64,000 nt of DNA from Chloroflexota bacterium (GTDB lineage: Bacteria; Chloroflexota; UBA6077; SHYK01). The translations under genes were made by a program, and so were the position numbers. How positions within the stretch are numbered: the first letter of the stretch is position 1; each line of letters starts with the position of its first letter. The stretch is taken from NCBI GenBank assembly GCA_009692845.1, contig SHYK01000001.1:62001-126000 (forward strand), given 5' to 3'. This document shows, piece after piece, positions 1 through 64,000 of this stretch. Below the pieces are notes generated by a model. It was not told the DNA's origin and made no database searches. It saw only the letters and a list, made by a program, of their open reading frames with translations.

Positions 1-1
1 G

Positions 2-190
<189 letters not shown>

Positions 191-194
191 GCCG

Positions 195-701
195 ATGTTG
201 ACGGTCGGGCAGACCATCCGGGTTTGGAAGCTTAAGTTAGGCGTGGAACCGCGAAGCGTCTCCTACGACACAACGGTTGTCGATGTCACGCCCGCAGGCG
301 TGGTTGTCGCTGCGGAGCTCAGCGTGGGCGAATTCGTGGTCGACGGCGTGGCCATCACATGGGGGGACCGCTTCACGGAGTATTACTACCGGGATCGCTG
401 GTTTAACGTCCTCCATGTCGCCTCACCGACGGGTGAGCCCAAGGGTTGGTATTGCAACGTGGCTTTTCCCGCTCAGATCGAAGACTCGGGGATCAGTTTC
501 CTGGATCTCGAGCTCGACCTGTTTGTGCATCCCGATGGCCGAGCCACCGTCTTGGACGAGGACGAATTCGCTGAGCTTGACTTGCCGCCTAACGAGCAGC
601 AGAAGGCGCGCTCTGCGCTCACCGAGCTGCTCGAGCTGGCGTCGAGAGATGCGCTTCCGCGTCCGACGAACTCAGCGTCCTCTCCCGCCCCCCGTATTTG
701 A
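195..701 (+). CDS. DUF402 domain protein
   Basis: The 168-residue product matches the DUF402 pattern seen in FomD-like and Ntdp (nucleoside di- or triphosphate phosphatase) proteins: an aromatic-rich YYYRDRWFNVLH strand, GEPKGWYCNVAFP at about 78-90, then LDLELDLFVHPDG and the acidic LDEDEFAELDL at about 103-130. The acidic residues are those that bind metal in characterised members. The C-terminal 30 residues are low-complexity and probably disordered. It starts 4 bases after ligA and its stop overlaps the TTG start of the transporter behind it, so the three form an operon. Which nucleotide or organophosphate it acts on cannot be told from sequence. Confidence 0.82.
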   Translation: MLTVGQTIRVWKLKLGVEPRSVSYDTTVVDVTPAGVVVAAELSVGEFVVDGVAITWGDRFTEYYYRDRWFNVLHVASPTGEPKGWYCNVAFPAQIEDSGISFLDLELDLFVHPDGRATVLDEDEFAELDLPPNEQQKARSALTELLELASRDALPRPTNSASSPAPRI

Positions 702-1600
702 GGCGCATCGGAGCGCTCCAGACCGAGGGTTTTGCTCGCTGGGCTGCCATCCCGATTGGCGTCGCATCGATCGCGACGTCCTCCATCTTGATTCGACTGA
801 CGACCGCCCCGCCGCTGGTCACGGCCGCCAACCGCTTGCTGCTGGCCTCCGTGCTACTGCTTGGTCTCGCCTTCATCACCCAGCGCCAGGATCTCATGAA
901 GGCTTTCGGCCGGTTCCGATGGCGGATGGTTGGCGCGGGGCTGCTGTTGGCACTGCACTTTGCCATGTGGACGAATGCCCTGTTCCTGACCTCGGTGGCG
1001 AGCGCCGTGTTCCTCATCGACACCCACCCGGCCGTGGTCGCTTTATTGTCCAGGCGAGCGCTGGGCGAGCTGACCAGCCGTCGGGTTTGGCTGGGTATCG
1101 GGTTGACCGCCGTCGGAGGAGCCGCCATCACGGGAGGTGACGTCCCGATCGGCCAGCGCGCGCTACTCGGGGATGCGATGGCGCTGATCGGAGCGCTCGC
1201 TTTCGCGGGCTATCTGGTGATTGGCCGATCGGTGCGTCCGCAGCTCGGGATCGCCGCCTACACGGGAGTGGTCTACGGCTTGGCCGGACTGACGCTTGCG
1301 GCGGCGGTGTTCGTAAGTGGCGGGCTGCTCGACGGGGCCGGCCGCGACTGGCCGGTGTGGCTCGCCCTGGTGCTGGTCCCCACCTTGGGCGGCCATACCG
1401 TGCTGAACTGGACGCTTCGATTTCTCCCGGCTTCGGTGGTGGGCGTTTCTATCCTGGGCGAGCCGGTCGGCGCGACCTTGCTGGCCTGGGTCGTGCTCAA
1501 TGAGACTCCGCCTCGCACGGCGCTATTAGGTGGAAGTCTGATCCTCCTCGGACTGTATATGGCCCTTCGCGCGGGAACCCGGGAGAAGGCCGCGGGTTAA
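698..1600 (+). CDS. EamA/DMT-superfamily membrane transporter
   Basis: The 300-residue protein has about ten hydrophobic segments in two five-helix halves, the EamA (DMT, RhaT/YdcZ-like) layout. The half-repeat is visible as RLTTAPPLVTAANRLLLAS early and WTLRFLPASVVGVSILGEPVGATLLAWVVL late, the latter being the very typical EamA 'ilgEPvga' turn. It acts in the cytoplasmic membrane as a metabolite or drug exporter; substrate unknown. The track start is TTG at 698, overlapping the stop of the DUF402 gene, which suggests translational coupling. An antisense ORF of similar length is a shadow. Confidence 0.88.
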   Translation: MRRIGALQTEGFARWAAIPIGVASIATSSILIRLTTAPPLVTAANRLLLASVLLLGLAFITQRQDLMKAFGRFRWRMVGAGLLLALHFAMWTNALFLTSVASAVFLIDTHPAVVALLSRRALGELTSRRVWLGIGLTAVGGAAITGGDVPIGQRALLGDAMALIGALAFAGYLVIGRSVRPQLGIAAYTGVVYGLAGLTLAAAVFVSGGLLDGAGRDWPVWLALVLVPTLGGHTVLNWTLRFLPASVVGVSILGEPVGATLLAWVVLNETPPRTALLGGSLILLGLYMALRAGTREKAAG

Positions 1601-1656
1601 TGGACTTGGGGTCGATAAACTAAAGAAGACTCTTCGCGTCCGAATGGAGCGAGACA

Positions 1657-2493
1657 ATGTCGGTAGCCGCTCGCCTGCGGCACGTGATTGTGAAGTGGGC
1701 GTTCGCAACCCTGATCGCCTGTAGCTGCGTCATCCCCACGAGTCAGGCATCGAGCACGCAGGTTGGGGCGGTCCAGCGCGAGCCCAAAGATACGTCCGGG
1801 CGGGCCCAGCGGCTGCGTGTGGAAGTCGAAGCGGTGTTCCCCCACGACCGAGGGGCATTTACTGAAGGTCTGGTATTGAGCGATGGCTCGCTCTACGAGA
1901 GTACTGGGCTCAATGGAAGCTCCAGCCTCCGCCAGGTGAACCTGGGCACCGGGCAGGTCGAAAGAGTAGTCGCGCTCGAGCCGGCCCTGTTTGGTGAAGG
2001 GCTCGCCCAGGTGGGTGACCGGTTGATCCAGCTGACCTGGCGGGAAGGTCTGGCCCGGATCTACGACCGGGCCAGCTTCGAGCGAATCGGCGAATTTGCC
2101 TATTCGGGTGAAGGGTGGGGGCTTTGCTACGACGGCCAGCGGCTGGTGATGAGCGATGGCAGCGCCACGCTCTTCTTCCGCGATCCGGATGGCTTCGAGA
2201 TTGTCGGTAGCGTGCGGGTCACGCTGGATGGAGAGCCCATCAACCAGCTCAACGAGCTGGAGTGCGTGGGAGACCAGGTTTACGCCAACGTGTGGCTGAC
2301 GGACCTGATCGTGCGAATCGATGCGGTGAGCGGCCAAGTGGATGCGGTCATTGATGCCTCAGGGTTGCTTACTCGAGACGAGCGCCCGGGCACCGACGTG
2401 CTGAATGGCATCGCCTATGATCCCGAGAAAGACGATTTTCTGATCACCGGAAAGTTTTGGCCGTACCTTTACGAGGTCCGCTTCGTCCCGTGA
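1657..2493 (+). CDS. Glutaminyl-peptide cyclotransferase (Glu_cyclase_2 family), probable lipoprotein
   Basis: The 278-residue product fits the beta-propeller glutaminyl cyclase family, which converts N-terminal glutamine to pyroglutamate. Blocks visible in order: FPHDRGAFTEGLVLSDGSLYESTGLNGSSSLR (about 63-95), LTWREG, GEGWGLCYDG, LNELECVGDQVYANVW and DVLNGIAYDPEKDDFLITGKFWPYLYEV near the end. The N-terminus is a signal sequence whose LIAC at residues 20-23 is a good lipobox, so the enzyme is probably a lipoprotein facing outward. It stands alone: 56 bases from the EamA gene upstream and followed by a GC-rich palindromic intergenic stretch. Confidence 0.9.
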   Translation: MSVAARLRHVIVKWAFATLIACSCVIPTSQASSTQVGAVQREPKDTSGRAQRLRVEVEAVFPHDRGAFTEGLVLSDGSLYESTGLNGSSSLRQVNLGTGQVERVVALEPALFGEGLAQVGDRLIQLTWREGLARIYDRASFERIGEFAYSGEGWGLCYDGQRLVMSDGSATLFFRDPDGFEIVGSVRVTLDGEPINQLNELECVGDQVYANVWLTDLIVRIDAVSGQVDAVIDASGLLTRDERPGTDVLNGIAYDPEKDDFLITGKFWPYLYEVRFVP

Positions 2494-2569
2494 GCCGAAT
2501 GGGCGGCTCGCCTGCATGCGCGCGAGGGCAACTCAGTTGCCTCGCAAGGAAATCGCGGGCTTGGAGGTC

Positions 2570-2690
2570 GGGGGTCGGAGATCTCGGGCCGTAGGCCCCG
2601 CGGGTGTTCGGGAACCCGGAAGGTCCCGGGCCGTAGGCTCGCGGGGATCAGGGGGCGCAGCCCCCTGTTGAGATGGGCGGGAGGATGGTC
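2570..2690. repeat. GC-rich palindromic intergenic repeats
   Basis: Several short inverted repeats lie side by side downstream of the glutaminyl cyclase gene: GGGCCGTAGGCCC-like units (twice), TTCGGGAACCCGGAA and CAGGGGGCGCAGCCCCCTG. The same style of unit returns at about 14.4, 14.95, 15.9 and 26.4 kb, always between genes. They could end transcription or be REP-like; no T-tract follows, so a terminator role is unproven. Confidence 0.6.
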
Positions 2691-2700
2691 CTTCCTCACT

Positions 2701-2937
2701 CTACTTGAGTGAGATGATCCAGGCGCAGGCGGCGGCCAGGCCCAATGTGGCCAGTGCCATCGCCAGGCGCTGGCTGGGCTCCATCGCTACACTCTGCATG
2801 GCCAGAAGCAGGATGGCCACCATGGCTGGGCCGAGAACGGCGAAGAGGGCCAGTGCTGGATGAACTGCCCAAAATCCCCACATGCGTCGCCCGGGGGTCT
2901 CAGGGGGAGAAGCGGCGGGATCGCGGTCGATGCTCAT
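2701..2937 (-). CDS. Small two-helix membrane protein, unknown function
   Basis: The 78-residue ORF has a short charged, proline-rich N-terminus (about 20 residues) followed by two hydrophobic segments, WAVHPALALFAVLGPAMVAILLLAMQSV and LAMALATLGLAAACAWII, ending in a lysine. I do not recognise the family. It is read towards the glutaminyl cyclase and is divergent from tRNA-Leu, whose promoter region it shares. The hydrophobic pattern and a short leader behind TATTAT/TATAGA-like bases make it plausible as a gene, but two overlapping ORFs on other frames mean it could be chance. Confidence 0.5.
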   Translation of the reverse strand: MSIDRDPAASPPETPGRRMWGFWAVHPALALFAVLGPAMVAILLLAMQSVAMEPSQRLAMALATLGLAAACAWIISLK

Positions 2938-2947
2938 AAAGGGACTC

Positions 2948-2953
2948 TATAAT
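2948..2953 (+). promoter_or_regulatory. Putative -10 box (TATAAT) of the tRNA-Leu/tRNA-Val unit
   Basis: A perfect TATAAT lies 25 bases before the first base of tRNA-Leu. No good -35 is visible at 16-18 bases upstream (GTCGAT region). The same AT-rich patch may serve the divergent small membrane protein. Confidence 0.5.
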
Positions 2954-2978
2954 AATCACTGCGCTCAGGCGCGGTCGA

Positions 2979-3061
2979 GCCCCGGTGGTGGAATTGGTAT
3001 ACACGGCAGTTTGAGGGGCTGTGGACGAAAGTCCGTGCGGGTTCGAGTCCCGCCCGGGGCA
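2979..3061 (+). tRNA. tRNA-Leu (anticodon GAG)
   Basis: Acceptor strands GCCCCGG and CCGGGGC pair fully, the T arm is CGGGTTCGAGTCCCG, and the anticodon loop TTGAGGG gives GAG. A long variable arm (class II) is present, as expected for leucine. Discriminator A is at 3061; CCA is not encoded in full. Confidence 0.95.
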
Positions 3062-3066
3062 CCTCA

Positions 3067-3139
3067 GGGCGAATAGCTCAGCTGGGAGAGCATCCGGTTT
3101 ACACCCGGAAGGTCACAGGTTCGAGCCCTGTTTCGCCCA
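3067..3139 (+). tRNA. tRNA-Val (anticodon TAC)
   Basis: Acceptor GGGCGAA pairs with TTCGCCC, the D arm is AGCTCAGCTGGGAGAGC, the anticodon stem TCCGG/CCGGA encloses TTTACAC giving TAC, and the T arm is ACAGGTTCGAGCCCTGT. It follows tRNA-Leu by 5 bases, so both come from one transcript. Confidence 0.95.
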
Positions 3140-3160
3140 CCCCAATGTCAGGCACGAAAG

Positions 3161-3185
3161 CCCCCTGGAGGGGGGTGTTTGTTGT
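3161..3185 (+). terminator. Possible terminator after the tRNA pair
   Basis: CCCCC-TGGA-GGGGG forms a short GC stem and is followed by the T-rich TGTTTGTTGT. It sits about 20 bases after tRNA-Val. The stem is only 5 bp, so confidence is moderate. Confidence 0.5.
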
Positions 3186-3329
3186 CCAGGGCCAGGCTTC
3201 TGGATAATTGTTCACCATGGCACCTCCAACACGCCGCGGCACAATCTCGCGGGTGACCAGTAGACCGCCGCGGCGCAGCATCTGCGCGACCTCGCGTGGC
3301 TGCGTCGTGTCCGCGGCTAACGCGCGGCG

Positions 3330-3587
3330 ATGGCGAAGGTCTGCCGTCCCCCCCTCTCCTCGAAACTCTGGTACGGGATGCCCGCGTATGCCAAGGACGG
3401 CAAAGTCGTCTGCTTATTCCATCGCGCAGACAAGTTCAAGGCGAGGCGCGCGACGTTGGGTTTCAGCGACGAGGCGAACCTCGACGAAGGCGCCGGGTGA
3501 CCGACATCCTTCGCTCTGACAGAGTTGACCGCCGCCGACGAGGCAAGGATCGGCGCGCTTGTGAAGAAAGCGTGCGCTGAGGACTGA
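3330..3587 (+). pseudogene. Broken DUF1801 (YdhG-like) gene with an in-frame TGA
   Basis: One frame reads [19 protein letters not shown], then [27 protein letters not shown], a TGA at 3498-3500, and continues without shift as PTSFALTELTAADEARIGALVKKACAED before a final TGA at 3585. This is the C-terminal two thirds of a DUF1801 protein, in which the residue at the TGA is normally tryptophan (..WPTSFAL). So a TGG-to-TGA change interrupts the gene. The family's N-terminal helix is not recoverable in this frame upstream of 3330 (a TAA lies at 3318). I read it as a decaying remnant; DUF1801 proteins are small and of uncertain function. Confidence 0.72.
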
Positions 3588-3599
3588 GCTCGACACCGG

Positions 3600-3617
3600 G
3601 ACCCGCCTAGGCGGGTC
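3600..3617. terminator. Perfect inverted repeat between convergent units
   Basis: GACCCGCCTAGGCGGGTC is a perfect 18-base palindrome lying between the end of the DUF1801 remnant and the 3' end of the minus-strand oxidoreductase. No T-tract follows on either strand, so it may be a weak bidirectional stop or a decayed one. Confidence 0.35.
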
Positions 3618-3691
3618 GGTCTGAGCGGTCCCGACGGGCTTCTCGGACGACCGAATGGACGTTAAACTCACGACACTGATATCCGGGTGGA

Positions 3692-4651
3692 TTAGACGAC
3701 CAGCACGACCTTTCCCTGGTGACCGGGTTCCATGACGAGCTCGTGGGCGCGAGCCGCGTTCGCCAGAGGAATCTCCGCCCCAATGATCGGTCGCAGGCTG
3801 CCGTTGCGGAGTCCCTCCCCGAGGGCGACATGGATGTCGGCCATCTCCGCGGGGGTGGCGTGGTTGAGCAGCATGCCGCGAACGTCCGCGTTCTTGTTCA
3901 TGATGGCGCGCGGGGTGATTTCCAGATTGCCGCGGCTGCCGATGATGACGACGCGGCCGTTCATAGCGATGGCGCCGAGGTCTTTCTGGAGGTTCACGTT
4001 GGCGAGCATCTCGAGGATGATGTCGACGCCGCGGCCGCCCGTGAGCTCGACGAGGCGATCCAGATAGTCGGGGCTCGTGTGGTCCAGCGCGTGGTGGGCG
4101 CCCTGATCCCGCACGAGCTGCCGGCCGGTCTCGGTGCCGGCGGTGCCGAACACGGTGAGGCCGTGAGCTCGGGCGATCTGAACCGCGCCGATGCCCACCC
4201 CGCCGCTGGCGCCGTGGACCAGTACGCTTTCCCCGGAGCGAGCCTGGCCGCGATTGATGAGTGCGTGGTAGGCCGTAGCGTAGGGCACATTCATCGCTGC
4301 GCCCTGAGTGAAGGTCACGTTGTCCGGCAGCGGGTGGGCATTGGCCTCGTCACACACGCAGAGCTCGGCGTATGCACCCGCGGCCCCGCCCACATAGACC
4401 CGGTCGCCGATCTTGAATCTCGAGACGCTCGCCCCAACCGCTTCGACAACCCCCGCGGCATCCCCGCCCGGGGTGTAAGGGAGCTTCGGGCCACGGTTAT
4501 CCGTGTTCGCGCGCATGTAGGTCTCAACCGGGTTGACGCCGATGGCGTGGTTTCGGAGGAGAAGCTGGTTGGGGCCGGGGACAGGGGTGGGGACTTCTTC
4601 CAGTTTCAGGACCGATGGGCCGCCGTACTGGGAAACGCGAATGGCTTTCAT
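3692..4651 (-). CDS. NADPH:quinone oxidoreductase, zeta-crystallin type (MDR superfamily)
   Basis: The 319 residues match the zinc-free medium-chain reductase family: MKAIRVSQYGGPSVLKLEEV at the N-terminus, GVNPVETYMR, PGGDAAGVVEAVG, then the nucleotide-binding VLVHGASGGVGIGAVQIA (about 143-160) and a GNLEIT/AHELV region before the KVVLVV end. The AxxGxxG-type loop binds NADPH; the zinc-ligand cysteines of alcohol dehydrogenases are absent. It reduces quinones or enone-type compounds by one hydride. A second paralogue lies at 7.1 kb on the other strand. It stands alone, divergent from the UPF0178 gene. Confidence 0.9.
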   Translation of the reverse strand: MKAIRVSQYGGPSVLKLEEVPTPVPGPNQLLLRNHAIGVNPVETYMRANTDNRGPKLPYTPGGDAAGVVEAVGASVSRFKIGDRVYVGGAAGAYAELCVCDEANAHPLPDNVTFTQGAAMNVPYATAYHALINRGQARSGESVLVHGASGGVGIGAVQIARAHGLTVFGTAGTETGRQLVRDQGAHHALDHTSPDYLDRLVELTGGRGVDIILEMLANVNLQKDLGAIAMNGRVVIIGSRGNLEITPRAIMNKNADVRGMLLNHATPAEMADIHVALGEGLRNGSLRPIIGAEIPLANAARAHELVMEPGHQGKVVLVV

Positions 4652-4760
4652 CCTGACTCCATCATCGAATAGTGCTCAGCCAAGGCGACCGCGCCCACCT
4701 CGCCGGGGATGGTATCCTGCCGACCCATGGCGAGCCATGGTGCCCTGAGGAGACACGAGC

Positions 4761-5231
4761 CTGCCGATCAAGATATGGGTCGACGCCGACGCCCTGCCGA
4801 CCGAGATCAAGGAGATCATCCTGCGCGCCTCTCGCCGGCTGAGTGTCGAGACCGTCTTCGTCGCCAACAAGAACGTCTGGGTCGGTAACGATCCGCTCGT
4901 CTCGTTCGTGCGCGTGACCGAGGGGGCGGACGTTGCCGATGACTACATCGTCGAGGCCAGCACCCTCGGCGATCTCTGCGTCACCGCTGACATCCCCCTG
5001 GTCTCGCGTCTGGTCGACCAGGGCTTGATTGTGATCGACCCGCGCGGCGATGTCTACTCCGCGGAGAGCATCGGCGAGCGCCTCTCCATTCGCGACTTCA
5101 TGGCCGACCTCCGCGGCGCTGGCGTTCAGACGGGCGGCCCGCCGGCGTTCAGCCCCCAGGCTAAGCAGAGATTCGCTTCGACCCTGGACCGCGAGTTGAC
5201 TAGAGCTGTGCGCTCGGCTGGTGGTACTTAA
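4761..5231 (+). CDS. UPF0178 (YaiI/YqxD, DUF188) protein with CTG start
   Basis: The ORF track begins at an internal ATG (4908), but the frame upstream encodes PIKIWVDADALPTEIKEIIL, the family's start, with the conserved DAD near the N-terminus. The in-frame stop TGA at 4746 leaves only GGA GAC ACG AGC CTG before this, so translation must begin at CTG 4761 (or ACG 4755); GAGGAG sits about 8-9 bases upstream of CTG. Full length is then 156 residues, normal for the family. Later motifs ADDYIVEAS, LCVTADIPLVSRL and ERLSIRDFMADLR agree. The fold is PIN/NYN-like and suggests a nuclease, but no activity is established. Confidence 0.88.
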   Translation: MPIKIWVDADALPTEIKEIILRASRRLSVETVFVANKNVWVGNDPLVSFVRVTEGADVADDYIVEASTLGDLCVTADIPLVSRLVDQGLIVIDPRGDVYSAESIGERLSIRDFMADLRGAGVQTGGPPAFSPQAKQRFASTLDRELTRAVRSAGGT

Positions 5232-5544
5232 GACCGTCGCGGCGCCTGGATCGGCCTCTGAAACGGATGCAATGGAGGCATGGCGAGCCATCAACATGTT
5301 TCATATGGAAGACGCGACCCTCCAGGAGGAGTGCTCCCCTATCTACAACGACAATCTGATCGAGTACTGCAGCGTTGCGCCGGACCACATTTACGGAATC
5401 TGCCTGCTGTCCGCTTACGATATAGACGGGCATGGACGGAAAGCTGCGCAAGGTGTTCTGGGATGACCTAGATGGCCTTATTGAAGGATGCGAACCGATA
5501 GCCCGCTGATCCCGGATCCGAACGATAGCGCGAAGGTGACGGAA
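5232..5544. other. Intergenic stretch with no convincing gene
   Basis: An 81-codon plus-strand ORF (5221-5466) overlaps the UPF0178 end and has no family I recognise; its composition is less GC-rich than its neighbours. Nothing else is visible before the strong terminator at 5545. Confidence 0.5.
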
Positions 5545-5591
5545 GAAGAAGAGGCCCCCTTTCTCGAAGCGAGAAAGGGGGCCTCTTCTTC
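5545..5591. terminator. Strong bidirectional terminator (22-bp perfect stem)
   Basis: GAAGAAGAGGCCCCCTTTCTCG and its exact complement flank a 3-base AAG loop. The ends give CTTCTTC on both strands. It lies directly after the stop of the minus-strand aldolase gene at 5599 and would also stop plus-strand reads. Confidence 0.85.
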
Positions 5592-5598
5592 GCTTGTA

Positions 5599-6420
5599 CT
5601 AGATTCGGCTACCCAGTCGGTCCTCCGCTTCGGCGACGTAGTCGCGCCAGCTTGCCAACATGCCTTCGGTGCCGCCCGCACTGCCTCTCCGACGACGGCC
5701 GGTTTCGGTGGGTTGTTCTGTTCGGTTGCCCCAGGTACTCGCGGGCAGGGGCTGCGGGGTGCCGATCCGATAGGCGTCGACCATAGTCTCGCAAAGGATC
5801 TCGAGAGCGAGGGCGTTCATCGTGCTCCGCTCGATGCAATCGCCGGCCGATGCGATGCCATGCCCGGTCATGAGGGCGACGTTGTGGTTACCCATGGTTT
5901 CGGCGAAGGCCTCGCCTTGCTCCGGGGTGCCAATCGTGCGCGCATCCGGATAAATCGGCACGCCATCGCGTGCGAGATCGGCTCCCGGCCGATAGGGCCC
6001 ATAGGCCGAGACGATCGGCTTTCCGGTAATGGTCAGCAGCACGGCGTGCTTCGGGTGTACGTGCACCACACTCATCACGTCGGGCCGCGCCTTGTAAATC
6101 CAGATATGGAGAAAGCTCTCGCTGGGTGGCTGGAGATCGTCCGGGCCGTCCACCATGTCCGCGTCCCAGTTCACCTTTACGATGTCGCGGGCGGCGGTGT
6201 GGCGGAGCCCAACCTGTCCGGGGCCCTTCCCCTTGATCAGCATGGTGTCATCTTCCATGCGGTAGCTCACGTGGCCATGGGCGCCATCCGTCATGTTGAA
6301 GCCGGCTAGCACCCGACAAGCCTGGGCCAAGCTCTCGGCGATCTCTCGCTCTCGGTAGAACCCCATCGCTGCGTCCTCCTCGTAAGCTTTCTGGTCGCGA
6401 GACATCCACGCCGTCATCAA
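5599..6420 (-). CDS. Class II aldolase/adducin family protein
   Basis: The 273-residue protein has the class II aldolase fold: N-terminal helices REIAESLAQACRVLAGFNMTDGAHGHVSYR, the phosphate/substrate loop MLIKGKGPGQVG, the glutamate-bearing PPSESFLHIWIYKARPDVMSVVHVHPKHAV whose HxH supplies zinc ligands, and the third histidine in NVALMTGHGIASAG. Members are L-fuculose-phosphate or ribulose-phosphate aldolases/epimerases, or decarboxylases; the EGxP-free loop and long C-terminus do not decide which. Start may be the internal Met of MGFYRERE. No partner gene is adjacent and a strong terminator follows, so it is a single-gene unit. Confidence 0.85.
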   Translation of the reverse strand: MMTAWMSRDQKAYEEDAAMGFYREREIAESLAQACRVLAGFNMTDGAHGHVSYRMEDDTMLIKGKGPGQVGLRHTAARDIVKVNWDADMVDGPDDLQPPSESFLHIWIYKARPDVMSVVHVHPKHAVLLTITGKPIVSAYGPYRPGADLARDGVPIYPDARTIGTPEQGEAFAETMGNHNVALMTGHGIASAGDCIERSTMNALALEILCETMVDAYRIGTPQPLPASTWGNRTEQPTETGRRRRGSAGGTEGMLASWRDYVAEAEDRLGSRI

Positions 6421-6872
6421 GGAGCTCGGCGAGGGCGGACCGTCTTGGTTATGCTCCCCGCAGATGGCGACGGACTGTCACGCAGGGACTTCCGGATCTG
6501 GGACCCGATTGTGATTCTTTCAGGTCCGCGAGTCAATCGAATGTGCGCGTCCGGGTCTTAACGCGCGGGGTCAGGAAACGGGAATCTTGTACGAGGCCAG
6601 CCTGACCTTTAGCCGCGGCCGTGGCGAAAGAGAGGGCACTTACGCGACCTTGCTGGGGCAGAACATGCTCGCCATCGTTCGTTGGGTCGCTGTGACCGGA
6701 ATGCGGGAGCGGACTGATCGAAGGCGTGTTCGTGCCTGTGTCGGATACAATCCACGGTTCGGGGGACAGGAGCGGACGGGGCAACGCCAACGCGGGACTT
6801 GCCCCGGAGGGTTTGGTCCGAGCCCCATTCGCCCACCTGTGGGACGGCCAATGCGCCGATCTCCCAATTCTT
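6421..6872. other. Intergenic region upstream of tRNA-Phe, no gene seen
   Basis: ORFs listed here run through the tRNA or lack any family pattern on either strand. A GGATACAAT sequence near 6741 resembles a -10 box but is about 130 bases from the tRNA. I see nothing else. Confidence 0.5.
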
Positions 6873-6945
6873 GCCGAGGTAGCTCAGTCGGTAGAGCACG
6901 CGACTGAAAATCGCGGTGTCGGCGGTTCAATCCCGCCCCTCGGCA
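6873..6945 (+). tRNA. tRNA-Phe (anticodon GAA)
   Basis: Acceptor GCCGAGG pairs with CCTCGGC, D arm AGCTCAGTCGGTAGAGC, anticodon stem CGCGA/TCGCG around CTGAAAA giving GAA, and T arm GGCGGTTCAATCCCGCC. CCA is not encoded in full after discriminator A. Confidence 0.95.
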
Positions 6946-7129
6946 CCCAAAAAACTAACCAGCCTGCCGTCCACCGTCGACCGCCGTCCTGGTGGGCCTG
7001 TGGCTGGGACGCCCGAGGCCAGTCGCTGGTCTTCTGAGGTCCACCGCCTCGCCCCCCACTATTTTGATGATGCCCCGATTCCGTGGTCGGGGCCGAATAG
7101 GGACCTACGACGAGAAGAGGGGGAGCACC

Positions 7130-8056
7130 ATGGCCGAACAAACGATGAAAGCGATCCGTTTCCACGAGAACGGCGGCGCTGAGGTCCTGGTACTTGAAGA
7201 TGCGCCTCGCCCGGCGCCGGGTGAAGGCGAGGTGCTCGTCCGGGTGCACGCGGCCGGGGTGAATCCGGTGGACTCGGCCATCCGTCGGGGCAGCTTCGGA
7301 TCGGCGACCCTACCCGGCACACCCGGGCTGGACCTGGCCGGCGTGGTCGAAGCGGTTGGACCCGGGGTGACGGCCTTCGCACCTGGCCAGATGGTGTTTG
7401 GAAATGGGCGGGGCTGCTACGCGGAGTACGCACTCGCATCTGCGGCGGCACTTGCACTCAAGCCCGCCAATGTCAGCTTCGATGAGGCGGGGTCAGTTGG
7501 CGTGGGAGCGCGCACCGCCTGGGGCGGCCTGTTCGAGGTCGGAGGATTGCAGGCCGGACAGCGACTCCTGGTGCACGGCGCAGCGGGCGGAGTGGGTATC
7601 TACGCGGTCCAACTGGGCAAGTGGAAGGGCGCCGAGGTTGTTGGAACTGCTTCCGCGGCCAATTTCGATCTGGTCCGCTCCCTGGGAGCCGACACGGTCA
7701 TCGACTACAACGCGACACGGTTCGAGACCATGGTCGAGGATGCCGATATGGTGTTCGATACGGTCGGCCGCGAGACTCAGGAGCGATCCTGGCAGGTGTT
7801 GAAGCCGGGCGGAATCCTGGTCGCTATCACGGGCCGCCCATCCGAAGAGATGGCCCAGCAGCACCGCGTCCGGCTCGGACGGGTCGGGCCGACGTCGGCG
7901 CCGCCAGATGTCATGCAGCGCATCGCGGAGCTGCTCGAAAAGGGCCTCCTGCGCACCGTCATCCGCAAGGTTTTCCCTCTGTCTGAAGCGCGCGAGGCAC
8001 AGATCCTGAGCGAGACCGGCCATGGAGCTGGGCGCATCGTGCTCCACGTCAATTAG
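7130..8056 (+). CDS. Medium-chain quinone oxidoreductase-like protein
   Basis: The track start at 6992 is too early; ATG 7130 lies behind GAGGGGGAGC and begins MAEQTMKAIRFHENGGAEVL, the family start, giving 308 residues. Motifs: GVNPVDSAIRRG, PGLDLAGVVEAVGPGV, RLLVHGAAGGVGIYAVQLGKWKGAEVVGT (cofactor loop at about 140-168), SLGADTVIDYN, and VFPLSEAREAQ before the GRIVLHVN end. It is an NADPH-dependent, zinc-free MDR enzyme related to but distinct from the one at 3.7 kb. It is probably transcribed alone; the 5' region contains tRNA-Phe about 180 bases upstream. Confidence 0.9.
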   Translation: MAEQTMKAIRFHENGGAEVLVLEDAPRPAPGEGEVLVRVHAAGVNPVDSAIRRGSFGSATLPGTPGLDLAGVVEAVGPGVTAFAPGQMVFGNGRGCYAEYALASAAALALKPANVSFDEAGSVGVGARTAWGGLFEVGGLQAGQRLLVHGAAGGVGIYAVQLGKWKGAEVVGTASAANFDLVRSLGADTVIDYNATRFETMVEDADMVFDTVGRETQERSWQVLKPGGILVAITGRPSEEMAQQHRVRLGRVGPTSAPPDVMQRIAELLEKGLLRTVIRKVFPLSEAREAQILSETGHGAGRIVLHVN

Positions 8057-8161
8057 CGCCGGCGAATCTCCTCCGAATATTCGCTCGCTGGGTCCGAGAC
8101 GAACGCAGTCACCGCGCCGCACGGGCCTTCCACCGCCACTCACCCGCAGCGGGCTTCGCGA

Positions 8162-8956
8162 TCAGCGGGGGAGTGGCCAATAGGTGCGCCGAGCGGGAAC
8201 CGAGATGAGCCGATCTTCCTCAACCAACCACCCGGTCAGCTGCCGGCCGTAGACGCAGCCTGTATCCAGAAAGCGCAGGTCCGCGCGTCGCGCACGCTCG
8301 GGATCGAGACGAGCCCAATGGCCAAATGCAATAAGCGGGCCTGGCTCGCGCAGCTCGAACCAGGGCCGAAAGCCGGGCGGATCGATGGCGTCGTCGTCAG
8401 CCGGCATCCGACCAGCGGCGTCGCAGTAACGGAGCCGCGCGAGCGTCCGCACTCGCGGATCCGAGCGAATCAGCTCGACGCGTTCGGCCAAAGGCCGTCC
8501 GGAGCACCAGGCGGCCTGCACCGCCTGATTGACCGCGTCGGCGTCCTCGGGGAGCCGAAAGGCGGGTGGGAGGCCGGCGTGGACGGTGATCCAGGGCCCG
8601 GTCCGGACGACCGGCTCAGGACGGTCCAGCAACCAATCGAGGAGCTCGGGCAGGTCCTCGGCGGCCAGGGCCGCGTCGAGGGTATCCTCGACGCGGCCCG
8701 AGTCTCCCGCCACGAGCGGGAGGGAGAGTCCAGCTACGACGGAGAGCAGGTACAGCTCATGGTTGCCGAGCACGGTCTCGCCGCCGAGGTCGCGGACCAG
8801 ACGGAGCACTTCCAGCGACTTGGGGCCCCGGTTCACGAGGTCTCCCACCGAGACGAGTCGGTCGGAGCCCGCCACGAAACCGACAGCAAGGAGCAGGTCG
8901 GAGAGCTCATCAGCGCAGCCCTGAATATCCCCAACCACCAATGTTCGCATTGTCAT
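8162..8956 (-). CDS. apaH: Symmetrical bis(5'-nucleosyl)-tetraphosphatase-like metallophosphatase
   Basis: The 264-residue protein carries the PPP-family metal motifs in order: VVGDIQGC (residues 7-14), GDLVNRGPKSLEVL (about 37-50), and TVLGNHELYLLSV (about 60-72), followed by the ITVHAGLPPAF histidine block and a late RFLDTGC(V)YG region typical of ApaH. ApaH splits Ap4A into two ADP. Its length and the RDPRVRTLARLRYCDA segment fit ApaH better than the related serine/threonine phosphatases. It is divergent from the methyltransferase gene and has no obvious operon partner. Confidence 0.85.
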   Translation of the reverse strand: MTMRTLVVGDIQGCADELSDLLLAVGFVAGSDRLVSVGDLVNRGPKSLEVLRLVRDLGGETVLGNHELYLLSVVAGLSLPLVAGDSGRVEDTLDAALAAEDLPELLDWLLDRPEPVVRTGPWITVHAGLPPAFRLPEDADAVNQAVQAAWCSGRPLAERVELIRSDPRVRTLARLRYCDAAGRMPADDDAIDPPGFRPWFELREPGPLIAFGHWARLDPERARRADLRFLDTGCVYGRQLTGWLVEEDRLISVPARRTYWPLPR

Positions 8957-9304
8957 AGTCTTATTGTGAGGGTTTACGTCGCGCGCCCTAGGGGATCGGG
9001 AATTTGGCCGAGCGCCCAGCCCTTCTGGAGGGCTGCGACGGGATCATGTGTCTCTGTCCCTGAACGGAAGCGTGCTCACCGATATTCGCGACAATCGATA
9101 CAAGAGGGGGAAATCGAACTGGGGATTGAGGTGGATCACAATCAGCTTGGCGAGATCCGGTTCGACAATCTTGTAATAACCAGCGCTAGCTCACTTCAAA
9201 GAAAGAGGCATTACCCGTCGCTCTCCGCACAAGGCTTAGCCGCGCCCGTGGTACGATTTGTAGCCGTTGGTCGGGGCGGGACCGAGAGCCTGGACTAGTC
9301 GGCT
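8957..9304. other. Intergenic region between apaH and the methyltransferase
   Basis: No family-like ORF on either strand. The only structure seen is a small hairpin CAGCCCTTCTGGAGGGCTG near 9016-9036. Promoters for the two divergent genes should lie here but none is clear. Confidence 0.45.
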
Positions 9305-9943
9305 ATGTTTCAAATGCCCCCGACAGAGGAGACGTCGGCCCTTTTGGAATGCAATCTGGACGAACTGTGGGCCCGCATCCAACGGGACGGCCCCTGGGGT
9401 TACGTGCCCGAACCTGATGAAATAGCTCTGGTCGCCGACGAGGATTGGGAGCGGAGTGCGTCGCAGCAGGCCCGCCGGCGGACTTTTCTCGCCTTCTACT
9501 CCTATGCAGTCCCGGACCGAGCCTCCATTGCGGCAATCGCGGCTTTCGTTCATGAGCGAACCGTGCTCGAGGTCGGTGCAGGGAGCGGGTTGTGGGCGAA
9601 GCTGCTGGCGGCAGCTGGCGTGAAGGTCATCGCAACCGACGGTAAGGAAGCCAGCCCTAGCGACTATTTCCCGATAGCAACCCAGGAAGCCGAGGCGGCG
9701 GTCCTGGCTCATGGCGAATGCGGGGTGCTCCTATTGTGCTGGCCGCCCTTCAAGAACCGTCTCGCAGTCCGGGCGCTCCGAGCCTTTCGGGGAGAGCGTT
9801 TCATCTATGTGGCAGATACCCGATTTACGGCGGACGGCGAATTCCACGAGCTGCTCGAACAGGGGTGGGAATTGAAGGACCGGCTGCCAATCCCGGCTTG
9901 GCCCGGATTCGAGGATCACGTCTATCTTTATTCGAGGATCTGA
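9305..9943 (+). CDS. SAM-dependent methyltransferase-like protein
   Basis: The 212 residues contain a class I methyltransferase SAM-binding loop, TVLEVGAGSGLWAKLLAAAGVKVIATDG at about 86-113, followed by the acidic end of strand 2 (DG) and an LLLCWPPF motif IV-like strand at about 143-150. The N-terminal 80 residues (PWGYVPEPDE.. and RRTFLAFYSYAVPD) resemble a family of stand-alone bacterial and fungal proteins with the same GAGxGxWA loop, whose substrate is unknown. It stands alone between apaH (divergent) and the OsmC gene. Confidence 0.72.
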   Translation: MFQMPPTEETSALLECNLDELWARIQRDGPWGYVPEPDEIALVADEDWERSASQQARRRTFLAFYSYAVPDRASIAAIAAFVHERTVLEVGAGSGLWAKLLAAAGVKVIATDGKEASPSDYFPIATQEAEAAVLAHGECGVLLLCWPPFKNRLAVRALRAFRGERFIYVADTRFTADGEFHELLEQGWELKDRLPIPAWPGFEDHVYLYSRI

Positions 9944-10020
9944 GCCCCGCCGTGGCAGGATTGCCAGCTTCGAATAGCCGTTGAATTCAACTGATTGAGA
10001 GAGGCGTATTTAGGGGAGTT

Positions 10021-10452
10021 GACCGTCGAGCTGAAGCGACCTGGGAAGGGGACTTGCTCTCGGGGAAGGGGGTGCTGACCGCCGCGACCACCCAGCTATT
10101 CAAGGATTTGCCAGTAAGCTGGGCATCACGGATCGATGCGCCGTCCAGGCGCACCAGCCCGGAGGAATTGTTGGCGGCGTCGCATGCCAGCTCCTATTCC
10201 ATGGCGCTCTCGCACGGCCTCGCTCAGGGAGGAAACCCGGCTCAGCGGCTCGACGTGACCGCCACGGTGACCTTTGACCGAGTCGGCGATGGCTGGGGCG
10301 TGACCAAGAGCGCCCTCACGGTGAAGGGCAGGGTAGCCGGCATCGACGCCGAAAAATTCCGGGCGGCGGCAGAGGCGGCCAAGGATGGCTGTCCCATTTC
10401 CCGCGCGCTCAAGGGGAATGTGGAACTGAGCGTTCAGGCCACCCTGGAGTAA
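10021..10452 (+). CDS. OsmC/Ohr family peroxiredoxin-like protein, start unresolved
   Basis: The ORF track starts at TTG 10054, but family homology begins earlier: RRAEATWEGDLLSGKGVLTA is the usual N-terminus, followed by RTSPEELLAASHASSYSMALSHGLA (about 41-65, the reactive-cysteine helix) and DGCPISRALKGNVELSVQATLE. Family members use two cysteines; here only the second (DGCPISRAL) is present, and the first position reads serine (ASHASSYSM). The family then normally has AAHAGCFSMAL, so thiol peroxidase activity is doubtful. Between the stop at 9982 and 10021 no ATG, GTG or TTG is in frame, so the start is a rarer codon or there is a frameshift near TTG 10019, which sits behind AGGGGAG. Confidence 0.8.
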   Translation, partial: DRRAEATWEGDLLSGKGVLTAATTQLFKDLPVSWASRIDAPSRRTSPEELLAASHASSYSMALSHGLAQGGNPAQRLDVTATVTFDRVGDGWGVTKSALTVKGRVAGIDAEKFRAAAEAAKDGCPISRALKGNVELSVQATLE

Positions 10453-10460
10453 CTCATCAC

Positions 10461-10560
10461 GAGCGGAGCGAGCTTTAGCGGGGTTTGGGGCAGAGCCCCA
10501 AGTTCAATTGGAGCGGAGCGAGCTTTAGCGGGGTTTGGGGCAGAGCCCCAAGTTCAATTG
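10461..10560 (+). repeat. Perfect 50-bp tandem duplication, each copy with a hairpin
   Basis: The 50-base unit starting GAGCGGAGCGAGCTTTAGCG is repeated exactly twice with no gap. Each copy holds TTGGGGC-AGA-GCCCCAA, a 7-bp hairpin. It lies between the OsmC gene and the tRNA cluster, so it may act as a doubled terminator, although no T-tract follows the stems. Confidence 0.9.
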
Positions 10561-10660
10561 GAGTGGGCCGGCATCTGGGCCCTCTGCTATCATCCTAGAC
10601 GCCAGAAGGGGCGACGGCGAATTCCGTACCGGGCGAGCGGTCGCGGCTCAAACTGACCCT

Positions 10661-10733
10661 GCCGACGTAGCTCAATTGGCAGAGCAGCGGTTTTGTAAAC
10701 CGCAGGTTATGGGTTCGAGTCCCTTCGTCGGCT
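10661..10733 (+). tRNA. tRNA-Thr (anticodon TGT)
   Basis: Acceptor GCCGACG pairs with CGTCGGC; anticodon stem GCGGT/ACCGC encloses TTTGTAA giving TGT; T arm TGGGTTCGAGTCCC. A TATCAT at about 10588 upstream may be the -10 of the tRNA cluster. Confidence 0.95.
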
Positions 10734-10767
10734 CCCCAGGGGTTCGGGGGATGGGCCCCGAATACAT

Positions 10768-10852
10768 GGTGGGGTGGCCGAGTGGTTAATGGCACCGGTC
10801 TGTAAAATCGGCTCCCGTAAGGGATTCGCAGGTTCGAATCCTGCCCCCACCA
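10768..10852 (+). tRNA. tRNA-Tyr (anticodon GTA)
   Basis: Acceptor GGTGGGG pairs with CCCCACC; anticodon stem CCGGT/ATCGG encloses CTGTAAA giving GTA; a long variable arm CTCCCGTAAGGGA marks it as class II. CCA is encoded at 10853-10855. Confidence 0.95.
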
Positions 10853-10907
10853 CCAATAGCCAGCAAATGAGGAGCACCAGAAGCAGGCAGCACTGACCTC
10901 CAACTTT

Positions 10908-10980
10908 GCCCACGTAGCTCAGTTGGCAGAGCACCATCTTGGTAAGATGGGGGTCACCAGTTCGAGTCTGGTCGTGGGCT
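10908..10980 (+). tRNA. tRNA-Thr (anticodon GGT)
   Basis: Acceptor GCCCACG pairs with CGTGGGC; anticodon stem CCATC/GATGG encloses TTGGTAA giving GGT; T arm CCAGTTCGAGTCTGG. CCA is encoded at 10981-10983. It is the second threonine tRNA of the cluster. Confidence 0.95.
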
Positions 10981-11070
10981 CCAATTCGAGCGGCTGGCGG
11001 TTGTGCTGATCCGGACCCTCGGCACCCATCTGTCGCCGAGGCTGAAGTCAGCCGAAAATTTTCTTCGGGG

Positions 11071-11076
11071 TACAAT
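11071..11076 (+). promoter_or_regulatory. TACAAT -10 box just before rpmG
   Basis: TACAAT ends 5 bases before the rpmG ATG, so a start site 6-7 bases downstream would fall on the start codon and give a leaderless message. No clear -35 is seen. Confidence 0.45.
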
Positions 11077-11081
11077 GTCCT

Positions 11082-11246
11082 ATGGCACGACGAGCGGATC
11101 GAGTTCTGGTGACGCTGGCTTGCAACACGTGTCGCGAGCGAACCTACCACACGGAAAAAAATAAGCGGAGCGACCCGGACCGGATCGCTCTGAACAAATA
11201 CTGTCCGCGATGTCGCGTGCATACCGAACACCGGGAAACGCGGTAG
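11082..11246 (+). CDS. rpmG: Ribosomal protein L33 (zinc-binding type)
   Basis: This 54-residue gene is missing from the ORF track because of its size. It reads [37 protein letters not shown], then [17 protein letters not shown]. The two CxxC pairs (CNTC, CPRC) are the zinc ribbon of the C+ form of L33, a small protein of the large ribosomal subunit near the E site. Position between tRNA-Thr(GGT) and tRNA-Trp, followed by secE-nusG, is the classical bacterial arrangement, which confirms the call. A cysteine-free paralogue used under zinc limitation is not in this window. Confidence 0.95.
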
Positions 11247-11271
11247 CGGACGGAACCCGGTAGCGGATCGA

Positions 11272-11344
<73 letters not shown>

Positions 11345-11381
11345 CCCAGGTCCTCAGGAAAGGGAGTAGGGTCAGAAGGCA

Positions 11382-11666
11382 ATGGCCAGACAGATGCGCC
11401 GGGCAATGGCGCGTAACGCCGCGGGACCCACCCGAGCAGCCGCTCCGACGCGGCTGTTGCCTCGCCCTGACCTCGCCCGGCGCGGCAATTCCGCTGGGCA
11501 ATTCCTCCGCGAGGTGTGGTCGGAGCTGCGGAAGGTGGTTTTCCCGACCCGACGGGAGCTCTTCAAGCTGACCGGACTCGTGATTGGGGTCTCGGTGGCG
11601 ATTGGCTTTCTACTCGGTGGAGTCGACTTTGTCTTTGCGCAGCTCATGCGCCTGATATTGGGCTAG
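11382..11666 (+). CDS. secE: Preprotein translocase subunit SecE
   Basis: The 94-residue protein has a basic, alanine-rich N-terminal extension of about 38 residues, then the conserved amphipathic helix QFLREVWSELRKVVFPTRREL and one transmembrane helix (LVIGVSVAIGFLLGGVDFVFAQLM). This is the single-helix form of SecE that clamps SecY in the translocon. The start ATG follows GGGAGTAGGG. It sits 4 bases before nusG, the universal partner gene, in the rpmG-tRNA-Trp-secE-nusG order. Confidence 0.95.
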   Translation: MARQMRRAMARNAAGPTRAAAPTRLLPRPDLARRGNSAGQFLREVWSELRKVVFPTRRELFKLTGLVIGVSVAIGFLLGGVDFVFAQLMRLILG

Positions 11667-11670
11667 CAGG

Positions 11671-12342
11671 ATGGCTGAACCGACGATCGAAATCCCCGAG
11701 GAGCTCGTTTTGGACGATTTGGCTCTTGGCCTCGACGTTATGGAGGCAGGCCTTCCCGATGGGTCGGCACTTGACGAGGAAATCCTCGGCGAGGACGGGG
11801 CCCGTCGTTGGTTCGTGATTCACACTTATTCCGGTTACGAGAACAAGGTGAAAATGAACCTCGAACACCGGGTCGAGTCCATGGGTGTAACCGATAGAAT
11901 TTACGACGTTGTGATTCCGACCGAGGAAGAGGTCGAGATCAAGGACGGCCAGCGCCGCACGATTCAGCGGAAAGTTTTCCCGGGCTATGTGTTGGTCCAG
12001 ATGATGGTGACCGATGAGGGAATCCCGCCCAATGATGCTTGGTACGTGGTCCGGAACACCCCGGGGGTAACCGGCTTCGTCGGGGTCGGGAACCACCCAA
12101 GTCCCCTCGAGGATCCGGAGGTCCGACGGATCCTCCGTCGGATGAAAATGGAAGCGCCCCGGGTCCGGGTCAGCTACCAGAAGGGCGAGCGGGTCAAGGT
12201 GGTGGATGGCCCGTTCAGCGATTTCATTGGGATTGTCGACACGATCAACGCCGAGAAGGGCAAGGTGCGAGTACTCGTCTCCTTCTTCGGGCGGGAGACT
12301 CCGGTGGAGCTGGACTTCCTACAGGTCTCCCGTATTAGCTAA
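11671..12342 (+). CDS. nusG: Transcription termination/antitermination factor NusG
   Basis: The 223 residues show the NGN domain after a 45-residue acidic extension: RRWFVIHTYSGYENKVKMNLEHRVESMG (about 47-74), then RKVFPGYVLVQMMV and WYVVRNTPGVTGFVG, and a C-terminal KOW domain with GERVKVVDGPFSDFIGIVDTINAEKGKVRVLVSFFGRETPVELDF. NusG binds RNA polymerase and links it to ribosome or Rho. The N-terminal acidic tail beyond the usual start is a lineage-specific addition. It leads into rplK after a 93-base gap with a hairpin. Confidence 0.96.
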   Translation: MAEPTIEIPEELVLDDLALGLDVMEAGLPDGSALDEEILGEDGARRWFVIHTYSGYENKVKMNLEHRVESMGVTDRIYDVVIPTEEEVEIKDGQRRTIQRKVFPGYVLVQMMVTDEGIPPNDAWYVVRNTPGVTGFVGVGNHPSPLEDPEVRRILRRMKMEAPRVRVSYQKGERVKVVDGPFSDFIGIVDTINAEKGKVRVLVSFFGRETPVELDFLQVSRIS

Positions 12343-12366
12343 GAGGGGCTGCCCGCCCAACCCCCT

Positions 12367-12382
12367 GCGGGGCTTACCCCGC
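12367..12382 (+). terminator. Hairpin between nusG and rplK
   Basis: GCGGGG-CTTA-CCCCGC forms a 6-bp stem with a tetraloop, without a T-tract. It could be an attenuating or RNA-processing site, or a member of the GC-rich intergenic repeats. Confidence 0.4.
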
Positions 12383-12435
12383 TTACCGCCTCGTGTGCTC
12401 AGTAGATTTACCGGACTCGGATAAAGGAAAGAAGC

Positions 12436-12858
12436 GTGGCTAAGAAAGTTCGCGCCATTGTAAAACTGCAGATCGAGGCGGGTAAGGCTACCCCGGCGCC
12501 GCCGGTCGGCCCGGCCCTCGGCCAGCATGGCATCAATATCATGGCTTTCGTTAAGGAGTACAACGAGAAGACGGCTGGCCAGGCGGGAAGCATCGTGCCG
12601 GCTGAAATTACCGTTTTCGAGGATCGCTCCTTCACTTTCGTGCTCAAAACCCCGCCCGCCTATGATCTCATTCGCAAGGCGATCGGGATTGAACACGGTG
12701 CGAAGAATCCGAAGCGCGAAAAAGTCGGGGTTCTGCCGAAAGCTCAGCTTCGCCAGATCGCGCAGCAGAAGATGAAAGACCTCAACACGACCGACATCGA
12801 AGCGGCCGAACGCATCATTGAAGGGACCGCCCGCAGCATGGGCGTTACGGTGGAATAA
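12436..12858 (+). CDS. rplK: Ribosomal protein L11
   Basis: The 140-residue product starts at GTG behind AAAGGAAAG and reads [41 protein letters not shown], the L11 N-terminal domain, followed by the rRNA-binding C-terminal domain ([12 protein letters not shown], ..GVTVE end). L11 forms the GTPase-associated centre with 23S rRNA and the L7/L12 stalk base. It lies 2 bases before rplA in the standard L11 operon. Length equals the family norm. Confidence 0.97.
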
Positions 12859-12860
12859 CG

Positions 12861-13574
12861 ATGCCTGCACAAGGGAAGCGTCTAACCGAGATTCGCAAAA
12901 AGATCGACCCGGATGCAGTCTACGAGCCGGATCGGGCGCTTGATCTTGTAAAAGAGCTTGCCACTACGAAGTTTGACGAAACGGTCGAGTGCCACATCCG
13001 CACCGGGGTTGACCCGCGCCACGCCGATCAGTTGGTGCGAGGATCGGTCGTTTTGCCGGCCGGTACCGGTAAGCGTGTCCGGGTGCTCGCCTTTGCACAG
13101 GGTGAAAAAGCCCGAGAAGCCGAGGAGGCGGGAGCCGACTACGTCGGGGCGGACGACCTAGTACAAAAAATTCTTGATGGATGGATGGAGTTCGACGTTG
13201 CAGTCGCCACGCCGGATGTCATGGCCTCGGTTGGTCGTCTCGGGCGACTTCTGGGCCCTCGGGGTCTGCTGCCCAACCCACGCACCGGGACGGTTTCCTT
13301 GGACATCGGGAAGCTCATCAAAGACGTGCGGTCGGGCCGGGTGGAGTTTCGAGTTGACAAGACCGGTGTCATCCATGGGGTTATTGGTAAGGCTAGCTTC
13401 TCCGCGGAGCAGCTGCGGGAAAACCTGGTCGCTTTTCTCGACGCAATCGTACGGGCCAAGCCGCCGGCGGCTCGCGGACAATACATTCGCTCCGTTACAC
13501 TCGCATCGACCATGGGACCGGGCCTCAAATTAGACTTGTCGCCGACGCTGGCGCTGGCAACAGCGGCCGCCTAG
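12861..13574 (+). CDS. rplA: Ribosomal protein L1
   Basis: The 237-residue protein contains the L1 signature blocks: [34 protein letters not shown], then [51 protein letters not shown] and the C-terminal [21 protein letters not shown]1 binds the mobile E-site stalk of 23S rRNA and in many bacteria represses its own operon. It follows rplK by two bases. The 254 bases after it form the L10 leader, not a gene. Confidence 0.97.
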
Positions 13575-13595
13575 GTCGGGTCGGCAGGCCGACAG

Positions 13596-13807
13596 CCAGG
13601 GCGGCGCGCAACTTTGAGGTGCAGCCCTGGATCACGAGCCGAGTAAAATGGGACTAGGACAACTGAATAGCCCGAGACAGCGGGTGTCCGCTCACGTGGA
13701 CTCAATCTTCCCGCCGAGGCACAGTCAAGAAGGCCAACCGCCCGAGCCACGCAGCTTGGACTTGTCGGCCACTTGAAAAGCCCTCGGTGATTGTTTGCCG
13801 AGGGCTT
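13596..13807 (+). ncRNA. Ribosomal protein L10 leader with downstream hairpin
   Basis: Upstream of rplJ lies the conserved L10-binding leader: CCGAGACAGCGGGTG at about 13671-13685 and the matching CCGCCGAGGC at about 13713-13722, the pair of strands used by RNA leaders that bind L10-(L12)4. It is preceded by a stem CCAGGGC/GCCCTGG (13596-13630) and followed by AAGCCCTCGG/CCGAGGGCTT (13778-13807) with a 10-base loop, just before the rplJ ribosome site. The last hairpin has only a weak T-run. By family knowledge, free L10 represses rplJL here. Confidence 0.85.
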
Positions 13808-13828
13808 CAATCGTTATTGGAGAGGTGA

Positions 13829-14374
13829 ATGGCAGAGAAAAGACCCACCGTGATTCGACCTGAGAAGGTCGCCGCGGTTAAAGAAGTGGCAGATTGCCTG
13901 GACCGGGCCGAGATCGCGGTTCTGGCTGACTACCGCGGACTCAGCGTCGCCCAAATGACCGATCTTCGCCGTCAGCTGGCGCCGATCCAATCCGAGATGC
14001 GGGTAGCCAAGAACACGCTTGTCAAACTGGCCATCCGGGGCACCGCCCGCGAGGTGATGAGTCCGGCTCTGGAGGGCCCAACCGCCTTCGTGTTTGGATA
14101 CGGCGATCCGTCCCAAACTGCCAAGGCCTTCACCGATATCATCCGGACTCAGCGCCTGCAGGTCCCGATCAAGGGCGCTTTGCTGGGTGACCGGCTGCTG
14201 TCTGCTGCTGAGGTTGGGCGGCTGGCAGAATTGCCTAGCCGGGCCGTACTCATTGCGCAGGTGGTTGGCGGGATCCAGGCGCCGCTGGCTTTGCTGGTGA
14301 ATGTGCTATCCGGGACCCTTCAGAATTTCCTCGGAGTCCTGGAGGCGCGTCGCCAACAACTGGAAGACGCCTAG
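13829..14374 (+). CDS. rplJ: Ribosomal protein L10
   Basis: The 181-residue product begins MAEKRPTVIRPEKVAAVKEVADCLDRAEIAVLADYRGLSVAQMTDLRRQL, the typical L10 N-terminal domain, with EMRVAKNTLVKLAIRG and LEGPTAFVFGYGDP next. The C-terminal helix (NVLSGTLQNFLGVLEARRQQLEDA) is where L7/L12 dimers dock. It builds the stalk of the large subunit. It is preceded by its own leader RNA and followed by rplL after a 160-base gap rich in GC palindromes. Confidence 0.96.
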   Translation: MAEKRPTVIRPEKVAAVKEVADCLDRAEIAVLADYRGLSVAQMTDLRRQLAPIQSEMRVAKNTLVKLAIRGTAREVMSPALEGPTAFVFGYGDPSQTAKAFTDIIRTQRLQVPIKGALLGDRLLSAAEVGRLAELPSRAVLIAQVVGGIQAPLALLVNVLSGTLQNFLGVLEARRQQLEDA

Positions 14375-14384
14375 AGGAAGGCCT

Positions 14385-14480
14385 TTTAGAGGAGGGCCCG
14401 GCCCTCCCGCCCTTTCTATCGGGGGGGCGGCCCCCGAACCCCCAACGGGGCCTGCGGCCCGGATCTCGGAGGCCCGAATA
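14385..14480. repeat. GC-rich palindromic repeats between rplJ and rplL
   Basis: Units seen are GAGGGCCCGGCCCTC, GGGGGGGCGGCCCCCGAACCCCC and GGGGCCTGCGGCCCGGATC. They resemble those at 2.6, 14.95 and 15.9 kb. Lying inside the rplJ-rplL unit they could raise rplL output by RNA processing; this is inference. Confidence 0.55.
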
Positions 14481-14534
14481 ACATCGCATCTACCAAGTTA
14501 AAGAATCAGACCTAACAAAACGGAGGAGGAGACA

Positions 14535-14912
14535 ATGGAAAAGACCGAGTTGATCGAAGCAATCGAAAAGATGACCGTCCTCGATCTGGCTGATTTGGTG
14601 AAGGCCCTGGAGGAAAAGTTTGGGGTTAAGGCGGCGGTGGCCGCCGGCCCGGCCATGGCCGCTCCTTCTGCAACTGCCGCCGCCGCTCCGGAAGATGAGC
14701 AGACTGAGTTCACGGTCATGTTGAAAGACTTCGGCGCGAAGAAGATCGAAGTCATCAAGGTCGTGCGCGAGCTCACGGCCCTCGGCCTCAAAGAGGCGAA
14801 GGACCTGGTGGAGGCGGCGCCGAAGTCGATCAAGGAGCTCGTTCCGAAGGACGAAGCGAATGCCGCAGCGGAGAAGCTCCGCGCAGTGGGTGCTACCGTC
14901 GACGTAGTCTAA
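14535..14912 (+). CDS. rplL: Ribosomal protein L7/L12
   Basis: The 125-residue protein has the N-terminal dimer domain ([34 protein letters not shown]), an Ala-rich hinge (about 38-55) and the factor-binding C-terminal domain [44 protein letters not shown]-type sequence ending VGATVDVV. A strong GGAGGAGG precedes ATG. It recruits translation factors as multiple dimers on L10. rpoB, which usually follows, is absent; a minus-strand exporter comes next. Confidence 0.97.
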
Positions 14913-14937
14913 GGAAGGCCCGCCCGCCCATTTTAAT

Positions 14938-15055
14938 CGGGGGCTTCGCCCCCGAACCCCCCGCGGGCCGATGGCCCGAATCCGCGCGGCCCAGGGGCCG
15001 ACGGCCCGAACTTCGATGGCCGAGCCTCTGGGGCCGATGGCTGAACCACCGGGAC
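14938..15055 (+). repeat. Terminator-like hairpin plus GGCCGAYGGCC repeat tract after rplL
   Basis: CGGGGGC-TTC-GCCCCCG forms a 7-bp stem right after rplL. Behind it are degenerate repeats of the form GGGCCGATGGCCCGAA (three recognisable copies, plus a partial one). No gene is present in 14913-15147. The first hairpin probably ends the ribosomal operon although it lacks a T-tract. Confidence 0.6.
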
Positions 15056-15147
15056 GCTTTAAGAAATTCTCACCCTGGGCGGGCGCGGAGGCTACGACCG
15101 CGCTCGCCTCTACACGACGGCCTAATCGAAATGTGCCGGGTATCTCG

Positions 15148-15876
15148 CTAGCCCAGAATCAGAAACTGGCCTCCGGCAATCACCAGCACGCCTTCGATGA
15201 CGATCGGGAAGGCATTCTCCGGCACCCGTTGCAGGATACGCTTGCCGAGATAAGAGCCGACGATGAGCACCGAGCCGATGGCCAGTCCCAGGTAGATGGT
15301 CTCCAGACTCAAAAGTGAGTAACCGCTATAAACGCCGATCTTCACTACGTGCATGATCACCGTCGATAGGGCCTCGGTCCCAATGTAAGCGCCCTTTACC
15401 AGCCCGTAAGCCAGGAAGAATGGGGCTTGCAATGGGCCGACACTGCCGAGGAGTGCCGAGAGGAATCCGAAAACGGCCCCCACCCACGCGAATCCCCGGA
15501 GGCCGACCCGCTGCCGCTTCCCGAGCGCGGTGTGCCGATAAACCACGCTCAGGATCAAGAACAGGCCCAGCAAGCGCCGCAAAATCGGAGCGGGCGCCGC
15601 TGCAAAAATCACTCCACCCAGCGCGGCTAGCGGAACCGCGCCCAAAGCGAACCAACTGACTACTCGCCAATCGAGCTCCCGTCGGTTGAACCAGACGCGT
15701 GACCCGTTTCCGACCAGTTGGGCCACGGTGAGCAGCGGTATGGCGTCGCGGACGCCGAATGCCCACACCAGGACCGGCGTCATGATGGCCGCCCCCCCAA
15801 ATCCGGCCACCGCCGCGATCGTGCCGGCCACGAGGGCAGTAGCCGTAACCACGAGCGGAATCACCAGGTCAGGCAT
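15148..15876 (-). CDS. TauE/SafE family membrane exporter
   Basis: The 242-residue protein has about eight hydrophobic helices with the TauE/SafE (DUF81) pattern: AGTIAAVAGFGGAAIMTPVLVWAFGV at the N-terminus, AVPLAALGGVIF, then GFLSALLGSVGPLQAPFFLAYG, the second-half counterpart of the first motif, and IGSVLIVGSYLGKRILQRVPE. The family moves sulfite, sulfonates or similar anions across the cytoplasmic membrane. It is convergent with rplL across a repeat tract and lies downstream of the lipoprotein gene on the same strand. Confidence 0.88.
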   Translation of the reverse strand: MPDLVIPLVVTATALVAGTIAAVAGFGGAAIMTPVLVWAFGVRDAIPLLTVAQLVGNGSRVWFNRRELDWRVVSWFALGAVPLAALGGVIFAAAPAPILRRLLGLFLILSVVYRHTALGKRQRVGLRGFAWVGAVFGFLSALLGSVGPLQAPFFLAYGLVKGAYIGTEALSTVIMHVVKIGVYSGYSLLSLETIYLGLAIGSVLIVGSYLGKRILQRVPENAFPIVIEGVLVIAGGQFLILG

Positions 15877-15897
15877 TAGTAGCCAAGTCCCTCGTAA

Positions 15898-15945
15898 AAC
15901 GGGGGTCAGGGGCCGAAGGCCCCAAGGGGTGGGCGGGCGGGCATT
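15898..15945. repeat. Palindromic intergenic repeat
   Basis: GGGGTCAGGGGCCGAAGGCCCCAAGG contains GGGGCCGAAGGCCCC, followed by GGGCGGGCGGGC. The same combination, GGGGGTCAGGG, GCGAAGGCC and GGGCGGGCGGGC, occurs near 26.42-26.46 kb, so these two sites are copies of one element. Confidence 0.6.
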
Positions 15946-15951
15946 CCTTCA

Positions 15952-16554
15952 TCAGTTATAGAAGTAGAGCGTGTAGGTCTGGACGTAGTCGCCGAGTCGA
16001 GAGCTGATCTCGTAGCAGCCTGGTTGGGGCGCGGATAGGAACACCTGGATGTCGGCGAATTGCGGCGCGGTCGGCGAAGCTGATGTCGAGCCAATCCGCG
16101 GCGCTGACTGAATGATGAGCTGCGAGGTGGGGCTCCCTGAGCCTTCTCTAATGAAGTCGAGCGCGGCGGGACCGTCGGTCTGGCGTCCGGTTAGGACCAG
16201 ATCACCGGTCACCGACCGGTCTACTACCCAGACGCTGCGCACCAGGTTATTCCGCCAGGGAAGCACGGGGAGGGGACGCGCTGCGAGCCAGACCGGGAAG
16301 TCTCCGATGGTCGGGGCGAGATCGGGCCTCGCGTCGCCGACCGGGCTGACCCGACACCAAACCGGGGGAGTGGGCCAGATCGGTTGGCGGCTAGTGGGAT
16401 TCACGAAGATCGGTGCAGTCGGAATCGGGGTCGGTTTGGGTAGGGTTGCGCCGGCAGTGCGCTGGGGTGCCGAGCTGCAGGCAGCGGCCAGCATCAGCCC
16501 AGCCAGAAGGAGGAGGGTTGCTGCACCGAAGGACCCGGGTCTCGGATTTCTCAT
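15952..16554 (-). CDS. Putative lipoprotein, unknown function
   Basis: Starting at ATG 16554 (residue 12 of the listed ORF) the protein is 200 residues: MRNPRPGSF, a hydrophobic stretch ATLLLLAGLMLAAAC whose LAAAC is a good lipobox, then a threonine/proline linker (TLPKPTPIPTAPIF). The remainder shows beta-rich segments (NNLVRSVWVVDRSVTGDLVLTG.. and PQPGCYEISSRLGDYVQTYTLYFYN). I do not recognise the family; the end resembles surface domains that finish with a Tyr-rich strand. It lies between the minisatellite upstream and the TauE gene downstream. Confidence 0.65.
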   Translation of the reverse strand: MRNPRPGSFGAATLLLLAGLMLAAACSSAPQRTAGATLPKPTPIPTAPIFVNPTSRQPIWPTPPVWCRVSPVGDARPDLAPTIGDFPVWLAARPLPVLPWRNNLVRSVWVVDRSVTGDLVLTGRQTDGPAALDFIREGSGSPTSQLIIQSAPRIGSTSASPTAPQFADIQVFLSAPQPGCYEISSRLGDYVQTYTLYFYN

Positions 16555-16606
16555 CGCGCAGCCTGCGTCGGCCCGTCTCGGCCCCACTCTCCCGACATGC
16601 CGGCCC

Positions 16607-16748
16607 GGCTCAGCCCCGCAGGAATCGGCTCAGCCCCCGCAGGAATCGGCTCAGCCCCGCAGGAATCGGCTCAGCCCCGCAGGAATCGCCTCAGCCCCCG
16701 CAGGAATTGGCTCAGCCCCGCAGGAATTGGCTCAGCCCCGCAGGAATG
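16607..16748. repeat. Minisatellite: seven 20/21-bp repeats
   Basis: Seven head-to-tail copies of GGCTCAGCCCCGCAGGAAT plus one variable base, of lengths 20, 21, 20, 20, 21, 20 and 20. Copies differ by one extra C and a few substitutions. Each unit contains GGCT-C-AGCC, a small hairpin. The array runs into the end of the prephenate dehydrogenase gene and supplies its last codons and stop. Confidence 0.93.
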
Positions 16749-17667
16749 GGAAGCGCCGCGAAGGTTGAGGATTCGTTTGGGCAGGGGGCGCGGTCTGCTC
16801 GCCTTCGCGCGAGCGGACCCACTCCCGGTGGATGACGTTAGCTCGGTCAAGGGTCGCCTTGATCTGTTTGGCATCTCCTTCGCTGACCATCTGGCGGAGG
16901 GCGCTCAGTACAGTGATGAGTGCGTCGAGCTGTCGACCCAAGGGCCCCGCGTTGGTGAGTGCAACGTCGGTCCACATTTCCGTGCTGCTGTCGACCAGGC
17001 TCGTGGCAGTTCGGAAGCCGCCGGCCGCAAGAGCACTCATTCCCGGCCAGCCAGTCTGGGAGCCGACCGCGTCCATGAGGGCGGCGGAAGCGAAGTAAGG
17101 GAGGTGGCTGATGCCGGCCAGGAGGGCGTCGTGCTCGGTCGGATCCAGGAACTGGGGGCGGGCACCAATGGCTTCGACGAGATCGGTGGCCCGCTCCACC
17201 GCCCAGGCCGGTGAATCCGGCGTCGGGCACAGGCAAAAAACCGACCCCACAAACAGCCGCGCATCGGGCTCGGCTACTCCGATCCGCAGCCGCCCGGCTA
17301 GAGGATGGCCCCCGATAAAACCCACCCGACCCGAAAATACGCTCGCCGCGTGGGAAATGATTTCCAACTTGGTGCTGCCGGTGTCCGTGACCAGGACGTC
17401 TTCAGCGACTTCAGAGCCGATCGTGGAGAGAAGCTCGATGATCCCTCGGACCGGTGCTGCCAATATGACCGTATCGGCGTCCCGGATGGCCTCGGATGCC
17501 GATCCCGCGGCCCGATCGATGGCGTGATGAGATCGAGCCGAATCGGATGCCTGACGATTGGGATCGAAGCCTACGATCGTGGGCGGAGAGGACTGGTGTT
17601 TGAGCGCCAAGCCCAGCGATGAACCGATCAACCCGAGGCCCAGGACGGCGACTCGACGAGAGGTCAA
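16732..17667 (-). CDS. tyrA: Prephenate dehydrogenase-like (TyrA family)
   Basis: The likely start is TTG 17667, five bases after the M50 gene stop, giving 311 residues that begin LTSRRVAVLGLGLIGSSLGLALKHQ with the NAD-binding GLGLIGSS. Other motifs: DADTVILAAPV, VTDTGSTK and FIGGHPLAGR, the TyrA substrate loop, then CPTPDSPAWAVERATDLVEAIGARP and DALLAGISHLPYFASAALMDA. The enzyme oxidatively decarboxylates prephenate (or arogenate) toward tyrosine. No ACT domain follows; the tail is a proline-rich stretch ending FPFLRG encoded by the minisatellite. Confidence 0.88.
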   Translation of the reverse strand: MTSRRVAVLGLGLIGSSLGLALKHQSSPPTIVGFDPNRQASDSARSHHAIDRAAGSASEAIRDADTVILAAPVRGIIELLSTIGSEVAEDVLVTDTGSTKLEIISHAASVFSGRVGFIGGHPLAGRLRIGVAEPDARLFVGSVFCLCPTPDSPAWAVERATDLVEAIGARPQFLDPTEHDALLAGISHLPYFASAALMDAVGSQTGWPGMSALAAGGFRTATSLVDSSTEMWTDVALTNAGPLGRQLDALITVLSALRQMVSEGDAKQIKATLDRANVIHREWVRSREGEQTAPPAQTNPQPSRRFPFLRG

Positions 17668-17671
17668 TGGG

Positions 17672-18289
17672 TCAGCGCAGGCCCGCGAGGCCGAGCGCCC
17701 GCGCGACCGGGCCGAGAAAAACGCCGAGCACATTGATTCCGAGAAATGAAGATGCAAAGAACAAGACCATGATCAGGCCAGGTCCGACCCGCTCCAGTTG
17801 ACGGAGCGCGGCGGCCGGCTTGGGCGGAAGAACCCCTAGAAGGACAGTGAAACCGTCCAGCGGTGGAATGGGCAACAGGTTGAAAACGAACAGCAAGAGG
17901 TTGAGCGAGGTCGCCGCCAGCAGGAACTGGTGAAGCAAGGGTGGCATCTCCATTCCAGCTCGAATGGGCGCCGCAAAGAGCAGCGCGAGCACCAGATTGG
18001 TCAGGGGTCCCGCCGCCGCCACCAGTGCGCTACCGATCTGGGGGTTGGGCCGTAGCTTCCAGGGGTTTACGGGTGTCGAGCCCCAGCCCACGCCCATCAG
18101 CACGAAAAAAACGATCCCCATGACGTCGATATGGCGCAAGGGGTTCAAGGATAGCCGTCCGGCCCGTCGAGGAGTGTCATCGCCCAAAGCAGTAGCCACG
18201 AAAGCGTGGTTCGCTTCATGGCAGGCGACGGCGATGATGAATGCCGCGGTCAGCAGCAGGATGGTGTTGAGGTCTCGGGTGAAGAGCAA
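17672..18289 (-). CDS. Site-2 protease family (M50) membrane metallopeptidase
   Basis: The 205-residue protein is mostly hydrophobic and carries the M50 zinc motif HEANH in IIAVACHEANHAFVA (about 18-32) and the second motif NLLPIPPLDGFTVLLG (about 138-153) with the third zinc ligand aspartate. The short form without PDZ or CBS domains is common in actinobacteria and Chloroflexota. It cleaves substrates within the membrane; no target is evident. It shares an operon with tyrA, an association probably without functional meaning, and is divergent from argC. Confidence 0.9.
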   Translation of the reverse strand: MLFTRDLNTILLLTAAFIIAVACHEANHAFVATALGDDTPRRAGRLSLNPLRHIDVMGIVFFVLMGVGWGSTPVNPWKLRPNPQIGSALVAAAGPLTNLVLALLFAAPIRAGMEMPPLLHQFLLAATSLNLLLFVFNLLPIPPLDGFTVLLGVLPPKPAAALRQLERVGPGLIMVLFFASSFLGINVLGVFLGPVARALGLAGLR

Positions 18290-18342
18290 AGCACCCTCGC
18301 GCTGTCGAGTTATAGCATGGGCCTGGATCAGCGCCTGGGGCC

Positions 18343-18348
18343 TATAAT
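18343..18348 (+). promoter_or_regulatory. Putative -10 box (TATAAT) upstream of argC
   Basis: A perfect TATAAT lies 60 bases before the argC ATG. A second AT-rich TATTAT is at about 18384. No arginine-box palindrome of the classic TGCATA type was seen between them and argC. Confidence 0.45.
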
Positions 18349-18407
18349 CCCGGGTTCGCTGGTCCGTACTGGGTCAGTCGCTCGTATTATGTCAGGGGCG
18401 GCCGCGC

Positions 18408-19466
18408 ATGTCGGCCGCTTTGTCGTTCGGGGGCAAGGTGCAAAAGATCCGAGTCGGCGTCATCAATGTTACTGGCTATGCAGGGGCCGAGTTGGCTCGG
18501 ATCCTCGCCCGCCATCCGGCGGTCGAGCTGACCGAGGTCACCGGACGAAGTGCAGCCGGCCAGCCGCTGGGCAAAGTCTTCGCCCATCTGGCCGAGCTTG
18601 GACTCAATATTCGCGAAGATGTCGGCGACGCTGAAGTCTGTTTCTCCGCACTACCGCACCATGCCTCGGCCGAAATTGTTCCTGGTCTCTTGGCGCAGGG
18701 ACGGAAAGTGATCGACCTCTCAGCGGACTATCGGATCGAGGATCAGGCAACCTATGAGGCATGGTACGGGGCGCATCCCTCACCCTCGTATCTCGACGAA
18801 GCCGTTTACGGCCTTCCCGAGCTGCATCGGGCCGACGTTGTCTCTGCTCGGTTGGTTGGGAACCCCGGGTGCTATCCCACCGCGAGTATTCTGGGGCTGG
18901 CACCGGTGGCGGGCATCATCGAGCCAGACGTCATCGTCGACGCGAAAAGCGGGATTTCGGGGGCGGGCCGCTCGCAGGTGCTCGATGTCAATCAGTTCTC
19001 TGAGGTCAACGAGAGCGTGCGAGCCTATGGCCTGGATGGCCACCGCCATCAACCGGAGATTGCCCAGGAGCTCAACCGGCTGAGATCAGCGGCTGGAGTT
19101 GGAACGGCGGTGGAGCTCACTTTCGTGCCGCACTTGATTCCGATGACCCGCGGCATCCTGGCGACCTGCTACGCACGGTTGACCGAAAAACTGAGCCCGG
19201 ATGAGCTGATGGAGCGGTACCGAGAATATTACGCGGGACAACCGTTTGTGCGGGTGGTGAGCGATCCGCCGGCCACCAAGCAAACCTGGGGCAGCAACTA
19301 CTGCTTCATCTGTCCAAAGATTTCCCCGCAAACCGGGCGGCTCATTGTGACCTCGGCAATCGACAACCTGGTCAAAGGGGCCGCCGGTCAGGCGATTCAG
19401 AATATGAACCTGATGACCGCTCAGGAAGAGACGCTGGGCCTGGAAGCCCTGCCGACCTACCCTTAG
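18408..19466 (+). CDS. argC: N-acetyl-gamma-glutamyl-phosphate reductase
   Basis: The 352-residue enzyme reads KIRVGVINVTGYAGAELARILARHP (NADP loop), CFSALPHHASAEIVP, then VGNPGCYPTASILGLAPV with the catalytic cysteine at about 147, and VDAKSGISGAGR. It makes N-acetylglutamate semialdehyde, the third step of arginine synthesis. A GTG at 18438 behind GGGGGCAAG would give MQKIRVGV and is an equally good start. It is first in argC-argJ-argB-orf45-argD; a 51-base gap precedes argJ. Confidence 0.96.
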   Translation: MSAALSFGGKVQKIRVGVINVTGYAGAELARILARHPAVELTEVTGRSAAGQPLGKVFAHLAELGLNIREDVGDAEVCFSALPHHASAEIVPGLLAQGRKVIDLSADYRIEDQATYEAWYGAHPSPSYLDEAVYGLPELHRADVVSARLVGNPGCYPTASILGLAPVAGIIEPDVIVDAKSGISGAGRSQVLDVNQFSEVNESVRAYGLDGHRHQPEIAQELNRLRSAAGVGTAVELTFVPHLIPMTRGILATCYARLTEKLSPDELMERYREYYAGQPFVRVVSDPPATKQTWGSNYCFICPKISPQTGRLIVTSAIDNLVKGAAGQAIQNMNLMTAQEETLGLEALPTYP

Positions 19467-19517
19467 TCCGGTGTCAACCGGAGATTCTGCATTGCTGCGG
19501 CTCCTCAGAGTGACGAG

Positions 19518-20750
19518 GTGAGGTTGACCTCTGGTCGGACGTTTGTCCCAGAATCGGTCGCTGATCCTTCGGTGACCTCGCCGAAGGGTTTCCGGGCCGG
19601 CGCGGCCTCGGCGGGAGTTAAAGAGGGCACTAACCGGCTGGACCTGGCGTTGGTCGTGGCCGATCGCCCGTGTGTGGCCCATGCAATCTTTACTCGCTGC
19701 CGGGTGGTCGGGGCGACCGTCTTGGTTAGCCGGGAGCGGATCCGGAGCGGACGAGCCCAGGGAATCGTGATCAACTCCGGGAATGCCAATGCCTGCACCG
19801 GCCAGGACGGGTTGCTGGCCGCTGAGTCGATGGCCAGTACCGCGGCCGAGCATATGGGGATCGATCCCAGTTTGATGCTGGTCGCTTCGACTGGCGTGAT
19901 CGGAGTTCCCTTTCCAATCGACCGAGTTGTCGCGGGCATCCCGCGGATCAAACCGACCGCGGACGGCGGACACGACGCGGCCCGAGCGATCATGACGACT
20001 GATTTGGTTCCGAAGGAATCCGCGCGCACCGTCGAAATCGGTGGCCGGCGGATCACGGTGGCGGGCATGGCGAAGGGCTCGGGAATGATCCATCCGGATA
20101 TGGCCACGCTCATCAGCGTCATCACGACCGACGCTCGGTTGGAACCGGGGATGGCTCGGCTAGCGCTCAAGCGGGCCGCCGATGCCTCCTTCAATCAGGT
20201 GAGCGTAGACCGGGATACCAGCCCGGACGATACCCTGGCCCTGTTGGCGAATGGCGCGGCCGGTGGCGATCCCATCCAATCGGGTACGGTGGAGGCTCGG
20301 ATTTTCCAGGGTGCCCTCGACGCGGTCTGTATCGAACTGGCTCGGATGATCGCGAGAGACGGGGAAGGCGCCACCCGACTCATTCAGGTCGATGTCGAAG
20401 GAGCGACGACGCTGAGGGCGGGCCGACGGGTCGCCCGCGAGGTGATCGCCTCCAACCTGGTCAAGACGGCGATCTATGGACGCGATCCCAACTGGGGACG
20501 CATCCTTTCAGCGGTGGGGAATGCCGGAGTGCCCATCGACCCCGACCGGGTCGACATATTCATCGGCGAGCAGCAGGTCGCGGCCAAGGGGGCGTTTCAC
20601 CCATTTGATGCGCGGGTAGTGTCCGAAGCTATGGGCGCAGACGAGGTCCGGATTCGGGTGAATCTGAACCAGGGACGTGCCAGCGGCTGTGCCTGGGGCT
20701 GCGATCTCACCGAGGGTTACGTGAAGATCAACGCGGAATACACCACATGA
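19518..20750 (+). CDS. argJ: Glutamate N-acetyltransferase / amino-acid acetyltransferase (bifunctional ArgJ)
   Basis: The 410-residue protein has the ArgJ blocks: PKGFRAGAASAGVKEG, INSGNANACTGQDGL (about 85-99), VASTGVIGVPFPIDRV with the self-cleavage nucleophile threonine in STGVIG, KGSGMIHPDMATLISVITTDA, and the C-terminal NWGRILSAVGNAGVPIDPD and DLTEGYVKINAEYTT. It transfers acetyl from N-acetylornithine to glutamate, cycling the acetyl group. Whether it also uses acetyl-CoA cannot be told. GTG start; its end overlaps argB by ATGA. Confidence 0.96.
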   Translation: MRLTSGRTFVPESVADPSVTSPKGFRAGAASAGVKEGTNRLDLALVVADRPCVAHAIFTRCRVVGATVLVSRERIRSGRAQGIVINSGNANACTGQDGLLAAESMASTAAEHMGIDPSLMLVASTGVIGVPFPIDRVVAGIPRIKPTADGGHDAARAIMTTDLVPKESARTVEIGGRRITVAGMAKGSGMIHPDMATLISVITTDARLEPGMARLALKRAADASFNQVSVDRDTSPDDTLALLANGAAGGDPIQSGTVEARIFQGALDAVCIELARMIARDGEGATRLIQVDVEGATTLRAGRRVAREVIASNLVKTAIYGRDPNWGRILSAVGNAGVPIDPDRVDIFIGEQQVAAKGAFHPFDARVVSEAMGADEVRIRVNLNQGRASGCAWGCDLTEGYVKINAEYTT

Positions 20751-21568
20751 GCAATTCACCAACGCCCACTGAGGCCCTAGCCCTTGCACCGCTAAGGGGG
20801 GTGTCCGGGAAGACGCTCGTGCTCAAACTGGGCGGGAGCGTCGGACGGGAAGACACTCTGCCCGAGGATGTGACCCGGCTGCAAGCCAGCGGCGCGCGGG
20901 TCGTCGTCGTGCATGGAGGAGGGCCCCTCATCACCGCGTGGCTGGACCGCACCGGCAAGACCACCCGATTTGTCAATGGCCTGCGCTATACCGACGAGGA
21001 GACCCTCGACGTGGTGCGCATGGTGTTGGCTGGGCTGGTCAACGGCGAAGTCGTCAATCGCATCCAGGCGGCGGGCGGACGGGCGGTGGGGCTCTCCGGA
21101 GCGGACGACGGAATGCTCCGAGCTACGGTGAAGGATCCGGAGCTCGGGCTGGTCGGAGAAATCTCGTCCGTAAATCGGAAGCCGATTGACTTGCTGCTGG
21201 ACGCCGGTTACGTGGTGGTCATCGCGCCGGTCGCGGTGGCGGCAAGCGCCCAGTTCCTCAACATCAATGCGGATACGGTGGCGGGCGAAGTGGCGCGAGC
21301 CCTGGGGGCTGACCAGCTTATTTTCTTGACCGATGTGCCGGGCATCTCGGACGGGGATCGAGTCCTGCGGGAGCTGACTCCCAACCAGGCCGATGCGTTA
21401 ATGACGAGCGGGGTGGTGGGCGGCGGTATGGTCCCGAAGGTCCAGGCCTGCCTGCGCGCATTGGCGAAGGGGCGGATGACTCAGATCGTCGATGGGCGGG
21501 AGGCCCACGCGGTGCTCAATGCAGTACAGAATGAGGTTTCCGCGGGCACTCGATTCGTTTTAGCGTGA
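20747..21568 (+). CDS. argB: Acetylglutamate kinase
   Basis: The 273-residue kinase shows VLKLGGSVGRE (phosphate-binding), VVVVHGGGPLITAWLDRTGKTTRFVNGLRYTDEETLDVVRMVLAG, GLSGADDGMLRA, INADTVAGEVARALGADQLIFLTDVPGI and GGGMVPKVQAC, all standard for ArgB. It phosphorylates N-acetylglutamate, the usual feedback-controlled step. A basic N-terminal helix of the arginine-sensitive hexameric form is not obvious. It overlaps argJ by four bases and is followed after 65 bases by a small ORF. Confidence 0.96.
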   Translation: MSNSPTPTEALALAPLRGVSGKTLVLKLGGSVGREDTLPEDVTRLQASGARVVVVHGGGPLITAWLDRTGKTTRFVNGLRYTDEETLDVVRMVLAGLVNGEVVNRIQAAGGRAVGLSGADDGMLRATVKDPELGLVGEISSVNRKPIDLLLDAGYVVVIAPVAVAASAQFLNINADTVAGEVARALGADQLIFLTDVPGISDGDRVLRELTPNQADALMTSGVVGGGMVPKVQACLRALAKGRMTQIVDGREAHAVLNAVQNEVSAGTRFVLA

Positions 21569-21633
21569 CGATCCATTAGATAGGCGTTGCGAGGCCGTTC
21601 GTGCCTCGGCGAACGGGAATTGGAGTGGAGTTC

Positions 21634-21771
21634 ATGTCTCCAGAAGTAAAAACCGTGTTAGGGAGGGCCCTGTTCGCAGCCCTGGCCGCGGGTATTACCG
21701 TCTTCTTGAAAGAGCTTCCCAAGGAGAAAGATCGGGTCAAGCAGGAGCGCGAGAGCGGGGGACAGGCGTGA
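21634..21771 (+). CDS. 45-residue small ORF between argB and argD
   Basis: Too short for the track. ATG 21634 lies behind GGAGTGGAG; the frame reads MSPEVKTVLGRALFAALAAG, ITVFLKELPKEKDRVKQERE, SGGQA and stops at TGA 21769-21771, which overlaps the argD GTG start (GTGA). One hydrophobic helix (about 9-26) is followed by a charged tail, so a membrane-associated or amphipathic peptide is likely. No family is recognised. The strong ribosome site and the four-base coupling to argD argue for a real gene; its job is unknown. Confidence 0.6.
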   Translation: MSPEVKTVLGRALFAALAAGITVFLKELPKEKDRVKQERESGGQA

Positions 21772-22985
21772 CGCTGAGCAGCCAGGCGCAAGATTGGGCC
21801 GACCGCGCCGATCGCGCGTTGATGGGAACCTACCGACGGTATCCCCTGGTGATCGAGCGAGGCGAAGGATGCCGAGTTTGGGACGTGGATGGCAGGCGTT
21901 ACCTGGATTTTCTGGGCGGGCTGGCGGTAGATAGCCTGGGTCACGCACCGCAGGTACTGGTTGACGCGGTCGCCGCCCAGGCGGGTCGGCTCATCCAGAC
22001 TTCGAATCTGCTCTATACGATTCCCCAGGTCGAGCTGGCCGAGTTTCTGGTGGCACGATCTCCCTTCGACCGGGTCTTCTTCAGCAACAGTGGGGCCGAA
22101 GCCAACGAGGCCGCCTTCAAGCTCGCCCGCAAGTGGGGCAAACGGGAACGGGGCGGCGCCTACCGGATCATCGCCGCTGATAACTCCTTCCACGGCCGTA
22201 CGTTGGCCACTGTGGCGGCGACTGGAAATGCCGCCTACCGCACCCCTTTCGAACCGCTGCCAGATGGCTTTGATTTCGTGGCCTTCAACGACGTGGATGC
22301 CCTCGCCGACGCGGTCACCGAAGAGACTGCCGGCGTCATTCTGGAACCGATCCAGGCCGAAGGGGGTGTGAACCTTCCCAGCGCCAGTTACCTGGCGGAC
22401 GTCCGCGCCCTGTGCGACGAGCGCAAGATCATGCTGATCTTCGACGAAGTGCAAACCGGAGTCGGACGCACCGGATCACTCTGGGCGCACACCCACTGGG
22501 GCGTTGAACCCGATGTGATGACGCTCGCCAAAGGGCTGGCTGGGGGCTTCCCCATTGGGGCCACGCTGGCTAAGGAGCCATTTTGCGTTTTCGAGCCCGG
22601 GGACCACGCCTCGACTTTTGGTGGGAATCCTCTAGCTTGTGCAACTGCGCTGGCGGTGCAGCAAGAGATCGAGCGCAAGGACCTTCCCGGCCATGCGGCT
22701 TCGGTCGGACAATACTTCATGGATCGACTCACAGATCTCTCGACCAAGCATCCCCAGATCAAGGAAGTTCGAGGACGCGGGCTGCTCGTCGCGCTCGAGT
22801 TCCACGAAGAGATCGCCCGCCAGGTGCTGGATGCCGTCCGCGACGCAGGCCTGATCGCGAATGCGCTCAACCCGCGGACGCTCCGCTTCGTCCCGCCGCT
22901 GATCGTCACCCAAGCCGAAGTCGACGAGGCAGTGGACATCCTCGACCAGGTGCTGACGGGTAAGGCATCAGCCCTGGCTCCCTAA
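21768..22985 (+). CDS. argD: Acetylornithine aminotransferase
   Basis: The 405-residue class III PLP aminotransferase shows VWDVDGRRYLDFLGGLAVDSLGH, FFSNSGAEANEAAFKLARKWG, DNSFHGRTLATVAATG, ILEPIQAEGGVN, LIFDEVQTGVGRTG and the PLP lysine in MTLAKGLAGGFPIGA (about 250). It converts N-acetylglutamate semialdehyde to N-acetylornithine. It starts with GTG overlapping the small ORF stop and ends 22 bases from the convergent M61 peptidase gene. Related ornithine or succinylornithine aminotransferases share the fold, but the operon settles the call. Confidence 0.95.
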   Translation: MTLSSQAQDWADRADRALMGTYRRYPLVIERGEGCRVWDVDGRRYLDFLGGLAVDSLGHAPQVLVDAVAAQAGRLIQTSNLLYTIPQVELAEFLVARSPFDRVFFSNSGAEANEAAFKLARKWGKRERGGAYRIIAADNSFHGRTLATVAATGNAAYRTPFEPLPDGFDFVAFNDVDALADAVTEETAGVILEPIQAEGGVNLPSASYLADVRALCDERKIMLIFDEVQTGVGRTGSLWAHTHWGVEPDVMTLAKGLAGGFPIGATLAKEPFCVFEPGDHASTFGGNPLACATALAVQQEIERKDLPGHAASVGQYFMDRLTDLSTKHPQIKEVRGRGLLVALEFHEEIARQVLDAVRDAGLIANALNPRTLRFVPPLIVTQAEVDEAVDILDQVLTGKASALAP

Positions 22986-23007
22986 AAATCCGACGGGGCT
23001 AGTCCGC

Positions 23008-24738
23008 TCATTGTGCGTGCGTCCAGGCCTTGAAGATGGCTTCCTGAAGCGGGGTTGGCTCCGCGATTCGCTTGAGCGTCGCGCGGGTGGCGGGACGCTT
23101 GGCTAAAGTGACGGGTATCTCGATAAGGTGGTCGCCGCGGAAGACGCTGATGGTCACGGTTTGGCCTGGGTGATAGTCGCGGAGACGGTCGTTGAGCGTC
23201 GCTTCGGAGACCCGGAAACCGTCCAGGGCCAGTAGCTCATCCCCGCCGGTGAAGCCAGCCGCGAACGCGGGCCCGTCGGCAGGTGCCAACCTGACCCGAG
23301 TTCGAGTCGCCTCGGTGCGGAGCTGTAGACCGAGCCAGGCTTCGGGACCAGCCTGATCGGCCGCCCATCCGACTTCGACTCCACCCGCGGCCAGCGACGG
23401 CGGGTAGCTCAGATCACCTCGGCCACGGATTACGGCGTCAAAGAACGCGGTCCAGTCGCCGCCTGCGATCTCCTCCACCAGGCCCTGATAGGCGTTCTCG
23501 GGCACGCCCTGGTCGGTCTGGCCAAACCGCTGCCAGAGCAGCCTCATGAGGTCATCCAGCGAGCGCTCGCCGCCCGTTCGGCCCCACATCTCCAGGTCGA
23601 GCAGCAAGCTGGCCAGCGCGCCCTTGAGATAATACGAAACCCCTGAGTTCACGCTGTGCTCGTCGGGGCGGTAGTACTTGATCCAGGCGTCGAAGCTCGC
23701 CTCCTCCAGACTCTGGACGTTGCGGCCGGGCGTGTCGGCCAGGTCGCTCATCCACTGCCCCAGCACTTCCAAGAACCGCTCGGGGCTGATGATTCCGGAC
23801 CGTCGCAACATTAGGAGTGCGTAGTAGTCGGTGATCCCCTCCACCGCCCAGAGCGAGCGGGTGTAGTTCTCGCTCTGGTAGTTGAATGGGCCGAGTGCGG
23901 CGGGGTGTATCCGCTTGACGTTCCAGGTATGGAAGAATTCATGGGAGCAGAGCCGCAACAGGCGCTCGTAAGTTGGACCGGGGCGGAACGCGAAGCGGTT
24001 TACCAACAGGGAGCATGAGTTTCGATGTTCGAGGCCACCGCCGCCTTCGTCGTTTGCCATCAGGATAAAGACATAACGCTCATAGGGTAGGCCGTCAAAA
24101 AGGCTGGCCTGGGCGGCCACGATTTTCGCAAGATCAGCGGTGAATTGGGCGACGTCCAGGTTGTTTCGTCCCCAGGTGGCGACTTCATGGGGAATGCCTC
24201 GAACCTCGAATTTGAGGATCGGATCCGGCCCAGCATGGACGGGCGAGTCGACGAGCTCGTCGTAGTCCTGAGCGACGAACCCGTCGCCATCGGCCAGCGC
24301 CGCGAGTCCCGTCGCGACGGTCCAGCCCTCGGGAACCTCGAAACTCAGGGCGTGGGGCTCACCGGTCCGGCTCGGCAGATACGGCAGCAGGTTGGCGGGA
24401 TTGAAGAATAAGTGGGTGGAATCGAGATGGCTGGTCCGCACCGTTAGGTCGTTGGCGTAGACGTCGAAGTCAACCCTCAGCTGGCCCGCATCACCGGATT
24501 CGATCGTCCAGACGTCCTTGCGGGTCTTCTGCCAGCTCAATGGCCGTCCATCCTGGTCCCGTGCCCGGAAATCCTGGATGTGCCGGGAAAAGTCGCGGAC
24601 CATGTACGACCCAGGGGTCCAAACGGGCAAAGCGAGATCGGTCCGTTCATCCGGCCCGTCGACCTCCATGGTCACATGAGCAAGATGGTTCGCTGGGTTT
24701 GGCGCGGTAACGTGATAGCGAATGGCGGGAGCGGTCAA
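23008..24738 (-). CDS. M61 family peptidase (glycyl aminopeptidase type) with PDZ domain
   Basis: The likely start is TTG 24738 behind GAGGAGG, giving 576 residues (the track start lies inside tsaC). Order: N-terminal beta domain (YHVTAPNPANHLAHVTMEVDG, LPVWTPGSYMVRDFSRHIQ), the catalytic LCSHEFFHTWNVKRIHP with HExxH, the third ligand in WAVEGITDYYALL, and a C-terminal PDZ domain (FTGGDELLALDGFRVSEATLNDRL). M61 enzymes release N-terminal glycine or alanine. No signal peptide is visible, so it is cytoplasmic. It ends the long minus-strand block. Confidence 0.9.
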   Translation of the reverse strand: MTAPAIRYHVTAPNPANHLAHVTMEVDGPDERTDLALPVWTPGSYMVRDFSRHIQDFRARDQDGRPLSWQKTRKDVWTIESGDAGQLRVDFDVYANDLTVRTSHLDSTHLFFNPANLLPYLPSRTGEPHALSFEVPEGWTVATGLAALADGDGFVAQDYDELVDSPVHAGPDPILKFEVRGIPHEVATWGRNNLDVAQFTADLAKIVAAQASLFDGLPYERYVFILMANDEGGGGLEHRNSCSLLVNRFAFRPGPTYERLLRLCSHEFFHTWNVKRIHPAALGPFNYQSENYTRSLWAVEGITDYYALLMLRRSGIISPERFLEVLGQWMSDLADTPGRNVQSLEEASFDAWIKYYRPDEHSVNSGVSYYLKGALASLLLDLEMWGRTGGERSLDDLMRLLWQRFGQTDQGVPENAYQGLVEEIAGGDWTAFFDAVIRGRGDLSYPPSLAAGGVEVGWAADQAGPEAWLGLQLRTEATRTRVRLAPADGPAFAAGFTGGDELLALDGFRVSEATLNDRLRDYHPGQTVTISVFRGDHLIEIPVTLAKRPATRATLKRIAEPTPLQEAIFKAWTHAQ

Positions 24739-24757
24739 CCTGCCTCCTCGAGAATTT

Positions 24758-25402
24758 CTACCGGTCGGCTGAGGCCACTGGGACTCCGAGAACCGATTCG
24801 ATCTCCCGGGCACCGATCGGGCCGGGCCGCAGTATCTTCGGGACCGGGCCGCTCAGATCCAGGATGGTCGATTCCTGGCCGCCCGGGCTAGGCCCGGCAT
24901 CCACGATGAGGCCCACTCGTCCCCCAAGGGCCTCGACGGCTTCTTGAGCATTCCGGGCCGAAGGCAGCCCAGAGCGATTGGCACTGGTGGTGGCCACCGC
25001 ACCGCCCGCGGCCGCAATGATAGCTAAGGCGGCCGGATGCCCGGGAATGCGTACTGCCTGGGTCGAGAGCTCGTCGGGCCTGGGTTCACGCCGGGTCAGG
25101 ACCAGAGTGAGTGGACCAGGCAAAAAGCGCTGAGCGAGTTGTTCCGCCGCTGCCGTGACGTCGCAGGCCGACCGCGCTCGATCAAGTGAGCTGATCAACC
25201 AAACGATCGCTTTCTCAGGGGGGCGCGCTTTTGCTTCGTAAATGCGCTCGACGGCCTCCGAATCAGCCGGATCGGCGCCCAGGCCGTAAACAGTGTCCGT
25301 CGGGTACACCACCAGACCGCCACTCCGAATGAGCTGCCCCGCATGCTCCGCGACGCGCTTCTGCTCGTCGGGATCGCTGGTCCAGGGGAGGATCTCGGTC
25401 AA
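24758..25402 (-). CDS. tsaC: L-threonylcarbamoyladenylate synthase (Sua5/YwlC/TsaC)
   Basis: The 214 residues carry GGLVVYPTDTVYGLGADPADSEAVERIYEAKARPPEKAIVWLI, the YrdC-domain signature with KxRP substrate loop, then LAQRFLPGPLTLVL, and VATTSANRSGLP. It makes threonylcarbamoyl-AMP for the t6A37 modification of ANN-decoding tRNAs. There is no Sua5 C-terminal domain, so it is the short form. It lies 6 bases after prmC on the minus strand, the prfA-prmC-ywlC order seen in many Gram-positive bacteria. Confidence 0.93.
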   Translation of the reverse strand: MTEILPWTSDPDEQKRVAEHAGQLIRSGGLVVYPTDTVYGLGADPADSEAVERIYEAKARPPEKAIVWLISSLDRARSACDVTAAAEQLAQRFLPGPLTLVLTRREPRPDELSTQAVRIPGHPAALAIIAAAGGAVATTSANRSGLPSARNAQEAVEALGGRVGLIVDAGPSPGGQESTILDLSGPVPKILRPGPIGAREIESVLGVPVASADR

Positions 25403-25408
25403 CTGGGC

Positions 25409-26362
25409 TCAGACCGCGGAGCGGCGAACGACCAGGTACCGCTCGACGCCAGTGGCATCCCGGCTGATTCGCGGGATCAATGAGCCATCGACTGAGTGAA
25501 CTGCCGCCTCCAGGGTCGGCCCCTGACCTTCCCCGATTTCGAAAAAAGCCGCGCCGGCCGGGGCCAAGAGGCGGGGCAAACATTGAATCAGGCGGATGAT
25601 CTCATGGGTGCCATCCGTCCCTCCATCCAGTGCGATCCGCGGCTCGTAATTCCGCACATCTGGCTGTAGACCATCCAGTTCGTTGCTGGGGATGTAGGGA
25701 AGATTGGCCACGATCAGGTTGAAAGGCCCGGCCAGGGCGCTGGCCAGGTCACAAACGATCAATCTCAGTCGGCTCGCCACCCCGTGACGTTTGGCATTCG
25801 CTTGGGCAACGTCGAGGGCTGACGATTCGATATCGGTCGCAGTGACTACCAGCCTTGGGAATTCCGCGAGCAGTGTCACCGCGATCGCACCGCTTCCGGT
25901 GCCGACGTCGAGCGCGAGTGCTGGGTCCATCAACCTACTCAGCTGCTGTAGGTAGCCGAGAGCCAACTCGACCAGCCCTTCGGTTTCAGGTCTGGGGATC
26001 AACGTCGCCGGCGTCACGGCAAATGGGCGCCCGTAGAACTCGCGCTCGCCCAGGATGTAGGCCAGCGGCTCTCGGGCGCACCGTCGCGCAACGCAATCGT
26101 TGAAGCGAGCGCCGACCTCGGGTGTCAGACCTGCCTGAGGATTTGCCAGGAGATGCTCGCGGCTCAGCCCGGATGCGCTCTCCAGGAGCACCAGCGCAGT
26201 TAGCCGCGGCGCATCGGCTCCCGCCGCTCGCATTCGGGTCTCAGCCCCTCTGAGCAGGGCGCCTACTGTGCTGTCACCCAAGCCAGCGGGCTGGAACATC
26301 CGGCCGTCGGTCGAGCTCAGGGGCGAAGATTTGGCGGCCAATGCTCTGGCTCCGTCTTTCAC
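25409..26362 (-). CDS. prmC: Release factor glutamine methyltransferase
   Basis: The 317-residue enzyme has the helical N-terminal domain (VGALLRGAETRMRAAGADAPRLTALVLLESASGLSREHLLANP), the GREFYGRPFAVTP..LIPRPETEGLVELAL block, the SAM loop ALDVGTGSGAIAVTLL (about 170-185) and IVANLPYIPSNE. The catalytic motif is NLPY rather than NPPY, an accepted variant. It methylates the glutamine of the GGQ motif in release factors; prfA is upstream in the operon. The start is GTG; the internal Met of MFQPAGLG is an alternative. Confidence 0.92.
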   Translation of the reverse strand: MKDGARALAAKSSPLSSTDGRMFQPAGLGDSTVGALLRGAETRMRAAGADAPRLTALVLLESASGLSREHLLANPQAGLTPEVGARFNDCVARRCAREPLAYILGEREFYGRPFAVTPATLIPRPETEGLVELALGYLQQLSRLMDPALALDVGTGSGAIAVTLLAEFPRLVVTATDIESSALDVAQANAKRHGVASRLRLIVCDLASALAGPFNLIVANLPYIPSNELDGLQPDVRNYEPRIALDGGTDGTHEIIRLIQCLPRLLAPAGAAFFEIGEGQGPTLEAAVHSVDGSLIPRISRDATGVERYLVVRRSAV

Positions 26363-26409
26363 CGTTTCAACATCATGCGGGGTCGGCGCAGGGCTGCCAT
26401 GAAAGTGCT

Positions 26410-26470
26410 CGGCCGGCCCCGGGGGTCAGGGTGCGAAGGCCACGGGGGGCGGGCGGGCGGGCGGGGTATT
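26410..26470. repeat. Palindromic intergenic repeat between prmC and prfA
   Basis: Contains CGGCCCCGGGGGTCAGGGTGCGAAGGCCACGGGG followed by GGGCGGGCGGGCGGGCGGGG. It is the second copy of the element at 15.9 kb. Confidence 0.55.
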
Positions 26471-26476
26471 TGCACC

Positions 26477-27553
26477 CTAGTCGATGCTGCGGGAGGCCAC
26501 GACCAGGGGCTCGATAACCGGGTCGAGCTGGCCCTGCATGATCTTGTCGAGGGTGTGGAGAGTAAGCCCCACTCGATGATCCGTGACCCGATTCTCGCGG
26601 AAGTTATAGGTGCGAATCTTTTCCGATCGCTCGCCGGTGCCAACCTGGGAGCGGCGCAGGTCCGCCCGCTCTTCGTGCAGTTTTTGTTCCTGGAGGGCGA
26701 AAAGACGGGCGCGCAGGACTTCCATGGCGCGGATCTTGTTCTTGAGCTGGCTCTTCTCGTCCTGGCAGGTCACGACCATGCCGGTGGGGAGATGGGTAAT
26801 CCGCACCGCTGAGTCGGTCGTGTTCACGCTCTGGCCGCCATGGCCAGTCGACCGGTAGACGTCGATTCGAAGCTCGTCTTCACGGATGTCGATATCGACC
26901 TCGTCGGCCTTGGGCAACACTGCCACAGTGGCGGTCGACGTGTGGATACGACCTCCGGTCTCGGTTACAGGAACGCGCTGGACCCGGTGCACGCCGCTCT
27001 CGAACTTGAGCCGGCTGTACGCACCACGCCCATCGATCTCTACGATCACCTCCCGATAACCGCCCAGGTCCGATTCACTGGAGGTGAGGATCTCGCATTT
27101 CCAGCGGCGGGTCTCCGCGTAGTGCAGATACATGCCAAGCAGATCGCCGGCAAAAAGCGCCGCCTCGTCACCGCCGGTGCCAGCCCGAATCTCCAGGATG
27201 ACGTCGCGTTCGTCGTTAGGAGACTTGGGTTGGACCAGCTCCAAAAGCTCCGCGGTGACCTGGTCCCGGCGGGCCGCCAGTTCCTGAAGCTCGGCCTCGG
27301 CCATCGCTCGCAGCTCGGGGTCGCTGTCGGTCAGCAAGGACTGGCCATCCTCGATCTGCCGTTCTAGCTCGGCCAGGGCTTGGCCGCGCTGGACGATTGG
27401 CGTGAGTTGAGCCTGCTCCCGACCGAGCTGCTGGAGGGTGCGGGGATCGGTCACCGCTTCTTGCTGGTTTAGTAATTCTTCGATCTCGTGGGTACGGGAC
27501 TCCGCCTGGGTGATCCGATCGCGAATCCCGTGGCTTACCGACGCCTCGGTCAT
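26477..27553 (-). CDS. prfA: Peptide chain release factor 1
   Basis: The 358-residue factor includes the coiled N-terminal domain ([25 protein letters not shown]), [32 protein letters not shown] and the peptidyl-transferase motif [25 protein letters not shown] (GGQ at about 235), with [18 protein letters not shown] near the end. RF1 length and absence of a programmed frameshift separate it from RF2. It reads UAA and UAG. Its start overlaps hisS by ATGA and prmC, which methylates it, follows. Confidence 0.95.
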
Positions 27554-28821
27554 TCGGTTCGATCCTGCGTCGAGCTGACGATCCGCTCCAGAGCCTGATC
27601 GAAGGCCAGCGTTTCTGGGCTCTTCGCGTTCATGTCACGGAGCGAGACCGTGCCGTCCCGAAGCTCTTCGTCGCCAAAGATGGCCGTCCAGCGCACTCCA
27701 GCCGCATCGGCGTGGCGGAGGCGAGCGCGCAGGGAGCGTTCGCCGACCGCTCGAAGTGTGGATACCCCCCGGGATCGCAAGCTCCGAGCGAAGTCGCTCG
27801 CGACCGACTCCGCCTGCCCTCCCATGTGGCCGACGTACACCTGGGCGTTCGGAGTCGGGGGCACGGGAGCGTTTTGCTCTTTCAGGTTCAAGACCAACCT
27901 TTCGATTCCCGCCGCAAACCCCACGCCCGGCGTGTGGCGGCCGCCGAGATGCTCGGCCATTCCATCGTAGCGTCCGCCTCCGCCCAAAGCAGATTGGGAT
28001 CCTGCCCGGGGCGGAAAGAGCTCGAAAACCGTTCGAGTGTAGTAGTCCAGCCCGCGAACCAAACGCCGATTGAGAGTTGGCGCAATGCCCTCCGCTTCGA
28101 GGGTCGCGAGGACGCGCGCAAAGTGCTCGCGACAAGCGTCGCAAAGGTGATCGGTGAACCCAGGCGCGGTATCGGCGATGGGTTGGCAGCTCGGAACCTT
28201 GCAATCGAGCAAGCGCAGCGGGTTCACCGACAGTCGCCGTCGGCAGTCCCCGCATAGCTCTTCGTGGTGCGGCTCGTAGTGGGCGCGCAGCGCCTCGAGA
28301 TAACCGGGCCGGCATGCCTGATCGCCGATGGAATTGATGTCGAGGGACAGATCGTGCAGGCCCAGCGCATCACAGAATCGCCAGAGGAGCGTGATCAGCT
28401 CGGCGTCCAGCGCCGGATCGTCCTCACCGATTGCTTCGCAGTCGAATTGATGAAACTCGCGGAGGCGGCCGGCTTGAGGACGGTCGTAGCGAAAGCCGCT
28501 GATGATTTGAAAGAGGCGGATGGGCTGGGGCCGGGCGTGCATGCCGTGCTGGAGATAGGCGCGCATGATTGAGGGCGTGGCCTCGGGCCGCAGCGTGACG
28601 TCGGCATTGCCCTTGTCGATGAACGAATACATCTCCTTCTCGACGATATCGGTCGTCTCGCCGGTGCCACGGCGGAAAAGCGCGCTGTCTTCAAAAGTGG
28701 GGGTTCGAATCTCCTGGTAGCCGTAAAGCGACGCGAAATGCCCTGCCGTGGCTTCGACGTGCGCGAAGTACGGCTGCTCTTCTGGCAGCAGATCCTGGGT
28801 GCCCCGTGGCGCCTGGTACAC
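27550..28821 (-). CDS. hisS: Histidine--tRNA ligase
   Basis: The 423-residue class II synthetase starts at GTG behind AGGGGGACGT and reads [57 protein letters not shown] (motif 2), [17 protein letters not shown] and [15 protein letters not shown], with a C-terminal anticodon-binding domain. It charges tRNA-His. A TACAAT box lies about 40 bases upstream with an inverted repeat beside it. It begins the hisS-prfA-prmC-tsaC-M61 run. Confidence 0.96.
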
Positions 28822-28859
28822 ACGTCCCCCTGGGTTGATTTCATTCAGCTTGGATCAAA

Positions 28860-28887
28860 ATTGTAACAGAGCTAAGACGCCTCTTAG
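28860..28887 (-). promoter_or_regulatory. hisS promoter -10 with adjacent inverted repeat
   Basis: On the minus strand TACAAT (28865-28860) is preceded by the perfect dyad CTAAGA-GGCG-TCTTAG (28887-28872). The dyad covers the place where a -35 would be read, so it may be an operator. No T-box motif (GGGTGGNACCGCG) was found. Confidence 0.4.
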
Positions 28888-28960
28888 ACAGCCGCGTCCT
28901 TCGTTAAAACTGAGCGCCTTGAAGGGCAAATACACGCTTGCCGACGTGAGAAAGCCTTAG

Positions 28961-29248
28961 CTAGAACGCGCGGGCGCTGCTCAGCAGGGCTTGGACCAGC
29001 ACGCCCTGAAGGAATTGGAGGAGCAGCAGCGCGACGATGGGAGAGATGTCAAACTGCCCGATCGTGGGGATGACCCTTCGGAGCGGCCCGAGAAGTGGCT
29101 CCGTCACCTGGTGCAGCACCACCGCTAGCGGATGGAACGGGTTGCCCGGGCGAACCGGGAACCAGGAGAGCAGCGCCCGACCGACGATGGCTAGTATGAG
29201 GATATGGAAAAGGATGTTTACGAAGTTGGCCAGGAATGGTATGAACAC
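28961..29248 (-). CDS. YggT family membrane protein
   Basis: The 95 residues match YggT: two hydrophobic segments (ANFVNILFHILILAIVGRALLSWF and SPIVALLLLQFLQGVLVQALL) around the signature RPGNPFHPLAVVLHQVTEPLLGPLRRVIPTIGQFDISP. YggT proteins are inner-membrane proteins of unknown mechanism that commonly lie next to yggS after ftsZ, as here, and have been linked to division-site or osmotic functions in some species. The gap to yggS is 15 bases. It is the last gene of the division cluster. Confidence 0.92.
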   Translation of the reverse strand: MFIPFLANFVNILFHILILAIVGRALLSWFPVRPGNPFHPLAVVLHQVTEPLLGPLRRVIPTIGQFDISPIVALLLLQFLQGVLVQALLSSARAF

Positions 29249-29263
29249 GTTACTCCCTACTGG

Positions 29264-29971
29264 TCAGGCGGCGAAGATAGCGCGCCCGATCCGGACGACC
29301 GTTGCCCCTTCTTGGATCGCGATAGCATAGTCATCGGTCATCCCCATCGACAGCCCCAACGGGCCAAAGCTCGGATGGGACTCTTGCAACCGGTCGCGGA
29401 TCTCCCTGAGCTGTCGGAAGATCTGCCGTACGCCGTCCGGTTCGAGTCCCAGCGGAGCCACCGTCATTAGACCCCGAATTGACGGGTGAGGATATTCCGC
29501 AATGATATCGAAGGCTTCTGCTACATTGTCAGGGGCAAATCCAAATCGCCCGGTGGTTTCGGCGAACTGAACCTCAAGGAAGATCGGGATATCTCGGTTC
29601 GCCGCACCGGATATTTTCAGAGCGATCGCCAAGCCGTCGACAGACTGGAGCTCGTCGAACAGGTCCAGGGCGGGCCTTACCTTGTTGGATTGCAGATGCC
29701 CGATCAGATGCCACCGAATCGGGTTCGGCGCGCGTTGCTTGATGAACGGAACCTTAGGGGCGGCCTCCTGAACCCGGTTTTCGCCGAAATCCTCGAGGCC
29801 GGCCGACACGGCATCGGCAATGGCCTCCACTGGGGCCCCCTTGCTGACACCGATCAGCTGGACCACGTCCGGCGACCGTCCGCTAGCGGTCGCCACTTGA
29901 GCGATGCAATCGCGTACCTCACGGAGGCGCTGTTCGACCCTCAAGCGGGTCGATCCGGCACGATGTCCCAT
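29264..29971 (-). CDS. PLP homeostasis protein (YggS/YlmE/PROSC family)
   Basis: The 235-residue protein shows the family order: [37 protein letters not shown] with the PLP lysine in [74 protein letters not shown] and [27 protein letters not shown]. It binds PLP and helps balance vitamin B6 and amino-acid pools. The ORF start overlaps the ftsZ end by about 30 bases; a later start is possible. Neighbours ftsZ and yggT give the ylm-like arrangement of Gram-positives. Confidence 0.93.
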
Positions 29972-31089
29972 TCACTGGGCAGAATTGTCGGCCCTTCGCG
30001 TCGTCGCGGTGGAGTTGGTCGATCCAGCCACTCAGTGGTTCGGGGGCCGCGACCCAAAGGGCCAGGGGTGTCGGCTTCACCCGTCCCAAGGTCGGTCGCG
30101 GTCCAACTGGTCTGACGACCGGCCCGATCACCCGTCCAGCGGGTGGGCTCGAATCCGGTCGCAATTACCGTTATGCGGACGTCGGCCCCCATGGCTTCGT
30201 CGATTACGGCGCCGAAGAAAATATTGGCGTCCGGGTCCGCGGCCGCTCCCACGATCTCGGCTGCACTATGCACTTCTTGCAAAGTGAGGTCAGGGCCACC
30301 GGTGATATTGAAGAGAACCCCGCGCGCGCCCTCCATTGAAAGGTCGAGCAGGGGACTGGTCATTGCCAGCCGGGCCGCTTCCACCGCCCGATTCTCGCCA
30401 GTCGCTATGCCGACCGCCATCAGTGCCGCGCCAGGTTCGGACATGACGCTGCGCACGTCGGCAAAATCCAGGTTGATCAAGCCGGGCTCGGTCACCAGAT
30501 CGGAGATGCCCTGGATACATTGGCGGAGCACCTCATCGACCATTACAAAGGCCAACTCCATGGAGGTGCGTCGGTCAATGACCTGTAAGACCCGATCGTT
30601 GGGGATCGCTATCAGGGTGTGGACGCGCTCGCGAAGTGCCTCGATGGACTGCTCAGCGTTCCGTTGCCGCCGAGTCCCCTCAAAAGAGAACGGCCGAGTA
30701 ACCACTCCGACGGTGAGGGCCCCGGTATCTCGAGCGATTTGGGCAATCACCGGTGCAGCCCCTGATCCAGTTCCCCCGCCCATTCCGGCGGTGACGAATA
30801 CCATATCGGCCGCGCGACAGATCGCCCGAATCTCCTCGCCGGTCTCCTGAGCCGCCGCCGCCCCTACCGATGCGTCCCCGCCGGTACCGAGACCATGAGT
30901 GGTATGTTCGCCGATCTGAACCCGCCGGGAAGCGAGCGCGTTGGCCAGGGCCTGCTTGTCGGTGTTGAGAGCGACGAACTCAACCCCTTTGACTCCAGCG
31001 GCGACCATTCGTCCGACCGCATTGGATCCTGCCCCACCGACGCCGAGCACCACAATCCGAGGAGTCAGCGCCTTCATTCGATCAATCAT
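29941..31089 (-). CDS. ftsZ: Cell division protein FtsZ
   Basis: The 382-residue tubulin homologue reads [29 protein letters not shown], the GTP loop [20 protein letters not shown] (about 100-119), and the T7 loop [12 protein letters not shown]. It polymerises into the division ring. The last 60 residues are a disordered, charged linker ending [18 protein letters not shown], without the usual IPxFLR-type peptide that binds FtsA and other partners. It lies 7 bases after ftsA. The domain body is entirely normal, so only the tail is unusual. Confidence 0.96.
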
Positions 31090-31096
31090 GTTTTTC

Positions 31097-32317
31097 TCAT
31101 GGCAGGAAGTTGCGGAACCAAGCGCGCAAACCGTCGAAGGATCGTGAGCTCGATGCCTCTAACCGGCCGGCCGGCACGAGTTGGTCACGACCCCATTCAA
31201 GGAGCCCCACGCTGGCGGCGAAGCTCGGGCTTCGAATGGCATCGGCGAGGCCGATGAGATTGTCCGGCGCTCCTACGCGTGAAGGGGCTTGGAAGATCTC
31301 GGATGCGAGCTCTGAAACCCCCGTAATGAGCGCTCCTCCGCCAGTCAGCACGACCCCCGCCGAGTAGGTGGCGTCAAAGCCGGCCCGGGCGATGTCTGCG
31401 TGCAGCAGCTCAAAGGTTTCGGCGAGGCGGGCATCGACGATTTCGGCAACTGTGTAGCGTTCCAGGTCCTGGGCTTCTTCCCGTCCGTATGCGGGGATCT
31501 GAATTCGCTCGCCTCGGCGCGCGGTGTCGAGAGTCGATCCGTAGCGGATCTTCACTTCCTCGGCTACAGCCAGCGACGTTCGGAGGCCGTAAGCCAGGTC
31601 GTTGTTGATCTGGTAGCCGCCCACGGGGAGCACCGATGAGTGGACGATGCGGCCATCTCTAAAAATGGCTCCATCGGTGGTCCCGCCTCCGAGGTCGATC
31701 ACCAATGAGCCGAGCTCTCGTTCGGCAGATGATAGGACGGCTCGACCAGCTGCAAGCGGCGCGAGGACAATCCCGTCTGCTTCCACATCGACCGATTCGA
31801 TGCATCTGACCAAATTGTGAATCGGGGTCGTCGAGCCGGTAATGATGGTAGCCTCAATCTCCAAGCGGCGACCTAACATGCCAACCGGATCCTGGATGCC
31901 CTCCGTGCCGTCCACGATGTAGTGGTGGGGGATGACGTGCAGGATCTCTTGGTCGGCGGGAAGCTGGATCACCCGGGCAACGTCAATGACTCGGGCGACG
32001 TCGTCAGGGCTGATGACATTCGATGGATCGCGGACCGCTACGACCGCATGGGTATTCGTCGAGCCGATGTGGGCACCGGTGACTCCGAGAAAGACCCGCA
32101 TGGCCTTGAAGCCGGACTGCTGCTCGGCGCGTCGGAGTGAGGTCGACACGGCGGCCGCGGCTGCCTGCACATCCACGACAATGCCTTTCCGCATTCCCTG
32201 TGATGGACAAATTCCGACACCGAGGATCTCCGGTTTGTCGCCACCGACATCCGCAATGAGCGTGCAGACCTTGGTGCTGCCAACATCTACGCCGACAATG
32301 ATCTGATCACGAGCGAT
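31097..32317 (-). CDS. ftsA: Cell division protein FtsA, probable ATC start
   Basis: The track ORF (to 32194) starts at residue 42. The same frame upstream encodes [20 protein letters not shown] and [20 protein letters not shown], the conserved FtsA start with its first phosphate loop. No ATG, GTG or TTG is in frame; GGAGGT lies six bases before ATC 32317 (ATC GCT CGT GAT), the codon where family alignment puts Met. Length is then 406, normal. Further motifs: NTHAVVAV (1C subdomain), [17 protein letters not shown] and [14 protein letters not shown]. FtsA is an actin-like ATPase anchoring FtsZ; the C-terminal [10 protein letters not shown] is the membrane-binding amphipathic helix. Confidence 0.92.
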
Positions 32318-32413
32318 AGCCGTACCTCCACGTAGTGTCCGCGCCAGCTCGTGGAGGTGGTTTCGCGGAGGAGTGCCGGGGACGGGTCGATGATAGCAGA
32401 GAAGGTGCCCAGG

Positions 32414-33298
32414 TTAGTGAAAATATGGGCGGTCCAAGGAGCGTACATCCACGATCTCGGCGGGAGTTCGGGTGTCATCCAAGTAGCGCCGAATAGTCCG
32501 GTACGCCTGCAGTTTGGCATTGAGGTGGTCCGATGATCCGAGGATCACTCGATGCTGGGGTCCGAGGATGGACATGCCGGCGCCCGGCTGGTATTGGAGC
32601 TGCCCGCCCAGCAGGCCGAGCGCTTCGAGCATCGGGCCGACCCGCTCGCCGATTTCAACCGCCGAAGGATCGACCCGTCCTCCCTCTCCTGCTGGGCTAT
32701 CACCTATTGCGTGCACCACGGGGAGATCTCTGGTTCCTTCGCGCAAGGTGACTCCGGTCGAGTCCACGAGCACCTCCCGTCCAGCGGCCTTCCAGATCAC
32801 CACGGGCGTGCGCTCGGTCACCGCGACGAAAATCACGCCAGTCAGACTTGGACGGACGTTGGCACTCTGTATCACCGGATGGGCGTCAAGGAGGTTGGTC
32901 AGGCGGCGGGGCTGAATGTTGAAAACATTGGATCGCCCCAGCCCGAGCGCGCCGGCAATCTCTTCGGCTGGCACCAGATCATTTCCAGAGACTAGGACGC
33001 TGGTGGCTTCGAAGTCGACGGACGAGACCAAAGTTCGGATGGACCACACCGAGAAAAGCAAGGCGGTCAGGGCAAAGAGCTTTCCAAGCACGTCAATGGT
33101 CCACAAGCGTCTCGCGAATTGCCCCGCGCGGTTGGGCGACGATTCTCGGGTCGGTCCTCGCGACTGCCTTGGAGCAGGGCTAGCGCGCTGGCTCGATCGC
33201 CGAGTTGGTTTGTGCCCACGTCGCATTTCGACCCGCTCAGGTCGGGTAACCCTTTGGGGAAGCAGCCTAAGCCGGAGGTAGCTCGGCGGTTGATCCAT
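32414..33298 (-). CDS. ftsQ: Cell division protein FtsQ/DivIB
   Basis: The 294-residue protein has a basic, proline/arginine-rich cytoplasmic N-terminus of about 70 residues, one transmembrane helix (LFALTALLFSVWSIRTLV), then a POTRA domain FEATSVLVSGNDLVPAEEIAGALGLGRSNVFNIQPRRLTNLLDAHPVIQSANVRPSLTG and a beta domain with VTERTPVVIWKAAGREVLVDSTGV. This is the standard FtsQ/DivIB layout, part of the FtsQ-FtsL-FtsB complex. The end is unusually short. It sits between murB (3 bases upstream) and ftsA. Only the first-line POTRA motif is quoted; the overall match is clear. Confidence 0.92.
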   Translation of the reverse strand: MDQPPSYLRLRLLPQRVTRPERVEMRRGHKPTRRSSQRASPAPRQSRGPTRESSPNRAGQFARRLWTIDVLGKLFALTALLFSVWSIRTLVSSVDFEATSVLVSGNDLVPAEEIAGALGLGRSNVFNIQPRRLTNLLDAHPVIQSANVRPSLTGVIFVAVTERTPVVIWKAAGREVLVDSTGVTLREGTRDLPVVHAIGDSPAGEGGRVDPSAVEIGERVGPMLEALGLLGGQLQYQPGAGMSILGPQHRVILGSSDHLNAKLQAYRTIRRYLDDTRTPAEIVDVRSLDRPYFH

Positions 33299-33301
33299 GG
33301 G

Positions 33302-34300
33302 TTACCTCGGGCTCGGGGCGGTCTGCAGCTTGGGTGCCGCTCGGGGTGGCTCGGCAAGAAGGGCGAGGTCTTCCTCGGCCCAACGGCCAAGGAACTGGAT
33401 TTCTGGGACGAGCCAGATGCCATCTTGTTCCCAGACCGCCAGCTGGGCTTGATGGATCAGCTCGAAAACGTCGCTCGCGAGCGCGGATTTACGATTGACG
33501 ATGAAGTTAGCGTGGAGCACCGATATGGCTGCTCCCCCTCGCGCTTGGCCTTTCAGGCCTGCCTTTTCGATCAGGGCGCCCGCAAAATTACCCGGTGGAT
33601 TGCGAAAAATCGAGCCGACGCTGGATCCGGATGGTTGGGTTGCTCGCCTCAGCTCTTCGAGCTCGGTGACTCGTGCTTGCAGCGTGGGCGCCTCGCCCGG
33701 CTGGGTCCGAAAGGTTGCTTGAAGAACGACTGCGACCAACCCGCCGCTCTTGAGCCGGCTGGTCCGATAGGCGTAGCCGAGATCCCTGCTCTCTACTGTG
33801 CGGTGGCCGCTTCGGGGGAAGTAGAGCTCTGCCTCTTCCAAACAGTCCGCCACGCAGGAACCGAATGCGCCGGAGTTATTGACAATCGCTGCTCCCACGG
33901 TTCCCGGAATCGTCGCGGCCCACTCGAGGCCGCCCAAGCCGGACTCAGCAGCCTTTTTCGCCACCATTGAGAGCACACAGCCTGCATCGGCTCGCAGCGA
34001 TGAACGGCCGTCCTTCAGACGGGTGACCGCTATTTTCCGGGTAAGCACTTTGATGACGAGCCCATCGATCCCTTTATCTGCCACCAGGAGATTGGAGGCG
34101 TTTCCGATGACGTGCCATGGGATGCCGGCCTGGTCGGCGGTATCCACGGCCCTGATCAACTCCTCGGTGCTCCGGGCCGTCAGAAAGATGTCCGCCGGCC
34201 CGCCAATCCGGTAGGTGGTGTGTCGCGACAGCGGCTCCGCCAGCAAGGTGGTCCCCGGGAGGTGGTCGGTCAGATACGCAGCGGATCCGACTGGGCTCAT
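33302..34300 (-). CDS. murB: UDP-N-acetylenolpyruvoylglucosamine reductase
   Basis: The 332-residue flavoenzyme shows HTTYRIGGPADIFLTA, IPWHVIGNASNLLVADKGIDGLVIKV (FAD loop), LEWAATIPGTVGAAIVNNSGAFGSCVADCLEEAELY, DLGYAYRTSRLK and the catalytic serine region SVGSIFRNPPGNFAGALIEKAGLKGQARGGAAISVLHANFIVN. It reduces the enolpyruvyl group to give UDP-MurNAc. Tyr-containing YAYRTSR marks a type II-like substrate loop. It overlaps murC by ATGA and precedes ftsQ by three bases. Confidence 0.96.
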   Translation of the reverse strand: MSPVGSAAYLTDHLPGTTLLAEPLSRHTTYRIGGPADIFLTARSTEELIRAVDTADQAGIPWHVIGNASNLLVADKGIDGLVIKVLTRKIAVTRLKDGRSSLRADAGCVLSMVAKKAAESGLGGLEWAATIPGTVGAAIVNNSGAFGSCVADCLEEAELYFPRSGHRTVESRDLGYAYRTSRLKSGGLVAVVLQATFRTQPGEAPTLQARVTELEELRRATQPSGSSVGSIFRNPPGNFAGALIEKAGLKGQARGGAAISVLHANFIVNRKSALASDVFELIHQAQLAVWEQDGIWLVPEIQFLGRWAEEDLALLAEPPRAAPKLQTAPSPR

Positions 34301-35748
34301 TGCGGGGCCGCTGAACGCGGAGCAGCCGGCGGGTCAAAGCGTTTGGCCAGCGCTTCGAGCATGGGCGCCTCGATAGTCCAGATGTCCCCGGCCCCCATTA
34401 CGACGACCAAGTCTCCCGGCTGAGCCTCGCTCGCAATGACTCTTATCGATTGCGCCGGGCTCACTGCCCGCACGGCCCGGTGATGCAGTGCAGCGACCAG
34501 GTCGAGGTGGGTAGCGCCGCCCTCAGCCAGCCTTCGGCCGCTGGGCATATAGGCTTCGGTTAGGAGGACCTGGTCGGCGTCGGCGAAGCAATCCAAGAAC
34601 TCATCAAACAGGGTCGCGGTACGGTGCTCGGTGTGGGGCTGATAGACCGCCCAAAGCTGACCGCCCCGCGACCCTCCGGACTTCCAATGAGCCTGAATTG
34701 CAGCCAGAGTGGCGCGGACTTCCGTGGGGTGGTGGGCATAATCGTCGATGACCGAGATCCCGCCGGATGCTCCCAGGAGCTCGATCCGCCGCCGAATACC
34801 CTGGAAGGTCGCCAGCCCTTGGCGAACCGCCTCCATGGAGATTCCGAGGTGGCTCGCGACCGCGATCGTGGCGGTCGCGTTGAGCGCGTTGTGGCGGCCG
34901 AGCACCTTCAGGCTGAACCGTTGAGAAAGCCCGGCTGGCTCTCGGACGACCAGGTTGCTTCCCTGGAATCCGCGCGGTTGCCATTCGATGAGTCTCCAGT
35001 CTGCACCGTCTCCTTCACCGTAGGTCGTGCGCTCGAGATCTCCGGTTGGTAGCGATCGTGCCGTTGGATCATCCCAGTTGAGCACGACATAACCGCCAGG
35101 GCGGACTCGCGCAATGAAATCCCGGTAGGCATCAACCATGGCCTTGAGGGTCCCGTAATAATCGAGATGATCGGCCTCGGCGTAGGTGACTACCGCGATT
35201 TCTGGATCGTAAGCCAGAAATCGGCGGTCGAATTCGTCGGCTTCGGCGATCAGGAGGTCACCGTCTCCCGCGCGACCAAACAGCCCATAGTCAATGAGTT
35301 CCGCGCCCACATGGAAAGTGGGGCGGGCCCCTGCGGATTCGAGCACATGCGCAATCATCGCGGTGGTCGTGCTCTTTCCGTGGGTACCCGCGACGGCGAC
35401 CCCGCGTCGAGTGTGCATCAACGTGGCCAGGGCGGTCGCATGTTTGATCACTGGGATGCCCTGCACTTGCGCGGCCCTGGCTTCAGGGTTCTCGTCACTG
35501 ATCGCGGAAGAGACAACCACGACGTCGGCATCGCCAATCCGCGTGCCATCGTGCCCGATCCAGATTCGGGCGCCAAGGGCGCGCAGCGCATCGAGCTGGT
35601 GGCTTTCGACCAGGTCGGACCCGGTCACCCGCACTCCGAGCTGCAGGAGGATGGTCGCCAGTGGGGTCATCCCGGCGCCTCCAATGCCGATAAGGTGAGC
35701 GCTCCGCACCTCGTTAAGATCCGGAACCCAGGATCGCGGATCATCCAC
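34297..35748 (-). CDS. murC: UDP-N-acetylmuramate--L-alanine ligase
   Basis: GTG 35748, overlapping the ftsW stop, gives 483 residues beginning VDDPRSWVPDLNEVRSAHLIGIGGAGMTPLATILLQLG; the listed upstream start runs into ftsW. Motifs: VAGTHGKSTTTAMIAHVLESAGA (ATP loop), EADEFDRRFLAYDPEIAVVTYAEADHLDYYG and VIDDYAHHPTEVRATLAA. It adds L-Ala to UDP-MurNAc. The 20 residues before the UDP-binding glycine loop are longer than usual. murG, normally between ftsW and murC, is absent. Confidence 0.95.
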   Translation of the reverse strand: MDDPRSWVPDLNEVRSAHLIGIGGAGMTPLATILLQLGVRVTGSDLVESHQLDALRALGARIWIGHDGTRIGDADVVVVSSAISDENPEARAAQVQGIPVIKHATALATLMHTRRGVAVAGTHGKSTTTAMIAHVLESAGARPTFHVGAELIDYGLFGRAGDGDLLIAEADEFDRRFLAYDPEIAVVTYAEADHLDYYGTLKAMVDAYRDFIARVRPGGYVVLNWDDPTARSLPTGDLERTTYGEGDGADWRLIEWQPRGFQGSNLVVREPAGLSQRFSLKVLGRHNALNATATIAVASHLGISMEAVRQGLATFQGIRRRIELLGASGGISVIDDYAHHPTEVRATLAAIQAHWKSGGSRGGQLWAVYQPHTEHRTATLFDEFLDCFADADQVLLTEAYMPSGRRLAEGGATHLDLVAALHHRAVRAVSPAQSIRVIASEAQPGDLVVVMGAGDIWTIEAPMLEALAKRFDPPAAPRSAAPQ

Positions 35749-36871
35749 CTGGTTGCCCTCGTGCGCGCCTCGATACGCTGAGCAGAACTCCGACCGCGCA
35801 AAGGTTGATGACCATGGACGACCCGCCATAGCTGACAAAGGGTAGTGGCACGCCGGTATAGGGCACGGTGTTGCTGATCACCGCCATGTTGAGAAGGGCC
35901 TGCCAGACGACGAGTGAGGTGAGCCCGGCCGCCAAAAGTCGACCTAGTAGGTCCGGGGCGCGCGCCGCTATCGAAAGCCCCCGCCAGGCGATGAACAGAA
36001 ATAGCAGTAGCACGAGGACGGTGCCGATAAATCCGATCTCTTCACCGACGATTGCGAAGATGCTGTCAGTGTGGGCGTTTGGTACGTAGTAATATTTCTG
36101 GCGCCCTTCGCCAAGCCCCAAGCCTGTGATGCCGCCCGAGCCTAGAGCGATCAACGTCTGCGTGGTTTGCCAGCCGATCCCTTCGGCGTACATCCAGGGA
36201 TCTAGGAAGGCTTCGATGCGTTGGGCCCAGTAGCCGGCGCCGGCGGCGGTGTGTATCAACATCATCAAAACTGCGAGTCCGCCCGCACCAAAAAGGGCCG
36301 CTACGATCGTATGGATGACACTGACGCCGGCTACGAAAAAGGTGGACGCCGCGGTCGCGGTCAAGACGACGGCGGTGCCGAGATTGGGCTCGAGCAGCAC
36401 GAGTCCCGCGGTGATAAGCAGGATCAGAGCGAACGGGATGACTCCCCGGGTCAGATTGTTCACGGTATCGCCGACTCTGGCCAGCCAGCTGGCAAGATAG
36501 ATTACGAGCGCGACCTTCGTGATCTCGCTGGGCTGAAAGGATAGCGGGCCGAAGTTGAGCCAGCGCGCGGATCCATAGGTCACCTGGCCCAGTCCTGGGA
36601 TGAGCACGAGGAACAGGAGCCCCAGGCTCAACCCATACAGGGGCAGTGCAAAAGCGGGCAGGCGTCGGTAGTCGATACTCGCGGTAACCGTTAGACCGAC
36701 GAATCCGAGCGAGATCCAAAGGAGATGTCGGATGAGGAAATAGGTGCCGTCCCCAAATTCGTTGTGAGCGACGACGAAGGACGCACTAAACACCATCTCG
36801 ACACCCAGCGCTACCAAAATAAGAATGGCCAGGAGCAGCGCCAGGTCGATGCGGCGAAGCTCAGCGAGCAT
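35741..36871 (-). CDS. ftsW: Peptidoglycan glycosyltransferase FtsW (SEDS family)
   Basis: ATG 36871, overlapping the murD stop, gives 376 residues with about ten transmembrane helices. Family features: GVEMVFSASF early, SFQPSEITKVALVIYLASWLAR, the periplasmic loop with IEAFLDPW and GWQTTQTLIALGSGGITGLGLGEGRQKYYYVPNAHTDSIFAIVGEEIGFIG, and PYTGVPLPFVSYGGSSMVINLCAVGVLL. SEDS proteins polymerise glycan strands with a class b PBP. In this operon it pairs with ftsI. The track start (25 residues earlier) is inside murD. Confidence 0.95.
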   Translation of the reverse strand: MLAELRRIDLALLLAILILVALGVEMVFSASFVVAHNEFGDGTYFLIRHLLWISLGFVGLTVTASIDYRRLPAFALPLYGLSLGLLFLVLIPGLGQVTYGSARWLNFGPLSFQPSEITKVALVIYLASWLARVGDTVNNLTRGVIPFALILLITAGLVLLEPNLGTAVVLTATAASTFFVAGVSVIHTIVAALFGAGGLAVLMMLIHTAAGAGYWAQRIEAFLDPWMYAEGIGWQTTQTLIALGSGGITGLGLGEGRQKYYYVPNAHTDSIFAIVGEEIGFIGTVLVLLLFLFIAWRGLSIAARAPDLLGRLLAAGLTSLVVWQALLNMAVISNTVPYTGVPLPFVSYGGSSMVINLCAVGVLLSVSRRARGQPGG

Positions 36872-38297
36872 CGGAAGTTCGCTCAATCTGCCGAACGGCG
36901 AGGCGGAAAGCTTCGCCTCGGGCCTCGAAATCGCGGAACTCGTCAAAGCTGGTGCACCCGGGTGAGAGGAGGACGACGTCTCCGTCCTGGGCTAGCTCAA
37001 TCGCAGCAGGAACCGCGTCGGCGAACGACCTGGTTCGCATGGCTGGGATCTGGGAACCCACTGAGGCGAGGGCGGCACTGATCTTATCAGCCGCTTCGCC
37101 CACCAGGATCACCGCGCGAGCTCTTTCGCCCATGAGCCGGGCCCAGTCTTCCATCGAGAGATATTTGTCCCGTCCGCCCGCAATAAGGACGATCGGCTCG
37201 TCGAAGGACTTCAGGGCAGCCATCGATCGTTCGGGCGACGTGGCTATAGAGTCATTCACGAAAGTTACGCCCCGGACTGTCGCGACAATTTCGAGACGGT
37301 GCGGGACCGGCTGAAAATTCCGAATGGTCGCTGAGATGGACTCGGCGGGGCAGCCGATGGCAAGGGCGGCGGCTGAAGCGGCCAGCGCGTTAGCAACGTT
37401 GTGGATGCCCCGCAGCGGCACCTGGTCCCGCGTCAAGAAGGGCTTCGGTGCTACCCGGCCGGGTGCTCTCGATCCAACCACCCACAATTCCCCGCCCATC
37501 ATTAGTTGGTCACCGTCAAGCCAGACTCCGTCGACGGCGCTTTGCAGGCTAAATTCCAGGGTTTGGCCCGAATGGGGGAGTTCACGCACGACGGCGTCGT
37601 CGGCGTTCAGCACTGCGACATCCCCTGGGTGCTGAAAGCAGATGAGGTTGCCCTTTGCGCGAATGTAGTCTTCCATGTCTGGGTGGCGATCCAGGTGGTT
37701 GGGGGTGATATTGAGAATCGTCCCCAGGCTGGGTGATTGTTGCAGGTCGTCGAGCTGGAAGCTGCTCAGCTCCAGGATGCACCAGGTGGCTTCAGTGATC
37801 GTGTCGAGCCGGCCCAAGAGTGGGATCCCGATGTTCCCCGCGACGATCGAGGGCATTTCGGCGGTCCGCAGCATCGAGCCGAGAAGTGCCGTCGTGGTGG
37901 TCTTGCCGCTGCTCCCCGTGATCCCCGCGATGCGCCCAGAGCAGAGCTCGAAGAAGAGTGCGGTGGCGCTCGAGATCGGGATGCCGGCTTTCGTCGCCTC
38001 TGCGACCACCGGTGCTGTTCGTGGAACCCCCGGACTGACGAAGACCTCGTCGCAATCTAGTAGGTGAACCCCCTGCTGGTTCCCCAGCAGAAAGTCAACC
38101 GTGAGGTGGTCCAGACTCTCCAACGAAGTACCCAGGCTGCTTTCGTCGGCGGCATCACTCACAACGACCTTCGCTCCCCAGCGCGAAAGGAACTGCACCA
38201 GGTCGACGCCCTCTCGACCTAGTCCAACCACTCCAATGCGTCGGCTTCGGAAACCTTCCAACCGCGCGAGAGCGGCTTGCGACACTCGGTGCTCCAT
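36861..38297 (-). CDS. murD: UDP-N-acetylmuramoylalanine--D-glutamate ligase
   Basis: The 478-residue Mur ligase shows RRIGVVGLGREGVDLVQFLSRWGAKVVVSDA (UDP loop), VSPGVPRTAPVV, AGITGSSGKTTTTALLGSML (ATP loop at about 133), NITPNHLDRHPDMEDYIRAKGNLI, FVNDSIATSPERSMAALKSF and LLSPGCTSFDEFRDFEARGEAF. It adds D-glutamate to UDP-MurNAc-L-Ala. It overlaps ftsW at its 3' end and follows mraY by 15 bases. Confidence 0.95.
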   Translation of the reverse strand: MEHRVSQAALARLEGFRSRRIGVVGLGREGVDLVQFLSRWGAKVVVSDAADESSLGTSLESLDHLTVDFLLGNQQGVHLLDCDEVFVSPGVPRTAPVVAEATKAGIPISSATALFFELCSGRIAGITGSSGKTTTTALLGSMLRTAEMPSIVAGNIGIPLLGRLDTITEATWCILELSSFQLDDLQQSPSLGTILNITPNHLDRHPDMEDYIRAKGNLICFQHPGDVAVLNADDAVVRELPHSGQTLEFSLQSAVDGVWLDGDQLMMGGELWVVGSRAPGRVAPKPFLTRDQVPLRGIHNVANALAASAAALAIGCPAESISATIRNFQPVPHRLEIVATVRGVTFVNDSIATSPERSMAALKSFDEPIVLIAGGRDKYLSMEDWARLMGERARAVILVGEAADKISAALASVGSQIPAMRTRSFADAVPAAIELAQDGDVVLLSPGCTSFDEFRDFEARGEAFRLAVRQIERTSDAR

Positions 38298-38312
38298 CTA
38301 GATCGGAGCCAT

Positions 38313-39272
38313 CTAGATCAAAGCCAGCGCGACGCCCATCATGGCAGCGAGCATGCTGATCAGCCAGAAACGCTGGGCGATGTGAGTTTCTGACCATCCG
38401 AGCAGCTCGAAATGGTGGTGTAGGGGCGACATGCGGAACAGTCGCCGTCCCCCGGTGAGCTTGAAATAGGCGACCTGGAGTATGACTGACAGGGTTTCGG
38501 CGACAAAAATAAATCCGATGAGCGGCAACAAGAGCAGATGGCCGGTCATGAGGGCCACCGTAGCTAGCGCTGCGCCGAGAGCGAGGGAGCCGGTGTCGCC
38601 CATGAATAACTGAGCCGGGTGCGCGTTGAACCAGAGAAAGGCGAGCAAACCGCCGACGACGGTAAAACAAAACGTCACCACGGCCGCTTGTCCCTGGAGA
38701 TTGGCGATGATGCCGTAGGCTGCGAAGGCCACCGCGGCGCAGACGCCGGCCAGACTATCGAGTCCGTCAGTCAGGTTGACGGCGTTCGCGGTGGCCAAAA
38801 TGGCGAGAGCAGCCAGCGGAATGTAGAAGAGGCCGATATGCCAGCGGTCCGGGCTGGTCGGAATAAAGAGGTAATCGAGCCCGAGGCCGAAATAGCTCGC
38901 CGAAGCGACGATGATCGCAATGAGGGACAGGAGAGAAAACTTGAGTCGGGCACTCATTCCGACCGGCGGCTGCCTCAAGGAGCCCAGCAGGTCGTCGGCA
39001 GCGCCCAGGAGACCCGTCGCGGCGGTCGCCCACAATGGAACGACGATCGACAGGTTGTTGACCGTATTGGAGACTGCCGTAGCGGCGAAGACGGATCCCC
39101 AGATCAAAATGCCTCCCATGGTCAGCGTGCCGGTCTTGATCTGGTGGGTTTCCGGTCCTTCTAGGCGGATCTGCTTACCGACACCGAGTCGGCGAAGGCC
39201 CGCGAGCAATGGATATCCCGCAACCAGTGCACAGAGGAACGTAACGCCGCCGACGAATAAAGCGTGAGCCAC
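38313..39272 (-). CDS. mraY: Phospho-N-acetylmuramoyl-pentapeptide-transferase
   Basis: The 319-residue membrane enzyme has about ten helices and the MraY motifs GPETHQIKTGTLTMGGILI, LGAADDLLGS, ATANAVNLTDGLDSLAGVCAA (catalytic Asp), LFMGDTGSLALGAALA and FRMSPLHHHFELLGWSETHIAQRFWLI. It moves phospho-MurNAc-pentapeptide to undecaprenyl phosphate, making lipid I. It lies between murF (9 bases) and murD (15 bases). Length is slightly below the 330-360 norm. Confidence 0.95.
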   Translation of the reverse strand: MAHALFVGGVTFLCALVAGYPLLAGLRRLGVGKQIRLEGPETHQIKTGTLTMGGILIWGSVFAATAVSNTVNNLSIVVPLWATAATGLLGAADDLLGSLRQPPVGMSARLKFSLLSLIAIIVASASYFGLGLDYLFIPTSPDRWHIGLFYIPLAALAILATANAVNLTDGLDSLAGVCAAVAFAAYGIIANLQGQAAVVTFCFTVVGGLLAFLWFNAHPAQLFMGDTGSLALGAALATVALMTGHLLLLPLIGFIFVAETLSVILQVAYFKLTGGRRLFRMSPLHHHFELLGWSETHIAQRFWLISMLAAMMGVALALI

Positions 39273-39281
39273 CTGGCCGCG

Positions 39282-40691
39282 CTAAGCCACCAGCGGCCGT
39301 CGGAGGGCATCGACGATCCGCTCGAGGTGCATCGCATGAGAGCCCTTAATCAACACGTTATCACCCGGTTGGAGTGCCTGTTCAAGCCAGGCAGTGGCTT
39401 GTTTTACCTCGTCGAAGTATTCGATGGCGTCGACCGGCTTGCCCTGCGCTCGGGCTTCCTCGCCGATCAGCCGCGCCCGGTGGCCGACCAACACGAGCTG
39501 ATGGGCGGCGGTGGAGGCTCGCCGTCCGACCACCCGATGGCCCTCTTCCTCGAAGGATCCCAGTTCGAGCATGTCGCCGAGGACCGCGATGCGTCTTCCA
39601 TCCAGTTGCTCTAGCAGATCGAGCGCTGCGACCATCGAAGCTGGGCTGGCGTTGTAGGCATCGTCGATGATGGTTACGCCGTCGGGGCCTGAAACGATGG
39701 CCAGTCGGGGGCCCGTCTCGACCCGCTCCATCGCCGCCACTGCGTCATTAAAATCCATTCCAAGATGGAGAGCACAGCCAATGGCGGCCAGCGCGGGATA
39801 AATTGAGTGGGCGCCCCGGAGTTGCAGGTGACAGGAGAGAATTCGCTCGCGAAATTGGAAATCGCAATCGAGGCCGTCCAGGCCGAGACCACCGACGCGG
39901 ACCGCCCGCAGGTCGGCTTCCGCCGACCGCCCAATGAGCAGAGTTGCTCCCTTGGAATGGCTCGCCATGGCGCACACCTGCGGATCGTCGGCGTTGAGGA
40001 TGGCGAGCCCGTCGGTCGGCAACGCCTCCACCAGCTCCTGTTTCGCTTGAGCTATGCGCTCGATCGTGCCCAATCTTTCCAGGTGGGCAGGGAGAACGTT
40101 GATCACCACTCCGACTTCGGGGAGCGCCACCTCGGCGAGTAGCCGGATCTCGCCCATATCGTGCATTGCCATCTCTAGAACCGCCACTTCATGGGTACTG
40201 TCCAGCTGCATGAGTGATATAGCGAGCCCTAGTTCCGTGTTGAGATTCTCGCGGCTACGGACGACCTTAAACCGTTGACTGAGGAGGCCAGCGATCGCCT
40301 CCTTGGCCGTGGTCTTGCCTACACTGCCGGTGACGCCGATCAGCGTAGGCTGGTGGCGCCGTCGCCACCAGCGCGCAAGGTCTAGCAGGGCATCGGTCGT
40401 CTTTTCGACCAGGACGATTGGTTGAGCATCCCAGCTTGGGGAAGTCCAAGATGTGCCCGCGGGTAAGGCTTCGACTAATGCTCCCCCGGCTCCGCACGAC
40501 AGTGCGCCACTGACGAAACCGTGCCCATGGGTGTTCTGTCCCGGGAGGGCGACGAAGAGGTCACCCGGCGAAGTCGTCCGCGAGTCGATCGAGACGCCGC
40601 TAAAAGAGGCCGGACCTGATCCAGCCACCAGGTAGCCGCCGGTCGCCGCGAGCAGGTCAGCCAAGCTAAACACAGGTCCCCCAGCATTCAT
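39282..40691 (-). CDS. murF: UDP-N-acetylmuramoyl-tripeptide--D-alanyl-D-alanine ligase
   Basis: ATG 40691 overlaps the ftsI stop (ATGA) and gives 469 residues: FSGVSIDSRTTSPGDLFVALPGQNTHGHGFVSGAL, PTLIGVTGSVGKTTAKEAIAGLL (ATP loop), NLNTELGLAISLMQLDSTHEVAVLEMAMHDMGEI, VVINVLPAHLERLGTIE and VTIIDDAYNASPASMVAALDLL. It adds D-Ala-D-Ala, completing the stem peptide. murE, the preceding ligase step and usual upstream neighbour, is not in this cluster. Confidence 0.95.
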   Translation of the reverse strand: MNAGGPVFSLADLLAATGGYLVAGSGPASFSGVSIDSRTTSPGDLFVALPGQNTHGHGFVSGALSCGAGGALVEALPAGTSWTSPSWDAQPIVLVEKTTDALLDLARWWRRRHQPTLIGVTGSVGKTTAKEAIAGLLSQRFKVVRSRENLNTELGLAISLMQLDSTHEVAVLEMAMHDMGEIRLLAEVALPEVGVVINVLPAHLERLGTIERIAQAKQELVEALPTDGLAILNADDPQVCAMASHSKGATLLIGRSAEADLRAVRVGGLGLDGLDCDFQFRERILSCHLQLRGAHSIYPALAAIGCALHLGMDFNDAVAAMERVETGPRLAIVSGPDGVTIIDDAYNASPASMVAALDLLEQLDGRRIAVLGDMLELGSFEEEGHRVVGRRASTAAHQLVLVGHRARLIGEEARAQGKPVDAIEYFDEVKQATAWLEQALQPGDNVLIKGSHAMHLERIVDALRRPLVA

Positions 40692-42397
40692 GAACGAGAC
40701 GGTGGGATTCGCTCGTAGGTGAAGATTTCCTGGAACATCGCCTTGAGCGCCGGTGCGGCCGCCAGCCCGCCCCAAGTGGTCTCCGGCTGGTCAACTCGCA
40801 CCAGCACTGCGAATCTCGGATTGGGCAAGGGACCGAGACCGACAAACGATGCATAGGTTTTTCCGAGATTGTAGCCACCTGGTCCGGCGATATCGGCGGT
40901 ACCGCTCTTGCCCGCGATCGAATAGCCGGCGATCCAGTTTGTTTGTAAGGACTGCTGGTCCCACACGGAGCGCATCAAGTCCAACATGGTCTCAGCCGTG
41001 TCAGGGGAGACGACCCGCTCCGCTACCTCGGGCTTGATTGTCTGGATTCCGGCTGGTCCTCGGATCTCCCGGACCAACTGCGGGCGCATCCGCACTCCTC
41101 CATTCCCGAGAGTTGCCACGGCGGAGAGGACCTGAAGCGGTGTGGCGGCGATTGATTGGCCATAGGCATTGGTGGCCAGATCTAGGCGGCCCCAGGTCGG
41201 ATCTTCGGGCGTACGATACGAACCGGGAGCCTCTCCATTCAGCGGGACCCGCGTGAGGCGCCCAAATCCGAACTTGTCCAGGTAATGATAGAAACGGTCG
41301 GGACCCAGTTGGCCCGCGACCCATTGAGCGCCGGTGTTCAAAGAGAACTGAAGAATCTGACGCACAGTTACCGTCCCGTAGCCGCGACCATCCCAATTCC
41401 TGATCGCTATGCCGTCGATCCGAGCCTCGCCGCTGTCAAAGTATTTGGTGTCCGGTCCCACCGCGCTCTCTTCGATACCCGCGGCCACGGTGATGAGCTT
41501 GAGGACGGAGCCTGGCTCGTAGGTGTCAGTTACCGGGGAGGGTTTGTAGAGGGCCGCCTGTCTCGGGTCAAACTGCAAGTCTGGGGAAAGCTGGAAGGTG
41601 GGCTGGGAAGCCAAGGCCAGGATTGCCCCGGTTGTCGGATCCATGATGCCGATCACTCCACCTGTCCCCTTGTTTTCGCGCACCGCCTGGGCCAGAATTC
41701 GCTCAGCGGACCGCTGGAGGTAGCGGTCCAAGGTCAAGACCAGGTCTGCCCCCTTCAGGGCCGGCAGGAGTTCCTTCCGTCCGACGACAATCTCACCACC
41801 CTCGGTGTCGCGTTCCGTTACCAGGAGGCCGGGCTTGCCGGCCAGCACCTCGTCTTGAGTCAACTCGAGTCCGCTCAAGCCCCGGCCGTCGATTCCCACA
41901 AAGCCCAGAATCTGCGGGGCCAAGCTTCCCTCCGGGTATTCCCGCATTCGTACTGGTCGGAGATCAACCCCAGGTAAGTGAGCCGCTTCGATCTGGCTTG
42001 CCTGGGCGGAAGAGACATGGTCGGCTACCAGCTTCCATTCCCGATCGGCTTCGCGGATCTTTCTCAACAGTTCGTCGACCGGGAGGCCGAGGATCTGGGC
42101 CAGGCGGCCGGCGGTTTTCTCCGGATCGCGAATTTGGGAGCCGAGCACTCGAACGGATTGGTAGGTGACGGTCACCGCGAGTGGATGGCCGCCGGAGTCC
42201 AGCAGGGCCCCCCGCTCGGACGCGATCCCTTGTCGCTGCTCGTGTGTCTCAGCCGCGACCGCGGTTAGCTTGGCCTGATCGGCGACCTGATACCAGAACA
42301 AATGCTGGGCAACCAGAGTGGCGAATGCGGCCATGCCCAGTCCCAATGCGGCCAGCCGCCAGGGTTGGGCGGCTGGAGCGGCGCCCGCCGCCTGCAC
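40688..42397 (-). CDS. ftsI: Penicillin-binding protein FtsI/PBP2B (division transpeptidase)
   Basis: GTG 42397, two bases after the ftsL stop, gives 569 residues. Order: one N-terminal transmembrane helix (ALGLGMAAFATLVAQHLFWYQV), the dimerisation domain with IASERGALLDSGGHPLAVTV, then the transpeptidase domain with GVIGIMDPTTGAILALASQPTF, SVLK of YEPGSVLKLITVAAG (catalytic Ser), SLN in LQFSLNTGAQW, and KSGTAD. No PASTA repeats follow. It cross-links septal peptidoglycan with FtsW. It overlaps murF by four bases. Confidence 0.94.
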   Translation of the reverse strand: MQAAGAAPAAQPWRLAALGLGMAAFATLVAQHLFWYQVADQAKLTAVAAETHEQRQGIASERGALLDSGGHPLAVTVTYQSVRVLGSQIRDPEKTAGRLAQILGLPVDELLRKIREADREWKLVADHVSSAQASQIEAAHLPGVDLRPVRMREYPEGSLAPQILGFVGIDGRGLSGLELTQDEVLAGKPGLLVTERDTEGGEIVVGRKELLPALKGADLVLTLDRYLQRSAERILAQAVRENKGTGGVIGIMDPTTGAILALASQPTFQLSPDLQFDPRQAALYKPSPVTDTYEPGSVLKLITVAAGIEESAVGPDTKYFDSGEARIDGIAIRNWDGRGYGTVTVRQILQFSLNTGAQWVAGQLGPDRFYHYLDKFGFGRLTRVPLNGEAPGSYRTPEDPTWGRLDLATNAYGQSIAATPLQVLSAVATLGNGGVRMRPQLVREIRGPAGIQTIKPEVAERVVSPDTAETMLDLMRSVWDQQSLQTNWIAGYSIAGKSGTADIAGPGGYNLGKTYASFVGLGPLPNPRFAVLVRVDQPETTWGGLAAAPALKAMFQEIFTYERIPPSRS

Positions 42398-42399
42398 GA

Positions 42400-42813
42400 C
42401 TAGTCGTCTCCCCGGAGTGACTTGGTGGAGGTATAGGACGTGTTGACAGCAGAGTTGCCAGGGTCGACAGTGAGATAGATTGGCAGATCTCCCGTCGCCA
42501 TTCCGAGCTGTTGGTTCGCGCTGTATTCGACCCAGCGCAATGATCTTGCCTTGGCGACTTCCAGCTGCAGCTGCTGGTTGCGCCCCCGCCAAACGTCTTG
42601 CTCTCGCTGCAGCGCCTGGACCTCGTAGGCACTGGTTGCCACAACGCTGACCTGGAACACATAGAAGTTCAGTACCGCGGTCAAGAACAGCAGTGAGCCA
42701 CCGATCCAGAGAACAAGTTGCTCAGATACCTGGGGTGCACGTAGTCCGGTTGGGGCGCCGGAGCGGGCCCGCCAGCGAGGAAGGGGAAGCGCGATTCCAG
42801 CCACTAGAGGCAC
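42400..42813 (-). CDS. ftsL: FtsL-like cell division protein
   Basis: The track ORF begins inside rsmH; GTG 42813 overlaps the rsmH stop and gives 137 residues: a short basic cytoplasmic part, one transmembrane helix (LVLWIGGSLLFLTAVLNFYVFQV, about 33-55), then a coiled coil AYEVQALQREQDVWRGRNQQLQLEVAKARSLRWVEYSANQQLGM. This bitopic helix plus coil layout, 'lgm' end and position between rsmH and ftsI identify FtsL, although sequence similarity in this family is weak. It acts in the FtsQLB complex that activates FtsWI. Confidence 0.85.
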   Translation of the reverse strand: MPLVAGIALPLPRWRARSGAPTGLRAPQVSEQLVLWIGGSLLFLTAVLNFYVFQVSVVATSAYEVQALQREQDVWRGRNQQLQLEVAKARSLRWVEYSANQQLGMATGDLPIYLTVDPGNSAVNTSYTSTKSLRGDD

Positions 42814-43739
42814 TCCGCCACGCGTAGGCGCGCACTTCGACTCCGCGGATTGCCCGTCCGCTCGTCGTCGCTCGCCATGATCGGCCGCTTGGTGATGATT
42901 CTGACCAGGGCAGGAGGCGCGGGGGGCGGCGCCATGACGAGAACGGTAGGAGCCACCGCTTGCCCGGCCAGTCGGGCAAAGCCGGTCTTCACGATCCGAT
43001 CTTCTAGGGAGTGAAACGAAATCACGGCGAGCCGCGCTCCGCGGCGGAGCAGGGCGATGGCCTGCGGTAGGGCTTCCGTGAGGGCGCTGAGCTCGTCGTT
43101 GACGGCGATTCGCAGGGCTTGGAAAGTCCGAGTCGCAGGATGGATGCGCCCCCGCCATTTCACCGTGGCGGCCACCAGGTCGGCCAGGTCGCGAGTCGTT
43201 CGAATCGGCTCGCTTTGACGTCGACTTGCGATGGCCTGGGCAATCCGACGGGCTTGAGGCTCCTCTCCGAACTGACGGAGGGTTTGCTCGATGGCCTCCG
43301 GCGTGGCACTCTCCAGGAAGTCCGCGGCAGATTGGCCACTGGCAGTGTCGTAGCGCATGTCGAGCGGCCCCTCCTGACCGAAGGCGAATCCGCGAGTCGC
43401 CTCCCCCAGCTGAAAAGAGGACATGCCGAGATCTATCAGAATGCCGTCGACTTCGGGGAACCCGCTGTCATCGGCGATTGCGCGCAGGTGACGAAAATTT
43501 CCATGCACGTAGGTCACGCGGGGTCCATGCGCAGCCAGTCGAACGCGAGCCCGGTGCAAAGCCTCGATGTCGGCGTCCAACGCGAGCAAATGACCGGTGG
43601 GGGATGTGCAGCTGAGAATTCCCACGCTATGTCCGCCCCCGTTCACCGTGCAGTCGATGAAAGATTCGCCGGGTTGGGGATCGAGTAATTCAAGGGTCGC
43701 CTCAAGTAGGACCGGCAAGTGAATGAGCTCTGAGCTCAC
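42804..43739 (-). CDS. rsmH: 16S rRNA (cytosine(1402)-N(4))-methyltransferase
   Basis: The 311-residue enzyme reads HLPVLLEATLELLDPQPGESFIDCTVNGGGHSVGILSC (SAM loop), LALDADIEALHRARVRLA, VDGILIDLGMSSFQLGEATRGFAFGQEGPLDMRYDTASGQSAADFL, RTFQALRIAVNDELSALTEALPQAIALLRRGARLAVISFHSLEDRIVK and the TKRP-like ITKRPIMASDDERTGNPRSRSARLRVAE end. It methylates C1402 in the decoding centre. It overlaps both mraZ (ATGA) and ftsL. Confidence 0.96.
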   Translation of the reverse strand: MSSELIHLPVLLEATLELLDPQPGESFIDCTVNGGGHSVGILSCTSPTGHLLALDADIEALHRARVRLAAHGPRVTYVHGNFRHLRAIADDSGFPEVDGILIDLGMSSFQLGEATRGFAFGQEGPLDMRYDTASGQSAADFLESATPEAIEQTLRQFGEEPQARRIAQAIASRRQSEPIRTTRDLADLVAATVKWRGRIHPATRTFQALRIAVNDELSALTEALPQAIALLRRGARLAVISFHSLEDRIVKTGFARLAGQAVAPTVLVMAPPPAPPALVRIITKRPIMASDDERTGNPRSRSARLRVAECL

Positions 43740-44182
43740 GGTTGTACGCCCAGGCTGAATAGATGCTCAGCCAAGACCGGACCCTGCTCCTCCAGGCTCG
43801 ACCGTTCCCGCTCCCAGTTCTCCTGTCCCCAAATTTCGATTCGGTCGAGGACGCCGACCAGAACGGCGGTGTCCTGCAGTGCCGCGTATTCCCGGAGGAA
43901 GGCGGGAATGAGGATCCGGCCTAGGCGGTCAGCAGTGGCGTCGGTGGCGCCCGATAAAAGCAGTCTGAGCAGTCGCCGAGCATCAGCGTTCATCAACGGA
44001 AATTGACGAAGCTTGTCGGTGATCTGCCGCCACTCGTCCATCGGCCAGAGAATCAGGCAATGCTCGATGCCCCGTGTCACCACCATGCCTTCGGCTAATC
44101 CGGACCGGAACTTGGCCGGAATCGCTACGCGTCCTCGCTCGTCCACCGCATGCTCGAACTCGCCGAGAAACAATTGCCCCAC
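43736..44182 (-). CDS. mraZ: Transcriptional regulator MraZ
   Basis: The 148-residue protein starts at GTG 44182 and contains the two SpoVT-AbrB half domains: FEHAVDERGRVAIPAKFRSGL and ATADRLGRILIPAFLREYAALQD, each with the DxxGR signature. MraZ forms a ring that binds direct repeats in front of its own gene and represses the division cluster. Exactly such repeats cover its promoter and start codon here. No clear ribosome site precedes the GTG. It overlaps rsmH by ATGA and heads the cluster. Confidence 0.95.
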   Translation of the reverse strand: MGQLFLGEFEHAVDERGRVAIPAKFRSGLAEGMVVTRGIEHCLILWPMDEWRQITDKLRQFPLMNADARRLLRLLLSGATDATADRLGRILIPAFLREYAALQDTAVLVGVLDRIEIWGQENWERERSSLEEQGPVLAEHLFSLGVQP

Positions 44183-44211
44183 TTTTAGCCATTTTTATCC
44201 ACAGAGGCCCA
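44177..44211 (-). promoter_or_regulatory. MraZ operator: four TGG boxes at 10-bp steps
   Basis: Read on the minus strand: TGGGC-CTCTG-TGGAT-AAAAA-TGGCT-AAAAG-TGGGG. Box starts are at 44211, 44201, 44191 and 44181, exactly one helical turn apart. Known MraZ sites are TGGGN-type repeats with 5-bp spacers. The last box overlaps the GTG start of mraZ and the first follows the -10. Confidence 0.85.
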
Positions 44212-44212
44212 T

Positions 44213-44241
44213 ATTCTATGGCGATAGTGGGGGTTGAACAA
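44213..44241 (-). promoter_or_regulatory. Promoter of the division and cell-wall cluster
   Basis: On the minus strand TTGTTC (44241-44236), a 17-base spacer and TAGAAT (44218-44213). The start site would fall around 44206, inside the first MraZ box, giving a leader of roughly 24 bases before the mraZ GTG. Confidence 0.65.
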
Positions 44242-44344
44242 GGAATCCAACATCAGGGGGTTCCTAGGAGCCAGGAAAAAGGGGTGGCACGGGCGGTTCT
44301 GGTGCCTCAGCACGACCGCCAGCGGGAACCTATTCGAGCGGGGG

Positions 44345-45052
44345 TTAGGAGATGGTCACGTAGAGGAGACGGCCACAGCTGTGACACGGCACCAGTTCAG
44401 CACCGATCCGAGCGCGCTGTTCCAGTGCGGGAGTTAGGGTCACCCGGCAAGACTGACAGGTGCGCTTGAGAACCTGCGCAATCGCGATTCCGCCCTTTTG
44501 ACGACGGAGCGTGTCATAGGCGGAGAGGGCGCGACCGTCGATTGTGGGTGCCACGCTCCCGCGACGCGATTCCAGGTCCTGAACGGACTTTTCGAGCTCG
44601 TTGGCTCGTTGTTGCGCTTGAGCCTGGCGCTCGTTCCAGCTTTCCGTAATTCGAGCCAGGGCCGTTTCGAGGTCCGCTAGCTGTTTGGCCGTCGCCTCAT
44701 GCTGGTCCAGCAGCTCGAGCAATCGCGTCTCGATGGTATCGAGCTGACGACGGTCTTGAGCGACTTCGTCGGACAAGGAGCCTAGCTCCTTGGGATTCTT
44801 GATTGTGCCGCCATAAAGCCGCTTCTCGTCCGCGCCGATCTTGGCCCGCCCGCCCTCAGCCTGCAGCTCCAGGTCCTTCTCAACGGACTCGATCTGGTGA
44901 AGGTGTTCACGTGCCTCGGCCAGTGCGTGAGCCGGCGATTCGAGCGAGGAGCGGTCGCCGATTTCGAGCCCAAGTCGAGCGAGATTCGCTCGCCCCAATT
45001 CCAGATTAGTGTCGACGTCCTGCAGTTCTCGGAGAAGGTCTATCACTCTCAT
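44345..45052 (-). CDS. Zinc-ribbon coiled-coil protein (CT398-like)
   Basis: The 235-residue protein is a long antiparallel coiled-coil hairpin (residues about 1-175, for example IDLLRELQDVDTNLELGRANL and QDRRQLDTIETRLLELLDQHE) followed by a C-terminal zinc ribbon with CQSCRVTL and VPCHSCGRLLYV. This is the C4-type zinc-ribbon family found across bacteria, with a member from Chlamydia (CT398) proposed to contact sigma-54 and secretion parts; the general role is unknown. It lies upstream of mraZ on the same strand, after the glycosyltransferase gene. Confidence 0.85.
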   Translation of the reverse strand: MRVIDLLRELQDVDTNLELGRANLARLGLEIGDRSSLESPAHALAEAREHLHQIESVEKDLELQAEGGRAKIGADEKRLYGGTIKNPKELGSLSDEVAQDRRQLDTIETRLLELLDQHEATAKQLADLETALARITESWNERQAQAQQRANELEKSVQDLESRRGSVAPTIDGRALSAYDTLRRQKGGIAIAQVLKRTCQSCRVTLTPALEQRARIGAELVPCHSCGRLLYVTIS

Positions 45053-45066
45053 CCGTCCGTCTACTC

Positions 45067-46356
45067 CTACTTCTGCCAGACCACGGCCGGTCGCTCGCCG
45101 CGCCGTTGGGCGATCGCAAGGTCCTCATAGAGGCTGAGCAATTGACTGGCTACTCGCTTCCAGCCAAACTGGTTCGCTCGATCTCGCGCGGATAGTGAAA
45201 AACGTGCCCGGAGCTCGCTCGGTTCAAGGAGGTCAGCGATGCGGTGCGCATAGTGTTCAGGATCTCGATCCGGAATCAGGAATCCGTTTTCTCCTTCCTG
45301 GATCGTCGCTAGCAGGCCACCGACGTGGGCCGCGACCACCGGGGTTCCGCAGGCCATGGACTCTAAGGCGACTAAACCAAAAGACTCATAGGTCGACGGC
45401 ACCACTGTGACATCTGCCGCTCGATAGTACTCCGGAAGGCCGACTTGTTCGACGGCTCCCACCCAGCCCACGTAGCGCTCGATGTCGAGCTCAGTAACCA
45501 GACGCTGCAATCTGAGCAGCTCCCGGGTTTCCGGGTCGTTGCGTTCACCGCTGGGTCGGCCGCCAACGATCAGGACCCGGAATGGGGGGACGTCCCGACG
45601 GTGGGCGAGGATGCTGGTGGCTCGAAGCAGCACGTCGATGCCCTTCAGCTGCTGAATCCGACCCACGAATAGGATGAGGCGCTCAGATTGGAGGCCCAGC
45701 GCTCGCCGAGCGGCCTCCCGATCTCCGGGTCCGAAAAGGTCGAGATCAACCCCGCACGGAAGAATCGTGACACGGCTCCGCTCGGCCTGGTAGTAAGTTT
45801 CCAAATGGCTTCGGTCAGTCGCGGTTGATGCGATGACTCGATCTGCTGTGGCGACTGTCATTCGCTCGATCCCCATCCGTAGTTCGCTCTCGCTCTCATC
45901 ATCGCTCGCCGAAACCTGGTTCTTGAGCTCGGCCAATGTGTGGAACATGGCGACCATGGGAACCTGCCAGGCGCTCTTGAAATAGCCGGCGACCCGCCCG
46001 GAAAGCCAGTAATGGCTGTGCACAATGTCGTAGCGCGGATTGTCATTCTGCACGAAGTCGCGCATGTTGCAGATGAATTCGGGAAGATGCGCGACGACCC
46101 GATCTTTTAGTAGGTAGCGCGGCGGGCCAGCGGGAACGTGAATAACCCGGGCATGCTCGGCCAGCGGGACCACCATATCGACGTGTTCGCCCTGCTGCCG
46201 GGTAAAAACGTCAACTTCAACGCCTAGTGCACTCAGCTGGCGGCTCACTTCGCGGATGTAGACATTCATCCCGCCAGTCTCCCAGGAGCCAAGGGGCGCC
46301 AGGGGGCAGGCATGGACGCTGAGCGTGGCAATGCGTAGCGGATGTTCAGTGGTCAC
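45067..46356 (-). CDS. GT4-family glycosyltransferase (MshA/sucrose-phosphate-synthase-like)
   Basis: The 429-residue GT-B enzyme reads LSVHACPLAPLGSWETGGMNVYIREVSRQLSALGVEVDVFTR, YDIVHSHYWLSGRVAGYF, and in the C-terminal half LILFVGRIQQLKGIDVLLRATSIL and the donor motif STYESFGLVALESMACGTPVVAAHVGGL (E-x7-E). The N-terminal GGMNVYI loop is typical of MshA-like enzymes that join GlcNAc to inositol phosphate and of related sucrose synthases. The acceptor is not known. It overlaps the GNAT-type gene upstream by four bases, so the two act together, probably on a surface glycan or small thiol precursor. Confidence 0.9.
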   Translation of the reverse strand: MTTEHPLRIATLSVHACPLAPLGSWETGGMNVYIREVSRQLSALGVEVDVFTRQQGEHVDMVVPLAEHARVIHVPAGPPRYLLKDRVVAHLPEFICNMRDFVQNDNPRYDIVHSHYWLSGRVAGYFKSAWQVPMVAMFHTLAELKNQVSASDDESESELRMGIERMTVATADRVIASTATDRSHLETYYQAERSRVTILPCGVDLDLFGPGDREAARRALGLQSERLILFVGRIQQLKGIDVLLRATSILAHRRDVPPFRVLIVGGRPSGERNDPETRELLRLQRLVTELDIERYVGWVGAVEQVGLPEYYRAADVTVVPSTYESFGLVALESMACGTPVVAAHVGGLLATIQEGENGFLIPDRDPEHYAHRIADLLEPSELRARFSLSARDRANQFGWKRVASQLLSLYEDLAIAQRRGERPAVVWQK

Positions 46357-47381
46357 TCGGCCAATGAGCCGTCCTCAGTACACAATGGTGCTTCGAGACC
46401 GAGGCACATCCGCCAAACGAACCGGTCTTCTGCGCCAAAGTCGTACTTATACGGCTCGTCTCCTCTCAAGAAATCGTAAGTGCGTCGGCCCCGCTCGATC
46501 GCCGATTGGAGCTCGTGCGCAATGATGATGAGCCCCGGGCTGATCGGCCGGTACTGGGGATCAAAGCCCGAGTTATAGAGTGCAACAGTTGACTCGCGGT
46601 CGAAGGAAAGGACCGAAGCGATATCGGCCCCATCTAGCTGGAGTGTGCTGAGTCGAAGCCAGCCGCGGCCGGCCAACGCAACCGACACTTCAGTAAAGAA
46701 ATGCTGAAGGGGCAGCTCCAGGAACTGGGCCTTGCGCGGGTCCGCGCTGGATTGGTGCAGACGGAAGAAGCTAGGCAGGGAGTCCAGCACTTGCTGGGGA
46801 TCGACCGCAACGTTGCAGACGAGCTGACCGGCCGATTCGGCCCGCCGCATCTTTCGACGGAGCTCATGGCGATCAGTTCGACTCAGGCGAGCGAGGTACC
46901 CTTCCCAGGTATCCGGAAGGCTTACGGTCGGGCAGGTTTCGAGTCGATGGAGGTTGATGATAGGGCCAGCCCCGTCCGACGCACCGTCTAGGAGTGCGCT
47001 CTCGGCCGGGATCGGCTCGAGGATCGCAGCTGAGCCGTTGGCCACCGCGTCCTTCAAATATCCCATGAGTGCTGCCACTGCTTGACGTTGTTCGGCGCCG
47101 GTCACCAGGAGGTCGGCGTAATCGGTCGTCTGCCCGTTTCCGAGAAAAGCCAATCGGCTGCCGTCCGGACTGCTCATCAGGGGCACAACGGCAAGCACGG
47201 TGTTGCCTTCCTCGATGGTCAGGATGTGGGGGCGTCGGCCGTCTTGAAAATGTGCCCACCAAGTCGAAGCCCACTCCCAGCTGAGGAAAATCGGGGCGTC
47301 GGGGCACCGATCGAAGAGCGCTGACCACGGCGCTCGGAGTCGATCGAGAGCGTCAGGCTGATCCCAGAGTGTCAGGTTCAC
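46353..47381 (-). CDS. GNAT-type acyltransferase (BcsL/CelD, FemAB-like)
   Basis: GTG 47381 lies behind AAGGAGCTTGC and gives 342 residues. Typical blocks of the Acetyltransf_6 family are FLSWEWASTWWAHFQDGRRPHILTIEEG, LAVVPLMSS, RTDRHELRRKMRRAESAG and the C-terminal YNSGFDPQYRPISPGLIIIAHELQSAIERGRRTYDFLRGDEPYKYDFGAEDR. These duplicated GNAT folds acylate or add amino acids to polysaccharides and lipids. It is translationally coupled to the glycosyltransferase. A small GGATGG/CCATCC dyad lies about 35 bases upstream of the start. Confidence 0.85.
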   Translation of the reverse strand: MNLTLWDQPDALDRLRAPWSALFDRCPDAPIFLSWEWASTWWAHFQDGRRPHILTIEEGNTVLAVVPLMSSPDGSRLAFLGNGQTTDYADLLVTGAEQRQAVAALMGYLKDAVANGSAAILEPIPAESALLDGASDGAGPIINLHRLETCPTVSLPDTWEGYLARLSRTDRHELRRKMRRAESAGQLVCNVAVDPQQVLDSLPSFFRLHQSSADPRKAQFLELPLQHFFTEVSVALAGRGWLRLSTLQLDGADIASVLSFDRESTVALYNSGFDPQYRPISPGLIIIAHELQSAIERGRRTYDFLRGDEPYKYDFGAEDRFVWRMCLGLEAPLCTEDGSLAE

Positions 47382-47509
47382 GCAAGCTCCTTGTTGCCTG
47401 CTAAGTGCACGCGGCGGATGGAGCGTACCATCCACCATGAAGGCGCTGCAGCTATCTCGCAGGCTGCGGGGCATCTAGCCGTGCAGTATCAACGATAGTT
47501 TGGATACGG

Positions 47510-47581
47510 TAGGCCCGGAAGGAGTCGGACCTTCCACATGTCGCTTATAAGGCGACCGCTCTACCGCTGAGCTACGGGCCC
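47510..47581 (-). tRNA. tRNA-Ile (anticodon TAT)
   Basis: On the minus strand acceptor GGGCCCG pairs with CGGGCCT (one G-U), D arm AGCTCAGCGGTAGAGC, anticodon stem GTCGC/GCGAC encloses CTTATAA giving TAT, and T arm GAAGG-TCCGACT-CCTTC. TATACT at 47596-47591 is a likely -10. TAT reads the AUA codon directly; the more common bacterial form uses CAT with lysidine. Confidence 0.93.
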
Positions 47582-47616
47582 GCGGGCGAAAGTATACCTA
47601 GTCTAAAATAGAGTAA

Positions 47617-48948
47617 ATGGATACTGGCTTACGCCTGTTGGTCGTCTTCGTGCTGGTGGCGGTCAACGGATTTTTTGTTGCCGCCGAATTCGCACTTGTG
47701 ACGGCGCGCAAGACTCGCATTGAAGCGCTCGCCGCCGAAGGAAACCGGGCTGCCTCGGCGGTCCGACGCGCGCTTGATGAGCCTGGACGGTTTATCTCCG
47801 CGTCTCAGCTTGGTATCACGATGGCTGCCCTTGCGCTTGGCTGGGTGGGCGAGTCATCCATTGCAGAAGCCATCGAGGAACCGCTCCAGATCCTCGCTCC
47901 GGCTGGCTTCGCCAACATCGGGTCGCATGCAATCGCGGTCCCGATCGCATTCATTCTGATTACCTTCTTGGATGTGACCCTGGGGGAACTGGTACCCAAG
48001 ATGGCTGCGCTCCAGCGAGCCGAACCGGTTGCGATGTTCTGTATTCGTCCTATCAATATTTTGGGAACGGTGTTCCACCCTTTTATTTCGCTGCTTTATT
48101 CTTTCAGTGCCCTGGTGCTCCGTCTCATAGGCATGCAGTGGCAGGCTGAACACCACCAGGCGTATTCGGTTGAGGATCTGAAGGCCATCATTCGCTCGAC
48201 CCGCGGTGACATTGGATCGGGGGACGACCCGGAGAGCATCGCGGAACGGGCACTCGATTTTTCGGCGCTGCTCGCTCGCCATGTGATGGTTCCGCGCACC
48301 GAGATGGTGGCGGTGACCTCCGGGGTAAGTCTGGGGCATCTGGGGGAGCTCATGCGGAATCACGAGCATTCCCGTTACCCGGTCTTCGAAGGAAGCCCGG
48401 ACAATATCATTGGCGTGGTTTCGGCGAAGCACCTCGTTGCTATGCTGGCCAACCCGAGATCCGACGAGGCGGTCTTCGACGTACGCTCCTATATGACCCA
48501 TCCGCTCTTTGTCCCTGAGAGCATGTCTGCCCAGCGACTCCTGGCTGAGCTCAAACTGCAACGCAGCCATCTGGCGATTGTGGTCGATGAATATGGAGCG
48601 ACGGCCGGCATCGTCGCGCTGCGTGATTTACTGGACCGGATCGCAGGGGAGGTTCGGGATGAAACTGAGGTGGCCCCACCGGAAGTGCAATGGCTTCCCG
48701 ATGGCTCCGCCATTGTGGATGGCCTGGCCCTGCTCTCCGACGTGCAGGACGAGTTTCATATCAAGCTCAGCGACGGAGACTACGATACTCTGGGTGGATT
48801 TGTGTTTGGTCGGCTCGGACGGCGACCCGCAGTGGGCGATTCGGTCGACGTAGGGAGCCACCGATTCACGATCGAACAGGTGGACGGGCTTCGAGTAGCC
48901 CGGGTTCGGGTGAAGCTCTCTCACGATGGTTCGGCTCCGAGTGGTTGA
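47617..48948 (+). CDS. CNNM/HlyC-CorC family protein (DUF21, CBS, CorC_HlyC)
   Basis: The 443 residues show DUF21 with four hydrophobic segments (LLVVFVLVAVNGFFVAAEFALVTARKTRIEALA at the start and VTLGELVPKMAALQRAEPVA), paired CBS domains (VPRTEMVAVTSGVSLGHLGELMRNHEHSRYPVFEGSPDNIIG, then SAQRLLAELKLQRSHLAIVVDEYGATAGIVALRDLLDRIAGEV) and a C-terminal CorC/HlyC FAD-like domain (TLGGFVFGRLGRRPAVGDSV). Family members move Mg2+ or Na+. The ATG lies 7 bases after a TAAAAT, so the message may be leaderless. It is divergent from tRNA-Ile. Confidence 0.93.
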   Translation: MDTGLRLLVVFVLVAVNGFFVAAEFALVTARKTRIEALAAEGNRAASAVRRALDEPGRFISASQLGITMAALALGWVGESSIAEAIEEPLQILAPAGFANIGSHAIAVPIAFILITFLDVTLGELVPKMAALQRAEPVAMFCIRPINILGTVFHPFISLLYSFSALVLRLIGMQWQAEHHQAYSVEDLKAIIRSTRGDIGSGDDPESIAERALDFSALLARHVMVPRTEMVAVTSGVSLGHLGELMRNHEHSRYPVFEGSPDNIIGVVSAKHLVAMLANPRSDEAVFDVRSYMTHPLFVPESMSAQRLLAELKLQRSHLAIVVDEYGATAGIVALRDLLDRIAGEVRDETEVAPPEVQWLPDGSAIVDGLALLSDVQDEFHIKLSDGDYDTLGGFVFGRLGRRPAVGDSVDVGSHRFTIEQVDGLRVARVRVKLSHDGSAPSG

Positions 48949-49059
48949 GTCGATGCAAACGGAAGCTAAACGGAAAGGGCGCGTGGCGGTGAGGCCAGTA
49001 AATTGCTATGATCGGCCGATATTCAGGCTGCCTGGGAAGCTCCGAAAGGGGAAGCTGGG

Positions 49060-50037
49060 ATGAATCTCCGTCACCTCGAGGTGTTCTGCACAGTTGTGCA
49101 ATGCGAGAGCTTCAGCGGCGCCGCCGAGCAGCTCTATATGACTCAGCCGGCCGTGAGCATGCAGGTGCAGGCGGTGGAGCGTCATTTCGGGGTCCAGCTC
49201 CTGGAGCGACGCAGCCGGCGGGTGATTTTGACTCTGGCCGGCGAATCGGCGCATCGGTGGGCGCGAGAGGTCCTCGCGTCGGAAGCCGACACCCGCAAGC
49301 ACGTCGATGAGCTTATTCGTGCAGAAACCGGGCGCATTGTCCTGGGCACCACCATGGCTCTGGGGAGTCACGTGCTGCCCCAGATCATCCATCGGTTCAA
49401 GCGCGACCATCCCGGTGCCGAAATCGTTGTTCGCCTAGCCGATCGACAGGAAGTGGGCGAAGAAGCCCTGGCTGGAACCATCGATGTCGGGGTCCATCTC
49501 GCGGTTGAAGTGCCCGCTGGGCTGGATGTGGAAATCGTCGGGAAGGAGCGGCTGGTATTTGTCTGCGCTCCCTCCCACCCGCTGGCCCATCGGGCGCGGG
49601 TCACGATCTCCGAGCTGGCAGCCGAGGCTTTCGTCCTCCCTCCCAAGGGATTCGGATTCCGCAAGGTCACGGACATGGCCATGGCCGAGCATGGTCTGGG
49701 CGACGTCCGGGTGCTCATGGAAGTGGGAGTCGGGGAGAGCATCAAGAGCGCGGTAGAAGAGGGAGTTGGCGTGGGACTCCTGATGCATAGCATGGTAGCA
49801 ATGGAGCTCGAGCGAGGCTACCTCTGCGAGATCGAGTCTCCGAATGGACCCCCAATGGTCGATCTCGTCTTGGTGCGGCGGCCCCGCCGCGAGATATCGC
49901 CGATGCTCGAAGCCTTTATCGCGGTGCTTCGAGAAGGACTGCGCGAGCACAGCGAGCGCACCCAGAACCGTCAGAGTGAATTGGCAGCTTCGCGGGTTCC
50001 GGAACCGGTCGCGGCTCAGGGGAGCCGCCCGGTCTAG
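49060..50037 (+). CDS. LysR-family transcriptional regulator
   Basis: The 325-residue protein has the LysR winged helix MNLRHLEVFCTVVQCESFSGAAEQLYMTQPAVSMQVQAVERHFGVQLLERRSRRVILTLAG and a substrate-binding domain (GRIVLGTTMALGSHVLPQIIHRFKRDHPGAEIVVRLADRQEVGEEAL..). Repression and activation by a small ligand are expected. The ATG follows GGGAAGCTGGG. It is followed by birA; the target is not obvious because LysR genes usually sit divergent from the gene they control, and the upstream neighbour is a CNNM gene on the same strand. Confidence 0.93.
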   Translation: MNLRHLEVFCTVVQCESFSGAAEQLYMTQPAVSMQVQAVERHFGVQLLERRSRRVILTLAGESAHRWAREVLASEADTRKHVDELIRAETGRIVLGTTMALGSHVLPQIIHRFKRDHPGAEIVVRLADRQEVGEEALAGTIDVGVHLAVEVPAGLDVEIVGKERLVFVCAPSHPLAHRARVTISELAAEAFVLPPKGFGFRKVTDMAMAEHGLGDVRVLMEVGVGESIKSAVEEGVGVGLLMHSMVAMELERGYLCEIESPNGPPMVDLVLVRRPRREISPMLEAFIAVLREGLREHSERTQNRQSELAASRVPEPVAAQGSRPV

Positions 50038-50101
50038 GCACGGCTCGTCTCTGTGCCGCGTTTCCGAGTTTGGGCCGCTGGCTGTCCCCAATGGATCTCG
50101 T

Positions 50102-50869
50102 TTGGCTAGTCAGAGCGGCTCCGACATCTGGAATGTCCCAGCGGGTTGGACGCTGTATTTTGAGCCGGCGACCGGCAGCACCAACGACGATGCCAAAGCA
50201 GCCGCGACACAGGGTGTCCCCCACCGGACCGTGTTTCTCGCCGACGTCCAAACCGCTGGGCGAGGCCGAAACGGGCGCAGTTGGGTCGCGCCCGCCGGTT
50301 CGAGCTTGCTCTTCTCCCTGGTGCTCAGGGTCGATCTGCCGATACCTGATCTGGCGGCCCTGCCTGCAGTCAGCGCGGCGGATTGGCTCCGCGAAGCGAC
50401 CGGCCTAGATGTCCAGGTGAAATGGCCGAACGATCTCATGGTTGGCTCACGAAAGCTCGGTGGAATCCTGACCGAGACGATCACGGAGGCCCGGCCGGCG
50501 CCCGTTGTGGTCGGGATCGGAATCAACGTGAATGTGGACTTGAGCGCTGGTTGGCTGCCCCCGACGGCAACGTCGCTCATGGCAGAGATGGGCCGACCGT
50601 TTGATCGTCCATCCCTCCTTCTGGGCATCCTGCGAGGGATCGATGGATATCTAGGGGCGCCACCCGACTCGCGCTCGGCGAGCCTCGTTGCCCGCTGGAA
50701 CGAGCTGTTGTGGCGTCGAAATCAGGTAGTCAAGCTCGCCCTGACGGGAGAAGAGCTCGAAGGAATAGTGGAGGGGCTTTCCAGTGCCGGATCTCTCTTG
50801 CTGCGAACCGCCGATGGGGGCTTGCGAGAGTTGGCCACCGGTGAGCTTTGGATCGACGCGCTCCCTTAG
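50102..50869 (+). CDS. birA: Biotin--[acetyl-CoA-carboxylase] ligase (class I, no HTH)
   Basis: The frame opens inside the LysR gene, so the start is chosen from context: TTG 50102 gives 255 residues (SQSGSDIWNVPAGWTLYFEPATGSTNDDAKAAATQG..). Diagnostic motifs are STNDDAK, VQTAGRGRNGRSWVAPAGSSLLFSLVLR (biotinyl-AMP loop GRGRxGRxW), VKWPNDLMVGSRKLGGILTE and VVGIGINVNVD. It attaches biotin to acetyl-CoA carboxylase. The lack of an N-terminal helix-turn-helix means it does not repress biotin genes. Its stop overlaps the convergent DUF4129 gene by four bases. Confidence 0.9.
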   Translation: MASQSGSDIWNVPAGWTLYFEPATGSTNDDAKAAATQGVPHRTVFLADVQTAGRGRNGRSWVAPAGSSLLFSLVLRVDLPIPDLAALPAVSAADWLREATGLDVQVKWPNDLMVGSRKLGGILTETITEARPAPVVVGIGINVNVDLSAGWLPPTATSLMAEMGRPFDRPSLLLGILRGIDGYLGAPPDSRSASLVARWNELLWRRNQVVKLALTGEELEGIVEGLSSAGSLLLRTADGGLRELATGELWIDALP

Positions 50870-52245
50870 GGAGATCGCTCTTCCTCGGTCTGGAGAATGG
50901 TACGGAGCTCGTGAAGTGCCTGGGCCATGTCCTTCGGGTCCGCGAGATCAGCGTTGGGGTCGGCGTATCGGGCCACTGAGTAGGCGTCAGTAATCATCGA
51001 GACCGGGGCAGTAGCGCCCGGTAAGTGCCGGACAACGGCGCGGCGATACTCTTCCGGTGTTTCAGAAATCGCACGCGGGATGCTCGCCCGGGCCATCATG
51101 CCCTGAAAGGTCCGATAGTGGCGACGGATTTCGGCGGTTCGCCCGATCAAACGGTCGGAGAGCGATCCAAGGATAGGGATCCGCCCCAGCGCGTCGAAGA
51201 GCCCGTCCAGGTGGCCCGTTTGGCGAGTCTCCCGGACGTCGCTTCCTTTCCGGATTTCCGGGGCCTGGGCCAGCCGCGCATAGACCGACGCCGCCCACCA
51301 AGCGAGGAGGCCAACCACCACCAAGACCGTGAATAGGGTCATGATCTCGGGAGGGCCGTAGGGGCCTTCGGCATTGAATTCGGGGCGGGCCGCCTCAGCT
51401 TCCTGCTGGGCGCGCTGAGCGGCTTGGGGATCTGCACCGTACAGATACCGCAACCACAGTAAGAAGTAGGTTAGGTACATGGCGGCGTAGCCCACCCCGA
51501 GCAGAACCCCGTTGGTGATAGGGGATGCGAAGTTGCCGATTACGGCAAAGGCCTGACCAATGTTCAGCTGTATCCCAGAGGACAGGATCCCGGTGAGGAT
51601 CCCGGTGAGGATCCCAGCGCCGATCAAAATGACCGTTGCCGCGCCGGCCGCTAAGCCCGACCATTGGAGCTTTGAGAGCTCATGAGATTCCGCTTCAGCG
51701 GACTGGACCAGGAGCAGTGCCAGCAGAGCCGCGCAGAAGGAGGCCGCCACGATCTCGATCCCGGACTCGCGCACGCGCAGTGTCAGCGGCAAGACCAGCA
51801 GGATGTTGGCCAGGGCGAACGTCGTGATAACGATATGGCTCACCACCTGACGACGGTCGACGTGGGCAGCTAGGCCCAGTCCCCGAGCCCAGAGGTATCC
51901 GACCAGGATACCGATGACCACAGCGCTGCCTCGATAGTCCGGATCGGGGTGGCCCAGTATGAGCTGGAGTGGAACGAGGAGCCCCGCATGCACGGTGGCT
52001 GCGGTGAAGGCGAGCAGGAAACCTCCCGCTACCAGGATCCCCAGTCGCCTCGTGGCCCTGACCCTCGAGACGGTTAAAACCCGCGCGAGTAGCCAGCCCG
52101 TAAATGGAATCGCAATCAATAAGGGCAGAACGGGTGGGGATTGGCCATCGAACTCGGACAGGGCCGCGCCCAGGAGCCAGGCCCAGAGTCCTTCGAGCAG
52201 GCTGGCCGTAAGCACGACAGCGATTAACGAAAGCGTGCGCGCCAT
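50866..52245 (-). CDS. Membrane protein with C-terminal DUF4129 domain
   Basis: The 459-residue protein has about nine transmembrane segments in the first 270 residues, another at about 300-322, and a C-terminal cytosolic DUF4129 domain: RRHYRTFQGMMARASIPRAISETPEEYRRAV and the DAYSVARYADPN end. A proline/alanine-rich linker follows helix nine. DUF4129 proteins belong to a MoxR-DUF58-transglutaminase system of unknown role; here the genes moxR and DUF58 lie directly upstream and this one carries no transglutaminase fold. It is convergent with birA. Confidence 0.8.
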   Translation of the reverse strand: MARTLSLIAVVLTASLLEGLWAWLLGAALSEFDGQSPPVLPLLIAIPFTGWLLARVLTVSRVRATRRLGILVAGGFLLAFTAATVHAGLLVPLQLILGHPDPDYRGSAVVIGILVGYLWARGLGLAAHVDRRQVVSHIVITTFALANILLVLPLTLRVRESGIEIVAASFCAALLALLLVQSAEAESHELSKLQWSGLAAGAATVILIGAGILTGILTGILSSGIQLNIGQAFAVIGNFASPITNGVLLGVGYAAMYLTYFLLWLRYLYGADPQAAQRAQQEAEAARPEFNAEGPYGPPEIMTLFTVLVVVGLLAWWAASVYARLAQAPEIRKGSDVRETRQTGHLDGLFDALGRIPILGSLSDRLIGRTAEIRRHYRTFQGMMARASIPRAISETPEEYRRAVVRHLPGATAPVSMITDAYSVARYADPNADLADPKDMAQALHELRTILQTEEERSP

Positions 52246-52249
52246 GGAA

Positions 52250-53470
52250 TCAGTCGACGGAGCTATTTGCCAGGGCGGCCTGAGGAGTCTCGAAATCTAC
52301 CGCCGGCAAGATGATCAAAGGCACGCCTCTGGCGACATTGGCCGGCGGCTCTTTCCCAAGGAAGAATACCGCAACCGCATGTCCACGCTCGATCAGTGCT
52401 TCAATCTCGTCGAGGCTTTCAGGGTCCAGGAAAGCGGCCACCACGATCAAGCTCGCGCCGTATGGGAAGTTCGCGGCGACTCGGCGCAGAAAGGGCCCGA
52501 AAGCCAAGGTGGGGAGGGCGGTGAGCCTGGCCAGCACTGCCAGCGCCTCGGCTGCTTGAGCCGGGCGCCGGCTGGGCGGAAGATACGCCTGAAACTGCTC
52601 GATTCCGGCCCCCCCGGCGTTAGCGGCCAGGCCCACTGCCCACTGGCGATTCAACAAATCCCGTACCAGAGCGGCCGCCACGCCGATCGACGCTTCGAGT
52701 TTGTCTTCGTCATAGCCCTGCCAGGCGTGCTCCAGAGTCTGCACGTTGAGGGCCACGACGACATTGGTTAGGGTGGTTGGGGTGAATACCCGGGTCTGAA
52801 GCTGTTGCCTGCGTGCGGTCGCTTTCCAATCCACCCAGTGACGGGGATCGCCGGGGCGGTAGTCTCGAATCCCCGCAAACCAGGAGGGGTCCTGCAGAAC
52901 CGGAGGTGCGGCTTTGATCGGGCCAAACGGGAACCGGGAGCGGAGGGCGCTCCAATCCAAAGAGGCGATCCGTGGGTAAACGATGAGAGACCGGGTTTCG
53001 GGGACTCTCAGGTGAACCGGGAAGATGCCGAGTGGATCGCCGGTCTCGAGGTCGGTCGGACCGACCAGGTACTCGCCGCGTTCACTACAGCTAAATCGCT
53101 CTCGGAGGACCAAGCGCTCGTGCCATCCAAGCGAGAGCGTGCGGCGCTGAACCCACGCCGAGCCGTGCGGCTTGACGTCCTGTCGAACGGCGACTAGCGC
53201 GGCGGGAAAACGATCCTCCACCTCCGCCCAGGGAAGCGGCCAGCGCTTCTGGTTCGTGATCTCCACCACATAATCGGTTTCTTCGCCGGGAAAGATGCGC
53301 GGAGGATCAAACGAGCGGTGATACGAGAGCAACTGAGTGGAGCGACGCGACCACAAAGCGGAGATTAGCGTCGCGGCCCCCAGTAGCGAGCAAAACAGGA
53401 TGAGCGCGGGCTGCACCCGGATGACGCCGACCAGAAGCAGAATCGCAAGTAGGGCGAAGACCGCAGGCAT
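52250..53470 (-). CDS. DUF58 domain protein
   Basis: ATG 53470 gives 406 residues; the longer track start runs into moxR. The protein has two N-terminal transmembrane helices (AVFALLAILLLVGVI and LILFCSLLGAATLISAL), an Ig-like beta region, and the DUF58 motif DYRPGDPRHWVDWKATARRQQLQTRVFTPTT, followed by a von Willebrand A-like fold (VVALNVQTLEHAW, LDPESLDEIEALIERGHAVAVFFLG). The first MIDAS-type aspartate is replaced (VALNVQTLE), as often in DUF58. It works with the MoxR ATPase gene upstream. Confidence 0.88.
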   Translation of the reverse strand: MPAVFALLAILLLVGVIRVQPALILFCSLLGAATLISALWSRRSTQLLSYHRSFDPPRIFPGEETDYVVEITNQKRWPLPWAEVEDRFPAALVAVRQDVKPHGSAWVQRRTLSLGWHERLVLRERFSCSERGEYLVGPTDLETGDPLGIFPVHLRVPETRSLIVYPRIASLDWSALRSRFPFGPIKAAPPVLQDPSWFAGIRDYRPGDPRHWVDWKATARRQQLQTRVFTPTTLTNVVVALNVQTLEHAWQGYDEDKLEASIGVAAALVRDLLNRQWAVGLAANAGGAGIEQFQAYLPPSRRPAQAAEALAVLARLTALPTLAFGPFLRRVAANFPYGASLIVVAAFLDPESLDEIEALIERGHAVAVFFLGKEPPANVARGVPLIILPAVDFETPQAALANSSVD

Positions 53471-53546
53471 GGCTGCGGCTAACCCGCCCCCGGTGAGGGG
53501 GAGGGAGAAGTTGAAGGTGTGCGGAGGTCCCGTCGTCGCATTTTGT

Positions 53547-54518
53547 TCAGGCGACGGGGGACGCGTGGGGAAGCGGCTCGACTGGCGCGGGCGTTTCTTC
53601 GACGATGGAATCCAGCACGTGCTGAACGTCCGAGCCTCGGAGCCGCCCTTGATGACGAAGAATGAGCCGGTGGGCGAACACGGGACCAACCAAGGACTTA
53701 GCGTCGTCTGGGATCACATAATTGCGACCGCGGAGGGCCGCTCGGGCCTGGGATGCGCGGAAGAGTGCGAGACTGGCGCGCGGACTGGCACCCAGCTCAA
53801 TTGCTTCGTGAAGGCGCGTCGCCCGAGCCAGAGTGACGATATATTCCGCGATTGAGTCGTCCACGTAGACCTGACGGGCGTCCTGGACCAGAGCCATGAT
53901 CTCCGCGGACGAGGCAACGGATTGGACGTCCTCCAGGGGAGTTGCGGTCTCGAACCGCCGCAGGATCGCGATCTCCTCGGTGTCTGTCGGGTATCCGATG
54001 CTGAGGCGCAGCAGGAAGCGGTCGAGCTGGGCCTCAGGAAGGGGGAAAGTTCCTTCGAGCTCGATAGGATTCTGGGTGGCCAGCACGACGAAGGGGCGGG
54101 GCAGCGAAGTGGTCTGGCCTTCGACGGTCACCTGCCGCTCTTCCATCGCTTCAAGCAAGGCGGACTGGGTCCGCGGGGTTGCCCGGTTGATCTCGTCGGC
54201 CAGGATGACGTTGGCGTGGATAGGCCCGGCCCGGAATTCAAAATCGCCGCTCTTCTGATTGAAAAAAAAGATCCCAGTCACGTCGCTCGGCAACAGATCG
54301 GGCGTGAACTGGATTCGGCTGAAGCTGCTGGATAGGCAGCGAGCCAAGCTCTTGGCCATCGTGGTCTTACCGATCCCGGGCACATCCTCAAGCAGAACGT
54401 GCCCTTCGCAGAGCAGAGCCACCGCCAGGAACTCGACGACCTCGGACTTGCCCACAATCACCCGGCCAACTTCCGCGGACAGGGCTTGGCCAAAAGTGCG
54501 TATCCGGGTGGGGTCCAT
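53547..54518 (-). CDS. MoxR-family AAA+ ATPase
   Basis: The 323 residues include VGKSEVVEFLAVALLCEGHVLLEDVPGIGKTTMAKSLARCLSSSFSRIQFTPDLLPSDVTG (Walker A GIGKTT), ILADEINRATPRTQSALLEAMEERQVTV (Walker B), VLATQNPIELEGTFPLPEAQLDRFLLRL (sensor 1, arginine finger) and a C-terminal lid with GASPRASLALFRASQARAALRGRNYVIPDD. MoxR ATPases act as chaperones that mature partner proteins, often with DUF58 and VWA proteins. The gene is first in the moxR-DUF58-DUF4129 operon. Confidence 0.93.
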   Translation of the reverse strand: MDPTRIRTFGQALSAEVGRVIVGKSEVVEFLAVALLCEGHVLLEDVPGIGKTTMAKSLARCLSSSFSRIQFTPDLLPSDVTGIFFFNQKSGDFEFRAGPIHANVILADEINRATPRTQSALLEAMEERQVTVEGQTTSLPRPFVVLATQNPIELEGTFPLPEAQLDRFLLRLSIGYPTDTEEIAILRRFETATPLEDVQSVASSAEIMALVQDARQVYVDDSIAEYIVTLARATRLHEAIELGASPRASLALFRASQARAALRGRNYVIPDDAKSLVGPVFAHRLILRHQGRLRGSDVQHVLDSIVEETPAPVEPLPHASPVA

Positions 54519-54598
54519 CTAAGACCTAGCCATGCAACAATCAGCAGAAAGGCTGACCCGTTGGGAAGGCAAGCTTCTCACCTTGCGGTCCGCCAAGA

Positions 54599-55261
54599 CT
54601 AGTTTCGACGCGCCGGGTCGAGGAGCTGGAATCCTCCTGCCCCGATGAGCGGTACGAAACGGACCGGTCCCAGGTCGCGGGTGGTAAAGCGCGTCTCGGA
54701 TCGCTCGACGACGACGAGCTGCTGCTCTTTCAATGAGCCGATCGGCGCAACGAGTCGACCATGGTTCGTCAGCTGTCGAAGCACGGGCCGGGGTAACGTC
54801 GGTGAGTTGGCCGTGATGATGATGGCGTCGTAGGGAGCGAATTCTGGCCAGCCGAGGCTGCCGTCTCCCTGGATGACCGTGACGTTGGGGGCGAGCTCCT
54901 TTAGGCGTGGGGCGGCGGCTTTGGCCAGTGACGCAAGGATCTCGATGGTCACGACGTCGCCGGCCATTTCGGCCGCCACTGCCGCCCCGTATCCCGACCC
55001 GGTACCTATTTCAAGCACGTGCTCGGTGCCGGCCAGGTGCAGCGCCTCGATCATGCAGGCGACTACATAGGGCTGAGAAATCGTCTGCTGGTCCCCGATC
55101 GGGAGGGCGATGTTGTCGCAAGCCCAGGGCCGTAGCCGCTCAGGGATGAAGGCCTCCCTCGGTACCCGTCGGATCGCTTCGAGGACGCGTTCGTCGCGGA
55201 CCCCCGCTTTTCGGAGCACAGCGACCAGCTGCTCGCGGGTCGCCAGACGGGGCAATGCCAA
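54599..55261 (-). CDS. pcm: Protein-L-isoaspartate O-methyltransferase
   Basis: The 220-residue enzyme reads RVLEAIRRVPREAFIPERLRPWACDNIALPIGDQQTISQPYVVACMIEALHLAGTEHVLEIGTGSGYGAAVAAEMAG, with SQPYVVA and the SAM loop LEIGTGSGYGAA, then LKELAPNVTVIQGDGSLGW and the APYDAIIITANSPTLP block. The usual ITAA/APxxP motif reads ITANSPTLP. It repairs damaged aspartyl residues. No surE partner is nearby. It is divergent from the small lipoprotein gene. Confidence 0.92.
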   Translation of the reverse strand: MALPRLATREQLVAVLRKAGVRDERVLEAIRRVPREAFIPERLRPWACDNIALPIGDQQTISQPYVVACMIEALHLAGTEHVLEIGTGSGYGAAVAAEMAGDVVTIEILASLAKAAAPRLKELAPNVTVIQGDGSLGWPEFAPYDAIIITANSPTLPRPVLRQLTNHGRLVAPIGSLKEQQLVVVERSETRFTTRDLGPVRFVPLIGAGGFQLLDPARRN

Positions 55262-55297
55262 ATGCGGAGCTTCCTCTACTGATTTGTGTGCTGATTT

Positions 55298-55693
55298 GTG
55301 GCATTCTATCCGAGGAGGCTGACCAAGTTGTTCGGAACCGGATGGCTCGCGTTTTCGGTCACACTCGCGGCGACCGCCTGCGCGCTAGCAAGTGCGCCGG
55401 ATGGAGACCCTTCCGACCCGCCAATTCCGACCGGGGCGGAGTCGGCGCTTCAGGCGGCCCGTGACGATCTGCGCTTGCGCTTCCCGGATGGGGCGATCAT
55501 AGTCCGCTCAGTCGACCCGATGGAATGGCCGGATGCGAGTCTCGGGTGTCCCGCTCCAGGCCGACTTTATGCCCAGGTCGTGACCGTTGGCTATCGGATC
55601 GCTTTGACGACCGGCGACCATGAGTACGCCTATCATTCAGGGGGCTCTCGCGTGGTGCCTTGCGCATCCGATGAGGACGGATCGGGCGGATAA
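55298..55693 (+). CDS. Small secreted or lipoprotein with WPDxSLGCP domain
   Basis: The 131-residue product has a hydrophobic N-terminal region (LFGTGWLAFSVTLAATACALA) whose ATAC could be a lipobox, then an acidic proline linker and a compact domain ALQAARDDLRLRFPDGAIIVRSVDPMEWPDASLGCPAPGRLYAQVVTVGYRIALTTGDHEYAYHSG. I recognise the W-PD-SLGCP..G..YAQV..GYRI...G..Y.YH pattern from uncharacterised exported proteins of Chloroflexota and Actinobacteria, often in multiple copies. Function unknown; two cysteines could form a disulfide. Confidence 0.65.
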   Translation: MAFYPRRLTKLFGTGWLAFSVTLAATACALASAPDGDPSDPPIPTGAESALQAARDDLRLRFPDGAIIVRSVDPMEWPDASLGCPAPGRLYAQVVTVGYRIALTTGDHEYAYHSGGSRVVPCASDEDGSGG

Positions 55694-55815
55694 GTCGACC
55701 CTTCTTCCCTCTTGCTCCCCCACCCTAGCCACACCGTCGAGGGGAGGAGCGGGATGCCCCTTCGGCTATACTTGCTCCGTAGCGGAAGAGTATTTCCGGT
55801 CGGAGGCTTTCCAAG

Positions 55816-56172
55816 GTGATTAATCTCACCGTGAGTGCGGTCAAGCAGTTCAAGCGGCTCGTCGTAGAGCAAGGGCGTCCCGAGTTGGCGCTTCGCGTCT
55901 TCGTGTCTCCGGGCGGCTGCTCGGGCATGAGCTACGGGATGGCTTTTGACGAGGCGCCCCAAGAGGGTGATCTGACCGTCGAGCAAGATGGCGTCAAGGT
56001 CTGGGTCGACGAAATGAGCGTTCTGTATCTCAAGGGCTCAGAGATTGACTTTGTCGACAAGCTGATGGGCGGCGGATTCACGATCAATAACCCGAACGCG
56101 GCTCGAAGCTGTGCCTGTGGGCACTCATTCGACACGGGCGGCGATGGCGAAAGCGCGCGTCCCTGTAGCTAA
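55816..56172 (+). CDS. A-type iron-sulfur carrier (ErpA/IscA/HesB family)
   Basis: The 118 residues include VSAVKQFKRLVVEQGRPELALRVFVSPGGCSGMSYGMAF, DGVKVWVDEMSVLYLKGSEIDFVDKLMGGGFTINNPNAARSCACGHSFD. The three ligand cysteines of A-type carriers are present (GCSG and SCACGHSF). GTG start behind GGAGG. A-type carriers pass Fe-S clusters to apo-enzymes. The gene stands just before korAB, whose ferredoxin-linked enzyme holds clusters or uses ferredoxin, a plausible client. Confidence 0.92.
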   Translation: MINLTVSAVKQFKRLVVEQGRPELALRVFVSPGGCSGMSYGMAFDEAPQEGDLTVEQDGVKVWVDEMSVLYLKGSEIDFVDKLMGGGFTINNPNAARSCACGHSFDTGGDGESARPCS

Positions 56173-56379
56173 GTCCCGCGGATGACCGGGATTAGATTCG
56201 TTTCCTTCACTTGATCGGCGGGTGCCCGGTTTCAACTGAATAGACAAATTTCGGCGGTGGGGCACTAACCCAGGGTGCGCCGTTCGACAGGCCTTTTGTT
56301 AGAATTGGGCGTTTTTGATGCCCCGGATGCGCGCAAAGTCCAAATTTTAACGTTGAAAAACCGGCCAAGGGAGGTGACA

Positions 56380-58143
56380 GTGGCGGTCATAAACGACATG
56401 ACCTTCAAAATGGGCGGCGAGGCCGGCCAGGGAGCCGACAGTAGCGGTCACGGCTTCGCGAAAGCGTTGGCGAGGGCGGGACTGTACGTTTACGGGAATC
56501 AGGACTACATGTCCCGGATTCGCGGCGGACACAACTTCTTCCAGATCCGAGTGAATGAGCGTGATATCCAGGCCTCCACCCCTGGCATTCAAGTGCTCAT
56601 GCCGCTCGATCTGATGACGGTCACGGAACATCTCGACGAGATGGTTCCGGGCAGTGCAGTGATCATGGATGCCCCGATGAAGATCGACGACAGCAGGCTG
56701 ACCTCCCGCGGAATCAAGCCGATCCGAGTGCCACTCACCGAGATCGCTCAGCGCGAAGGCGGCAACAAGATAATGATGAATACCGCCTCCCTTGCGGTGG
56801 CGGCCGGGCTAGTCGACCTTCCTTTCGAGTTCATCGAGCAGGTCATTCTGGATAATTTTGGAAACCGGAAGGGCTCGGCAATCGCGCAGGCGAATATCGC
56901 GGTCGCCAAGGCGGCCTATGACGAAGGGGCCCGCGAGTTCGGACCGGACTTCGAATTCAAGCTCAAGCCCATTCCGAACACGCACCGGATGCTCATCAAT
57001 GGCAACCAGGCCATCGCCTTTGGCGCGGCAGCGGCGGGTTGCCGGTGGATCTCCATGTACCCCATGACTCCTGCCACGACGGTCACCGAGTGGCTGGCGG
57101 CCCATCACAAGAAGCTCGGAATCGTGGTCAAAGAGTGCGAGGATGAGATCACCGCGGTGCTCATGGCCATCGGAGCTGCCCACAGCGGAGTCCGGGCTAT
57201 GACAGCTACCTCGGGCGGCGGCCTCTCGTTAATGGTCGAAGCCATAGGACTGGCCGCGATCACGGAAACGCCCCTCGTGGTGGTGGACGCCATGCGAGGT
57301 GGACCCTCGACGGGCCTACCCACGCGAACCGAGCAATCGGATTTGCAGTTCGTCATAAACTTGTCGCAGGGCGAGTTCCCCCGGGTGGTTCTCACCCCCG
57401 GGACGGTCGAAGAGTGCTTCCAGGCGGGATGGCGCGCCTTCAACTTCGCAGAGAAATACCAAATCCCAGTCTTTATCCTGACTGACATGAACCAGTCCAA
57501 CGCGATCCGAGCCATTGACCAGGACCGGTTCGACATGGGAGCCGTGGAGATCAATCGGGGTGATTTGCTTACTGACGCGGATCTCGATGCGCTCACCGAG
57601 CCTTATCTGCGCCACAAGCTAACTGCGAACGGGATCTCCCCCCGAGCCATGCCCGGCCATCCCAATGGGGTGATGCTGACCACCAGTGACGAGCATTTCG
57701 AAAACGGCCAGGCGGTCGAGGAAGTCGAGATGCGGATCCTGCAGATGGACAAGCGGATGCGGAAGCTGGATGAAGCAGCTAAAGACATTCGCCCGCCGTT
57801 GCTGGAAGGGCCGGAAGACGCAGATCTCACCCTGGTTGGATGGGGTACGACCTATGGTCCTATCCATGAGGCCAGGCTCATCTTGAGCGCCGACGGACTA
57901 AAAGTGAACCACCTCCACTACCACGAAGTCTGGCCGTTTCCATCTGCCCGCACCGAGGAAGTGCTGGGTAACGCGCGCAGAGTCATCGACATCGAGAACA
58001 ACTACACCGGGCAGCTTGCCCTGGTCATTCGGATGATGACCGGAATCGATATACCGCACAAGATACTCAAGTACGATGGCCGTCCCTTTACGGGCGAGGA
58101 TCTTGCCGAAAAGGTGCGCGAAGGGGTGCTCATTAATGTCTGA
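56380..58143 (+). CDS. korA: 2-oxoacid:ferredoxin oxidoreductase, fused gamma-alpha subunit
   Basis: GTG 56380 behind AAGGGAGG gives 587 residues. The N-terminal 180 residues are the gamma domain (FKMGGEAGQGADSSGHGFAKALARAGLYVYGNQDYMSRIRGGHNFFQIRV), the rest the alpha/pyrimidine domain with INGNQAIAFGAAAAGCRWISMYPMTPATTVTEWLA and VKECEDEITAVLMAIGAAHSGVRAMTATSGGGLSLM. It decarboxylates a 2-oxoacid (2-oxoglutarate in most Kor pairs) to the acyl-CoA with ferredoxin as electron acceptor. The gene overlaps korB by eight bases. Confidence 0.93.
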   Translation: MAVINDMTFKMGGEAGQGADSSGHGFAKALARAGLYVYGNQDYMSRIRGGHNFFQIRVNERDIQASTPGIQVLMPLDLMTVTEHLDEMVPGSAVIMDAPMKIDDSRLTSRGIKPIRVPLTEIAQREGGNKIMMNTASLAVAAGLVDLPFEFIEQVILDNFGNRKGSAIAQANIAVAKAAYDEGAREFGPDFEFKLKPIPNTHRMLINGNQAIAFGAAAAGCRWISMYPMTPATTVTEWLAAHHKKLGIVVKECEDEITAVLMAIGAAHSGVRAMTATSGGGLSLMVEAIGLAAITETPLVVVDAMRGGPSTGLPTRTEQSDLQFVINLSQGEFPRVVLTPGTVEECFQAGWRAFNFAEKYQIPVFILTDMNQSNAIRAIDQDRFDMGAVEINRGDLLTDADLDALTEPYLRHKLTANGISPRAMPGHPNGVMLTTSDEHFENGQAVEEVEMRILQMDKRMRKLDEAAKDIRPPLLEGPEDADLTLVGWGTTYGPIHEARLILSADGLKVNHLHYHEVWPFPSARTEEVLGNARRVIDIENNYTGQLALVIRMMTGIDIPHKILKYDGRPFTGEDLAEKVREGVLINV

Positions 58144-59002
58144 CATGAAGCTCTTCAACATCGACGAAAAGCCCACCTGGTGCCCGGGGTGCGGCGATTT
58201 CGCTATCCTTGCCGCCCTGAAGTTGGCACTGTCCGGCCTCGACCTTTACCCGCATAACACGATGCTGGTGTCGGGAATTGGCTGCGGAAGCAAGCTGCCT
58301 TATTACATGAAAGCCAATGCCTTCGACACCTTGCACGGTCGGGCGTTACCAGTGGCGACCGGGATCAAGCTTGCGAACCACGATCTGAACGTAGTGGTCA
58401 TTAGCGGAGACGGCGACGGTTATGGAATCGGCGGCAATCACTTCATGCACGTGATGCGCCGGAACCCTGACCTGACCCACATCGTTGAGAACAATCAGGT
58501 CTATGGGCTGACCAAAGGCCAGTATTCGCCAACCAGCGATAAGGGCTATATCAGCACTACCTCACCGGATGGCTCGATTGAGATCATGGTCAATCCGATG
58601 GCCGTGGCCCTGGCCGGCGGAGCGACCTTCGTAGGCCGTGGGTTCGCCGGCGATCCCAAGCACCTGACCCAGCTCATCATGAAGGGGATTCGGCACAAGG
58701 GCTACGCGCTTATCGACGTGCTCCAGCCCTGTGTGACCTACAACAAAATCAACACTTACGAATGGTACAAACAGCGCGCGTACAAGCTGGATGATGAAGA
58801 AGGCTACGACGCCACGGATTACGAGTCGGCCTGGAGGAAGGCGCGGGAATGGGACGAGCGGATCCCGATCGGCGTCATCTACCAGGAAGATCGGCTCACC
58901 TATGAAGCGCAGGTCGAGGAGCTAGCCGACGGTCCTCTGAACCGAACCTCGCCCCACCGAGACCGCGAGGTCCTGGATTCGATCAAGCTGGAGTTCGTCT
59001 AG
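58136..59002 (+). CDS. korB: 2-oxoacid:ferredoxin oxidoreductase, beta subunit
   Basis: ATG 58136 overlaps the korA stop and gives 288 residues. CPGCGDFAILAALKLAL at the N-terminus holds cluster-ligand cysteines, and SGDGDGYGIGGNHFMHVMRRNPDLTHIVENNQVYGLTKGQYSPTSD is the thiamine-diphosphate motif. A third cysteine is in GIGCGSK, and the C-terminal VLQPCVTYN contributes the fourth, the pattern of KorB that binds a 4Fe-4S cluster. Partner of korA. Confidence 0.95.
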   Translation: MSDMKLFNIDEKPTWCPGCGDFAILAALKLALSGLDLYPHNTMLVSGIGCGSKLPYYMKANAFDTLHGRALPVATGIKLANHDLNVVVISGDGDGYGIGGNHFMHVMRRNPDLTHIVENNQVYGLTKGQYSPTSDKGYISTTSPDGSIEIMVNPMAVALAGGATFVGRGFAGDPKHLTQLIMKGIRHKGYALIDVLQPCVTYNKINTYEWYKQRAYKLDDEEGYDATDYESAWRKAREWDERIPIGVIYQEDRLTYEAQVEELADGPLNRTSPHRDREVLDSIKLEFV

Positions 59003-59010
59003 GCTACTGC

Positions 59011-59034
59011 GCGAGCTTCGAGAATCGGGCTCGC
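59011..59034. terminator. Possible terminator between korB and the XRE regulator gene
   Basis: GCGAGC and GCTCGC flank a 12-base loop between two convergent genes. The stem is short and no T-run follows, so the call is weak. Confidence 0.35.
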
Positions 59035-59098
59035 ACTCAAGGTAGCGCGATTTGTGCTTGCAGCTCAGGACATGAGCCGTTACAGGCGATGTCCACGG

Positions 59099-59974
59099 TC
59101 ACGATCCGGAGATGCCGTAGACCTGGGTGGTGAGCGCCAAGGCGGTTACGGTTCTCGCCACCGGTCGTCCCACACCGGGAATCACCGGCGATAGACTCTG
59201 AATCTTGGCCATGACCAGCTCCTCTAGTTTTTCGAGCGAGGGAAAGGCGATCGTCGCGGCCACGTCGTAGGCGCCCATGGTGACCGCGGCATGGACAAAG
59301 TTGGCGTCCCGGGGCCCCAAGGGAATATCGGCCAGCATCCGCACGAGGCCCCGCGAATCAACCTGACCTTTCTGCATGAACAGAAACGCCAGGGGCCGGT
59401 GGTCCGGAACCCGCTCGATCTTGGGCTCGTCCGTCCGGATCAGGAGCGTCTCGGTTCTTCTGACGTGCGTGAATCGCGGGTCGACGTGGAGGGCATCAAT
59501 GCATTGGAAAAGGCTTGATGCGCTGGATGCCCGCAGGCGCGCGACAACCTCGAAGGGGCCCCACACCGCCGCGCTCCATACGCACTCTCGAAGCCCAGCC
59601 AGGCTCGCCGCGACATAGGCAGCATTCGGCGGCTCCACATCGACTAGCACGTAGGCTTCCGCGCTCTCGGAAGCCGGCGGTTCGTGCCGAGCATCCGGAT
59701 CGATCAACCCCACGGCTCCGGTGAAGGTTTCTCTCCGCCCTGGGTGCGCCAGCCCCATGAGCAGCTCCCCCTCTTCAAAGCTCAGCCCGAGGCCATACAT
59801 GAGCTTCTTGAGTGAGCTGCTCTTCGGTTTGGTGTAGCCGTCTACCCCGCGTTCCAAACGACTAATGAACCCCGGGCTCACGCCCGCTCGGCGAGCCAGC
59901 TCGATCTGGCTATACAGCCGCTTTTCCCGCAACGCCCGGAGCTGGTCCCCAAGCGTCAACGTGGGTGGGTCCAT
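59099..59974 (-). CDS. XRE-type regulator with two AsnC-like ligand domains
   Basis: The 291-residue protein begins with an XRE helix-turn-helix, LGDQLRALREKRLYSQIELARRAGVSPGFISRLERGVDGYTKPKSSSLKKLMYGLGLSFEE (about 8-70). The rest contains two beta-alpha-beta modules resembling the AsnC/Lrp ligand-binding fold (AEAYVLVDVEPPNAAYVAASLAG.. and PLAFLFMQKGQVDSRGLVRMLADIPLGPRDANFVHAAVTMGAYDVAATIAFPSLEKLEELV). I do not know this combination as a named family. It is divergent from an aldehyde dehydrogenase gene and probably controls it. Confidence 0.75.
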   Translation of the reverse strand: MDPPTLTLGDQLRALREKRLYSQIELARRAGVSPGFISRLERGVDGYTKPKSSSLKKLMYGLGLSFEEGELLMGLAHPGRRETFTGAVGLIDPDARHEPPASESAEAYVLVDVEPPNAAYVAASLAGLRECVWSAAVWGPFEVVARLRASSASSLFQCIDALHVDPRFTHVRRTETLLIRTDEPKIERVPDHRPLAFLFMQKGQVDSRGLVRMLADIPLGPRDANFVHAAVTMGAYDVAATIAFPSLEKLEELVMAKIQSLSPVIPGVGRPVARTVTALALTTQVYGISGS

Positions 59975-60016
59975 CGGCTCCCCTGTTGCGCTCCCCCCGT
60001 GTCAGCGCTAATACAC

Positions 60017-60025
60017 TGTACTACA
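60017..60025. promoter_or_regulatory. Candidate operator TGTA-C-TACA
   Basis: The palindrome TGTACTACA lies in the 112-base gap between the divergent XRE regulator and aldehyde dehydrogenase genes, 10 bases before the TTGACA box of the latter. A wider, imperfect dyad (CACTGTACTACACAG) surrounds it. Binding by the regulator is inferred. Confidence 0.45.
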
Positions 60026-60034
60026 CAGCTAGAT

Positions 60035-60062
60035 TTGACAACAAACGGGGCCGCGGCATAAC
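60035..60062 (+). promoter_or_regulatory. Promoter of the aldehyde dehydrogenase gene
   Basis: A perfect TTGACA at 60035-60040 is followed after 16 bases by CATAAC (60057-60062). The transcript would start near 60070 and the GAGGAGAGC ribosome site and ATG 60087 follow. Confidence 0.55.
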
Positions 60063-60086
60063 CTTGTCCCGCCGAGGAGAGCAAAC

Positions 60087-61478
60087 ATGACCACGCTGCA
60101 GTCGATCAATCCGACCACCGAGGAAGTCCTGGCCGAATTCGAGGAGGACAGCCCGCGAGAAGTGGAAGCAGCCCTCGAATCCTCTATCGAAGCGTTCCGG
60201 CATTGGCGAAACACGTCCTATCAGGAGCGGAGCGACGTGCTGCTTGATCTTGCCAAGCGCCTCCGCCTGGGCAGCCCGGTGCTCGCGCAGCTCATGACCC
60301 GCGAGATGGGCAAACCAATCGTCGAAGCCGAGGCGGAAATCGAGAAGTGCGCCTGGTGCTGTGAGTACTACGCCGAGCATCTTGAATCCTTCCTGAGAGA
60401 TCAGCCGAAACCCACCGCAGCCGCCGAGAGCTACGTCGCCTTCGACCCACTCGGCCCGGTGCTGGCGATCATGGCCTGGAATTTCCCGTTCTGGCAGGTA
60501 TTCCGCTTCGGAGTTCCCGCACTCGCAGCCGGCAACACCATCCTGCTAAAGCACGCGAGCCTGGTGCCCCAATGCTCCCTGGCCATTGCCCAGTTGTTCG
60601 CGGAAACGGGTTTTCCCCTAGGCACGCTCCAGAGTGTCTTCATCAGTGGGGGCCGCGCATCGGAGCTTATTGGCGACCAACGGATCGCGGCGATCAGTTT
60701 CGTCGGCAGCGAGCGGGCCGGTGCCTCGGTCGCCAAGCGGAGTGGAGCGGCCCTGAAGAAAGTGGTGCTGGAGCTGGGAGGCTCGGATCCGTTCATCGTG
60801 CTTCCGGACGCCGATCTCGGTGCGGCCGTCGCAACCGCGGTCAAGGCGCGGTATCAGAATGCTGGCCAGGACTGCATCGCCGCCAAGCGCTTCATCGTGT
60901 TCGATAGCATCGCCGACGAATTCATCTCGCGGTTCACGGTCGCGGTCGAGGAGCTCCGAGTTGACGATCCTTGTCGCCGGACCACCGAGATCGGACCGCT
61001 CGCTGCGGGGACCGTGCGCGCCGCCATCGAGGATCAGGTGAGCCGCTCGATCGCGGCCGGGGCAACGCTGGTCGCTGGTGGGCGTCGAATGGAACGCCGA
61101 GGCTACTTTTACTCACCCACGCTGCTGACCGACGTGCGCCCCGGTATGCCGGTCTTCGATGAGGAGACTTTCGGACCCGTAGCGGCCATCAGCCGGGCAG
61201 CGACCGTAGATGAGGCGATATGCCTGGCCAATCATTCGGCCTATGGGCTGGGGGCCGCCATCTGGAGCCAGGACGTCGCGGCCGCTCGCCAGCTCGCCCG
61301 ACGGGTCGAATCCGGGATGGTGTTTATCAACGGCATGGTCGCTTCGGATCCACGGTTGCCGTTTGGCGGCGTCAAGCGGAGCGGCTACGGCCGTGAGCTG
61401 GGAGAATTCGGCATCCGGGAATTCGTCAACGTCAAGACGATTTGGGTCGGACCGCGTCGGGACGAGGCTGTCCCGTAG
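60087..61478 (+). CDS. NAD(P)-dependent aldehyde dehydrogenase (succinate-semialdehyde type)
   Basis: The 463-residue ALDH reads SINPTTEEVLAEFEEDSPREVEAALESSIEAFRHWRNTSYQER, FDPLGPVLAIMAWNFPFWQVFRFGVPALAAGNTILLKHAS, VLELGGSDPFIVLPDADL (general base Glu) and YQNAGQDCIAAKRFIVF (catalytic Cys), ending PFGGVKRSGYGRELGEFGIREFVNVKTIWVG. The order NFP-W-x-FR and the GREL-GEFGIREFVN end resemble succinate-semialdehyde and other small aldehyde enzymes. Substrate not settled. Divergent regulator and operator suggest induction by the aldehyde or its source. Confidence 0.9.
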   Translation: MTTLQSINPTTEEVLAEFEEDSPREVEAALESSIEAFRHWRNTSYQERSDVLLDLAKRLRLGSPVLAQLMTREMGKPIVEAEAEIEKCAWCCEYYAEHLESFLRDQPKPTAAAESYVAFDPLGPVLAIMAWNFPFWQVFRFGVPALAAGNTILLKHASLVPQCSLAIAQLFAETGFPLGTLQSVFISGGRASELIGDQRIAAISFVGSERAGASVAKRSGAALKKVVLELGGSDPFIVLPDADLGAAVATAVKARYQNAGQDCIAAKRFIVFDSIADEFISRFTVAVEELRVDDPCRRTTEIGPLAAGTVRAAIEDQVSRSIAAGATLVAGGRRMERRGYFYSPTLLTDVRPGMPVFDEETFGPVAAISRAATVDEAICLANHSAYGLGAAIWSQDVAAARQLARRVESGMVFINGMVASDPRLPFGGVKRSGYGRELGEFGIREFVNVKTIWVGPRRDEAVP

Positions 61479-61532
61479 AACTGAAATGCTTCGAGCGCTT
61501 AGACCGTGTCACTGCGGGTGCGGGCCTCGAAA

Positions 61533-61554
61533 GAAGGACGTAGCGTCGTCCTTC
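61533..61554. terminator. Inverted repeat between the aldehyde dehydrogenase and moeA genes
   Basis: GAAGGACG-TAGCGT-CGTCCTTC is a perfect 8-bp stem with a 6-base loop in the 179-base gap between two convergent genes. No T-run follows. Confidence 0.45.
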
Positions 61555-61657
61555 GACGCCAATCCTCCTGCAACACCAAGCGTAAGCTCCTCAAGGTCTG
61601 CGTCGTCCGCGCTGAGGGGGAGGCCAGAGACGTCCGCGTTTGGGTGATTTAGGCTGG

Positions 61658-62872
61658 CTAATTCGTCAGTAACGGGCCCGTCAGGATGGCGGGGCGAGAT
61701 GAGCCGGCGCGGAGAGTTTCGGTGCCCGGGTCCAGGATGACCAGCGCATTGTGGCCGGTCATGGAGAGCAGCCGACTCGACATCTGCAGGCCGGTGCTTC
61801 GGGCCAGTAGCTTCCCCTCCGACCACCGAACCACCGCTCGGTGATATTCGACCCGGCTACCCGGTGCGGGGAAATCGTGCTCCAGCTCGACTTCGACCCG
61901 GGGACGGTCGGGGTTCGGGTGGCCTTGCATCCGCCGCAAGGTGGGGCGGACGAAAACCTCGAAAGTGACCAGGGATGAGACCGGATTGCCGGGGAGCCCG
62001 AAAGCCAGCGTGGTGCCTACCTCCGCAAAGGTGAGCGGCATGCCGGGCCGAAAATTGATGCGCCCGAAATGCACCTTCCCTAGCTCCTCGAGAGCGGGCT
62101 TGATGTAGTCACGGTCGCCCACCGAGACCCCGCCCGAGGTAACCAGCACGTCGGCCTGCTCGGTGCCTTCTCGCACCAGGCGGGTCTGAAGCTCTCGGTC
62201 GTCGCGAGCGCGGCCCAGCGAGAGCGGGATGCCCCCGGCCTCGCGGATCGCGGTCATCAGCGCGTAGCGGTTGGAGTCGCGAATGGAGCCCAGCGGGACT
62301 GGCTCCCACGGCTCAACCAGCTCGTCGCCCGTGGAAAGCACCGCCACCACCGGGCGACGATAGCAGCTTACGGTGGCTCGGCCGAGGGTCATCAGCAGGC
62401 CGACCTCGGATGCTCCGAGCTCGATTCCTGCGCGCAGTACCGTGTCACCATTGGCGACGTCGATGCCGATCGGTCGAATGTTGTCGCCCGGCCGAACCGC
62501 TCTTTGCAGGGTTACCTGGCCGCCCTCGGTTTGGGTGTCCTCGATCATCACCACCGCGTCTGCGCCATCCGGTAGCGGCGCGCCGGTCATGATGCGGGCG
62601 GCGGTTCCGGGTCGGACCGGCAGCCGATCCGCCACGCCGGCGGTGATCTCCTGGATGACCGGGCGTTTGGCCGTTCCATCACCCGCGACCACCGCGAAGC
62701 CGTCTACGGTGGACGCGCGAAAGGGCGGAACGTCCTCGGTGGATGCGATGTCCTCGGCCAGGATGCGGCCGTCCGCGTCCTGCGTTGGGACCGGCTCGGC
62801 GCCGAGTGGGCGGACCACCGATCGGATGATGGCCATCGCGTCCGCGACCGGGATCATGTCGTAGCGGCTCAA
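61658..62872 (-). CDS. moeA: Molybdopterin molybdenumtransferase
   Basis: The 404-residue protein has the MoeA order: ILAEDIASTEDVPPFRASTVDGFAVVAGDG, VRPGTAARIMTGAPLPDGADAVVMIEDT, VRPGDNIRPIGIDVANGDTVLRAG, VAVLSTGDELVEPWEPVPLGSIRDSNRYAL, and ADVLVTSGGVSVGDRDYIKPALEELGKVHFGRINFRPGMPLTFAEVG, with LAFGLPGNPVSSLVTFEVFVRP and a C-terminal domain IV. It inserts molybdate into adenylylated molybdopterin. No other moa/moe gene is nearby. Confidence 0.95.
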   Translation of the reverse strand: MSRYDMIPVADAMAIIRSVVRPLGAEPVPTQDADGRILAEDIASTEDVPPFRASTVDGFAVVAGDGTAKRPVIQEITAGVADRLPVRPGTAARIMTGAPLPDGADAVVMIEDTQTEGGQVTLQRAVRPGDNIRPIGIDVANGDTVLRAGIELGASEVGLLMTLGRATVSCYRRPVVAVLSTGDELVEPWEPVPLGSIRDSNRYALMTAIREAGGIPLSLGRARDDRELQTRLVREGTEQADVLVTSGGVSVGDRDYIKPALEELGKVHFGRINFRPGMPLTFAEVGTTLAFGLPGNPVSSLVTFEVFVRPTLRRMQGHPNPDRPRVEVELEHDFPAPGSRVEYHRAVVRWSEGKLLARSTGLQMSSRLLSMTGHNALVILDPGTETLRAGSSRPAILTGPLLTN

Positions 62873-62900
62873 ATTACGCCGCCGACAATCGTGTCCATCT

Positions 62901-63653
62901 CTAAGCCAGCGAGCGGGCTCGGGTCTCGCGCTTCAAGGATTCGAGGATCTCGCGCATCGGGCTCAGCGCGCAGGTGAAGATGGGCGTGTCTCGCAGGGTG
63001 TAGGAGCTGGCTTCGGTCTCTCGGAGCTCCTGGACCAGGTCGAGGAAGTCGGCCGGCGCGTCGGTCTCAAAGGCGAGCACGAACTCCTGGTCGTCGAGTC
63101 CAAAGGAGTAGGTGGTGTTGATCTTCACCGATGTGTACTTGTGGCCGGTGGCGATGTGGAGGGCCATCATGCGCTGGCGCTCCTCGAAGGGCAATGCGTA
63201 CCAAGCGCGCGTCTTCACGAATGGATAGACGAACAGGTATTTCGAGCCTCCGGGCGCGATGACCAGCCGGGTGCCCTCCTGGGCAGGGTGAACGTGCTGA
63301 GCGACGTAAGTCGAGTGCTTGGTCATCGACAGATACGCGTAGGGCGTGTCCAGGAAAGCGCCGAGCTCGGACGATGCGATATCCGAAGCGAGGCTCTGGA
63401 AGTCGTCGAGGTTGGTGCTTACCTGCCAAACGAGGAAGTCGCAGTCAGCCCGGGTGCCAATCGTAGAGTAGGTGCGCAGCAAGATGCGGTCGGACCAGCT
63501 ATCGATGGCCTCGGCGAGCTCTTCCCGAGCCGAGTCGCGAGCGGTAGGACTCAGTCGCCGCCAGGCCGGATCGACCTTATAGAAAGCGAACCGGACGTAT
63601 TGTCGCTGTTCGTTGGTCAACTGCATCCTCTGGGAGAGCCAAGCTGCGGGCAT
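62901..63653 (-). CDS. hemQ: Coproheme decarboxylase HemQ (chlorite dismutase-like)
   Basis: The 250-residue product fits the HemQ family: QYVRFAFYKVDPAWRRLSPTARDSAREELAEAIDSW, ILLRTYSTIGTRADCDFLVWQVS, MTKHSTYVAQHVHP, KYLFVYPFVKTRAWYALPFEERQRMMALHIATGHKYTSVKINTTYSFGLDDQEFVLAFETD with the catalytic Tyr and proximal His. It removes two carboxyls from coproheme to give heme b, the last step of the monoderm heme route. A TACAAT overlaps the first ATG; the ATG at 63626 (MQLTNEQRQYVRF) may be the real start. Confidence 0.92.
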   Translation of the reverse strand: MPAAWLSQRMQLTNEQRQYVRFAFYKVDPAWRRLSPTARDSAREELAEAIDSWSDRILLRTYSTIGTRADCDFLVWQVSTNLDDFQSLASDIASSELGAFLDTPYAYLSMTKHSTYVAQHVHPAQEGTRLVIAPGGSKYLFVYPFVKTRAWYALPFEERQRMMALHIATGHKYTSVKINTTYSFGLDDQEFVLAFETDAPADFLDLVQELRETEASSYTLRDTPIFTCALSPMREILESLKRETRARSLA

Positions 63654-63751
63654 TGTAGCATCGGCAAATTCGGGGGACCGGGGCGCGGTGCTTCAAGAGC
63701 CTCAGCACGAACGGTGAGTTGATTCAGCTTCTTGGCCGGGGATGGGTGTGG

Positions 63752-64000
63752 CTAAGCGCTCAATTTCGCAAGCGGGAGGTCCGACGCGAGAACGCGCACC
63801 CAGAGGGTATGAGCGGCGGCCATCCCGACCGGAACGCTCTCGCCGTCACCCTGGAGCACCATCAGTTCGTTCGACGGCTCGATTTCCTGAATGTCGAATT
63901 CCCGACCGGGCAGCAGCCCGGCTCTTTCGAAATAGGACAGGAGCTCATGGCTGCCCTCGGCTTGTTCCGAAACCCGCTCGATGACCACCCGGCTTCCCAC
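63752..64000 (-). CDS. DtxR/MntR-type metal-dependent repressor, C-terminal part (cut by window)
   Basis: The frame is open at the window edge and ends at 63752. The 82 visible residues read SRVVIERVSEQAEGSHELLSYFERAGLLPGREFDIQEIEPSNELMVLQGDGESVPVGMAAAHTLWVRVL, the FeoA/SH3-like C-terminal domain of DtxR-family repressors (VI..V.E....LL.YF...GL.PG..). Such repressors sense Fe2+ or Mn2+. It lies downstream of nothing on this strand except hemQ about 100 bases ahead; a link to heme synthesis is plausible but inferred. Confidence 0.88.
   Translation of the reverse strand: MGSRVVIERVSEQAEGSHELLSYFERAGLLPGREFDIQEIEPSNELMVLQGDGESVPVGMAAAHTLWVRVLASDLPLAKLSA

Follow-up and report, generated by a model that had tools for sequence, protein, structure and literature searches.

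An AUC or AUU codon as the probable translation start of the cell division gene ftsA in a family of Chloroflexota

In one family of uncultured Chloroflexota, the gene of the divisome actin FtsA carries ATC or ATT (ATY) at its homologous start position in five of the five genera compared, and the use of this codon as the translation start is strongly supported by the alignment of the sequences. The explanation that we consider best, and likely to be correct, is that initiation at AUC or AUU involves the normal initiator tRNA and a strong Shine-Dalgarno (SD) sequence, with a low and IF3-sensitive synthesis of FtsA relative to FtsZ.

Results

The ftsA locus and its reading frame

The window, i.e. 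the whole stretch of 64,000 nucleotides that was analysed, belongs to contig C3 of a draft genome (G000; 1.88 Mb, 88.9% complete), the named relatives of which are Chloroflexota. Its minus strand bears an ordinary dcw cluster in the order murC, murB, ftsQ, ftsA, ftsZ (Table 1); ftsQ, ftsA and ftsZ were identified by NCBIfam profiles, and murC and murB by reading of the open reading frames. No stop codon interrupts the ftsA frame from the end of ftsQ to the FtsA stop at 31099-31097, and on the minus strand of the window this frame contains no ATG, GTG or TTG ahead of codon 42 of ftsA. The start region reads, on that strand, 5'-CGTGGAGGTACGGCT-ATC-GCTCGTGATCAG-3', the ATC being 32317-32315.

The original prediction had claimed that 41 residues absent from the annotated open reading frame are present in frame upstream of it, without an ATG, GTG or TTG available to start them. 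Both statements were borne out: the first canonical in-frame codon is the ATG of codon 42 (32194-32192), and the match to TIGR01174 is full-length only if the protein is started from ATC. In this case residues 6-374 cover profile positions 1-370/371 with 400 bits against a cut-off of 175.85, whereas the match of the ATG-started protein begins only at position 38 and the phosphate-1 motif DVGSTK is lost. The SHS2/1C domain insert and the FtsA domain are both recognised above the cut-off (PF02491 and PF14450). The ATG of codon 42 was rejected as a start, since it removes the catalytic DVGSTK motif and the relatives do not have it. With only canonical starts allowed, 41 residues of an essential protein are thus lost here.

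Table 1. Features of the ftsA region and the infC gene (window positions unless another contig coordinate is given)
Feature	Position	Strand	Basis or remark
ftsA, 406 codons from AUC plus stop	31097..32317	-	TIGR01174 400 bits, full length; PDB FtsA matches from query residue 3-7
Proposed AUC initiation codon of ftsA	32315..32317	-	ATY in 5/5 family genomes; onset of coding constraint
First canonical in-frame codon (ATG, codon 42), ORF-finder choice, rejected	32192..32194	-	would delete profile positions 1-37
Shine-Dalgarno GGAGGT, six bases 5' of AUC	32324..32329	-	sequence; anti-SD duplex about -10.7 kcal/mol
Hairpin that could hide the ftsA SD	32324..32358	-	weak evidence
ftsQ, upstream; stop TAA 32416-32414, same frame as ftsA	32414..33298	-	ORF list; NCBIfam NF004039 weak match; syntenic in relatives
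ftsZ, downstream, ordinary ATG start	29941..31089	-	TIGR00065 397 bits
infC (L033)	G000:C3 about 446169-447041	-	start ATA

Conservation of the proposed start codon and its surroundings

The family was sampled by five draft genomes, one per genus (G000-G004), with FtsA identities of 60-79%. The homologous codon is ATC in G000, G004, G002 and G001 and ATT in G003, so that all five share AT at the first two positions, while C or T, and in no case G, occupies the third; judged from this comparison, five ATY out of five is more than chance. Relatives of the same order and class that lie outside the family have a canonical ftsA start at the homologous codon or only a few codons away, and the same holds for another 79 Chloroflexota ftsA loci, drawn from a separate collection, in agreement with the earlier claim that ATC occupies the site at which FtsA homologues have their methionine. 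Because the five family members form one clade with 100/100 support in a tree of 25 FtsA proteins, the simplest reading is that the AUC/AUU start arose once and was then retained.

The GGAGGT that the original prediction had placed six bases before ATC is found at 32329-32324 with a spacer of that length, and a strong SD in register with the ATY codon is present in all five family genomes. The duplex energies, computed against an assumed anti-SD sequence, are -10.7 (G000), -12.7 (G004), -9.8 (G003), -14.1 (G002) and -9.0 (G001) kcal/mol; the tRNA-Ile/Ala stretch that was inspected for the actual anti-SD contains no end of the 16S gene. Among the G000 genes compared, the best canonical starts have a median of -6.4 kcal/mol, and about 10% of the compared genes attain the -10.7 kcal/mol of ftsA in G000.

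Other elements between ftsQ and ftsA are less widely distributed. A hairpin of ACCTCCACG (32358-32350) with CGTGGAGGT (32332-32324) could hide the SD; its z is about -2.4 on a 60-nt stretch chosen post hoc and -0.5 to -1.0 on longer stretches. A similar stem occurs in G004 (z -1.45) and is absent from the other three relatives, so the hairpin was discarded as a family feature. At 32390-32398 on the minus strand, TGCTATCAT resembles an extended -10 promoter element; such elements occur in three family genomes, namely G000 (in the window), G004 (TGCTATCAT) and G001 (TGGTATCAT). A scan with the sigma-70 promoter consensus upstream of ftsA called no promoter.

These data bear on the main rival explanation, by which AUC/AUU is the real start and yet a merely tolerated one, fixed by drift and compensated by the SD, with no regulatory meaning. 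The strong SD in all five genomes could indeed restore expression, and no other regulatory element is common to them. A single substitution would nevertheless give ATG, and none of the five genera has it despite a divergence down to 60% identity and free third positions elsewhere, so that we regard drift as unlikely.

Evidence for a translation start at this codon

Across the five family genomes, the 15 codons upstream of ATY are 37/35/31% identical at codon positions 1/2/3, no more than background if the G-rich SD is set aside, whereas the codons after ATY are 79/92/45% identical. The latter pattern is a protein-coding signature, and coding constraint begins exactly at the ATY codon. In G000, G002 and G003 the sequence ahead of the phosphate-1 motif offers no usable canonical codon. 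In G004 a GTG occurs in frame at -5, within the G-rich SD region and out of SD register; G001 has a TTG at -15 and an ATG at +5, the ATG again out of register. Taken alone, these two genomes would be ambiguous as to the start position.

A start elsewhere, at a non-conserved upstream codon or at a downstream one, could draw on the codons that the open frames hold: CTG at -10 in G000, GTG at -5 in G004, TTG at -15 in G001 and ATC at -8 in G003. No position is common to the genomes, however, and G002 has no such codon upstream; moreover, protein conservation ends abruptly at ATY, and the downstream ATG drops the catalytic motif. We consider a start elsewhere very improbable.

The original prediction had named an error in one base (ATG taken for ATC, base 32315) as the simple alternative and the codon of sister genomes as a check. 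None of the four sister genera has ATG, GTG or TTG (they have ATC, ATC, ATC and ATT), and since ATY stands at this position in all five genera examined, a sequencing error does not explain the ATC. All that speaks for an error is how rare AUC starts are a priori, against the same property in four independent genomes, one with a different third base, and its probability is negligible. That the trait extends over the whole family, with AUC and AUU alternating, and that infC has it too goes beyond the original prediction. Equally far-fetched is the production of FtsA through readthrough of the ftsQ stop or through programmed frameshifting out of an overlapping frame: the two genes do share one frame in the window, with a single TAA between them, but ftsQ ends in another frame in G003 and G001, a further stop intervenes in G002 and the upstream codons are without constraint.

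The AUC start is thus supported by ATY in five of five genera, the SD in register and the onset of constraint at the codon. Its position, its conservation and its single origin follow from the comparison of genomes, and actual initiation at AUC/AUU is what we infer from them.

Specificity within the genome and the infC gene

The comparison set 663 kb of G000, taken in stretches, against stretches of G001-G004; this partial sample included 102 genes with comparable N-termini. The test sought a conserved ATH in SD register with no canonical start nearby and is blind to genes with a chance canonical codon upstream. Only ftsA and infC, the gene of IF3, were without a canonical start among the 102 genes, which argues against a general relaxation of start choice. 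Two more ATH matches were discarded, the third being a site inside a gene and the fourth adjoining canonical starts.

The infC start, inspected by hand, is ATA in G000, G001, G002 and G003 (L033, L032, L034, L035), and G002 and G003 offer no canonical alternative. At the infC N-terminus of the order's other families (L036, L037, L038, L245-L251), ATC, ATT or ATA stands in an SD context, and an AUH start of infC seems to be order-wide. This distribution makes autocontrol of IF3 through its start codon plausible in this lineage. The IF3 domain PF00707 was found in the same four family genomes and not in G004, which is incomplete.

Discussion

The normal initiator tRNA would read the AUC of ftsA, or the AUU of one genus, as the start, with a mismatch at the third position. 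An initiator tRNA with the ordinary CAU anticodon was detected in G001 and G003, so no altered tRNA needs to be invoked. Pattern searches that allowed other anticodon bases found no initiator tRNA in the drafts G000, G002 and G004 and gave only CAU where they succeeded; an altered initiator was dismissed on these grounds.

Initiation complexes that form on a codon outside the AUG, GUG and UUG set are destabilised by IF3. An AUC or AUU start would be inefficient and destabilised by this factor, which would result in a low, IF3-sensitive rate of FtsA synthesis, while the strong, well-spaced SD would enable the start and offset its inefficiency. By this route FtsA might be held at a low level compared with FtsZ, the product of the next gene, which has an ATG start. 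The reason to keep FtsA low may lie in the fact that in E. coli too much FtsA prevents division if FtsZ is not raised as well (PMC5508204), and a balance of FtsA and FtsZ would then be the purpose of the codon. Both the reduced efficiency of the start and its IF3 dependence are expected by analogy with the sigR and Staphylococcus starts discussed below; on this analogy, the AUC/AUU codon probably holds FtsA production low and under IF3 control. A bolder extension, to which we give a little less than even credence, is that the family has put FtsA among the starts policed by IF3, so that the supply of FtsA, and division with it, would be coupled to the state of translation initiation by IF3, which also autoregulates through the AUA start of infC.

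Weak AUH starts are already known from infC, pcnB, rnhC, ccpN and cvfC1. The infC gene, which starts with ATT or ATC and is subject to known autocontrol (PMC5472188), resembles ftsA of this family in its conserved AUH-type start outside AUG, GUG and UUG, and is present in the lineage with ATA; it encodes the proofreading factor itself, whereas ftsA is a division gene and at most a target. The GTC start of sigR in Streptomyces is conserved and accompanied by a strong SD; IF3 represses it and SigR is thereby kept below its partner RsrA, a balance that is broken by a swap to a canonical codon (PMC5472188). The likeness to ftsA extends to a rare conserved start behind a strong SD, to drift between GTC and GTT as between ATC and ATT, to the first position in a stoichiometric gene pair and to a canonical codon inside the SD that invites misannotation (cf. 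the GTG of G004). The two differ in codon type, gene function and phylum, and sigR has been proven experimentally while ftsA rests on sequence comparison.

Conserved AUU and AUA starts with an extended SD yield roughly 10-30% of the AUG output in Staphylococcus (PMC13009471), where cvfC1 (AUU), ccpN and citZ (AUA) likewise combine a fixed weak start with a strong SD (PMC13009471). Reduced output is common to these genes and to E. coli pcnB (AUU), and would apply to ftsA by analogy; they are other genes, and their cases are experimentally supported. In Listeria, rnhC resembles ftsA in that an ATC start is fixed in all genomes of a clade (PMC13068326), although rnhC is not a division gene and the fixation is at the species level.

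The new element is a family-wide weak AUH start on a core divisome gene. Our literature search, which was short on subscription journals, found no report of ftsA with a non-canonical start, and, if true, the family-wide AUC/AUU codon would be the first such start of a core division gene in the literature searched. Gene finders do not allow starts outside AUG, GUG and UUG, and such starts therefore seldom come to notice. The codon suggests a simple means of setting the FtsA:FtsZ ratio and of coupling division to translation.

Elsewhere in the class, FtsA gave no match at E <= 1e-60 in G020 and G026 (family f12), nor in G025 and G028. Only weaker MreB-like matches occur in the two f12 genomes, which are 94-96% complete, and ftsA may have been lost or be very divergent there. 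With regard to the decoding of AUA, which in bacteria is normally performed by a modified CAT tRNA, ARAGORN predicted in the window a tRNA-Ile with the anticodon TAT, which is unusual in bacteria (L062; G000:C3:109510-109581, minus strand; window about 47510-47581).
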